Below, piece after piece: positions 1 to 39,615 of a stretch of 39,615 bases of DNA. The DNA is taken from assembly GCA_001509375.1 (NCBI GenBank), contig LGFT01000026.1, forward strand, positions 1 to 39,615. The letters run 5' to 3'. Under the pieces are notes generated by a model, which saw only the letters and a program-made list of their open reading frames with translations, had not been told where the DNA came from and made no database searches. The DNA comes from Methanothrix harundinacea (lineage in GTDB: Archaea; Halobacteriota; Methanosarcinia; Methanotrichales; Methanotrichaceae). Position 1 is the first letter of the stretch, and every line of letters begins with the position of its first letter. A program made the position numbers and the translations under genes.

Positions 1-1
1 C

Positions 2-112
2 GTCGAGCGCGTCTTTGCGGCCACCACCGAGGAGCTGAAGGAGGTGGAGCTGGTGGGGGCGAAGACCGCCGAGAGGATCCGGGAGCTGGTGGGCGGGGAG
101 TACAAAGGGTGA
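2..112 (+). CDS. C-terminal end of a Hef/XPF-type helicase-nuclease (partial)
   Basis: The window opens inside a gene; 36 codons remain before a TGA stop. The peptide (VERVFAATTEELKEVELVGA, then KTAERIRELVGG) is a helix-hairpin-helix DNA-binding segment with the typical 'V-x-L-V-G-x-K-T-A-x-R-I' hairpin. In archaea this tail is usual at the end of Hef/XPF (ERCC4-nuclease) proteins, which process stalled replication forks. The catalytic part is outside the window, so another HhH protein, such as a different repair nuclease, cannot be excluded. A GGAGG follows the stop, but no gene starts directly after it. Confidence 0.55.
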   Translation, partial: VERVFAATTEELKEVELVGAKTAERIRELVGGEYKG

Positions 113-413
113 AGGAGGTGTAACTTAATTAGCTCTAGAATGGGTCTCCAGTCTATGATATCAACTATCTACAAGAGCCGGTTCCAGATTTCTGATCACT
201 ATAAACCTCTCGGAATGCCAGGCTGCAAAAGTATTCGTGATATTTAGTTATAATTGATACTATTTAAATCTCGCTATGGTTATGTTTTTCGAGATGTTTG
301 GCATTGAAATAATATATAAAATAATATTTAAATATAGGTCACGATAGCCTTTAAGAATGAAGTACACGTTCCGAGAGCTGCGGTAGAACCGCCTTTGAGT
401 GGAGGTTAGCATC
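113..413. other. Intergenic region, AT-rich, with promoter for the secreted protein
   Basis: This stretch of about 300 bases holds no convincing gene. It is much richer in A/T than its surroundings. The last part carries the promoter and 5' leader of the next gene. A second TATA-like tract (TATTTAAAT near 260-268) has no clear partner gene. The short antisense frame here lacks any recognisable features. Confidence 0.6.
321..336 (+). promoter_or_regulatory. TATA-box region and hairpin leader
   Basis: The tract ATAATATTTAAATATA fits an archaeal TATA box and would place transcription start near 350-360, giving a leader of about 55-60 bases. The leader contains a perfect small hairpin at 380-392 (GCGGT-AGA-ACCGC) and then the Shine-Dalgarno GGAGGT at 401-406. 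The hairpin lies close enough to the Shine-Dalgarno that it might influence translation, which is inference. Confidence 0.5.
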
Positions 414-1457
414 ATGAGAACGAAATTAATTATGGTCATTTCAGCGGCCATGCTCTTGATACCGGCAGCATATGCGGCTCAGGAGGAGATCGTGGACTTG
501 GGCCCCTATCAGGTCTCTTTCAGCCTGGAGTCTGGGAGGAACTGCACCGTCCAGGTTGCAGAACCTGTCGAGGGGAAGACCCCTACAGGGATCGATTACA
601 CCGAACGTTTAACCCTTTTAGAGTGCGACGACGGCCAGGTCCAGATCAAGGTGACAAGCTACAACAGCCCCGTCCCGGCGGGGGATGGTGTCACCAAGAC
701 CCTGAGCAGAAAGCTCCCCTGGAATATTGGCTATATCGGTGTCGAGACGAAGGAGAGGCTCTTGGACAGGCACACAGGATTTCTGACGACCTTCGAGGAG
801 GTCTCGGGAGAGGATACTTATCAGGCCGCCTACTGGCTCGACAGATACCTCGCCCCCGGTGATTATCTCGGAAAGACCTCCTGTGTCATAACTTCGAGCC
901 TTCCTTGGACGGCGACAAAGGAGCTGATCGATTCCGTCCACATCGAGAAGGCGGTGGCGACCGGGAAGGCCTCGACTGGGGTGACGGTGACCGCTGGACC
1001 TTACGAGGTCTCTTTCGACCTGGGGGAGAAGAACTACACCATCATCCAGGAAGGGCCCGAGCCCGGTGAGACCGAGGAGGGGCTGGGGCTCGAGCGGCAC
1101 AGGATCATCCTGGACGGGGGGATCAGGGCAGCTACGATCGATATCACCAGCTACGACGGCTATAGACCCGTGAACCTGAGGACGGAGATGCTTCTGGCTG
1201 AGGCCTCCCTCCAGAAGAGGGGGTACACTGAGCATAATGCATCAGAGTGGACGATCGGAGGCGAGACGGGGGTCCTCGGCACCGGGGAGGACGACGACCA
1301 CCAGATTCTTTACGTTGCGATCTTCTGGCCCGACCAGGTCCAGACGGAGGAGGGGCCGGTTCTCGGAATGACCAGGTGCGAGATGGATTCGAGCTATTGG
1401 TGGGACGCGACGGAGATGCTCCTCAACACAATCCGCGTCAAAAGGGCGGAGGAGTGA
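414..1457 (+). CDS. Secreted protein with two tandem copies of an unknown domain
   Basis: A 347-residue protein. I place the start at the ATG at 414, preceded by GGAGGT with 7-base spacing; an in-frame GTG lies 15 bases upstream but overlaps that Shine-Dalgarno. Residues 1-22 form a Sec signal peptide (charged start, LIMVISAAMLLIPAAYA core, A-x-A cleavage site), so the protein is exported. The mature part is an internal duplication: 'VDLGPYQVSFSLESGRNCTV' near residue 28 is echoed by 'VTAGPYEVSFDLGEKNYTI' near residue 200, and each copy ends in a 'T-R/S-C' plus 'W-x-A-T-x-x-L-x-x-x-I/V-x-V/I-x-x-A' segment. Each domain is about 150-160 residues and carries N-x-T sequons. I do not recognise the family. 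A cell-surface or periplasm-like role is inferred from the signal peptide only. Confidence 0.75.
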   Translation: MRTKLIMVISAAMLLIPAAYAAQEEIVDLGPYQVSFSLESGRNCTVQVAEPVEGKTPTGIDYTERLTLLECDDGQVQIKVTSYNSPVPAGDGVTKTLSRKLPWNIGYIGVETKERLLDRHTGFLTTFEEVSGEDTYQAAYWLDRYLAPGDYLGKTSCVITSSLPWTATKELIDSVHIEKAVATGKASTGVTVTAGPYEVSFDLGEKNYTIIQEGPEPGETEEGLGLERHRIILDGGIRAATIDITSYDGYRPVNLRTEMLLAEASLQKRGYTEHNASEWTIGGETGVLGTGEDDDHQILYVAIFWPDQVQTEEGPVLGMTRCEMDSSYWWDATEMLLNTIRVKRAEE

Positions 1458-1831
1458 AAAGGTTCGAGATCTGTATCGATACTCAGGCACCAAAACGATG
1501 CGGTAGATGATCATCACCATAGCCATGGAATACCACCTACGACAGGCTGGAGCTTTCGGCGGTCCGGCCAAGACGTCGTCTGATATTATGACAACAGCCA
1601 GGAGCGTATCGCCGGAACGGCCACGGAGACCTGGCTCGTTGGCACTTGTTCCGAGGCGCTGACCTGCCTTCCGCCCGAGAGCGACGAGATCGATCTCGCC
1701 GGCCACGAGGGGCGGGGTATTGGTCTGCGGCCGCGAGGAGAGCGGCTGGATATACGCGGCAAAGGTCGGTTGACCAGGTGGGGTTGATCATCACGGCCCT
1801 GGACGAGAAAATATTCGTTCGATAGTGATCG
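1458..1831 (+). other. Gene-free region, possible decayed coding sequence
   Basis: No intact gene is seen in these 374 bases between the convergent secreted protein and the tRNA methyltransferase. One plus-strand frame around 1590-1750 reads like a protein fragment (SQERIAGTATETWLVGTCSE...) without a start. That could be a remnant of a secreted-protein gene, but similarity to a known family is not clear. Several short frames on the other strand are not supported. Confidence 0.35.
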
Positions 1832-2830
1832 TCATCTGCAGACGAAGATCTGCCTCGTGAGGCCCCTATGGACCCTCTCTTTGTGAACCTCGACGACCTC
1901 AAACCCGGAGTCTTCGATCGATCCGCCGACGGGCCGGTCGTCGACGTAGATCATCCTCCTTTTGGGAATGAGGACCCGCCGGAGCTCGGCGAGGCTTCCC
2001 TCCAGAAGCTCGTCCCTCGACCCCGCCTGAATCAGGGCCGACCTTCCATAGGGGGCGTCAGAGACGACAGCATCGATGGAGTCGTCATTCAGAGGGAGCC
2101 TCATGGCGTCCCCGACGATGAGGGTGCCATCGAGCCCCACAAGGTTCGATTTGGCGCCCCGAACTATATCTTCCTGGACATCTACCCCCAGTCCCCGGAT
2201 GCCCATCAGCCCCGCCTCCACCAGAAACCCGGCGGTTCCGGTGAAGGGGTCCAGGAGCCTCTCACCCTTCCGAACCCGGGAGAGGTTGACGAGAGCCCTG
2301 GAGAGCTTCGGGAGCATCGTTCCGGGATGGAAGAAGGGCTTCATGTGGGGGCGGCGGGCCCGAAACCCAGCCCGATCAGCTCGGGCCACCTCCTGGCCGA
2401 GAAAGACCCTTTCCTCTGTAACGATAGCCCTGATCTCGATCTCGGGGTCCTTCAGATCGGCCTTGTATCCCCTCTTCCACAGAACAGAGCCCACCATCCT
2501 CTCGACGTCGTCACTTCCGAGAGGCGTCTTCCCGAGCCTCTTAGCCCTGACTTTGTATGTTCTGGCTGGAAGGTCGAGTTCGTTCGCCGCAATGGAGACC
2601 CCGTCCGGCGTCGGCTCGGTCTCGGCCAAGATCTCAACAACCCTATGGGTCATCGCCATCCTGGCGCCGAGCCCAGAGAGGTTCAGGTCCCGGGCCTCGA
2701 CTACGAGGCAGCGTTCTCGGTCGGAGACAACCCCATGCCCCGACGAACATACCTCCAGGAGGGCGCAGGCCTCGCTTCTCGGGATCGTAGGGTGCTCTCC
2801 GGAGAGCTCGAAAGCGTATCGCGTTTCCAT
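1832..2830 (-). CDS. trm-G10: tRNA (guanine-10-N2)-methyltransferase, Trm-G10/Trm11 type
   Basis: A 332-residue SAM-dependent methyltransferase predicted to methylate the N2 of G10 in tRNA. The N-terminal ~150 residues fit a THUMP-containing RNA-binding region. Residues 158-174 carry the conserved 'HPGTMLPKLSRALVNLS', followed by SAM-binding motif I (LDPFTGTAGFLVEA, ~183-196) and motif IV SDAPYGRS (247-254). In motif IV the usual D-P-P-Y reads D-A-P-Y, while the diagnostic Y-G-R-S is kept. I choose the ATG at 2830 because it sits one base after the kinase stop codon and begins METRYAF; a longer in-frame start would overlap the kinase by ~100 bases. It is the last gene of a leftward group with the kinase and AhcY. 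AhcY removes S-adenosylhomocysteine, the by-product of this methylation. Confidence 0.85.
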   Translation of the reverse strand: METRYAFELSGEHPTIPRSEACALLEVCSSGHGVVSDRERCLVVEARDLNLSGLGARMAMTHRVVEILAETEPTPDGVSIAANELDLPARTYKVRAKRLGKTPLGSDDVERMVGSVLWKRGYKADLKDPEIEIRAIVTEERVFLGQEVARADRAGFRARRPHMKPFFHPGTMLPKLSRALVNLSRVRKGERLLDPFTGTAGFLVEAGLMGIRGLGVDVQEDIVRGAKSNLVGLDGTLIVGDAMRLPLNDDSIDAVVSDAPYGRSALIQAGSRDELLEGSLAELRRVLIPKRRMIYVDDRPVGGSIEDSGFEVVEVHKERVHRGLTRQIFVCR

Positions 2831-2831
2831 C

Positions 2832-3929
2832 TCAGATCTGCGGCTTTTCGAGGTAGCTGTTGACCTTCCTGTAGTCGAACTCCTCGGAGTCAAGGACATT
2901 CTCCAAGAAGTTGAAGAGTTTTCTTCGCACATCGCCGCTTAAGAGGGGATACCAGGTGGGGCTCGCCACCACCATCATCCTGAAGGCGAAGAAGGGCGCG
3001 ATCACCGATAGAAGCTCCTCGTCTCCTGTCCTGTCCAGGTAATTCTCGAAGAATAGCTCAAAGAGGTCTTTGAGCCCTCCTTCCAGCCTCAGGCTCTTCT
3101 GGACCGAGTAGAAGATGTAATTGGTCGTCATGGCGGTGATGTCGTCGGCGGCCTCGCCCCACTCGCCCCGGGACCTGTCCAGGACCGAGAAGTCCGTCCC
3201 CGACCTGAACATCACATTCCAGGGGTGAAAGTCGCCGTGGACCTGAGAGAGCCGACCGGTCTTCTCCCGAAGACGCCACCTCCAGTCGACGCACTTCTTC
3301 TCAATCGTTGCGAGTTCGCCAGGATCGAGGAAGTCGGACTGTGTCGGGTAGTCGTCGAGAATTCCCATGATGCATTCACCGTGGCCGACGGTGTCTCTGA
3401 TCTTTCGCCGATAGAGGGCCAAAGACTCCTGTTTTGTGTCGTGGATCTCGGCAAGGTAGGTGGATAGGACCTCGGCCCGCCTCATGTCCAGATCCGTCGC
3501 ACCCTCCTCCTTCACCCGTTCCAGGTCGAAGAAGTACTCTCTCCCATCGATCTTCTCCATCAGGATGAAGAACTCTTGGGCCTCGCCGCAGGAGCTGAGC
3601 CTCCCCTTGGTGTCGAAGTATCCGACGTCGATCGACCTTGCGTGCTTTGGGAGCTTGCCAAAGGTGGAGTGCTGCCAGAGGAGGACCTGGGCCCGGTCGG
3701 AGAAGTGATCGTGGCCGAACCCCTCCTGGACCCGCATCGTCGAGAGGACCGCAGACATCGCCTTCTCTTTAGATCGGTACTCCAGAAGTACCGGGCTTCC
3801 GTAGCCGAAGCCCTTGACATCTTCTGTGGTGGGGATCGTCTCTCCGAGGGTTCTCATACCCACCAACTCGGCGTCCTCTCCCGCGAGGCTCCTCAGGTAG
3901 GCCTCGACCGCATCTCTTTTCAGGTCCAT
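2832..3929 (-). CDS. Aminoglycoside-phosphotransferase-fold (APH) kinase-like protein
   Basis: A 365-residue protein of the APH / choline-kinase-like phosphotransferase fold. The signature catalytic loop HGDFHPWNVMF is at about 231-241 (H-G-D-x-x-x-x-N). The metal-binding aspartate follows in 'VLDRSRGEWG' at about 249-258, where families usually show D-W/F-E; here it reads D-R-S with an acidic cluster just after. The N-terminal nucleotide-binding lobe is present (LLEYRSKEKAMSAVLSTM). The substrate cannot be told from sequence. Resistance is unlikely to be its native role, since it sits between ahcY (12 bases upstream) and trm-G10 (1 base downstream) in an apparent operon. A small-molecule or tRNA-linked phosphorylation is only a guess. 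Confidence 0.75.
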   Translation of the reverse strand: MDLKRDAVEAYLRSLAGEDAELVGMRTLGETIPTTEDVKGFGYGSPVLLEYRSKEKAMSAVLSTMRVQEGFGHDHFSDRAQVLLWQHSTFGKLPKHARSIDVGYFDTKGRLSSCGEAQEFFILMEKIDGREYFFDLERVKEEGATDLDMRRAEVLSTYLAEIHDTKQESLALYRRKIRDTVGHGECIMGILDDYPTQSDFLDPGELATIEKKCVDWRWRLREKTGRLSQVHGDFHPWNVMFRSGTDFSVLDRSRGEWGEAADDITAMTTNYIFYSVQKSLRLEGGLKDLFELFFENYLDRTGDEELLSVIAPFFAFRMMVVASPTWYPLLSGDVRRKLFNFLENVLDSEEFDYRKVNSYLEKPQI

Positions 3930-3941
3930 CTCCCCCCCTCC

Positions 3942-5198
3942 TCAGGTTCCCATATCCCAGCTGTGGAGGTACTTCTCCTGCTGGGGGGTGAGGGTCTCGA
4001 TCTCGATCCCCATCGCCTCCAGCTTCAGGGCTGCAACCCTCCTGTCGATCTCCGAGGGGACGGAGTATACCTTCCTCTCAAGCTGGAGGCCATGCTCGGC
4101 TATATATCGGACGGATAGGGCCTGGTTTGCAAAGCTCATATCCATAACCTCTGGGGGGTGGCCATAGGCAGCGGCAAGGTTTATCAGCCTCCCTTCGGCC
4201 AAAAGGTAGATCCTTCGGCCGTCGGGCATTCTGTACTCTTTGACGTCCTCCTGGACCTCGCCCACCTCAGAAGCCATCTCCTCCAGGGCCGGGATGTCGA
4301 TTTCGACGTTGAAGTGGCCGCTGTTGGCGACTATGGCCTGGTCTTTCATCAGCTCTACGTGCTCCCCTCTGATGGCTGAGATATCCCCGGTAACGGTGAT
4401 GAATAGGTCGCCGATGGGTGCAGCCTCGATCATCGGCATCACCCTGAAGCCGTCCATCGCCGCCTCCAAGGCCTTTCGGGGTTCCACCTCGACTACGATG
4501 ACGTTGGCGCCCATGCCCCTCGCTCGGGTGGCCAGGCCCCGGCCGCACCAGCCGTAGCCCCCGATGACGACGTTTTTGCCGGCGAAGAGGAAGTTGGTAG
4601 CGTTCATGATTCCGTGGATGGTGCTCTGGCCGGTGCCATACCGGTTGTCGAACATCATCTTCGTCTCGGCGTCGTTGACGGCAATGACCGGGTACAGAAG
4701 CTCGCCCGCCTCGGCGAGGGCCCGGAGCCTTATCACCCCTGTCGTCGTCTCTTCGCAGCCCCCGAGGATATCTCCGACGAGATCTTTTCGGTCCCGATGG
4801 ATGGTGGCGATGGTGTCGGCGCCGTCGTCGAGGGTGACGTTCGGGCCTATGTCCAGAGCTCTGTGGATGCAGTCGTAGTACTCCTGATCATTCTCGCCAT
4901 GGAATGCGTAGACGTACATCCCCTCCTCGGCCAGGGCAGCGGCCACGTCGTCCTGAGTGCTGAGGGGGTTGGACCCGGTGAGTGTGATCTCGGCGCCGCC
5001 CGCGGTGAGGGTCGAGAGGAGGTTTGCGGTCTCAACGGTGACATGGAGGCAGGCCACGACCTTTACCCCCTCCAGGGGCCTTTCGATCGCGTACTCCTCC
5101 CTGATCTTCTGGAGGACGGGCATATGTCTTCTCGCCCACTCAATTCTTTTTTTGCCCTTCTCGGCCAACTTCGGGTCCTTGATGACGTTATCCTTCAA
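3942..5198 (-). CDS. ahcY: S-adenosylhomocysteine (or S-inosylhomocysteine) hydrolase
   Basis: A 418-residue cytosolic NAD-dependent enzyme that hydrolyses S-adenosylhomocysteine to homocysteine and the nucleoside, relieving product inhibition of methyltransferases. Family motifs are all present: [10 protein letters not shown] (51-60), [12 protein letters not shown] (123-134), the catalytic lysine/aspartate region [11 protein letters not shown] (175-185), [12 protein letters not shown] (185-196), the NAD-binding GGYGWCGRG (213-221), and GHFNVEID. Length is normal for the archaeal branch. In some methanogens the homologue acts on S-inosylhomocysteine after deamination; sequence alone does not settle which. 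The start is TTG at 5198, supported by AAGGTGATA just upstream. It leads a leftward group with the kinase and tRNA methyltransferase. Confidence 0.93.
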
Positions 5199-5201
5199 AT
5201 T

Positions 5202-5280
5202 ATCACCTTGATCTATCTTGAAGTCAGATTATCGCACTTGATATCTGATTCTTTGGAGATACTTAAAACCGACCGGTCGG
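5202..5280. promoter_or_regulatory. Divergent promoter region with palindromes
   Basis: This spacer drives ahcY leftward and the beta-lactamase-fold gene rightward. For the rightward gene the TATA-like TACTTAAAA lies at about 5260-5268, directly followed by a perfect 12-base palindrome CCGACCGGTCGG (5269-5280). On the ahcY side, an inverted repeat TCAGAT...ATCTGA (5224-5229 and 5243-5248) lies upstream of its Shine-Dalgarno. The placement of the 12-base palindrome next to the TATA box suits an operator, but no regulator is known. Confidence 0.45.
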
Positions 5281-5326
5281 GGGCCTTCGGGAAACTCTAT
5301 TGCCCCCGAATCCCGAGGAGGATCTC

Positions 5327-6076
5327 ATGGAACTTGAGGTGATCCTTCTTGGAACTGGGGTCGGCATACCCCACTCGGGCCGGGCCCAGGCGGGGCTGAT
5401 GGTGAAGGCCGAGGAGCCCCTCCTCTTCGACTGTGGCGCAGGCGCCTTATTGAGGCTCGCGGAGGCCGGCTTCTCGCCCCTGGAGATAGACGTTGCCCTC
5501 CTCACCCATCTTCATCTGGACCACGTCTCAGATCTTCTCGCCCTGGCCAAGGCCCGTTGGCTGATGGGGGAGAACGAAATTTCGGTCTTCGGACCCGGGG
5601 GGACTGAGGCGTGGTTCGAGGCTCTCAGGGGTCTCTACCCTTATCTGGAGGAGCTGGACGTCTCCATCACCCTCGTTCGGCCCGGCGACGAGTTCAGCCT
5701 TGCGGGCCTGAAGATCAGAGCGGGCGAGGCGCTTCACGGCCTTCCGGCCCTGGGATATCGGATCGAATCAGAAGATAAGAGCATCGTTTACTCCGGGGAC
5801 ACCGAGCCCACAGAGTCGATGAGGAGACTCGCGGAGGGCATAGACCTCCTCGTCCATGAGTGCTCCTTTCCCGAGCCCTTCATAGTCACCAACCACTCGA
5901 CCCCGAAGAGGCTTGGCGAGAATTTCCGGGGTGCGGGAGTAAAGCGGATCGTCCTAACCCACCTCTACCCTCAGACGATCGGCCGCGAGGCCGAGATGGT
6001 CCAAGACGTCCTGGCGGGCCTCGGCCCCGATGTCGAAGTCGAGATCGGGCAAGACCTGCAGAAGATCGAAATTTAG
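5327..6076 (+). CDS. Metallo-beta-lactamase-fold hydrolase, RNase Z-like
   Basis: A 249-residue protein of the metallo-beta-lactamase superfamily, in the branch that includes tRNA 3' endonuclease (RNase Z) and related phosphodiesterases. The zinc motif THLHLDH spans residues 60-66. Later ligands appear in 'YSGDTEP' (aspartate), 'LVHECSF', 'TNHST' and 'LTHLYP' (histidine). It is shorter than canonical RNase Z (~300) and lacks an obvious long flexible arm, so a ribonuclease Z function is possible but not shown. I choose ATG 5327 because GAGGAGG lies 5-11 bases upstream and translation there begins with the fold's first strand (MELEVILLGTG). It converges on the FmdE gene. Confidence 0.8.
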   Translation: MELEVILLGTGVGIPHSGRAQAGLMVKAEEPLLFDCGAGALLRLAEAGFSPLEIDVALLTHLHLDHVSDLLALAKARWLMGENEISVFGPGGTEAWFEALRGLYPYLEELDVSITLVRPGDEFSLAGLKIRAGEALHGLPALGYRIESEDKSIVYSGDTEPTESMRRLAEGIDLLVHECSFPEPFIVTNHSTPKRLGENFRGAGVKRIVLTHLYPQTIGREAEMVQDVLAGLGPDVEVEIGQDLQKIEI

Positions 6077-6109
6077 AAGGGTGAGCGGAGAAGAAAGGAT
6101 GGCCTTCTA
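6074..6109. terminator. Inverted repeat containing both convergent stop codons
   Basis: TAGAAGG (6074-6080) and CCTTCTA (6103-6109) form a 7-base inverted repeat. Each arm contains the TAG stop of one of the two convergent genes. It may act as a bidirectional 3'-end hairpin, though the loop is long (22 bases) and there is no U-tract. Confidence 0.4.
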
Positions 6110-6685
6110 GGTCACAAACTTCTGGTAGCACTCCTCGCAGACGATCTTGCCTCCGGCGGTCCTCCCCCTCACCTCCATGAAGGCCTCGCCGCACTCCTGG
6201 CACTCGATGGACGGGTAGATCCTCGCCTTCGCAGGCGCGGGGATCTCGACCTCTCGGACTTCAAGGATCTCCTCGTCGGGGGCGCTGAGGATGTAATCTA
6301 TCGCCTCCTCCCGGAGCTTCATAAACCTCTCCCTCTCCTCGAAGCTCATCTCCCCGGCGAGATACCTCTTGGTGGCGGCGGGATCGGTCCGGGGGAGGAC
6401 GTTTCTGAAGTAGATCCGCAGGGCCTTATCGTGATCCCTGGAGTAGAAGGTGTAGACGTGTTTTCCGTGATCCTTGAAGATGAAGTTTCCCTTGCCGAAG
6501 GTGCAGCCCAAAAGCTGCTGGATGGCGTCGACGCTGCAGGAGCTGTTCTCGACGATCGCCACCATCTCCTCGTCCTCGGCCCTATTATAGTGGTTTTTGA
6601 CGTACTTGGCCACCCGGTAGCCGATGGCGATGCCTGGGCAGGTATGACCGTGAAACTTAACCACTTCATTGAAGTCGTCTTCCAT
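6107..6685 (-). CDS. FmdE-domain protein with C-terminal zinc ribbon
   Basis: A 192-residue protein. The N-terminal ~140 residues are the FmdE domain: the opening FHGHTCPGIAIGYRVAKY (11-28), a cysteine in 'NSSCSVDAIQQLLGCTFGKGN', and 'DHGKHVYTFY'. The C-terminus is a treble-clef or zinc-ribbon-like finger with two CxxC pairs (CQECGEAF ... CEECYQKF). FmdE was named for its location with formylmethanofuran dehydrogenase genes in methanogens and is thought to bind metal; its reaction is not established. Here no fmd/fwd genes are next to it. It has its own AT-rich promoter upstream (a TATATC/ATAAGTA tract near 6730-6750) and converges on the beta-lactamase-fold gene. Confidence 0.88.
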   Translation of the reverse strand: MEDDFNEVVKFHGHTCPGIAIGYRVAKYVKNHYNRAEDEEMVAIVENSSCSVDAIQQLLGCTFGKGNFIFKDHGKHVYTFYSRDHDKALRIYFRNVLPRTDPAATKRYLAGEMSFEERERFMKLREEAIDYILSAPDEEILEVREVEIPAPAKARIYPSIECQECGEAFMEVRGRTAGGKIVCEECYQKFVT

Positions 6686-6815
6686 TCTTTCACCTGAATC
6701 TGAGCTTGATGACGTGGGTTATATCCTGATACTACTTATATCATACTCAATCACATTACCCGCCGTCGTTCTCCTACTCGATCCCCTCTGATTTTCCCAT
6801 TCCTCCATTATCCCT

Positions 6816-7052
6816 CTATCGACTCAGTCTCGGATTTCGTCTCGGGTTCGGTGATCTCCTTCGGGATCTCTTGGAAGAGCCGAGGGCGGTCCTGGTGGAG
6901 ATCGGTCTCGCCAGCTCGAAGGCGACGGTGGTGGCGACGACGGTGCAAAAGATCGTCTCGCCTATGGAGGGAAACTGATCCCGGGCCGGAGAGTCAAGAC
7001 CCAGGGAGACCCCGACGGGGGGGATCAGGCCGAGGCCGATGTACGTTCTCAT
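6816..7052 (-). pseudogene. Decayed C-terminal fragment of a cation/proton antiporter
   Basis: The 78-codon frame begins 'YIGLGLIPPVGVSLGL' and continues 'FPSIGETIFCTVVATTVAFEL', 'ARPISTRTAL'. This matches the last transmembrane helices of CPA2/Kef-type sodium or potassium/proton antiporters, whose normal form is Y-x-G-L-x-L-L-P-Q-A-G-V-A-x-G-L ... T-T-V-x-x-E-L-x-G-P. Only this end is present, so about 350 residues are missing, and the tail becomes low-complexity arginine/serine. The frame starts in a TAATG overlap with the upstream secreted-protein stop, which may be chance. I read it as a truncated remnant, not a working transporter. Confidence 0.6.
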
Positions 7053-7468
7053 TAATCGTAATAATCTTCGGGGACTAAGATCAGTCGTTCATAATGCTGA
7101 GACAAAAACCAGGGATCATCTGAGTAAAAGGGATACAAGAAATCCATAGGACCTCTGGTCTTATTGAGCATCACCGGAGGACCTCTAAGCTCCGTCCACA
7201 GCCACTCGATGTCAGCGAGATCAATTTCGTCGTTATCATCGTCCTCGGGAACCAGAGAGCCGTTGACTACCGTCATCCCGCTAGGGGCGCCTCCCCAGCT
7301 CCATAGACCCCCGCCATCATCGATGCTGGTTTTGGGAGGGGATGGTAGGTTCTTAAGCCAGGAAATGCCGAAATCTCCACCGACGCTCACCGGCTCCACT
7401 CCGTAGGCTGAGACACTGGCTACCAGAAGAGCCACAAATGACAAAACGATAACCGTTCTAATAAACAT
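7052..7468 (-). CDS. Small secreted acidic protein, unknown function
   Basis: A 138-residue protein with a clear Sec signal peptide (residues 1-21: MFIRTVIVLSFVALLVASVS, then AYG). The mature part is acidic and aromatic, with a D/E run (PEDDDNDEID) and many W, Y and P residues, ending in VPEDYYD. It has two N-x-T/S sequons. No known domain is recognised. A Shine-Dalgarno-like GGTGAGGT precedes the ATG, and a TATA-like CTTTTATC sits about 45 bases upstream, so it looks expressed. It stands at the left border of the AT-rich island and is closer in base composition to the island than to the core genes. Confidence 0.6.
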   Translation of the reverse strand: MFIRTVIVLSFVALLVASVSAYGVEPVSVGGDFGISWLKNLPSPPKTSIDDGGGLWSWGGAPSGMTVVNGSLVPEDDDNDEIDLADIEWLWTELRGPPVMLNKTRGPMDFLYPFYSDDPWFLSQHYERLILVPEDYYD

Positions 7469-7720
7469 ACCTCACCTACCCCCTGATGATAGGAAGTGGT
7501 GGACCATCTTTTGATAAAAGCCTTTCGAGATCCTGCGGTCGTTATGCTTGGCCTGGAGAGGAATAAAATTCTCCTCGAGGCCGACGGCCTTCAGGTACCT
7601 TGCGGGCCTTCTCGAAGCCCGCCATGATCCGAAGGAAGGTACGAACGTTCTCCCTAAGCATTTACTGACCGCAAAAGGCAGGGATATAAAAACTGTACAA
7701 ACTAATTCAATAAGCGTAAA
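7469..7720. other. Gene-poor left flank of the small-protein array
   Basis: This spacer between the secreted protein and the array shows no recognisable gene. A hairpin at 7602-7622 (GCGGGC - 9-base loop - GCCCGC) lies inside it. Two short open frames cross here, one on each strand, including a minus-strand 39-codon frame reading MLRENVRTFLRIMAGFEKAR. Neither has a convincing start signal or family match, and both could be decayed coding sequence. Confidence 0.4.
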
Positions 7721-7729
7721 ATTTAAATA
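7721..7729 (+). promoter_or_regulatory. TATA box for the small-protein/radical SAM operon
   Basis: AAAATTTAAATAG is a strong archaeal TATA-box match preceded by A-rich sequence. Transcription would start near 7750, about 30 bases before the first small gene. No comparably strong TATA box appears between the later small genes, so the whole array and the radical SAM gene may be one transcript. This is inference from spacing. Confidence 0.55.
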
Positions 7730-7781
7730 GTATTAAAACTAAATTCTCTTAAGAACTTCAAGTGGCCTAGAGGCTAAAAAT

Positions 7782-8075
7782 ATGGGATACTTGCGAAGGA
7801 AATACATGGCGCCTAAATATGATCCAGCTCCCGAGCTCTTCAGATCTTGGAAAGTGGCATATCCCGAACTGAGACGGGAATTGAGACGGGAAAATTTCGA
7901 ATTAATACATGATCCTACTCCAGAGCCTGCTATTTCGTCATATGTCTTGAGCCAAGAACAAATAAATGAGCTAGCTGTGATGGAGATGGATTTGCAGGTC
8001 AAGATTGCGGAAAGGGAGTTAGCAATCGCGAACAAAGCTAGAGAGATGATGAGAAAGAGTATGGAAATTAAGTGA
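7782..8075 (+). CDS. Small paralogous protein 1 (candidate radical SAM substrate)
   Basis: A 97-residue protein. The variable N-terminal half contains YMAPKYDPAPELFRSW (8-23) and a second D-P-T-P-E-P. The conserved C-terminal half (about 56-95: LSQEQINELAVMEMDLQV then IAERELAIANKAREMMRKSM) is predicted as one long amphipathic, charged helix. It has no signal peptide, no cysteine and no membrane segment. It is the first gene after the TATA box. It has fewer tryptophans than its neighbours. The family is unknown to me; the C-terminal helix could be a recognition element for the downstream enzyme, or an oligomerisation coiled coil. Confidence 0.8.
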   Translation: MGYLRRKYMAPKYDPAPELFRSWKVAYPELRRELRRENFELIHDPTPEPAISSYVLSQEQINELAVMEMDLQVKIAERELAIANKAREMMRKSMEIK

Positions 8076-8106
8076 GCAAGTTATCTATTATATGGGTGCT
8101 TGAAAT

Positions 8107-8496
8107 ATGAGAAATTTGCGAAATAGGTATTGGTGGCCTGGATACCCATTTGATCCTGCTCCACCATATCCGCCAAGCGAAGTGCCACCCTGGCCACCGG
8201 AATACGCTTATGATCCTGCCCCACCGTGGATCCCACCATGGGCAGATCCTGCTCCACCATGGTTGTTTAAACATTTGAGAGAAGGATATCCTGAACTGAT
8301 ACCTGAATTGACACCAGCTTACGCATCAAGCATGTTGGCTGATGAACCCCTCCTAGTTAGTAAATTTTTGAGCAAAGAGCAATTAAATGAGCTTGCGGTG
8401 ATGGAGATGGATTTGCAGGTTGCGATTGCGGAAAAGGAGCTCGACTTAGCGAACAAGGCGCGAGATATGATGAGAAAGAGCATGAGAACTAAATAA
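8107..8496 (+). CDS. Small paralogous protein 2 with expanded W/P/DPAP region
   Basis: A 129-residue paralogue. The N-terminal half is enlarged and very rich in proline, tryptophan and tyrosine, with three D-P-A-P-P units (encoded at about 8152, 8212 and 8245), each followed by an aromatic residue (Y or W), joined by P-P-W-P-P and P-P-W segments. After it come 'LREGYPEL' and 'SSMLADEP', shared with copies 3 and 4, and then the common C-terminal helix (LSKEQLNELAVMEMDLQV...ARDMMRKSM). The extra length lies entirely in the variable half, consistent with internal repeat expansion of a substrate-like region. It has no cysteine, signal peptide or membrane segment. Confidence 0.82.
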   Translation: MRNLRNRYWWPGYPFDPAPPYPPSEVPPWPPEYAYDPAPPWIPPWADPAPPWLFKHLREGYPELIPELTPAYASSMLADEPLLVSKFLSKEQLNELAVMEMDLQVAIAEKELDLANKARDMMRKSMRTK

Positions 8497-8527
8497 GAAA
8501 GTTAAACATGTTGTGGAGGCTTGAAAT

Positions 8528-8812
8528 ATGAGATATTTGCGATGGAATCCGGGATATCCAGTCGATCCCGCACCCTGGTTCTATAGACGTTTGAGAGAAA
8601 TGTATCCTGAACTGGCATATGAATCGAAACGAGATTACACTTCGAACATGTTGGCCGATGATCCCATTCCACTTGTGAAGCTCTTGAGCCAAGAGCAAAT
8701 GAAGGAGCTTGCGGCGATGGAGATGGATTTGCAGGTCGAGATTGCGGAAAAGGAGCTCGCATTAGCAAACAAGGCGAGAGAGATGATGCGAAAGAGTATG
8801 AGAACTAAGTAA
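8528..8812 (+). CDS. Small paralogous protein 3
   Basis: A 94-residue paralogue. The N-terminal half reads MRYLRWNPGYPVDPAPWFY followed by RRLREMYPEL. It has one DPAP motif flanked by aromatic residues and the 'PGYP' shared with copy 2. The middle has 'SNMLADDPIP'. The C-terminal helix LSQEQMKELAAMEMDLQV ... ANKAREMMRKSM is nearly identical to the other copies. It starts at an ATG 6 bases after GGAGGCTTGAAAT-type leader sequence. No cysteine, no signal peptide. Function unknown; see the array and the radical SAM entry for the proposed role. Confidence 0.82.
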   Translation: MRYLRWNPGYPVDPAPWFYRRLREMYPELAYESKRDYTSNMLADDPIPLVKLLSQEQMKELAAMEMDLQVEIAEKELALANKAREMMRKSMRTK

Positions 8813-8844
8813 GAAAAATTATACGTGCTGTGGGGGCTTGAAAT

Positions 8845-9144
8845 ATGGAAAATTTGCGGTATTTGCTTAATTGGCGATGGCCTCCGGGATACCAAGGTGA
8901 TCCTGCTCCATTGTACTATAGACGTTGGAGAGAAATATATCCTGAACTGGCATATGAATCGACACCAGTTTACTCTTCAAGCATGTTGGCCGATGATCCC
9001 GTGCCAATTATCAACTTCTTGAGCCAAGAGCAAATAAACGAGCTAGCTGCGATGGAGATGGATTTGCAGGTTGCGATTGCGGAAAAGGAGTTAGCAATCG
9101 CAAACAAGGCTAGAGAAATGATGAGAAAGAGTATGGGAGTTTAA
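8845..9144 (+). CDS. Small paralogous protein 4
   Basis: A 99-residue paralogue. The N-terminal half contains NWRWPPGYQGDPAPLYY (9-25), then RRWREIYPEL and 'SSSMLADDPVP'. The C-terminal helix (LSQEQINELAAMEMDLQV ... ANKAREMMRKSM) is again almost unchanged, ending MGV. It is the closest relative of the decayed copy just downstream, which shares even its LLN-x-RW and DPA codons. No cysteine or export signal. Function unknown. Confidence 0.82.
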   Translation: MENLRYLLNWRWPPGYQGDPAPLYYRRWREIYPELAYESTPVYSSSMLADDPVPIINFLSQEQINELAAMEMDLQVAIAEKELAIANKAREMMRKSMGV

Positions 9145-9177
9145 GTAAGAAATTGTACATGATATGGAGGCCTGAAA

Positions 9178-9366
9178 TGTAGTAAATTAGCGATATTTGC
9201 TTAATTTGCGATGGCCGCCGAGATCCTAAAGTGATCCTGCCCATTGTACTAATAGACGTTGGAGGTATATGTATATATATATATCTATATCTATATCTAT
9301 CCTGAACTGGCATATGAATCGACACCAGCTAGAGAAATGATTAGTAAGAGTATGGTAACTAAGTAA
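9178..9366 (+). pseudogene. Decayed fifth copy of the small-protein gene
   Basis: Aligned to copy 4, this segment keeps the leader (GGAGGCCTGAAAT), 'CGATATTTGCTTAATT', 'GATCCTGC' and 'CCTGAACTGGCATATGAATC'. The start ATG is changed to GTA, a TAG replaces the fourth codon, and TAA appears before the DPAP codons. A TA/TCTATA microsatellite interrupts the middle. About 140-150 bases are deleted between 'GACACCAG' and 'CTAGAGAAATGAT', removing most of the conserved helix. It cannot encode the protein. Confidence 0.85.
9266..9300 (+). repeat. TA / TATATC simple repeat
   Basis: A 35-base low-complexity tract of TATATG(TA)n followed by three TATATC-like units sits inside the decayed copy. It probably grew by slippage after the copy lost function. 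Confidence 0.8.
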
Positions 9367-9393
9367 ATTAAATCTGGCGAGGGGTTGGAAATT

Positions 9394-9636
9394 TTGAGCA
9401 AAGGAGAAACCTTGCGGAAAAGAGGTCGTTATGGTGATTTTGTAATAGATCTACCTTTAAGTTATAAGCCTGGTGAACCAGCTTCAGATTTTTCAGATTT
9501 CTGGAAACGCTATGATAAGAACTTCCAAAAGCTTATTGCAATAGAAGAGATAGATTTACGGGTTAAATTCTTGGAAGATCGACTTGAGATCCTAAAAAAA
9601 GTTCGAGATCAAACAAAAAAGAGGTTTGAGGTCTAA
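9394..9636 (+). CDS. Diverged small paralogue directly before the radical SAM gene
   Basis: An 80-residue protein. I choose the TTG at 9394, since it falls at the same place relative to the leader as the array ATGs ('GGGGTTGGAAATT' against 'GGAGGCTTGAAAT'); another TTG lies 9 bases upstream. The C-terminal helix follows the same pattern as the array proteins: 'QKLIAIEEIDLRVKFLEDRL' against 'NELAAMEMDLQVAIAEKEL', then K-x-R-D/E-x-x-x-K. The N-terminal half lacks DPAP but has 'DLPLSYKPGEP' and aromatic residues. It may be a diverged member or an accessory with a related helix. It ends 27 bases before the radical SAM gene. Confidence 0.65.
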   Translation: MSKGETLRKRGRYGDFVIDLPLSYKPGEPASDFSDFWKRYDKNFQKLIAIEEIDLRVKFLEDRLEILKKVRDQTKKRFEV

Positions 9637-9663
9637 TAACGTTGCCCATTTAAGTGAATTAAT

Positions 9664-11235
9664 ATGATTCAAACTAAATCTAATTGTGATGTGCTTCTTG
9701 TCGGCTATGAAGACGAGGAGAATTTGGGGCTACGTTCGATGGCATCCTTCCTTGTCGAAAAAGGCATAGATGTAGAAATTTTGCCCTGCCAGAATGTTTC
9801 CAAGGAGGGAATCCTGAAACAAATTAATAAAAGAAATCCAAAAATTATAGGGTTTTCACTCATATTCCAGAGGATGATCTTCGATTTTGCCGAACTAATC
9901 GATTATCTACGAAATAACGGGGTAAAGTCCCATTTCACCATTGGGGGGCATTTTCCGACTCTGGAATATGAAAAAATCCTGGAACTCCTGCCAGGATTGG
10001 ATACAGTCGTTCGCCATGAGGGGGAGTTAACGCTTCTGGACCTGTACAGACATTTGAAAAGTCAAAGCCAATGGTCGGAAATAAGAGGAATTGCCTATCG
10101 GAGAAATGGTGCTATAGAAGTAACTTCTCCGAGACCTCTTATCCAAGACCTGAATTCCTTGCCCTTTCCGGTCAGAGAAGATAAAATGAGAGATCACAGA
10201 GGAGTCGGAGTATGCTCGATTTTGGCTAGTCGTGGTTGTTATTATGACTGTAGTTTCTGTAGTGTACAAGAGTTCTATAGTGGTGCACCCGGCCCCAGGA
10301 GAAGATCGCGCTCCCCTTCAAATGTTGTGAAGGAGATGGAACAGTTATTTGAACGAGGTGCTCGGATCTTCATCTTCAAGGATGATGACTTTAGCATGAA
10401 AAGCCGTACTCAGCAGAGATGGATAGATGAATTTTCCTATCTTTTGAAGGAAAGCGGTCTAGCTGATCAGATTTTATGGCGTATTTCATGTCGTGTAGAT
10501 GAAGTAGATAGAAATATGCTGAATAAATTGAAGACGGTTGGTCTAGATTTTCTCTATCTAGGCATCGAGTCAGGGTGTGAACAGGGATTAAAGACGTGCA
10601 ACAAGCATTATGGAGTAGAGGATATATATAAAACCTTAGATATTATCGAAAGCAGTAGAATCAACTTTGAATATGGATTTATGTTCTTTGATCCTGACAC
10701 CGATCTTGGTTCTGTCAAAGATAATATATCATTTTTTGAGACGCTCTGCAAGGACGGTAGAGTGGTTGTTCACTTCACTAAAATGTTCCCCTATGTCGGC
10801 ACCCAGATAGCTCATAAACTGAGAGCGGAAGGTAGGTTAGAAGGGTCTATTGATTCCCCAGATTATAGATATAAAGATGCTCGAATTGATCTTCTTGAGG
10901 CTTTTTTCACAGATGCCTTCCATAAAATGCTCTTTGAGCCAGAAGGGCTGGTTAATAAGCTCCAATATGCTAAATTTGATTCGGTGATATTAAATAAATT
11001 TTTTTCAGATATTTATGATGCTAAAAATTACATGAAATCGGTTAGTCACTTGACCAAGGTGAGCAATGAATCAATTTTAGAAACCATGAGATTGGCGGCC
11101 GATTTCATAGACGATCACGACCATGTCGGAATTATAAAAAATTGGTACATGCTAAAAGAGCTAGCGGAGCAAGAGCGTTATGTTCAAGATGTTATAGGAT
11201 CGGAAGTAGATAAATTAATTAAAATTTATAATTAA
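9664..11235 (+). CDS. Cobalamin-binding radical SAM enzyme
   Basis: A 523-residue enzyme. Residues ~8-130 form a B12-binding-type domain (VLLVGYEDEENLGLRSMASF, 'IIGFSLIFQRM', 'FTIGGHFPTLEYEKIL', 'LDTVVRHEGELTLLDL'); the G-G-H-F-P-T and E-G-E motifs are usual for this class, which binds cobalamin without a lower-axial histidine. Residues ~180-390 are the radical SAM core with the 4Fe-4S motif CYYDCSFC (192-199, CX3CX2C) and 'YLGIESG'. The C-terminal ~130 residues are helical and of unknown role. Relatives often methylate unactivated carbons, or perform rearrangements, on peptides and secondary metabolites. It follows the small-protein array in the same orientation and shares the AT-rich composition, so those proteins are the obvious candidate substrates. 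No separate peptide-recognition (RRE) domain is visible. Confidence 0.9.
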   Translation: MIQTKSNCDVLLVGYEDEENLGLRSMASFLVEKGIDVEILPCQNVSKEGILKQINKRNPKIIGFSLIFQRMIFDFAELIDYLRNNGVKSHFTIGGHFPTLEYEKILELLPGLDTVVRHEGELTLLDLYRHLKSQSQWSEIRGIAYRRNGAIEVTSPRPLIQDLNSLPFPVREDKMRDHRGVGVCSILASRGCYYDCSFCSVQEFYSGAPGPRRRSRSPSNVVKEMEQLFERGARIFIFKDDDFSMKSRTQQRWIDEFSYLLKESGLADQILWRISCRVDEVDRNMLNKLKTVGLDFLYLGIESGCEQGLKTCNKHYGVEDIYKTLDIIESSRINFEYGFMFFDPDTDLGSVKDNISFFETLCKDGRVVVHFTKMFPYVGTQIAHKLRAEGRLEGSIDSPDYRYKDARIDLLEAFFTDAFHKMLFEPEGLVNKLQYAKFDSVILNKFFSDIYDAKNYMKSVSHLTKVSNESILETMRLAADFIDDHDHVGIIKNWYMLKELAEQERYVQDVIGSEVDKLIKIYN

Positions 11236-11495
11236 GTTGTTTAGATTTACTGAATACCTTGCGGATTTTGTTGGAGGATGCGTCGCCACAATCGGGCGTA
11301 TAGAATTCTTACGAATATTGAGTGAGGTGTGTGTCACATGTTTAACTAGATAAATATTTAAATTAGTTATTTTATTTAATTTCGCGCAGAAAAATGAGCC
11401 ATCTAGCCTCCCTTGTCCCCCAACTCACCAGTAGTGAAGCGGTCAACCTTTCGCCTGCGAGCCCGCCTGCTCCTTCCAGGTGGCGAGCGCTGACC
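11236..11495. other. AT-rich right border of the island
   Basis: No supported gene. A strong TATA-like tract (AAATATTTAAATTAG, about 11353-11367) lies 27-41 bases before an ATG at 11394, but the 67-codon frame there has no recognisable product and runs antisense into the ferredoxin gene. Base composition returns to GC-rich near 11395. Confidence 0.5.
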
Positions 11496-12284
11496 TCACC
11501 CCTGGACCTCCCCGTCGATCCCGAGAATGAGGCTTCTGACCGGCGCCTCCTTTCCCGCCACCTTCAGTGCCTGCCGGACGAAGGCCTCCAGGTTTGAGCA
11601 GCAGGGGACCTCCATCTCCAGGACGGTGATATCCTCGACGTCGTGGGCGGCGAGGATCGCGGCGAGCCGCTCGACGAAGCTCTCCCTCTCGTCGAGCTTC
11701 GGGCAGCCGATGAGGGTCGTCCTCCCCCGGATGAAGTCTCTGTGGACTGTCGGAGAGGCGAAGGCAGTGCAGTCTCCTGCAATTAAAAGGCGCGCGCCGT
11801 CGAACTGAGGAGAGTCGACGGTGGCGAGCCGCATCTGGACCGGCCAGTTGGAGAGCTCCGGCTGGCTGGCGGTTGCCGCCGGCCCCGAATCCTGGGCACG
11901 GCTCCGCCTTCCGGCGAGCTTCGTGGAGCCGAGCCTTCCCGCCCCCGTCCCCCTCAGGGCCATTGGGCAGCCGCCCTCCCCCACCCTCGGACCGTCCTCG
12001 CATCCCATCCCATGCCATGGCAAGGTCGTCTCTTGGGCCGATTCGACCGCCGCCTTCGCCGCCAGCTCATCGAACTCCTCCGCCTCCCGCTCCTCCATCG
12101 AGAGGGCGCCCGTTGGGCAGTTGCCGATGCAGGCCCCCAGGCCGTCGCAGAAACTCTCCCGGACGACCTTCGCCTTTCCGCCGACGATCTCGATGGCATT
12201 CTCAGGACAGGCGAGGACGCAGTTTCCGCACCCGTCGCAGAGGGCCTCGTCGATCTTTATGATCTTCCTTATGACCACCTTCAT
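11496..12284 (-). CDS. 2x[4Fe-4S] ferredoxin-domain protein with C-terminal cysteine domain
   Basis: A 262-residue iron-sulfur protein. Residues ~10-65 hold two cluster motifs: CDGCGNCVLACPENAI (16-31) and CDGLGACIGNCPTGAL (45-60). The middle (~80-150) is low-complexity and Gly/Ala-rich. The C-terminal part carries more conserved-looking cysteines: 'GDCTAFAS', 'IGCPKLDERE', 'PCCSNLEAFV', suggesting an additional metal or redox site. Methanogens carry similar stand-alone proteins, but a precise partner is not known. It lies downstream of nifB on the same strand, with a remnant gene between, so supplying electrons to NifB is possible but not shown. A TATA-like GTATATAC near 12338-12345 precedes it, so it is probably transcribed separately. 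Confidence 0.8.
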   Translation of the reverse strand: MKVVIRKIIKIDEALCDGCGNCVLACPENAIEIVGGKAKVVRESFCDGLGACIGNCPTGALSMEEREAEEFDELAAKAAVESAQETTLPWHGMGCEDGPRVGEGGCPMALRGTGAGRLGSTKLAGRRSRAQDSGPAATASQPELSNWPVQMRLATVDSPQFDGARLLIAGDCTAFASPTVHRDFIRGRTTLIGCPKLDERESFVERLAAILAAHDVEDITVLEMEVPCCSNLEAFVRQALKVAGKEAPVRSLILGIDGEVQG

Positions 12285-12396
12285 CCACCCCTAGCCGACA
12301 CCTATCTCCGGCTCACCAGATCCATCTCCACAAGTATATACGTCGACGGTTCAAATATGCTTCGAAGAAGATTTCGATAGCTTTCGTGGAGGCTAA

Positions 12397-12531
12397 AAAG
12401 AGATCGGAGCCGACGCCCTGGTGGAGAGCCCGGCCAAAATTCCCCACCGCTGGACGAACGGGAGCGACGGACGGCTCCGCATCCTCGTGGTCAAGACGCC
12501 CCGCCCCGCCGAGCCCACCAGGCTTCTCTGA
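12397..12531 (+). pseudogene. C-terminal remnant of a cupin-domain protein
   Basis: A 44-codon frame reads 'ALVESPAKIPHRWTNGSDGR' then 'LRILVVKTPRP' before a TGA. This matches the closing strands of small cupin proteins (P-H-x-W-x-N-x-S-x-x-x-x-x-L-V-V-K-T-P). It is preceded in frame by a TAA at 12394-12396 and no start codon, so the N-terminal ~70 residues are gone. It lies between the leftward ferredoxin and nifB genes. Confidence 0.6.
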
Positions 12532-12588
12532 GACGGGTGCCGAGGGCGGGGCTGGAGGCTATGACGGCCTCCTCCCCGAGGGGCCTGA

Positions 12589-13485
12589 CTACTCAGACTT
12601 CTCGAACTCCTGCTGGACGTCGTGACCGAGCCTTCCGATGGCGTCGGACCTGCACTGCCTGCAGTGCCTCATCTGCCTCATGACCGTGGAGAGCTCGTCC
12701 TGAACCTTCTTCTTCTCCGCCGGGGTCGGGGGGGTGAGGTGTGAGAACCGATACTGAGGGATGAGGGGCATCACGTTCTGGATGTAGACCCCCAGCTTCC
12801 TGATCGTCTTCGCGATCTCCATCACGTGGTCGTCGTTGATGGTAGGGATGAGGACGGTGTTCACCTTGACGATCATCTTCCTCTTGACCGCCTCCTCAAG
12901 GCCCCTCAGCTGGTGGTCGAGGAGGATCTCCGCAGCCTCCAGGCCGGTGTACTTCTTCCCCTCGTAGGTGACGTACTCGTAGATCTCCTTTCCGATCTTC
13001 GGGTCGACGGCGTTCAGGGTCACGGTGACATTGCTGATCCCAAGGTCGTCGAGCCGGTCGATCTCGTCGGGGAGGAGAAGGCCATTGGTGCTGATGCAGA
13101 GGATGACCTTGGGGTACTTCTCTCCCACCAGCCTGAAGGTCTCGAAGGTCGCCTTATTGAAGAGGGGCTCGCCGGGACCTGCCACCGCCACCACCTTGAT
13201 GTAGTGGATCTTCTCCATCACCTCGTCGACCCGCTGGAGAGCCTCGGTGGGGGTGAGAACCTGGCTTGTGACCCCGGGCCTGCACTCGTTGACGCAGTCG
13301 AAGTCCCGGATGCAGTAGTTGCACTGGATGTTGCACCTCGGAGCGACGGCGAGGTGCATCCTGCCGAAGCGGTGGCAGGCCTTCTCGCTGAAACAGGGGT
13401 GCTCCTGGATCCTCCTCAGCTGCTCGGGGTCCCAGGGAACTTCCCGGTCGCCGACCTTGGCAGTGGGATAGGCATTCTCGCTCAT
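12589..13485 (-). CDS. nifB: NifB, radical SAM enzyme of nitrogenase cofactor synthesis
   Basis: A 298-residue protein that, in its family, fuses two 4Fe-4S clusters and inserts a carbide to make NifB-co, the precursor of the nitrogenase FeMo-cofactor. Key features: 'HPCFSEKACHRFGRMHL' (29-45), the radical SAM motif CNIQCNYC (51-58), 'RDFDCVNECRPGVTSQ', 'AGPGEPL', and the C-terminal 'HCRQCRSDAIGRL'. It lacks the NifX-like domain, as usual for archaeal NifB. I prefer ATG 13485 with GGAG nine bases upstream over the GTG two codons earlier, which is only three bases from that site. No nifHDK genes are in the window, so this is a stand-alone locus. Confidence 0.95.
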   Translation of the reverse strand: MSENAYPTAKVGDREVPWDPEQLRRIQEHPCFSEKACHRFGRMHLAVAPRCNIQCNYCIRDFDCVNECRPGVTSQVLTPTEALQRVDEVMEKIHYIKVVAVAGPGEPLFNKATFETFRLVGEKYPKVILCISTNGLLLPDEIDRLDDLGISNVTVTLNAVDPKIGKEIYEYVTYEGKKYTGLEAAEILLDHQLRGLEEAVKRKMIVKVNTVLIPTINDDHVMEIAKTIRKLGVYIQNVMPLIPQYRFSHLTPPTPAEKKKVQDELSTVMRQMRHCRQCRSDAIGRLGHDVQQEFEKSE

Positions 13486-13593
13486 GATCACTTACTCCAA
13501 GAGACCTTTCGTCATTTCTTCTCTAAAAGGATATCCCAAATCGATTGGGTCTGGCCAAAAATCTTATCCGGCAGGGAGGCTTGGGTTTCTGCC

Positions 13594-13881
13594 ATGTCCA
13601 AGAAAGAGGGGCGAGTGGTGATCTGGCCCGCCTACATCGACGCCGAGAAGTCGAGGGGCGATGGAAGGCAGGTCTCAAGGCGCGACGCCGTCGAGAAGCC
13701 CACCGTCGACGAGATCATGGTGGTCGCCATGGAGATGGGCCTGGCGCCCGAGGCCGAACGGGATAAGCGCTACCCGAAAGAGTGGTGGGAAAAGCCCGGC
13801 CGGGTCACAGTCCCGAAGAAGGGGCCTAAGACGGCCCTAGTAAAAGAGATAGGGAGGAGGATCAAAAGAAGACGCGGCTGA
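13594..13881 (+). CDS. srp19: Signal recognition particle 19 kDa protein
   Basis: A 95-residue RNA-binding protein that binds the 7S RNA of the signal recognition particle and promotes SRP54 loading for membrane and secreted protein targeting. Diagnostic segments are 'VVIWPAYIDAEKSRGDGR', 'PTVDEI', 'YPKEWWEKPGRVTVPKKG' and a basic tail (IGRRIKRRRG). The length is normal for archaeal SRP19. The true start is ATG 13594. The much longer frame that continues upstream overlaps nifB in antisense and is spurious. It is divergent from nifB and converges on the DUF211 gene. Confidence 0.95.
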   Translation: MSKKEGRVVIWPAYIDAEKSRGDGRQVSRRDAVEKPTVDEIMVVAMEMGLAPEAERDKRYPKEWWEKPGRVTVPKKGPKTALVKEIGRRIKRRRG

Positions 13882-13961
13882 TCCTGGCGAGAAGCCAAAA
13901 TCAGACGATTCTAAAGTACGTCGCGGACGATTATCCGTCGAGTCCCTTCCAGAACAGGCTG

Positions 13962-13985
13962 CAGGACCGATATTCATCGGTCCTG
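13962..13985. terminator. Perfect hairpin between srp19 and the DUF211 gene
   Basis: CAGGACCGAT - ATTC - ATCGGTCCTG is a perfect 10-base-pair stem with a 4-base loop. It overlaps the last codons and stop of the leftward DUF211 gene and lies 80 bases after srp19. It could end transcripts from both sides or shape the 3' end of the DUF211 mRNA. Confidence 0.5.
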
Positions 13986-14267
13986 GAGGGTCTCCACCTC
14001 TTCTACGATCTCTTTGCCCGCCACGACCTCGTCGATGCTGTGGATCACGCCGCCGAAGTCCTCTATCACCGACTCCACGGCCAGATAATCGATCTTCTCT
14101 CCTTTGATGGTGATCTTGATGGTCTCGGTCTGCTGGTCCACCTCGGATAGACTCAAATTTACTCCAGTTATACCGCCGAGCTTGCTGAGGGCGTCGGCAA
14201 GCTCCAAAATTGTGGGTACATGCGGCTTCAATACGTCCAAAACCAAACGTCGGATCGCGGTGGTCAT
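13974..14267 (-). CDS. DUF211 family protein
   Basis: A 97-residue protein of the archaeal DUF211 family, recognised by '[20 protein letters not shown]', '[20 protein letters not shown]' and '[19 protein letters not shown]'. The fold is ferredoxin-like (beta-alpha-beta repeats), and homologues form small oligomers. The cellular role is unknown, and an allosteric or regulatory part has been suggested from the fold. The start is ATG 14267, with GGGAG six bases upstream; the longer frame has an unrelated extension that overlaps the divergent promoter. It ends inside a perfect hairpin and converges on srp19. Confidence 0.85.
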
Positions 14268-14304
14268 CGAAAACTCCCGGCTACGCCTTGGGCTGGTTTT
14301 GTTG

Positions 14305-14322
14305 AAGGCAATACTTAATAAT
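14305..14322. promoter_or_regulatory. Divergent promoter between DUF211 and PHP genes
   Basis: The 76-base spacer holds one AT-rich tract (CAATACTTAATAATG). As a TATA box for the PHP gene it lies 25-30 bases before ATG 14344, implying a nearly leaderless transcript. Its complement could serve the leftward DUF211 gene. Confidence 0.4.
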
Positions 14323-14343
14323 GTTTGTGATTCAGGCACCCTC

Positions 14344-14979
14344 ATGATCGACCTTCACACACACACCGTCTTCAGCGACGGCGAGCTAATCCCCAGCGAG
14401 CTGGTCCGCAGGGCCGAGATGAAGGGGTGTCGAGCCCTCGGAATCACAGATCACGTCGACTTCACCAACGTTGAGTTCGTCATCCGCCAGGTCTCGAAGG
14501 TCAAGGAGCTGGAAGACGACTTGGAGATGAGGATCCTCGTCGGCGTTGAGCTGACCCACGTCCCCCCCCCAAAGATGGAAAAGCTGGCGATTCTCGCCCG
14601 AAGGCTCGGAGCCGACCTCGTCGTCGTCCACGGGGAGACGCCCGTCGAGCCTGTAGCCCCGGGGACGAACCGGATGGCTCTTGAGATCGGAGCCGATATC
14701 CTGGCCCACCCCGGCTTCATCTCCCCTGAGGAGGCGGATTTTGCCAGGGATAACAGCGTCTGCCTCGAGCTGACCGCCCGACGAGGGCACAACATCACCA
14801 ACGGCCACGTGGCGAGGCTCGCTCAGGAGGCGGGGGCGAAGATCGTCGTCGACACCGACGCTCACTCCCCAGACGACCTCATCGATCGCGATAGGGCTAT
14901 CGGGATTGCCAGGGGCGCGGGCCTCTCCCTGGAGCGAGCAACCGCTGTAGTCGCCCACCACGCCATAATCGAACTCTGA
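14344..14979 (+). CDS. PHP-domain metal-dependent phosphoesterase
   Basis: A 211-residue PHP-family hydrolase with the expected metal-binding motifs: [12 protein letters not shown] (3-14), 'GITDHVDF' (~37-44), 'VGVELTHV' , 'ILAHPGF' and '[11 protein letters not shown]'. Homologues of this size are annotated as histidinol-phosphatase-like or nucleoside-phosphate phosphoesterases; the actual substrate is not known. Residues ~95-115 ('[11 protein letters not shown]') are typical of the methanogen branch. The start ATG 14344 gives the canonical N-terminus (MIDLHTHT). It begins a rightward run with DUF2209, HflX and UPF0280, separated from the next gene by 26 bases. Confidence 0.85.
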
Positions 14980-15005
14980 AGGCGATCTTAAGAAGAGATG
15001 GTACA

Positions 15006-15422
15006 TTGGACGTGGTGGCGGTCGACATCTCGGGGAGGCACGCTGTAGCCGGAAGGTACATCATGGTATCCGCCTCGGTGGCGGCGAGGATATCCCCGGA
15101 GGGGATAGAGAGGACCTGGAGGATCAGGCTCGTTCCCCTGGTGGCGGAGTCGGTGGAGATGGAGGTGGTGATCGGCCTCATCGAAGATTCGATCCGGGGC
15201 CAGCCAGGTGTCGTCCTGGCCGAGAGGGGCGATCTCTATAACCTCGCTCGGTGGCGGGTTGAGAGCATCCTGGGACGGGAGTTCAAATACCCCGAGTCCC
15301 GAGGAGAGAGGAGGGCGATGGAGCTCGCCCATCACGCCTCCTTTGCGGGCCGGAAGCTGGTTTTGAGGCTGATGGATGAGGAGCTCGGCTCGAGGGAATC
15401 GAAGATTGCCGGAGGAACATGA
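15006..15422 (+). CDS. DUF2209 family protein
   Basis: A 138-residue protein matching the methanogen DUF2209 family, beginning 'VVAVDISGRHAVAGRYIMVS' with a middle 'GVVLAERGDLYNLARWRVES'. The opening D-I-S-G-R-H resembles an RNase H-like first strand with a leading aspartate, but no activity is known. The start is TTG 15006, or possibly GTG 15012; no good ATG is in frame. Its TGA overlaps the ATG of hflX in an ATGA, so the two are translationally coupled. Confidence 0.7.
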   Translation: MDVVAVDISGRHAVAGRYIMVSASVAARISPEGIERTWRIRLVPLVAESVEMEVVIGLIEDSIRGQPGVVLAERGDLYNLARWRVESILGREFKYPESRGERRAMELAHHASFAGRKLVLRLMDEELGSRESKIAGGT

Positions 15423-16681
15423 ATAGGGCGAAAACGGCTGTTCTCCTCTTTCGGGAGGACCCGAGGGACGAACCTCATCCCGAGAAGATGGCGGAGCTTT
15501 TGGGGCTAGCCGAGGCTGCGGACTACAGGGTCCTTGGCGAGATCTCTCAGAGAAGAGGCAGGGACAGGAGGTTTCAGCTCGGAAGAGGGAAGATCGCCGA
15601 AGCCGCCTCTCTTTCGCCCGATAGGCTGATCTTCAACGATCCCCTCAGCCCGGGCCAAGTCTTCAACATCACAAAGGAGTTTGAAGTTGGGGCGATGGAT
15701 CGGTTCAACCTGATCCTGGAGATCTTCGCCTCTCGGGCCTCCACGAGAGAGGCGAAGCTCCAGGTGGAGCTGGCCCGCCTCTCCTACGAGGCCCCCTTTG
15801 TGAGGACGATCGAGTCCCTTAAAAGGCTGAGCGAGCGGCCCGGTTATCGGGGATCTGGAAGCTACGACGTCTCGATGTATCGGGATATCAGAGGGAGGAT
15901 GGCCAAGATCAGGACCGAGCTGAGGGCTGTGGAGGAGACGGGGGAGAGGAGGAGGGAGAGACGAAGGAAACTTGGGTTCGACCTTGTGGCCCTCGCGGGC
16001 TACACCAACGCCGGAAAGAGCACCCTATTCAACCGCCTCGCCGAGGAGACGGTCACTGCGAAGGACCAGCCTTTCACCACCCTCTCGCCGACGACGAGGG
16101 CAGTGGCCGTACGAGAGAGGAGATTTCTCCTCACCGACACCGTCGGGTTCATCGACGACCTCCCCCTCTTTCTGATCAAGGCCTTCCGGTCGACCCTGGC
16201 CGAGATCGTCGAGGCGGACCTGGTCCTTCTGGTGGTGGACCTCTCCGATCCACCCGAGGTTCTGCGAGAAAAGCTCGTCTCCTGCCACCAGACCCTCTGG
16301 GACTGCGGCTGCTACGCATCGATCGTCTCCGTCCTGAACAAGGTGGACCGGATCAGCCCCGAAGATGCCCTCGAGAGATACGAGCTAATGCGGGACTTGG
16401 CTCCAAACCCGGTATTCATCTCCGCCCGAGAGGGTGACGGCCTCGAAGGTCTCCTCGATCAGATCGCCGAGAAGCTTCCGCTCCTGGAGATGTTTGAGAT
16501 CCATCTCCCGTCGACGGAGGCGGGGATGGGTCAGCTATCCCGGCTCTACGATGTCGCAGATCCGATCGAGGTGAAGTACGGCAAAGAGATCGAGGTCCTT
16601 TTGAGGGGTAGGCGGGAGATCGTGGCCCGAGCCCTGAAGGGCGCCGGAAAGCCGAATATGTCGCCTCTTGCGGAGGGGTGA
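15419..16681 (+). CDS. hflX: HflX-family ribosome-associated GTPase
   Basis: A 420-residue GTPase. The N-terminal ~180 residues form the HflX domain with a glycine-rich nucleotide-binding segment (FQLGRGKIAE) and a coiled arm rich in R/E (ETGERRRERRRKLGF). The G domain follows: G1 GYTNAGKST (194-202), 'QPFTTLSPTTR' (G2), DTVGF (240-244, G3), 'LNKVD' (G4) and 'ISAREGDG' (G5). HflX binds the 50S subunit and in bacteria splits stalled ribosomes; the archaeal role is less defined. The start overlaps the DUF2209 stop and has CGGAGG upstream; UPF0280 follows after 3 bases. Confidence 0.93.
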   Translation: MNRAKTAVLLFREDPRDEPHPEKMAELLGLAEAADYRVLGEISQRRGRDRRFQLGRGKIAEAASLSPDRLIFNDPLSPGQVFNITKEFEVGAMDRFNLILEIFASRASTREAKLQVELARLSYEAPFVRTIESLKRLSERPGYRGSGSYDVSMYRDIRGRMAKIRTELRAVEETGERRRERRRKLGFDLVALAGYTNAGKSTLFNRLAEETVTAKDQPFTTLSPTTRAVAVRERRFLLTDTVGFIDDLPLFLIKAFRSTLAEIVEADLVLLVVDLSDPPEVLREKLVSCHQTLWDCGCYASIVSVLNKVDRISPEDALERYELMRDLAPNPVFISAREGDGLEGLLDQIAEKLPLLEMFEIHLPSTEAGMGQLSRLYDVADPIEVKYGKEIEVLLRGRREIVARALKGAGKPNMSPLAEG

Positions 16682-16684
16682 AAC

Positions 16685-17410
16685 GTGGTTTCCGATCTCG
16701 TCAGGGATAGGTTCCGGCTCAAGGAGACGATCGTCACCATCACAGCTCAGGGGCGGGATCAGATCGAGGCGGCCAAGGAGGAGATCGCATTCCAGCGGGC
16801 CCTTCTCGAGAAGTTCATAAGAGATGACCCATTCTTCGTCCTCACCCTGGAGCCCTACGACCGTCCCATGGACAAAGCGCCTCGGATCGTCGCAAATATG
16901 ATTGAGGCAGGCACTGCCGTCGGGATCGGGCCCATGAGCGCTGTGGCGGGGACGATCGCCAAATTCGCCCTGGGGGCGATGATCAAAGCCGGGGCTACCT
17001 GCGCCATCGTCGACAACGGTGGGGACGTCGCCCTCGTCGCCGACCGGCCCGTCCTGGTGGGGATCTACGCCGGACCATCGCCCCTCAAAAACCTAGCCTT
17101 CGAGATCCCGCCCCGGTCTGTGCCCTTGGGGATCTGCACCAGCAGCGGAACAGTGGGTCCCTCCCTCAGCTTCGGGTACGCCGATGCAGCCGTCGTCATC
17201 TCCGAAGACGTCTCCCTCGCAGACGCCGCCGCCACGGCTCTAGGAAACGCCGTCGCCGGGGATTCTCCCCTGGCCGATGCCTTCGAAGCCATAGACAGGC
17301 CCAGGATCGAGGGGGCTCTAGTGATCAGGGGCGGGGAGATGGCGCTTTGGGGCGATCTCCCACCCATCAGGAGGGCTAGCCTCAGGCCCGACCTGATCAC
17401 AAGGGGTTAG
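16685..17410 (+). CDS. UPF0280 family protein (ApbE-like fold)
   Basis: A 241-residue protein of the UPF0280 family, known from methanogens and some bacteria. Typical segments are 'TAVGIGPMSAVAGTIAKFAL', 'AIVDNGGDVALVADRPVLVG' and 'GICTSSGTVGPSLSFGYADA', the last two resembling the nucleotide- and flavin-binding parts of ApbE-type flavin transferases. The reaction is not known. The start is GTG 16685 with GGAGGGG 5-11 bases upstream, three bases after hflX. It ends the rightward run. Confidence 0.85.
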   Translation: MVSDLVRDRFRLKETIVTITAQGRDQIEAAKEEIAFQRALLEKFIRDDPFFVLTLEPYDRPMDKAPRIVANMIEAGTAVGIGPMSAVAGTIAKFALGAMIKAGATCAIVDNGGDVALVADRPVLVGIYAGPSPLKNLAFEIPPRSVPLGICTSSGTVGPSLSFGYADAAVVISEDVSLADAAATALGNAVAGDSPLADAFEAIDRPRIEGALVIRGGEMALWGDLPPIRRASLRPDLITRG

Positions 17411-17501
17411 ATCACGTCGCAGTTGATCTATCTGAATCCGACGGAAGAATTCCATCGTCGAAAACGTTGAGGCGATGGCGCCGAGTTCGTAACGAGATCA
17501 G

Positions 17502-17512
17502 CTTTTAATATA
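17502..17512 (+). promoter_or_regulatory. TATA box of the SnoaL-like gene
   Basis: CTTTTAATATA lies 22-32 bases before ATG 17534, so transcription probably starts at or next to the start codon (leaderless). The gene is thus separate from the preceding UPF0280 run. Confidence 0.55.
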
Positions 17513-17533
17513 GTCCGAATATAATGCTCTTAC

Positions 17534-17965
17534 ATGACCACAATCTCAGATTTTAAGGCCGCAGCTACAGAAGCTATGGAGAGGTACGCTCAGGCATATT
17601 CGGCAAAAGACCTGGAGGGGATTATGGCAACGGCTGATGAAGAGTTCTTCGGATACGGCTCAGGCCCCGATGAGGAGGTGTACGGCAAAGACCTGCTACG
17701 CGCCCAGGTGGAGAGGGACTTATCGCAGAGCGATCGGATCTCCATGATCCTCGGGCCCGGGCATGTATCCGGGAAGGGCGATGTGGCCTGGTATGCTGGG
17801 AGCTGCACCATCGAGGCGACCGTTGAAGGGCAGGATGTCAGGATGGAAGGGAGGATCACGGCAGTTTTGAAGAAGGTGGGGGAACGGTGGCTTATCGCCA
17901 TGAGCCATTTTGCGATGCCCTTCGGGGGACAGGAGACGGGCCAGTCCTGGCCAGAGGCAAAATGA
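17534..17965 (+). CDS. SnoaL/NTF2-like fold protein (DUF4440-type)
   Basis: A 143-residue protein of the SnoaL-like / ketosteroid-isomerase-like (NTF2 cone) fold. It shows the usual order: an N-terminal helix pair ('ATEAMERYAQAYSAKDLEGI' then 'MATADEEFFGYGSGPDEEVY'), then strands ending in 'GRITAVLKKVGERWLIAMSH' and 'FAMPF'. Proteins of this group bind small ligands or act as minor enzymes; substrate unknown. The 'W-x-I-x-x-x-H' end is typical. It is expressed from its own leaderless promoter. Confidence 0.8.
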   Translation: MTTISDFKAAATEAMERYAQAYSAKDLEGIMATADEEFFGYGSGPDEEVYGKDLLRAQVERDLSQSDRISMILGPGHVSGKGDVAWYAGSCTIEATVEGQDVRMEGRITAVLKKVGERWLIAMSHFAMPFGGQETGQSWPEAK

Positions 17966-18349
17966 GTGGATGCTCAACTCTTAATATCTTTTGTTGGAGA
18001 TGGCGTACGTTTCGGGAAACTTCGCTCCCCTTAGAGTTGACTATCTTTCAGACTATTCAGGGGGTATTCCTGCTGGTAAAGCTATCGTCGCCCCCTCCAG
18101 GTTTTGCACCGATTCCTCTATCGTCTGCTTATGGCTTGCGGTCCCGACCTCGGGGCATTCGGCAACGCAAACGTCCTCTTCTTTATGGACAACGGCGGTC
18201 AGGGTGGCCCGGCGTTACACCTCTTTCGGGTGATTTTACCTATTCTGATAGTTAGTCTTTTGTCATCGGGCCTGTCTTCTCGCAGCCCCAGGATTAAAGG
18301 ACGTCTTGCGGCTGGGGAGGATACTCCTGGCTGGCGCTGATCGAGGCAG
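17966..18349 (+). other. Degenerate region upstream of the broken acetyl-CoA hydrolase gene
   Basis: A TATA-like CTCTTAATATC (about 17969-17979) and TTGGAG precede an ATG at 18000, which looks like an original promoter and start. The frame from there (MAYVSGNFAPLRVDYLSDYS...) closes after about 78 codons and shows no match to the N-terminus expected for the acetyl-CoA hydrolase that follows. Other frames are interrupted by stops. I read this as the scrambled or replaced 5' part of that gene. Confidence 0.4.
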
Positions 18350-19768
18350 GGCATCGTCGCGGCTCAGGCCAACCCTCAAATGCCTTATATTTATGGTGAG
18401 GGGATCGCAAACCTCCAGGATGTGGATTACGTCATCGTCAAAGATGAGCCCCTGCTGGAGCACGAAGAATATGTGCCTGAATATCTCGTTCAGAAGATAG
18501 GAAGGAACGTCGCTCGATTAGTCGAGGATGGAGCAACAATACGGGTGGGATGGGGTGGTATGCCGGATGCAGTCCTCTCTCATCTCTCAGATAAGAGACA
18601 TCTAGGGCTGCACAGCGACCTATTTACCGACGGTGTTGCAGAACTGATGAGGGAGGGGGTTCTCGATAACAGCAGAAAAAGCCTCGACCCCGGAATAGCT
18701 GTAGCCTCCTTCGCCGTCGGCAAGAGGGCCACCTACGAGTTCCTTCATAAAAATCCCGACGTAATCTTCAAGACCATCGATAGCACCAACAGCCTTTCTG
18801 TCATCGCCAGCCAGAGGAATATGACGGCGATAAACACTGCCCTGGAGATCGACCTCACCGGCCAGGCGACGGCCGAGTCCCTGGGCGGGAGATTTTACAG
18901 TGGTGTCGGCGGCGAGGCGGATTTCATGCGGGGTTCGGCCCTAGCAGTAGGCGGAAAGCCAATTCTTGCCCTGCCCTCCCTATCCAACGACGGATTGTCC
19001 AGCCGGATCGTCCCTCAGCTCAGCCCCGGGGCGAGCGCGACCTTCCATCGGGGAGACGTCAGCTAAGTGGTGACGGAATATGGGATCGCAAACCTCCGCG
19101 GAAAGAGCGTCAGAGAGAGGGGCATGAATCTGATCGCCATATCCCATCCGAAGTTCAGGCTCTGGCTCTTGGAAGAGGCTCGAAAGCTCTCCCTCGTCTA
19201 TCGTGACCAGGTCTACCGCTCCGTCGAATATCCCGAGGATCTTGAGGCATGGAAGGTCACGAAGTCGGGGCTCCGAATATTTCTTAGGCCGGTGAAGATC
19301 AGCGATGAGCCTCTCGTCAAGGAGTTCTTCTATTCGCTATCCGATAAGACCCTTTACAGGAGGTTCGCCTCCGCAAGGAGAGATATGCCCCATTCCCGGA
19401 TTCAGGATTTCATAGCGGTGGATTTTTCGCGGGATATGGTGATCCTGGCGCTTCTGATCCGAGGGGATAGGGAGATTGTGATCGGACTTGCGCAGTACAG
19501 CAAAGACGAGAGGGATAGGACCGCCGAGCTGGCGTTGGTGGTAAGAGACGACTACCAGTGCCAGGGGGTGGGAACGATTCTTCACATCTACATGACCTCC
19601 ATCGCCAAGAAGAGGGGGCTCGTGGGATTCAGAGCCGAGGTGCTTGAAGGGAATCTGCCGGCTCTGAAGCTGATAAAGAAGATGGGCTTTGAAATGGTGG
19701 CGGTGGATGGGGGGGCCAAGGAGATGAGGATCATCTTCGATCAGGATGAGGCCAGGAAGTCCGGATAG
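18350..19768 (+). pseudogene. Broken acetyl-CoA hydrolase/transferase - GNAT acetyltransferase fusion
   Basis: The sequence encodes the C-terminal two-thirds of an acetyl-CoA hydrolase/transferase (from 'GIVAAQANPQMPYIYGEG'; with 'VGWGGMPDAVLSHLSDKRHL', 'ATAESLGGRFYSGVGGEADF', 'FHRGDV'). It continues in the same frame as 'VVTEYGIANLRGKSVRERGM' and a GNAT domain ('RDDYQCQGVGTILHIYM'). A TAA at 19064-19066 splits it where the family reads G-D-V-H-Y-V-V-T-E-Y-G, so the tyrosine codon has become a stop. The first ~170 residues are missing, and a TGA closes the frame just upstream of 18350. Proteins of this fusion are thought to acylate or act on acyl-CoA enzymes. The GNAT half could still be translated from GTG 19067, but I see no Shine-Dalgarno. 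The stop is UAA, not UAG, so pyrrolysine does not rescue it. Confidence 0.8.
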
Positions 19769-19832
19769 GATTATCCATGAAGAGGTAGCTCCACCGACGA
19801 CGAGCTGAAAGTCGACCTCGGTCCTGAGCAAA

Positions 19833-20957
19833 TCAGAATAGTTCGAGGTGGATCTTCGAATGGACCCTCGAAAGGTTCTCGAGAGTCTCGGCGAGCTCGG
19901 CGGAGATCCTCTTTTGTGTCTCTTTCCCAGGCTCAACATCCAGATCCGGATAGGAGAGAGGGACGTAACCCACCACGTTGGAGAAGAGCTCCACCCAGTA
20001 AGGGGGCAGATATTCGGGGAGCGGGTCACCCCTCATGATGGTGAGGGCGCAGGTCCATGCCGTGGGCACCACCGCCAGGTTATAGCCCCCTCCGCCCAAG
20101 GCCAGAAGTCGACCTTTGGCATATAAATTCGTCAGCTCGACGATCCGACGGACCATGGTGGTGTAGCCTCTGAGGGTGACGTTGAGGCTGGTCAAGGGAT
20201 CGGAGTAATGGGTATCTGTTCCCAGCTCTGCCACCACCACCTCCGGCTCGAACCACTCAAAGAGCCTCGGAACCACCTCCTCGAAGGCCAAGAGAAAGTC
20301 CTGATCGCCGGCGTTCATCGGCATCGGGACGTTGACGGAGTAGCCCAGACCCACCCCCGAGCCGGCCTCGTCTACAAATCCTGTCCCAGGAAAGAGGTAG
20401 TTTCCGGACTCGTGGATTGAGAAGGTCAAGACATTCGGGTCCTGATAGAAGATCTGCTGGACTCCGTCGCCATGATGGGCGTCGATGTCGATGTAGAGGA
20501 TCCGGGAGAACTTCGTTCTGAGGATGCAGATTGCGAGAGCCGGGTCGTTGAAGACGCAGAAGCCGGCAGCTTGAGTGGGGAAGGCGTGATGGAGGCCGCC
20601 CGCAAGGTTGACGGCGATGCAGTCCTCCTCCAACATTTTCTTTGCGGCCTCGATGCTGCCGCCTGCCATGGAGCAGGATGCGTCGAAGATGCCAGGAAAT
20701 ACGGGGGTATCGTCGCTCCCCAGGCCGTAGGCCAGGTCGAGCTCCTCCTCTCTCACAGCCTCGATGTACTCCAGGGTGTGGACGAGGCGGAGATCCTCCT
20801 CGCCTGCAGGATTCGGCCTCAAAAGCTCCGTCTTCTCATCCAAAAGCCCCAACTCCTCGATCAGCTTGTAGGAGAGGCTCAGCCTTATCGGGTTCAGAGG
20901 GTGCTCTGGTCCGAAGTTGTAGTTCAAGAATTGGTCGCTATAATATAGATAGATCAT
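19833..20957 (-). CDS. Histone-deacetylase-family protein (AcuC-like)
   Basis: A 374-residue zinc-dependent deacetylase of the HDAC/AcuC superfamily. It shows 'HPLNPIRLSLSYKLIEELGL' (N-terminal), the active-site pair 'GGLHHAFPTQAAGFCVFNDP', the zinc and proton-relay site 'YIDIDAHHGDGVQQIFY', 'FPGTGFVDEAGSGVGLGYSV' and 'LALGGGGYN' near the end. The usual G-x-D-A/x-H-x-x-D-P zinc segment appears as 'LGTDTHYSDPL'. In bacteria AcuC deacetylates and reactivates acetyl-CoA synthetase after a GNAT enzyme has acetylated it. The neighbouring, convergent GNAT fusion makes the same idea reasonable here, but that partner is broken. Confidence 0.9.
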   Translation of the reverse strand: MIYLYYSDQFLNYNFGPEHPLNPIRLSLSYKLIEELGLLDEKTELLRPNPAGEEDLRLVHTLEYIEAVREEELDLAYGLGSDDTPVFPGIFDASCSMAGGSIEAAKKMLEEDCIAVNLAGGLHHAFPTQAAGFCVFNDPALAICILRTKFSRILYIDIDAHHGDGVQQIFYQDPNVLTFSIHESGNYLFPGTGFVDEAGSGVGLGYSVNVPMPMNAGDQDFLLAFEEVVPRLFEWFEPEVVVAELGTDTHYSDPLTSLNVTLRGYTTMVRRIVELTNLYAKGRLLALGGGGYNLAVVPTAWTCALTIMRGDPLPEYLPPYWVELFSNVVGYVPLSYPDLDVEPGKETQKRISAELAETLENLSRVHSKIHLELF

Positions 20958-21286
20958 CTGGACCCTCTCCGCGGCAAGCTATCGCACCCACAGTTGTGGA
21001 TCTCCTGCAGAGGACGATGATTCTGATCAAGATTTTCTTCTTCAGTTCTCCTCAGTGGCCAAATCATCTCCCGATGGGAGAGATGACTGGGGATTTGGGA
21101 TGGATGAAGCCCTTATGTTCTTGAACTTTAATGTCCTCATATTTCTTTAAGTTTTCCTCAGAGTATTCTCTCCGCTTCTTGAGGCGGGGAGGGTCGCCGT
21201 CGGAGCGCCCCCTCAAAAGGTCCTGGCCTAAGCAATTTCTGGATTCTGTATCCGCCTTTGATCGAGAGGTTCGATGTTTTTGAAAC
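20958..21286. other. Gene-free region with two imperfect hairpins
   Basis: No gene is supported in these 329 bases. A nested inverted repeat spans 21059-21098: CCAAATC...GATTTGG outside and ATCTCCC...GGGAGA inside. A second hairpin (CTCCGC-TTCTTGA-GGCGGgGAG) is near 21170-21190. A 78-codon leftward frame (KKRREYSEENLKKYEDIKVQ...) covers part of the region and ends at the first hairpin, but it has no convincing start or family. Confidence 0.45.
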
Positions 21287-21856
21287 CTAAAGGCGGGCAA
21301 CTCCTCGCCGCTCGATCATCTCCACAGATACTGGCACTGGGTTTTGGACTATGTCCATCACCGCAGACCTTTTGACGACCTCCCGGCAAAGGGTTTCGAT
21401 CTCCCCTTTCGAAGCAGTGGAAGCAACGGCGCACCTCACAGAAACGGATTGAAGCCCGGGCCTCGGATCTTCAGAGAGGCCGAAGAAGTTGTTCAGATCG
21501 ATATCTCCCGTTAGAAATAGCTCCATAGCCTCGATCTCGATCCCCAGAAGAGCCGCCCTGAGAACAAAACCTACTGCGATGCACGAGGCGAGGGCGTGTA
21601 AGACGAACTCCACGGCGTTGGGAGCGAGGTTTTGCCCCATAAGGGCTGGCGGCTCGTCGGACTCGACGACGAACTCCTCCGACTTATTCATATCTTCTGC
21701 CCCGCGGCCCCTTTCGATGAAGGTACGGCAGCGGCAGCCGCCACCCCACTCGGTCCTGGTCTGGATGGTGAACCTCCCCTTTTCAGGCTCTTTCCCCACC
21801 CCCTCTATAGTCCTATGAAGCCTCTGGACGTCGATCCCGTTCACTATTTCATTCAT
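21287..21856 (-). CDS. OsmC-family protein
   Basis: A 189-residue protein of the OsmC/Ohr superfamily. It has the central 'PNAVEFVLHALASCIAVGFV' helix with the conserved cysteine (C92), the preceding 'GQNLAPNA', and the closing 'VVKRSAVMDIVQNPVPVSVE'. The second catalytic cysteine of true peroxidases, normally C-P in this closing motif, reads S-A here; another cysteine (C157) lies shortly before it. It may therefore be of the YhfA-like branch rather than a classic hydroperoxide reductase. The N-terminal ~30 residues, 'EIVNGIDVQRLHRTIEGV', fit methanogen homologues. Confidence 0.85.
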   Translation of the reverse strand: MNEIVNGIDVQRLHRTIEGVGKEPEKGRFTIQTRTEWGGGCRCRTFIERGRGAEDMNKSEEFVVESDEPPALMGQNLAPNAVEFVLHALASCIAVGFVLRAALLGIEIEAMELFLTGDIDLNNFFGLSEDPRPGLQSVSVRCAVASTASKGEIETLCREVVKRSAVMDIVQNPVPVSVEMIERRGVARL

Positions 21857-22247
21857 CTCGGATCCCTTGGGCTGATTCTCGCGTTCGGTACTAAAATAAG
21901 CACGGTCAGGCCGCGAAATCCGGCAGACTCAAACCGCTAAAATCTCCCGAAGAGCTTTCAGGTCGAGAGGAGCTAGCGATCTCGTTCGCCCAGACCGAGA
22001 GATCTATCACTGAGAGAAAAGAGCTCCTTCTCGGTGTGATGTCAGAGCCCCCAGGATTGCGGCGATCGGATCGTGGATTATTGCAGGAGACGTTCAGCTT
22101 GCCGGGCCGAATCAGGTCGGTGACGTTCAGCAAAAGATCGAAGCCCTCTTCGAACGAGACGCTCCTATCCTCATCGACCAATCGGTAGATGGCGCCCGCC
22201 CGGCCCGGATTCGGGCACCTTGTTGGCATCGCCGGCCCCAAACCCGG
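21857..22247 (-). other. Spacer with a doubtful short frame
   Basis: A 111-codon leftward frame (TTG start at 22241, six bases after the next gene's stop) reads 'AGAIYRLVDEDRSVSFEEGF', 'DLLLNVTDLIRPGKLNVSCN', then turns low-complexity. The first half could be a protein remnant; I recognise no family and no Shine-Dalgarno. Otherwise nothing is seen in these 391 bases. Confidence 0.35.
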
Positions 22248-22808
22248 CTATTCCCCTTTCGACAACCTTCTGATCTTATCCCAGCCGGTCCCACCGCCCA
22301 AAGGCTGGTCTAGGACCCAGTCGAGAAACTCGAAGATGATGGGAGACATGAAGATGTAAAACTCCCGGGTGAAAGTAAGGGCGTCCTCGACGGATTTGAA
22401 GTGTCTCACCTCGATAGTCTGACCGGAGGCGGTCTTCTGGCCTCGAACGACCTGGTCGGCGACGAAGGCCGAGGCGCCGCAGGAGGCTCTTGCGGGCTGG
22501 AGGGCGTCGATGTTGACGGGTACGCCTCCGTAATGCCGGTAGAGGTCGAATATCAGCCGTTCTCGGCTGGGGTCCTCATCCTCTGAGACCTCGAGGACCA
22601 CCTCTTCGTCGAGGCTCTCGGGCCGGGGCAGGATCTCCGCCTCCACGATGACTGAATACTCCTCATCCCCAAACCCCTCGGTGTCCGCGAGGTCCGCTGC
22701 CTCGAAGATCACCCCGAGCTCGACGGCCGATCCGTCCTCAAACTCGACCCGCCACTCTTCATCCTCAGCGTAAACCGTTTTATCGTCCAGCTGGAAAATT
22801 ACGACCAT
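22248..22808 (-). CDS. Hypothetical acidic protein
   Basis: A 186-residue soluble, acidic protein I do not recognise. The N-terminal ~80 residues are strand-rich and acidic ('MVVIFQLDDKTVYAEDEEWR', 'FEDGSAVELGVIFEAADLAD'); the C-terminal half is helical with aromatic residues ('FTREFYIFMSPIIFEFLDWV'). It contains no signal peptide, cysteine motif (a single C at 'ASCGAS') or catalytic signature. Codon use fits the surrounding core genes. It lies 76 bases downstream of the OB-fold gene on the same strand. Confidence 0.6.
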   Translation of the reverse strand: MVVIFQLDDKTVYAEDEEWRVEFEDGSAVELGVIFEAADLADTEGFGDEEYSVIVEAEILPRPESLDEEVVLEVSEDEDPSRERLIFDLYRHYGGVPVNIDALQPARASCGASAFVADQVVRGQKTASGQTIEVRHFKSVEDALTFTREFYIFMSPIIFEFLDWVLDQPLGGGTGWDKIRRLSKGE

Positions 22809-22884
22809 CTCGGCGACCCTCCCGGCCAGAGACCTTCCAACCAGGTATCCGGTCCATCGGCTAAAATCCTTGCCGTGGACTCCC

Positions 22885-23238
22885 TCACATAACCTCCACG
22901 TCCTCGGGCCTCTGGACCGAGAGTTCCCGGCGGCCCTCGTACACGGAGACCTCTCCTCTCGCCCTCACCCGATCGCCCTTGAACACCCTATCCGCCACAT
23001 CCTCTGCGCCACTCTCCCGACTGACGAATATCGGCATGGCTGAAGACTGAAGCCAAAGGATAAGATGTCCTCCGCCGGTGGGCTGGACTGAGCTGACGAT
23101 CCCCTCGGAGACTATCGAGATGGGAGCGGAGCTTTGGCCAGAATCGGCATCGAAATCCCCCAAGGCCCAGGAGGCTACGGCCAGAGACCCCAGGGCCATC
23201 AAGAGCAGCGCCACGACCACCTTCTCCTCCTTCTGCAA
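22885..23238 (-). CDS. Membrane-anchored OB-fold-like small protein
   Basis: A 117-residue protein with one N-terminal hydrophobic segment (residues ~7-27, VVVALLLMALGSLAVASWAL), acting as signal anchor or signal peptide. The outer part reads 'GIVSSVQPTGGGHLILWLQS', 'MPIFVSRES', 'VFKGDRVRARGEVSVYEGRR', 'ELSVQRPEDVEV'. This G-x-V ... P-V/I-F ... K-G-D-x-V-x-V-x-G-x-V ... Y-x-G-x-x-E-L-x-V pattern is that of OB-fold (tRNA_anti-like) domains, in which a small beta-barrel often binds nucleic acid or peptides. Being outside the membrane, its ligand is unclear. The C-terminal 'V-M' lies just after the barrel. Confidence 0.65.
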   Translation of the reverse strand: MQKEEKVVVALLLMALGSLAVASWALGDFDADSGQSSAPISIVSEGIVSSVQPTGGGHLILWLQSSAMPIFVSRESGAEDVADRVFKGDRVRARGEVSVYEGRRELSVQRPEDVEVM

Positions 23239-23312
23239 TCCGCCCCCTCCATAGCCTCCTCAGCTTCTGGCGGCTCAAAAAGACCTCAAAAAAGAAAAAT
23301 ACGCTTACGACC

Positions 23313-23489
23313 TTATTTCTTCTCTTCTTCCTTCTTGCCGAAGTACTGCTGGTAAGCTGCCTCACAGGAGTCCAGACAGTCCTGACATAGCCCCTTGTAG
23401 GCCCCCTCGGGGTTTGCGAGGGTATGCACCTGAACTCTCACCGGTACCAGGGTTGGCTTAGCAAGTCCACAAAGTTCACAATCTGCCAT
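23313..23489 (-). CDS. 58-residue zinc-binding-type small protein
   Basis: A small gene: ATG 23489 to TAA 23313. The peptide starts MADCELCGLAKPTLVPVRVQ and contains 'LCQDCLDSCEAAYQQYFGKK' with a lysine/glutamate tail. Two CxxC pairs (C4/C7 and C35/C38, plus C42) about 27 residues apart form a zinc-ribbon-like site. Small zinc proteins of this kind are abundant in archaea, and some affect translation or stress responses. Its function is not known. Confidence 0.75.
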   Translation of the reverse strand: MADCELCGLAKPTLVPVRVQVHTLANPEGAYKGLCQDCLDSCEAAYQQYFGKKEEEKK

Positions 23490-23669
23490 GTAATTTCATC
23501 TCCCAGAGAGGGCCATAAACCTTTCTCCCTGTTGAACTTTTCCATCAGATCACGGCCTGGCCTCTGAGTCAGACAGATCGGCGATTCGCAAGTCGGATCG
23601 GCTTTCAGCTTTGCGCAGTTTCGTCAGAGCCAGGACAACGACTTAACCCACGAAGGCCCAAGGACCATC

Positions 23670-25900
<2,231 letters not shown>

Positions 25901-25902
<2 letters not shown>

Positions 25903-25919
25903 GAGCAGGATCTGCTCCT
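25901..25919. terminator. Hairpin at the nadM / TPR-gene convergence
   Basis: AGGAGCAG - GAT - CTGCTCCT is a perfect 8-base-pair stem with a 3-base loop, starting inside the nadM stop codon and ending 14 bases before the leftward TPR gene's stop. It is probably a bidirectional terminator structure, though no U-tract follows. Confidence 0.5.
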
Positions 25920-25932
25920 GCCCTGGAGCCTT

Positions 25933-27450
25933 CTAAGTCCCATTCTCGATGTTCAGATCGAGATCCTCAATCGTCTCTGCCTCGACGGTCTCGTTTCCGG
26001 TGTTCAGATCGAGATCCTTAATCGTCTCTGCCTCGACGGTCTCGTTTCCGGTGTTCAGATCGAGATCCTCAATCGTCTCTGCCTCGACGGCCTCGTTCCC
26101 GGTGTTCAGATCGAGATCCCCCGGGTCGCTCTCCGCGGCGAAACTCTGCAACTCTGGAACGACCACCGGCTCGGTCTCGTTCAGAAGGGGGGCGGCATCT
26201 TCAAAAGCTGCCTCAGTTTCATTTTCGGCGTCGCCCATCCCGGTTCCCGCTTCCAGAGCCCTTTCGTAACATGCGATAGCCTCTTCGTGCCACCCCAGGG
26301 CGCTGAGGGCGATCCCCTTGTTGTTCCAGGCCTGAGCATAGCCGGGATCCAGTCTGAGGGCCTCATCATAAGAGGCGACGGCCTCCTCGTAGCGGCCGAG
26401 GGAGCTGTAGGCCACCCCCCTGTTGTACCATGCTATGGCGTAGCCCGGATCGAGCTTGAGGGTCTCGTCATAGGATCGGAGGGCCTCCTCGTAGCGTCCC
26501 AGAACGCCCAGGGCGATCCCTTTGTTGTTCCAGGCCGAAGCCATGCTAGGATCCAGCCTCAAAACTTCTTCGTAGCAGGCCAAAGCCTCCTCAAACCTCC
26601 CCAGAGCGCCCAGGGCGACCCCCTGGTTGTACCAGGCTGGAGCGTTCCCCGGATCGAGCCTCAAGGCCACTTCATAGCAATCGAGAGCCTCCTCGTAGCG
26701 TCCCAGAATTCCGAGGGCGATCCCCTTGTTGTAGAGGGCCGTGATGTGGTCAGGATCGATCTCGAGGATCTTTTCATAGCAGTCGAGGGCCTCCTGATGA
26801 CGTCCAAGGGTGCCGAGGGCGATCCCCTTGTTGTTCCAGGCCTGAACGTAGCTGGGATCTAGCCTGAGGGCCTCCTCGTAACACTCGAGGGACCCGTCGT
26901 ACTGGCCCGACGCGTACAGGGATCGTCCCATGTTGTTCCAGGCCTCTTTGAGCTCCGGGTCGATCTTGACGGCTCTCGTGTAACAATTGATGGACTGGTT
27001 ATAGTCTCCGATGTTGTAAAAGATGCCGCCCTTGTTGTTCCAACCCAAGGCGTAGTCTGGATCGATCTCAAGGGCCTTATCATAAGATCGGAGCGCCTCA
27101 TCGTATCTCTCCAAGGCCTCCAAGACGATCCCCTTGTTGTTCCAGGCCGGCGAATAAGCTGGATCTATCTCCAGAGATCGGTTGTAACAATCGAGGGCAT
27201 CCTCTCGCCTTCCCAGGGCGCTGAGGGCGATCCCCTTGTTGTTCCAGGCCAGGGCGTACTCGGGGTCCAGCTCGATGGCGTTATCGTAAGCTAAAATGGC
27301 TTCATCGTATCTGCCCAGCTCCGATAGCGCCACGCCTTTGTTGTACCAGGCCAGAGGATATAGCGGATTTTCCTCCGAATACCCCTCCCCACCGGCAGGC
27401 ACAATAAATACCGAAAAGAGCGCAAAGAGCGCGAAGAGGCGAAGCTTCAT
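25933..27450 (-). CDS. Secreted tetratricopeptide (TPR) repeat protein
   Basis: A 505-residue protein with a short Sec signal peptide (MKLRLFALFALFSVFIVPAG, then GEG), followed by 11 tandem TPR units, each opening A-W-N/Y-N-K-G-I-A-L and closing L-D-P-x-Y (34-residue period, residues ~33-405). TPR solenoids bind other proteins. The C-terminal ~100 residues are acidic and end in nearly exact 17-residue repeats (DLDLNTGNETVEAETIE), each with an N-E-T glycosylation sequon. Similar secreted TPR proteins are numerous in Methanosarcinales; the partner is unknown. It converges on nadM and lies downstream of coaD. Confidence 0.85.
   Translation of the reverse strand: MKLRLFALFALFSVFIVPAGGEGYSEENPLYPLAWYNKGVALSELGRYDEAILAYDNAIELDPEYALAWNNKGIALSALGRREDALDCYNRSLEIDPAYSPAWNNKGIVLEALERYDEALRSYDKALEIDPDYALGWNNKGGIFYNIGDYNQSINCYTRAVKIDPELKEAWNNMGRSLYASGQYDGSLECYEEALRLDPSYVQAWNNKGIALGTLGRHQEALDCYEKILEIDPDHITALYNKGIALGILGRYEEALDCYEVALRLDPGNAPAWYNQGVALGALGRFEEALACYEEVLRLDPSMASAWNNKGIALGVLGRYEEALRSYDETLKLDPGYAIAWYNRGVAYSSLGRYEEAVASYDEALRLDPGYAQAWNNKGIALSALGWHEEAIACYERALEAGTGMGDAENETEAAFEDAAPLLNETEPVVVPELQSFAAESDPGDLDLNTGNEAVEAETIEDLDLNTGNETVEAETIKDLDLNTGNETVEAETIEDLDLNIENGT
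25951..26119 (-). repeat. 51-base tandem repeats in the TPR gene
   Basis: Copies start at 25951, 26002, 26053 and 26104 with an exact 51-base period (GTTCAGATCGAGATCC...); the first three are nearly identical and the fourth is partial. They encode the 17-residue acidic repeat and are likely to vary in number by slippage or recombination. Confidence 0.9.
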
Positions 27451-27584
27451 GCTTTGCCTTTTTATTGTATGAGTTGATATGGATTACGGTCGCCTGTGAG
27501 CCCGCTGGCGCCATCTGCATCCCGGCGCCCTTTGCCGGCCCGCTAGAGCTGAAAATCCTCTGAAAAGATCGTGCCTGATCGGCG

Positions 27585-28067
27585 CTAGACCACCATCTTG
27601 CCGCGAGAGACCCTGCCATGAGAATCGATCTCGCCCCCACAGATCCGGGTGGAGGAGATTCGGACATCGTCCTCGGCCATCTCGTAGTCTATCCTTACGA
27701 TCTTGAGGGGGGAGAGGCCATTTTCCCTCCTGATCTCATTGATGTTGCAGGCCATAGGCTCCGTCTCCGGCGAGACCACAATGGCGTCGTAGTCCTCCTC
27801 AATGGCAGAGCCGTATACTGTGTGAAGCATTTCGATTTCAAACTGTTCTTCCCCCAGACATCCCTTTAGGGCGTCCTTCAAGTTCCGGACCCTAGTGTCG
27901 AAGTCTTGAACTGGACGGGTTCTCTGACTGGTGGCCATCCTATCCGACGTTAGGGCGATAACCACCTCGCCCTCCACCCCTGCCACCTCAAAAGCTTTCT
28001 TTAAAAGAGCAAGATGGCCATCGTGGATGGGATCGAAGGTGCCGCCAACTGCGACTTTGGGGGCCAT
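27585..28067 (-). CDS. coaD: Phosphopantetheine adenylyltransferase (archaeal type)
   Basis: A 160-residue enzyme that adenylylates 4'-phosphopantetheine to dephospho-CoA, the penultimate step of CoA synthesis. It shows 'VAVGGTFDPIHDGHLALLKK' (4-23; H-x-G-H), 'VVSPETEPMACNINEIRREN' and 'VRISSTRI', all marks of the archaeal/eukaryotic branch. A leaderless promoter (AATTACTTATACC on the minus strand, about 28091-28103) lies 25-35 bases before the ATG at 28067. A ~95-base spacer separates it from ribL. CoA is essential for acetate activation in an acetate-using methanogen. Confidence 0.93.
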   Translation of the reverse strand: MAPKVAVGGTFDPIHDGHLALLKKAFEVAGVEGEVVIALTSDRMATSQRTRPVQDFDTRVRNLKDALKGCLGEEQFEIEMLHTVYGSAIEEDYDAIVVSPETEPMACNINEIRRENGLSPLKIVRIDYEMAEDDVRISSTRICGGEIDSHGRVSRGKMVV

Positions 28068-28163
28068 ACAGCCGCCAATGAGGGATGGTCGGTATAAGTA
28101 ATTGGCGCTTTGAGAGAGGCTCGCCAGATGGGAGCTTCTAGTTCGGTGGAAATTTGGATAAGG

Positions 28164-28625
28164 TCAACCCTTCTGGTCGGGTCGGTTCCCTCCCGGGCAG
28201 CGCTTTTCTAGGGCCTTGGCTACGATCATCCGGGAGCTGCAGAGGGGACAGGGGTCGTGCCCCTCCAACCTCACCACCTGGGCATCGATCCCCCGGGTTG
28301 CCAGCTCCTCTTTGAGGAGGACGACGTCGAAGTGCTGGTCGTAACCCAGGGTGATTATGTCGGGTTTCAGCTCCTCGATCGGCTCGAACATGTCCGTCTC
28401 GCTCCCGAGAACCGCTCTATCAACCATCTTCAGGGCCGAGACCATCAGCAATCTCTGTTCCTGGGGAATGATGGGCTTCGGCTTGTGCAAGACGTTGGCA
28501 TCCCTTGCCACGATGACCACCAGCTCGTCGCCCAGAGCTCTCGACTGCTCCAGATACATCAGATGGCCCGGGTGGAGGAGATCAAAAGTTCCCGTCGCCA
28601 GAACCCTAATCAAACCAGTCCTCAT
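28164..28625 (-). CDS. ribL: FAD synthase, archaeal RibL type
   Basis: A 153-residue HIGH-motif nucleotidyltransferase that makes FAD from FMN. Typical features are 'VLATGTFDLLHPGHLMYLEQ' (8-27), 'VVIVARDANVLHKPKPIIPQ' and 'ITLGYDQHFD'. Archaeal RibL carries C-terminal cysteines, here CPLC (~'GHDPCPLCSSRMIVAKALEK'), thought to make it redox-sensitive. Its start overlaps the end of the JAMM gene by 20 bases, which suggests translational coupling. The N-terminal MRTG is not conserved, but no better start is seen. Confidence 0.9.
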   Translation of the reverse strand: MRTGLIRVLATGTFDLLHPGHLMYLEQSRALGDELVVIVARDANVLHKPKPIIPQEQRLLMVSALKMVDRAVLGSETDMFEPIEELKPDIITLGYDQHFDVVLLKEELATRGIDAQVVRLEGHDPCPLCSSRMIVAKALEKRCPGGNRPDQKG

Positions 28626-29022
28626 CCTCCTCCTCGACGTCCACGTCCAGAATGGGAAGATCTCTTGGAAAACCCTTCCTGTCGTAACAGGTCCAGCTCT
28701 TCTCGTCGAAAGGCGGGCCTGCGATTATGTGGTAGTCTCCAGTCTTGGAGAAGAAGATCAGGTCCGTCTGGGAGGGCCGAATGTTGGAGGAGGGGTGGCT
28801 GTGGACCGATCCTGCGATCCTCATATTGGGGAGCATGTAGAGGCGCACAAGAGCGCTCTTGCTCGAAGATTCTGTTCCCGGAAGCATGATCACCTCGGTG
28901 ATGACTCCGTTTTCGGCCCTGAGAAGCCCAGCAAACTCCACAGGCAGAGTCGATCGGGAGGCCTCGAGGATGAAGTACAGCGTGTCCCTGGCTATCCCCT
29001 CTACCTCTATTTTGCGCTTCAT
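28606..29022 (-). CDS. JAMM/MPN-domain metalloprotease (Mov34-like)
   Basis: A 138-residue protein with the complete JAMM zinc motif. Counting from the GTG at 29031, E32 lies in 'VEFAGLLR', and H77-S-H79 through S87 and D90 form 'HSHPSSNIRPSQTD'. Archaeal enzymes of this kind remove SAMP ubiquitin-like modifiers or act in sulfur transfer; substrate here unknown. I place the start at ATG 29022 (GAGG eight bases upstream), with the GTG at 29031 an alternative. It has its own TATA-like box (TTTACATATAATCT, about 29054-29067), overlaps ribL by 20 bases, and ends with an acidic tail (VDVEEEDEDWFD). Confidence 0.85.
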   Translation of the reverse strand: MKRKIEVEGIARDTLYFILEASRSTLPVEFAGLLRAENGVITEVIMLPGTESSSKSALVRLYMLPNMRIAGSVHSHPSSNIRPSQTDLIFFSKTGDYHIIAGPPFDEKSWTCYDRKGFPRDLPILDVDVEEEDEDWFD

Positions 29023-29105
29023 CTCGGCCACCTCTTCATCTCAAAAATCTCCATTTACATATAATCTCCGCCGGCCCTCCACCAGCTGGGATGTCGAAGT
29101 CAGAC

Positions 29106-30086
29106 TCATTCCTCGACCTTTTCTATAATGGGCCTGAGGTGGATGCAATCTCCGGCGAGAACCCTCTCGAAGGGGCCGTCGTCCCTCCTCACCACCAGCG
29201 CCCCGTCAGCTTCCAGGGCCTCCGCGCGCCCCTCAAACTCGCCGCCTCTGGTAATGATCCTGACCCTCTGGCCCACCGTCGCGGAGCGGCGTTTCCAAGC
29301 CACATAAACCAGGTCAAAGGAGGACTCCACCTCCTCGTAGGCCCTCTCCATCTCCTCCAGAACCTTCTGGACGAGCTCCGTCCGCGAGACCTCTCTTCCG
29401 AGCAAACCGGATATGGACGTGGCCCCCCACTCCTCTGGAAGGCGAGAAGGATCGATGTTGGCATTGATCCCGATACCCACCACGGCATAGTCGAGGGAGT
29501 CGATCTCAGCCCCTATCTCGGTCAGAATCCCGCATACCTTCTTTCCGCTCACCAAGAGGTCGTTGGGCCACTTTATCCTCACATCGAGGCCGTAGAGCCC
29601 CGCCAGAGCTCGAGCTGCGGCCACCGCAGAAGCCATGTTCACCCTCGAGGCGAGGGCTGGAGGGATTTTAGGCTTCAAGATGACGCTCATCCAGATCCCG
29701 CCTTTTGGGGAATGCCAGGACCTCTCCATCCTTCCCCTGCCAGCGGTCTGGACCTCGGCAACGACCACAGTCCCGTTCTCCGCTGAGGTTGCGATCCTCC
29801 CCGCCTCAGAGTTGGTAGAAGTTACGGACGGTCGATAGATGACCGTCCTTCCCACAAACTTCGTCTCGAGACCGGCGTTGATGAGATCGGTGCTGATGAC
29901 ATCAGGGAGTGATACGAGCCGGTAGCCCCTCCTCGATGCATCTATCTCGTACCCCTCGGCCCTGAGCAGCTGAACCTGCTTCCATACGGCGGCCCTGCTG
30001 ATCCCCAGGGATTTGGCCATCTCCTGGCCGGAGTTCCAGGAGCCCAGCCTCTGGACAAGGGCACCCCTGATCTCTTCCCTGCTCAA
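29106..30086 (-). CDS. birA: Biotin-protein ligase / biotin operon repressor (BirA)
   Basis: A 326-residue bifunctional protein. The N-terminal ~60 residues form a winged helix-turn-helix ('GQEMAKSLGISRAAVWKQVQ'), so it may repress transcription as well. The catalytic domain has the biotinyl-AMP loop 'QTAGRGRMERSWHSPKGG' (113-130) and 'IKWPNDLLVSGKKVCGIL' (~170), and a C-terminal SH3-like part. It attaches biotin to the carrier subunit of biotin enzymes. It starts eight bases after pycA, so the two are one operon. Pyruvate carboxylase biotinylation (PycB, not in the window) is the likely client. Confidence 0.93.
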   Translation of the reverse strand: MSREEIRGALVQRLGSWNSGQEMAKSLGISRAAVWKQVQLLRAEGYEIDASRRGYRLVSLPDVISTDLINAGLETKFVGRTVIYRPSVTSTNSEAGRIATSAENGTVVVAEVQTAGRGRMERSWHSPKGGIWMSVILKPKIPPALASRVNMASAVAAARALAGLYGLDVRIKWPNDLLVSGKKVCGILTEIGAEIDSLDYAVVGIGINANIDPSRLPEEWGATSISGLLGREVSRTELVQKVLEEMERAYEEVESSFDLVYVAWKRRSATVGQRVRIITRGGEFEGRAEALEADGALVVRRDDGPFERVLAGDCIHLRPIIEKVEE

Positions 30087-30094
30087 AGGGCAAC

Positions 30095-31582
30095 CTACTC
30101 CTCTGAGGCGGGAGTCTCGCGATGGGACATATAGGCTCCCACTGCCGCGGATATGGCGGCGACCTTCCTTGTGTCCGCGCCCAGGGCTGAGGCGAGAGAG
30201 AGCCCCTTCTCACGCTCCGCCTCGGCGACCTTCTTCACCTCTTCCATTATGGCCTCTTCTTTGAGGAAGTTGGTGTTGATGTCGCCACGCCTGAACCTCT
30301 CATGCCGCAGGACCGCCACGTGGAAGTTTATGTTCGTCACGACCCCGGTGACGATGTACTCATAGAGGGCCCTCTCCATCCGTGAGATCGCTTCCTTTCG
30401 ATCCCTGCCCATGGCCACCACCTTCGATATCATCGAGTCGTAGTAGGGCGGGATGACAAAACCGGCGTAGACGCCGCTGTCGACCCTTATGCCTGGACCT
30501 CCAGGGCTTCTGTACCTCTTTATCCTGCCGGGCGAAGGGGCGAAGTCGTTGAGGGGGTCCTCGGCGTTGACTCGGCACTCGATGGCCCATCCCCTGATCT
30601 CGATCTCGTCCTGGGAGTAGGCGAGGGGCTCCCCGGCAGCGATCCGGATCTGCTCTTTCGCGAGGTCGACGCTCGTCACCATCTCGGTGATGGGGTGCTC
30701 TACCTGGAGCCTGGTGTTCATCTCAAGGAAGTAGTAGTCGCCCCGGGAGTACATGAACTCCACCGTGCCCGCACTCCTATAGTCGATCGCCTCCGCGGCC
30801 CGGACGGCGATCGAGCCCATCTCTTCCCGGAGCTCCGGGGTCATGATCGGCGAGGGCGACTCCTCGATCAGCTTCTGGTGGCGCCTCTGGATAGAGCACT
30901 CCCTGTCGGAGACGTAGATGGTCTTCCCCTTGGAGTCGGCCAGGACCTGAAACTCGATATGCCTTGGGTCTGCGAGATACTTCTCGACGTAGACGGTCTC
31001 ATCGCCGAAGGCGGATTTTGCAATCGACCTCGCTGAGTTCAATGCAGGACCGAGATCTTTTTCGTTCCACACGATCTTCATCCCGATGCCGCCGCCTCCG
31101 GCGGCCGGCTTGAGCATCACTGGGTAGCCGATCGCCTCTACCAGATCCCTCGTCTCCTCAGGGTCGGAGATCCCACCCTCGCTCCCCGGAATGATCGGCA
31201 CGCCCGCATTCTTCATGATATCCCTAGCGGCGATCTTGCTTCCCATCTTGTCTATGGATTGGCTGGTGGGCCCTATGAAAACTATGCCGTTCTCCTCACA
31301 GGCCCGGGCGAAGGCGGGGTTTTCAGAGAGAAAGCCGTACCCTGGGTGGATCCCCTCGGCCCCCGTCTGCTCCGCCGCCGCCAGGATTTTATCGATCCGA
31401 AGGTAGCTCTGCGAAGCTGGCGATGGACCCACGAAGACCGCCTCATCGGCGTACTTGGCGAAGAGAGCGTTCCGGTCGGCCTCGGAGTAGACCGCGACGG
31501 TGGAGATGCCTAGCTCACGGCAGGCTCTCATGATCCGTATGGCGATCTCTCCACGGTTGGCGATCAGAATCTTCTGGAACAT
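30095..31582 (-). CDS. pycA: Pyruvate carboxylase subunit A (biotin carboxylase)
   Basis: A 495-residue ATP-grasp enzyme that carboxylates biotin on the partner subunit, giving oxaloacetate from pyruvate for biosynthesis. It opens [20 protein letters not shown] and has '[20 protein letters not shown]', the ATP-binding glycine loop '[12 protein letters not shown]', '[15 protein letters not shown]', '[16 protein letters not shown]' and 'INAEDP'-like '[16 protein letters not shown]'. The ~500-residue length, without lipoyl or transcarboxylase domains, indicates the separate-subunit type of methanogens. A TATA-like AGGTTTTTAG lies ~25-35 bases upstream, in the divergent spacer with the PPOX gene. 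Confidence 0.93.
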
Positions 31583-31649
31583 CGTCGGAGGTTTGGTGGA
31601 CCGAGGCTAAAAACCTTTGGCGAACCCGGAGACAAGCCCGGAGAAGAAG

Positions 31650-31660
31650 AAATTAATAAC
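31650..31660 (+). promoter_or_regulatory. TATA box of the PPOX-rfcL operon
   Basis: GAAATTAATAAC lies 24-34 bases before ATG 31684, so the transcript is probably leaderless. It is divergent from the pycA promoter. Confidence 0.5.
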
Positions 31661-31683
31661 CTTTCAGCCTGAGACTTGGAGCC

Positions 31684-32112
31684 ATGAAGCCGAGGGAGAT
31701 GTCAGGTGAAGAGTGCGAGGATCTGCTCGCGAAATCGATGGTAGGGAGGCTCGGCCTCTCCGGAGCCGGCCAGCCTTATGTCGTGCCGATGTCTTACGTC
31801 TACGCGGGCGGAGTCATCCTCCTCCACTCGGGCCTTCGGGGAAAGAAGCTGGAGATAGCGAGGCAGAACCCGAGGGTCGCTTTCGAGGTGGACTCCGTCG
31901 AAAGGGGAAGTTGGAAGAGCGTCATCGTCTCTGGAGAGGCCCGTCTTTCTCAAGACGCCGACGCGAAGGAGAGGCTTTTTGACGTATTCACCAAAAGCGA
32001 GATGGGCGGCCACGGAGGCAAGAACTTCCGGCGGGAGGAGATGGAGAAGATGCCGATGGTGATCTGGGAGATAGAGATCGAAGAGATGACGGGACGCGAG
32101 GGCGTCTGGTAG
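31684..32112 (+). CDS. PPOX-fold flavin-binding protein
   Basis: A 142-residue protein of the pyridoxamine-5'-phosphate-oxidase (split-barrel) superfamily. It shows 'MVGRLGLSGAGQPYVVPMSY', 'ILLHSGLRGKKLEIARQNPR' and 'VAFEVDS', the last being typical of the family. Members of this short type bind FMN or F420 and often reduce small compounds. Substrate unknown. Its TAG stop is directly followed by the rfcL ATG with no gap, so the two genes are probably translationally coupled. Confidence 0.85.
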   Translation: MKPREMSGEECEDLLAKSMVGRLGLSGAGQPYVVPMSYVYAGGVILLHSGLRGKKLEIARQNPRVAFEVDSVERGSWKSVIVSGEARLSQDADAKERLFDVFTKSEMGGHGGKNFRREEMEKMPMVIWEIEIEEMTGREGVW

Positions 32113-33648
32113 ATGACAGCCATCAAGTGGACAGAGAAGTACAGGCCCAAGAGCCTCAAGAAGGTTCTTGGGAACGGCAAGGCGATCTCAGACCTGGAGG
32201 CCTGGGCCCGGGCCTGGGAGGAGGGCGTTCCCGAGAAGAGGGCGGTCGTCTTATACGGTCCTGCAGGGGTGGGGAAGACCTCCGCAGCCCTGGCCCTCGC
32301 CGAGGAGCTCGGCTGGGACCAGATCGAGATGAACGCGAGCGACAGCAGGACCGCTGCCGCCATCGCGAAGGTGGCCGGGGCAGCCTCGCGGATGATGACC
32401 TTCTCGGGGAAAAAGAGGCTCGTCATCCTGGACGAGGCCGACAACCTCTACGGAGCCGCGGACCGGGGCGGTTCTGCTGCGATGCTGAAGCTTGTAAAAG
32501 AGACGGATCAGCCGGTGATACTGATCGCGAACGACTACTACGGCCTCTCAAAACCCCTGAGGGAGACGACCCTGGGCATTCAGTTCAGGTCCATCAGGAA
32601 GAGCACCGTGGCCTCGGTCTTAAAAGAGATCTGCAGGGCAGAGAAGGCGGGATGCACCCCGGAGATGATCGAGGAGATCGCCGAGATGGCGAACGGCGAC
32701 CTGCGTAGCGCCGTAAACGACCTCCAGGCCGCCCTGGAGGGCTCCCTTGAGCGCGGCGAGGTGGCGACGAGCGTCCGGGACTCCAAGGCCTCGATCTTCG
32801 ATGGGGTGGCCAAGATCCTGCGAGGCTCCAGCGCTTCTGAGGCGGTCAAGATCGCCTGGTCCCTGGACGAGAGCCCCGAGGACCTGGTCCACTGGGTCGA
32901 CGAGAACCTGCCCCTGGTCTACAAGCCCGCAGACCTCGCCGCCGGCTACGATCGCCTCTCCCGGGCCGACGTCTTCCTCGGACGGGTCCGAAGGCGCCAG
33001 AACTACGGCCTCTGGCGGTACGCCTCCTTCATGATGACCGCCGGGGTCCAGGCAGCCCGGACGGAGAAGAAGGGCGGCTACATCCCCTTTCGGCCTCCGA
33101 GCTACTGGCGGAGGATGGGCCAGACGAAGGGCGCAAGGCAGGTCCGGGACTCGGCGGCCAAAAAGATAGGAACTCACTGTCACATCAGCTCCCGACAGGC
33201 CAAGAGCGAGATGATGGGGTTCTTCGGCCTCCTCCTCAAAGATCCCGAGATGGGGCCGAAGGTGGCGGCCCTTCTCGGCTTTTCCGTCGAGGAGATCGCC
33301 CTCCTGATGGGGACGAAGCCGACGACCAAGAAGGTGGCGAAGCTCTACGACGCTGCCCAGGAGATCATCGAAGAGGAGAGGGTCTCGGAGATCGAGATCG
33401 CCTGGGGTGGGACTTCAAAGCCGGAGAGGGACGAAAAGAGGGAGCGGCCTCGAAGAGCGGATAAGACCAAAAAAGACGCTCTCGACGAAGACGATCCTGA
33501 GGCGGGTTCGAAGGAGATTGATTCGGAGGAGGGGCCTGTCGAGGAGGCCGAGCCGGAAGAGGCTCGATCCTCTGCGGACCAAGGCGAGGGCTCAGAGGTT
33601 GCGGAGCCGGAGAAGGACGACCGCCAGAGGTCCCTATTCGACTTCTGA
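32113..33648 (+). CDS. rfcL: Replication factor C large subunit
   Basis: A 511-residue AAA+ clamp-loader subunit that, with RfcS, loads the PCNA ring on primed DNA. Walker A is GPAGVGKTS (49-57) and Walker B LVILDEAD (103-110); 'WTEKYRPKSLKKVLGN' is the usual start. Residues ~420-500 are a charged low-complexity linker, and the extreme C-terminus is QRSLFDF, a PCNA-interacting (PIP) motif. The start is ATG 32113, immediately after the PPOX stop. A T8 tract 11 bases after the stop probably ends the transcript. Confidence 0.95.
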   Translation: MTAIKWTEKYRPKSLKKVLGNGKAISDLEAWARAWEEGVPEKRAVVLYGPAGVGKTSAALALAEELGWDQIEMNASDSRTAAAIAKVAGAASRMMTFSGKKRLVILDEADNLYGAADRGGSAAMLKLVKETDQPVILIANDYYGLSKPLRETTLGIQFRSIRKSTVASVLKEICRAEKAGCTPEMIEEIAEMANGDLRSAVNDLQAALEGSLERGEVATSVRDSKASIFDGVAKILRGSSASEAVKIAWSLDESPEDLVHWVDENLPLVYKPADLAAGYDRLSRADVFLGRVRRRQNYGLWRYASFMMTAGVQAARTEKKGGYIPFRPPSYWRRMGQTKGARQVRDSAAKKIGTHCHISSRQAKSEMMGFFGLLLKDPEMGPKVAALLGFSVEEIALLMGTKPTTKKVAKLYDAAQEIIEEERVSEIEIAWGGTSKPERDEKRERPRRADKTKKDALDEDDPEAGSKEIDSEEGPVEEAEPEEARSSADQGEGSEVAEPEKDDRQRSLFDF

Positions 33649-33658
33649 CGGGATAGAA

Positions 33659-33666
33659 TTTTTTTT
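33659..33666 (+). terminator. U-tract terminator of rfcL
   Basis: Eight consecutive T residues follow the rfcL stop. Archaeal RNA polymerase often terminates at such U-tracts without a hairpin. The convergent MAT gene ends five bases later. Confidence 0.6.
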
Positions 33667-33670
33667 GTTC

Positions 33671-34861
33671 TCAGAAGGTCTTCAGCTCGCCCTTCATCAG
33701 CTTCTCCTGGATCACTAGGATGTCGTCCAGCCACTGATTTGCTACCTCTTCTGCCTCGGACTGGACGGCGGCGAAGTTTCCTCCATCCTTAACCGTCGTC
33801 TGGATGCTGAGCATGTGGGGCTCGTCGATGGGCTTACCTATCTGGGAGAGGATCCTGACGTAGACCTCGCCGACGTCGTCCACCTCGGCCACGATCTTAT
33901 TTGCGATCTGGGTCGAGAGGAGGTTGTAGATCTTGCCCACGTGTCTTATGGGGTTCTTGCCGCTTGTCGCCTCCATGCTCATGGGCCGGTTGAGGGTGAT
34001 GAGGCCGTTGGCCCGGTTTCCTCTGCCGACGGAGCCGTCGTCGCCCATCTCTGCTGAGGTCCCCGAGACGGTGAGGTATACGGATCCGGACTCGGGGTCG
34101 TCGGCGACGTTCATCTGGACCTTCACCTCCCTTTCAGCGCAGGAGCAGACGTTCTCCTCGATCTCCCGGACGATCTCCTGCTTCGTATCCATGTAGTCGT
34201 CGAGGTCGTCAAGGTGTCTTCCGACCATGGCACAGGCCACTGTAAGGTTTATCAAATCTCCCGACCTCATGGCCATCACCTTCACGTCCTCACCGATGGC
34301 CGGAATCCTTCTCTTAAGATCCATAAGGAACCTCTCGGTGTTGTAGACGACGGTCTCAGTCTCGGAGAAGGGGGCGTAGCCGACGCCGAAGGAGGTGTCG
34401 TTGGCGCCGGGGACCTTCCTCTTGAAGACGTCCTGGAGGTCGGAGGAGCCGGTCCCGATCTTGCAGTCGAGGATGACGTGGTCGCTGACGTCGATGTTGC
34501 AGAGGACGCTTCTTATGTACTCCCTCGCGGTCCTCCGGGCGATGACGTCCACGGGTATCTCCTCTTCGCCGAAGAACCGGGTCGCCCTCCCTGAGAGGAG
34601 GACGTATATCGGCTGGATGATCTCGCCGCCACCGAAGGCGGGCCTGGATCTCCCGGCCACCACCTGAGTCTCATCGGTATTGTGGTGGAGGACAGCTCCG
34701 ACCCTCTTCTTGTACTCGTGGCATAGGGCGCAGCTGATCGACTCCGCCAGGCCGTCAGCGATGCTGTCGGGGTGGCCGATCCCCTTCCTCTCCACAAGCT
34801 CGATCATCTGCTCTTCGACTGGCTGCTGGCTTAACTTCTCGACCTTGATATTTCTCGTCAT
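33671..34861 (-). CDS. mat: Archaeal S-adenosylmethionine synthetase (MAT)
   Basis: A 396-residue enzyme making SAM from methionine and ATP, of the archaeal family that is distant from bacterial MetK. Features: '[20 protein letters not shown]' (~23-42), '[20 protein letters not shown]', '[19 protein letters not shown]', '[16 protein letters not shown]', '[20 protein letters not shown]' and '[17 protein letters not shown]'. The start is ATG 34861 with GAGGAAAGG upstream. A 66-codon upstream in-frame extension is not conserved and covers the promoter (TATA-like TTTTAATATG, ~34908-34917). It is divergent from the ArsA-like gene. Confidence 0.95.
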
Positions 34862-35069
34862 GCCCCTTTCCTCAATTCTTGTCTGAGGGGGCTGAACGGA
34901 TCGATCGCATATTAAAACTTCGGATCTTCTGACACGTCGTAGATAGGCCCCGAGAGGACAGAAGAGGACAGAGGCGAGGGATTGGGCAGGAGAAGCAAGG
35001 GCGAGAGAGGTAAGCGTAAGAGAGCAATAAGAGCAAAAGGGGTAAATCTCGCCGTGCAATCCCGTATTT

Positions 35070-35972
35070 ATGCGATTGATTTACATGGCCGGGAAGGGGG
35101 GCGTCGGAAAGAGCGTCTGCTCTGCGGCGACGGGGCTCTGGTCCTCCCAGCAGGGGAATAAGACCCTCGCCTTCTCGATGGACCCCGCCCACTCCCTCTC
35201 CGACATCCTCGATGTCGAGATCGGGGATCGGCCCAGGAAGATCGCCGAGAACTTCGACGCTGTGGAGCCGGACCTTGCGGCTGAGGCGGAGAAGTTCTAC
35301 GGGAGCTACCGGAGCCTCTTTCGGGCTCTCTTTGAGATGTTCCAGTTCGAGGTCCGGCCCGCGGACTTCGGCGTCGTCCCCGGCGTCGGGGAGCTGATCT
35401 TCATGGACCGGCTCTACGACGTATACATGGAAGGAAATTATGAGGTCGTCGTCATCGACTCCGCTCCCACCGCCCTCGTCCTCCCGCTCCTGAAGCTCCC
35501 CGACGTCACCACCGGTGTAGTCACGCGCCTCCTCGGGATGAAGTCGAGGTGGACGGGGATCTTCAACATGCTGGAGCCGGGCTTCGGCGACTCCATCGTG
35601 ACGGAGGTCCGCCGCCTCCGCACAAAAGCCGAGACGATGAGAAACGCCCTCATCGATCCCGAGATCACCACCATCTCCGTCGTCACCATCCCTGAGAAGG
35701 CGGCGGTCCTGGAGAGCGAGCGTCTGATCGAGACGGTCGAGGCCCACGAGGTCACAGTCGACTCGATCATAGTAAACCACGTGATGGCCCCTTGCGACTG
35801 CGACTATTGCCGCCGCCGGGCAGCCTCACAGCGAGGCTACATCGACGAGATCAAGGCTAAGTTCGCAGACAAGCGGATCGCGCTCTTGCCGTCCTACGGC
35901 GAGGAGGTGACAGGCGAGGGGCTCAGCCAGGTGTCGCGGGACCTCTACGAGGAGGGGCAGCTCTCGCTATAG
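35070..35972 (+). CDS. ArsA/Get3-family ATPase
   Basis: A 300-residue deviant-Walker-A ATPase. Walker A is GKGGVGKS (8-15), switch I is 'SMDPAHSLSDIL' (36-47), and Walker B is 'VVVIDSAPTALV'. The C-terminal zinc-binding CxxC of Get3 is present (C244-D-Y-C247, in 'APCDCDYCRRR'), with an additional C242. This suggests a Get3-type role in delivering tail-anchored or hydrophobic proteins rather than arsenite efflux; no arsB or arsR lies nearby. The start ATG 35070 gives MRLIYMAGKGG. It is divergent from mat and convergent with cobN. A bidirectional terminator follows. Confidence 0.85.
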   Translation: MRLIYMAGKGGVGKSVCSAATGLWSSQQGNKTLAFSMDPAHSLSDILDVEIGDRPRKIAENFDAVEPDLAAEAEKFYGSYRSLFRALFEMFQFEVRPADFGVVPGVGELIFMDRLYDVYMEGNYEVVVIDSAPTALVLPLLKLPDVTTGVVTRLLGMKSRWTGIFNMLEPGFGDSIVTEVRRLRTKAETMRNALIDPEITTISVVTIPEKAAVLESERLIETVEAHEVTVDSIIVNHVMAPCDCDYCRRRAASQRGYIDEIKAKFADKRIALLPSYGEEVTGEGLSQVSRDLYEEGQLSL

Positions 35973-36011
35973 ATGGGCTAGCCCCGACTCCGGCGAAGGA
36001 CTGAAAAATCA

Positions 36012-36038
36012 ACGAGACTTCATCTCGTCACCATTTTT
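36012..36038. terminator. Bidirectional hairpin-plus-U-tract terminator
   Basis: ACGAGA - CTTCA - TCTCGT forms a 6-base-pair hairpin. It is followed by T5 at 36034-36038, and on the other strand by T5 (complement of GAAAAATC at 36003-36010). It sits between the convergent ArsA-like and cobN genes. Confidence 0.65.
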
Positions 36039-36120
36039 GTGCTTTGAACCTCCCACAAGATAAAGATCATCACGAATCCGATCCATCTCGAATCTCGAAC
36101 ACTCGGTCCTGTGGGTCCTC

Positions 36121-39100
36121 TCATTCCCCCAGCACCTTCGACATCTTCTCCTTCCACGCCTTAACTTCGTCGGCGGTCACCACGTCGATCGCCCCTCCCT
36201 GAAACTCGCCCCCCACGTCGCCCATCCTCTCCTCCATCCACCCCTCGATCTCGAGATATAGCGACTTCAGGGCATCCAGAACCTCAGGATCGGCCTTCCA
36301 TAGCCCCCTCTGCTCCGCCTCCAGGAGCCTTCTGCCCATCTCCTCCATCGCCCAGGGGTTGTTCTCCTGGAAGAACTCGCGGTTCTCCTCGTCCATGATG
36401 AAGGTCCGGGCGATGTCGTCGAAGATCCAGTCGTCCACCTCCTGGGTCGTCGCCTCCCAGCCGTAGACCCGGCCCACCCGCTTCGAGATGTCCCCGGCCC
36501 CCTTGTAGCCGTGCTCCTTCATCCCCTCGATCCACTTGGGGTTGAGAAGCTTTGTCCTGACCACGCGCCTCACCTCGTCAGCCAAGTCCCGAACCTCGAC
36601 GTGCTCCGGCTCCCTGGTGTCGCCGTAGTACGCCTTCACCTCCTTTCCGGAGATGTGCCTCGCCGCCGCGGTCATGCCGCCGTGGGTTCCGAAGTAGCAG
36701 CAGCATCCGAAGAGGTCGTACTCGTCGCTGACGACCTTGTTGTAGGTCACGTCCACAGACTTGAGAGAGTTTACAAACTGCTGATGAGACTCCTTCCCCG
36801 GGACGCCTTTACCGTAGGCGTAGCCGTTCCAGTAGACGAAGATGTCCGAGAGGTCCTTCTCATCCTTCCAGGCGCTGGCGTAGACTGCGAGGTTTGTTCC
36901 CGACTGGTAGGTGCCGGGCTTGCTGGCGAAGATCCGCAGCGTAGCCTCGCGCCAGTCCTTCGCCGTGCCGTTCTCCAGGTTCTCGAGCGTATGCTTTCGC
37001 ACAGAGTTCATCTCAAGAGGCTCATCAAGGGCGGCCACCGCCTTGACCGCCTCGTCGATAGTATCGATGCAGTTGAGGAAGTTGTCCCGCGTGATCCCCG
37101 AGACGCGAACGGTCAGATCGATCCTGGGCCGGCCAAGCTGCTCTAGAGGTAAAACCTTGAAGCCTTTCAGCCGACCGTTGGACTGCCATACGGGCTCTGT
37201 TCCCAGAAGGAAGAGCATCTGGGCCATGTCCTCTCCGTCTGCCCACATGATGTCGCTACACATCCAGTAAAAGGCGATATTCTCTGGATGGCGTCCTTCC
37301 TCCTCCAGGTGCTTGGCGATGACCGCTTCTCCCAGCTTTTGGCCCACCTTCCAGGCGGTCTTGGTGGGAACCCGATAGGGATCGAGGGAGTAGAAGTTTC
37401 TCCCCGTGGGCAGAACGTCGTCCCGTCCCCGGGTGATCAGGCCGCTGGGGCCGGCCTCGACGTAGCCTCCGTCCATGCCGTTCAGCAGGGCCTCGATCTC
37501 CGAAGAGGCCTCCATCCGAGCCTGGAGGTCCAGGACCTTCTCCCGGATCGCCTCCAGCCTCAGCTCGTAACCCGCGACGGAAAACCCCAGGACCTCATCA
37601 GGCCGGGCACCGTTCCCCTCCAGATAGATCTTGATGAGCTTCTTGCAGAGGCCATCGATCGTCTCCAGAAGCTGGCCGTGAGATCGGCCGTAACGCTCGT
37701 CGACGGCCCCCTGGTCGGCCAGAAGATCCTCCATGGAAAGGCCCATCATGGCGGCGACGGTGCCCCGCAGGGGAACGCCGCTCCCCTCAAACCTCATCAC
37801 GGAGTTGATGAACTCGACCCGCTTTTCTCCCTGGGGAAGCTGGCCGAATATGTGCATGCCGGAGTCTATCTGCGTATTTCTCACGCGGCTCAGCTCGTTA
37901 TGGGCCCGGGTCGCGATCTCTTCGAGGGGCATATCCTCCCTGAGCTTCATGCCGTTGTCCAGGTTGGCGGCCTTGATGGCATCGATGAGCAGGTGCCGCA
38001 GCTCGTGGGAGCGGGCGTGGTCGTGTTTTGCTGTCTCGTACTCGCCGAGGAGCCGGTCCACCTCCAGGAGCTCATCGTAGAGCCCCGACTCGGTCATGAC
38101 GGTCTGCATATGATCCACCAGGACGGCGTAGCTGCGCCGTTTGGCGATGGTACCCTCGGGCGGGTTGTCGGCGTTGTAGATGTACAGATGAGGGATCGTG
38201 CCGATGCAGATGTCCGGATAACAGTTCCTGGAGAGGCCCACGCCTTTGCCGGGCAGAAACTCCAGGTTGCCGTGGGTGCCCACGTGGATCAGCACATCTG
38301 CCCCGAAGGTCTCCTCAAGATAGCGGTAGGTGGCCATGTACTGGTGGGTGGGCGGCACGTCAGGATCGTGCAGGATCTTGCAGACCTGGCCGTCGCAACG
38401 CGTGCCGGCGCAGCCCCTTTTGGGCTGGACTGCGACGACGCAGTTGCCATACTCCACGCCGGTGACGACGATCTTTCCGTCATAGATCATGGCGGCGGGA
38501 ATGCCGTCCTTCTCCTCTCCGGGAGGGTTTCCCCAGGCCTCGCAGACCCGATCTTTTACCTGGGGGGTGAGGGCCTCAAACCAGTTCTCATACTCCTCCT
38601 TGGTCTGGTAGGCCAAGACGCCTCCTTTGGCCACGATCTCTTCGATGGGGGTCCATCGGAACTCTGAGATAGCCTTCCTGTCCATGATGGTGTCGATCAG
38701 CTCTTTTCCGTTCTCAGGCACGTTCTCGAGGCGATAGCCAGAGTCGGCCATCCCGTTCATGATGAGGGCCACGCTCTCGAGGGTATCCAGATGGGCTCCA
38801 CCGCCTACGGCAGCCTCCACCGAAGCGCAGGGGTTGTTGTGGAGGATGAAGGCCACCTTCCGCTCGGAAACGGGTTTTTTGGCCAAGGCCACCCAATTCT
38901 TGACCCTTCCCGCCAGCTTCTCGCAGCGCTCGGGTATCGGCGTCCTCTCATCGTATTCCCCCTGCTTGGACCCTGCTCCTACGATGATGGGCTCGATCAT
39001 GCCCTCAAACTCGGGCATGGCCACGCTCCAGCCTATGTCATTGGAAAGTCCGATGCCTTTTTCCCACTCCTCCAGGTTCATGTGGTAGGATAGGATCGGC

Positions 39101-39615
39101 TCAAAGACTGGAACGTTCAACCTCTTCAATAGAGAGATCCCCTTTTGATTGCTCTTCGCCTCGCCTATGCTTCTAGCCTCCTGACCGAGGAAGAAGGGGA
39201 CGGTCTTCACCATGGCGTCGATGCGGGGTCCGTCATCTTTGAGGAAGTACTCGGAGACCACCTCCGCCATGCTCCTCGTCCCAAGCTCTAAATCCCGGAC
39301 GGAGTACGAGAATACGGGGATGACGTTCATGCCCTGCTGCTCCAGCACTCGGATCAGCTCGTCCTCTACGTCCAAGAGATTATTTGCCCAGGAGAACCGA
39401 GAGAAGAGGAGGCCGACCGTGGGCTTGTCATCGGGCTTGTACCACTCCAGATACTGGCCGATATTCTCGAAGGTGCGAGGAGCATTCGGATGATACGCTC
39501 CCTCCCAGGGAAGAGGAATAGGAGGATCAAAGGCGCAATCCACGTCGAGCAGCTCTTTACACAGGTAGAGGAACATGTTACAGACGTTCCCCTCCCCACC
39601 GTAGGTGAGGTAGGC
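36121..39615 (-). CDS. cobN: CobN-type cobaltochelatase/magnesium-chelatase-H family (5' end missing)
   Basis: At least 1164 codons of a large CobN/BchH-family subunit, which inserts Co2+ into corrinoid rings (B12 synthesis) with ATPase partners, or other metals in related proteins. The first frame-consistent Met is at 39576, but the frame runs open to the window edge with 'AYLTYGGEGNVCN' preceding it, which is normal CobN sequence, so the true start lies beyond. Marks include 'FLYLCKELLDVDCAFDPPIP', 'VGTHGNLEFLPGKGVGLS', 'HIFGQLPQGEKRVEFINSVM', 'CCCYFGTHGGMTAAARHISG'. Expected full length is ~1200-1300 residues. Methanogens often have several CobN copies; the metal specificity of this one is not shown. 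The window ends inside the gene. Confidence 0.9.
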   Translation of the reverse strand, partial: AYLTYGGEGNVCNMFLYLCKELLDVDCAFDPPIPLPWEGAYHPNAPRTFENIGQYLEWYKPDDKPTVGLLFSRFSWANNLLDVEDELIRVLEQQGMNVIPVFSYSVRDLELGTRSMAEVVSEYFLKDDGPRIDAMVKTVPFFLGQEARSIGEAKSNQKGISLLKRLNVPVFEPILSYHMNLEEWEKGIGLSNDIGWSVAMPEFEGMIEPIIVGAGSKQGEYDERTPIPERCEKLAGRVKNWVALAKKPVSERKVAFILHNNPCASVEAAVGGGAHLDTLESVALIMNGMADSGYRLENVPENGKELIDTIMDRKAISEFRWTPIEEIVAKGGVLAYQTKEEYENWFEALTPQVKDRVCEAWGNPPGEEKDGIPAAMIYDGKIVVTGVEYGNCVVAVQPKRGCAGTRCDGQVCKILHDPDVPPTHQYMATYRYLEETFGADVLIHVGTHGNLEFLPGKGVGLSRNCYPDICIGTIPHLYIYNADNPPEGTIAKRRSYAVLVDHMQTVMTESGLYDELLEVDRLLGEYETAKHDHARSHELRHLLIDAIKAANLDNGMKLREDMPLEEIATRAHNELSRVRNTQIDSGMHIFGQLPQGEKRVEFINSVMRFEGSGVPLRGTVAAMMGLSMEDLLADQGAVDERYGRSHGQLLETIDGLCKKLIKIYLEGNGARPDEVLGFSVAGYELRLEAIREKVLDLQARMEASSEIEALLNGMDGGYVEAGPSGLITRGRDDVLPTGRNFYSLDPYRVPTKTAWKVGQKLGEAVIAKHLEEEGRHPENIAFYWMCSDIMWADGEDMAQMLFLLGTEPVWQSNGRLKGFKVLPLEQLGRPRIDLTVRVSGITRDNFLNCIDTIDEAVKAVAALDEPLEMNSVRKHTLENLENGTAKDWREATLRIFASKPGTYQSGTNLAVYASAWKDEKDLSDIFVYWNGYAYGKGVPGKESHQQFVNSLKSVDVTYNKVVSDEYDLFGCCCYFGTHGGMTAAARHISGKEVKAYYGDTREPEHVEVRDLADEVRRVVRTKLLNPKWIEGMKEHGYKGAGDISKRVGRVYGWEATTQEVDDWIFDDIARTFIMDEENREFFQENNPWAMEEMGRRLLEAEQRGLWKADPEVLDALKSLYLEIEGWMEERMGDVGGEFQGGAIDVVTADEVKAWKEKMSKVLGE

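Follow-up and report, generated by a model that had tools for sequence, protein, structure and literature searches.

A 39,615-nucleotide stretch of Methanothrix harundinacea DNA, which we call the window, carries a locus that is probably a transferable cassette. It would encode a class B (cobalamin) radical SAM enzyme together with its dedicated substrates, small proteins that the enzyme recognises by a C-terminal helix and modifies at a short motif of an acidic residue followed by proline.

An array of small paralogues leads into the enzyme gene

ORF calls and reading of the sequence bore out the array described in an earlier note on this DNA, in which four intact small genes, one decayed copy and one diverged copy precede a gene for a B12-binding radical SAM enzyme. 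All lie on the forward strand. Upstream of the array direct reading of the sequence gave a TATA-like box, TTTAAATA, at 7722..7729, which is the putative promoter. The intact ORFs encode proteins of 97, 129, 94 and 99 residues with only 31-32 nt between neighbours, and a GGAGGCTTGAAATATG-like region comprising the ribosome site and start is repeated across these copies.

Paralogue 1 (7782..8075; 97 aa), assigned by ORF, homology and motif, has YDPAPELF and EPAI sites plus the C-terminal helix. Paralogue 2 (8107..8496; 129 aa) has three DPAPP motifs in an N-terminal part rich in W, Y and P, with the helix following; a motif count of three was matched by none of 2000 shuffles of the sequence. Paralogue 3 (8528..8812; 94 aa), for which ORF and motif evidence was joined by an AlphaFold model, has VDPAPW and DDPIP sites, and paralogue 4 (8845..9144; 99 aa), assigned by ORF and motif, has GDPAPL and DDPVP sites; both end in the helix.

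The decayed copy is a pseudogene at about 9177..9366 that aligned best with paralogue 4. Its start has changed from ATG to ATGTAG, which places a stop after the start codon, and it has frameshifts, an insertion of a TATATCTATATC-type short repeat and a helix that is mostly gone. The short repeat occupies window positions 9262-9300, and this run might serve the fifth copy and the enzyme gene as an internal TATA box.

That last small gene, paralogue 5 (9394..9636; about 80 aa), was found by ORF and alignment. The mechanical ORF call begins at the TTG at 9385, but the TTG at 9394 is the more likely start because its ribosome site aligned with those of the other copies. The earlier note had set this copy apart as diverged, yet it still bears the motif in a GEPAS version (GEPASDF), and its helix is retained. 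The idea that it is unrelated to the array was rejected, as the ribosome site, the helix and the GEPAS site all align with the other copies. The small proteins belong to no family in Pfam, NCBIfam or PADLOC.

The C-terminal helix is held by selection and the adjoining segment is not

Alignment of the small proteins showed that the near-invariant C-terminal helix claimed in the earlier note is real; it is the conserved half of each protein, and the N-terminal part carries the repeated motif. In the AlphaFold model of paralogue 3 the helix spans residues 55-92 with a block-mean pLDDT of about 92-95 over most of its length, and the N-terminal half is mostly of low confidence. Over the 38 helix codons of the four intact paralogues dN was 0.04-0.12 and dS 0.38-0.81, giving dN/dS values of 0.11-0.24 and hence purifying selection. 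For the 36 codons that precede the helix in copies 2-4, dN was 0.20-0.35 and dS 0.09-0.40, so that dN/dS was 0.8-2.2 and the segment is unconstrained. These values rest on just 36-38 codons and thus on small numbers. Within the array the helix is held and the remainder is free or diversifying, an organisation of conserved recognition segment and separate, more variable core like that of RiPP precursors.

The enzyme is a class B radical SAM protein outside the curated families

The putative modifying enzyme (9664..11235; 523 aa) was assigned by Pfam, NCBIfam, fold and tree. It has a B12-binding domain (PF02310, E=2e-19) and a Radical_SAM domain (PF04055, E=9e-17), both above cut-off, and its CxxxCxxC cluster motif reads CYYDCSFC. 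Class B enzymes are marked by this order of domains, B12-binding at the N-terminus and then radical SAM with CxxxCxxC. Compared with the NCBIfam B12 radical SAM families (ApyD, BchE, HpnR, MgmA and rSAM_ocin_1), the protein scored far below every curated cut-off. Its top match was the RiPP enzyme ApyD, at 125 bits against a cut-off of 750, and it scored 83 bits against TIGR04014, for which the cut-off is 360. The best fold matches were OxsB, TsrM, MgmA and CysS, a class some of whose members modify peptides or proteins, which may count in favour of a peptide substrate. The small protein and the enzyme of Methanoperedens were joined into one chain for modelling; the AlphaFold model, which bears on fold only, has the class B radical SAM fold (pLDDT 77.8) with the small helix predicted less confidently.

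Enzyme and small gene recur as a pair

A genome scan gave close enzyme homologues of 48-55% identity in Methanoperedens, Methanoregula, Methanosaeta, Geobacter and a Bacteroidota, and a more distant homologue (34%) in a Bacteroidales; the Bacteroidales locus (L017/L029) was left out of the pairing analysis, its contig ending upstream of the enzyme. In each of the first five homologous loci (L012-L016) the enzyme gene is immediately preceded by one small gene, 71-80 codons long and in the same orientation, for example ...YPFWWRFADPAPDFLKHLKEEEIRVIIAHQ... in Geobacter and ...FPWPDPGDPVPPWIMRLLDEKQIRIIAQRALDLQ... in the Bacteroidota. Seven later loci, namely one archaeal locus (L021), one of the Geobacter phylum (L033) and five of Chlorobia (L039-L043), all have a motif-bearing small gene such as IWDPVPDWIKFDEQRLHEFGQLQIQAKLKELEL. 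Hence every close homologue with upstream DNA has a small gene of 66-111 aa directly upstream, as expected of a short precursor gene adjoining its modifying enzyme in RiPP systems. The C-terminal helix is common to the encoded proteins, as is a [DE]-P-[AVG]-x motif with flanking W or Y; the motif was recognised initially in the window and L012-L016 and was then present in 7 of 7 later loci.

Among 98 Chlorobia genomes, enzyme and small protein occur in the identical five, for which we calculate a chance probability of about 1.5e-8, and no small homologue lacking the enzyme was found in 50 genomes of the family. The earlier note had proposed asking whether the helix co-occurs with this radical SAM family; the two were paired in every intact case found, with no orphan small genes in the genomes searched. 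The note had also spoken of a role in a methanogen. The system is not specific to methanogens, as it occurs in bacteria and other non-methanogen hosts, and a link to methanogenesis was rejected on this ground.

The conserved helix and short motif of the small protein might also suit a carrier or scaffold on which a small-molecule moiety is built and then released, in the manner of the pearlins, with the enzyme performing one tailoring step. Carrier-peptide pathways of this kind are in the literature (PMC9303977), but no second biosynthetic enzyme consistently adjoins the pair and the motif is internal rather than C-terminal, so we regard this route as very improbable.

Related enzymes adjoin larger proteins with repeated motifs

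Enzymes of a sister clade scored about 275-305 bits, and their neighbours are quite different, larger proteins unrelated to the small proteins. Three of these neighbours, each encoded next to the gene of a related B12 radical SAM enzyme, contain repeats of EPAH: a 247-residue protein with four copies (L022:2348-3091), a 275-residue protein with five (L034:332-1159, reverse strand) and a 342-residue protein with seven (L050:2063-3091, reverse strand). Their hosts are archaea and members of the Geobacter phylum, and the L022 and L034 proteins belong to no Pfam or NCBIfam family. A fourth protein, of 169 residues with a hydrophobic N-terminal half, has three DPVH motifs and is encoded downstream of its enzyme (L023:3165-3674). 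That enzyme has C-x4-C-x2-C in place of CxxxCxxC and for this reason may be a diverged form or the product of misassembly. Maximum-likelihood analysis separated the 18 enzymes of the two groups from eight remoter B12 radical SAM enzymes, with support of 99/98 for the split. None of nine control loci (L008, L009, L010, L030, L032 and L035-L038) has a motif-bearing neighbour on the strand of the enzyme. The extension of the motif to EPAH and DPVH was recognised after the fact. The whole clade might, quite tentatively, define a new class of proteins of archaea and bacteria modified at an acidic-Pro motif ([DE]-P-[AV]-[P/H]) by a new side-chain chemistry. Its branches would differ in target: helix-follower mini-proteins (DPxP) for one, larger multi-repeat proteins (EPAH) for another and a membrane-anchored repeat protein (DPVH) for a third.

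These repeats bear on a second role for the small protein, that of a partner subunit or activator that docks by its helix onto an enzyme acting on a small molecule, a lipid or another protein. The strict one-to-one pairing and tight spacing seen in most genomes fit a subunit equally well, and the nearest named families include the small-molecule enzymes BchE and HpnR. A subunit would not be expected to exist as several divergent paralogues plus a pseudogene in the window, to have multiple motif copies per protein (three DPAPP, four to seven EPAH, three DPVH), or to have unconstrained sequence beside its conserved helix, and we consider this role unlikely.

The motif itself could be thought a mere structural helix cap or part of a proline-rich linker, the adjacency of the genes then reflecting a mobile cassette lacking functional coupling. 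[DE]P immediately ahead of a helix commonly acts as its N-cap, DP being frequent in this role, and at the helix-proximal site of most members [DE]P stands before the helix; an N-cap role could explain part of the conservation there. However, in paralogue 2 and in the EPAH and DPVH proteins the motif also lies away from any predicted helix start, and the perfect co-occurrence of enzyme and small protein in Chlorobia stands against the absence of coupling. Of all the readings we give this one the least credence.

The cassette lies in a low-GC island and has probably been transferred

From about 7500 to 11490 the window is 38-45% GC and its flanks are about 53-68%. The right-hand neighbour gene was found in nine of nine genomes of the genus. 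In six relatives within the genus one boundary of the DNA match falls at this gene (about 11484-11498), and no array lies beside it within the 1.5 kb compared. Both the enzyme (searched at E <= 1e-30) and the small gene are absent from the other genus members. In the family as a whole a single further genome, Methanosaeta UBA204 (L016/G012), carries a close enzyme copy. In the enzyme tree archaeal and bacterial members interleave, Geobacter grouping with Methanoregula and the two Methanotrichaceae lying apart, which points to horizontal transfer. Collections of plasmids and phages gave radical SAM relatives at only 24-31% among the best matches, and IMG/VR gave one weak match (L019). The L019 contig has about six ORFs of over 330 aa, each with CxxxCxxC, and probably contains a run of radical SAM genes. 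Near the island in the window, at 12589-13491 on the reverse strand, is a radical SAM gene that looks NifB-like by sequence and is called Radical_SAM by Pfam.

Proposed mechanism

As we picture the cassette, the enzyme would bind the small protein by its amphipathic C-terminal helix, the follower, and would modify residues within or next to [DE]-P-[AVG]-[P/H/N/D], a motif of the N-terminal part that mostly has W or Y beside it, with one modification per motif copy. In the methanogen the substrate gene would have been duplicated into an array in which the recognition helix was kept as the remainder diverged; extra motif copies and extra gene copies would add sites and products.

Methylation is the commonest reaction of B12 radical SAM enzymes. 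Our guess at the chemistry puts C-methylation first; the next candidates are a crosslink and other kinds of C-H functionalisation. Among the nearest named families are enzymes that do not methylate. Ring formation, ring contraction and thioether formation are known within the class as well (PMC13331322), and PbsB forms a peptide C-C crosslink (PMC12257519). The fourth position of the motif takes several residues (P, H, N, D, S, I or L), which leaves more than one candidate for the modified atom. No dedicated protease, transporter or RRE was evident in the window or among the neighbouring ORFs of homologous loci, which were inspected by eye with partial library scans. Therefore, the product may act intact or be trimmed by housekeeping proteases.

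If this picture is correct, the cassettes would constitute an undescribed family of enzyme-modified small proteins in methanogens, methane oxidisers, green sulfur bacteria and Geobacter-like bacteria, and a clear case of C-terminal-helix recognition with several natural substrates per enzyme. The motif would allow further members to be found by sequence, and the minimal enzyme/substrate pair would suit co-expression with a mass spectrometry read-out.

Comparison with known systems

In the literature we found no description of the motif or of the pairing; our search covered few subscription papers and preprints, so an earlier description is possible. OxsB, TsrM, CysS and TokK share the class B layout of an N-terminal B12 Rossmann domain followed by a radical SAM barrel, but they act on small molecules and are 15-20% identical to the window enzyme. 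MgmA, a fold match, and Mmp10 are archaeal cobalamin radical SAM enzymes that do act on protein. Their target is methyl-coenzyme M reductase, whereas the likely target in the cassette is a dedicated neighbouring small protein.

The earlier note knew of no described family with an N-terminal core and a C-terminal follower. That order has a precedent in bottromycin (BtmD/BotA), in which beta-carbons are methylated by radical SAM methyltransferases encoded nearby (PMC5103208). The likeness lies in the core-then-follower order and the nearby radical SAM enzyme. The YcaO, amidohydrolase, P450 and protease partners of bottromycin are not present in the cassette, and inspection of ORFs by eye in the window and homologous loci gave no YcaO, P450 or follower-removing hydrolase beside the pair. 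The cassette also differs in its [DE]P-x-[PH] motif, in a follower that is a long helix and in its hosts, which are archaea, Chlorobia and Geobacter-type bacteria rather than Streptomyces.

Biphenomycin-type clusters (PbsA/PbsB) resemble the window in that an array of precursor genes leads straight into a B12 radical SAM gene and a short motif is conserved (PMC12257519). Unlike the two-gene cassette, they need an MNIO, an RRE protein, an arginase and a protease, and their motif is FHAFRF. Neither bottromycin nor biphenomycin has the motif, the helix, the minimal two-gene make-up or the host range of the cassette.
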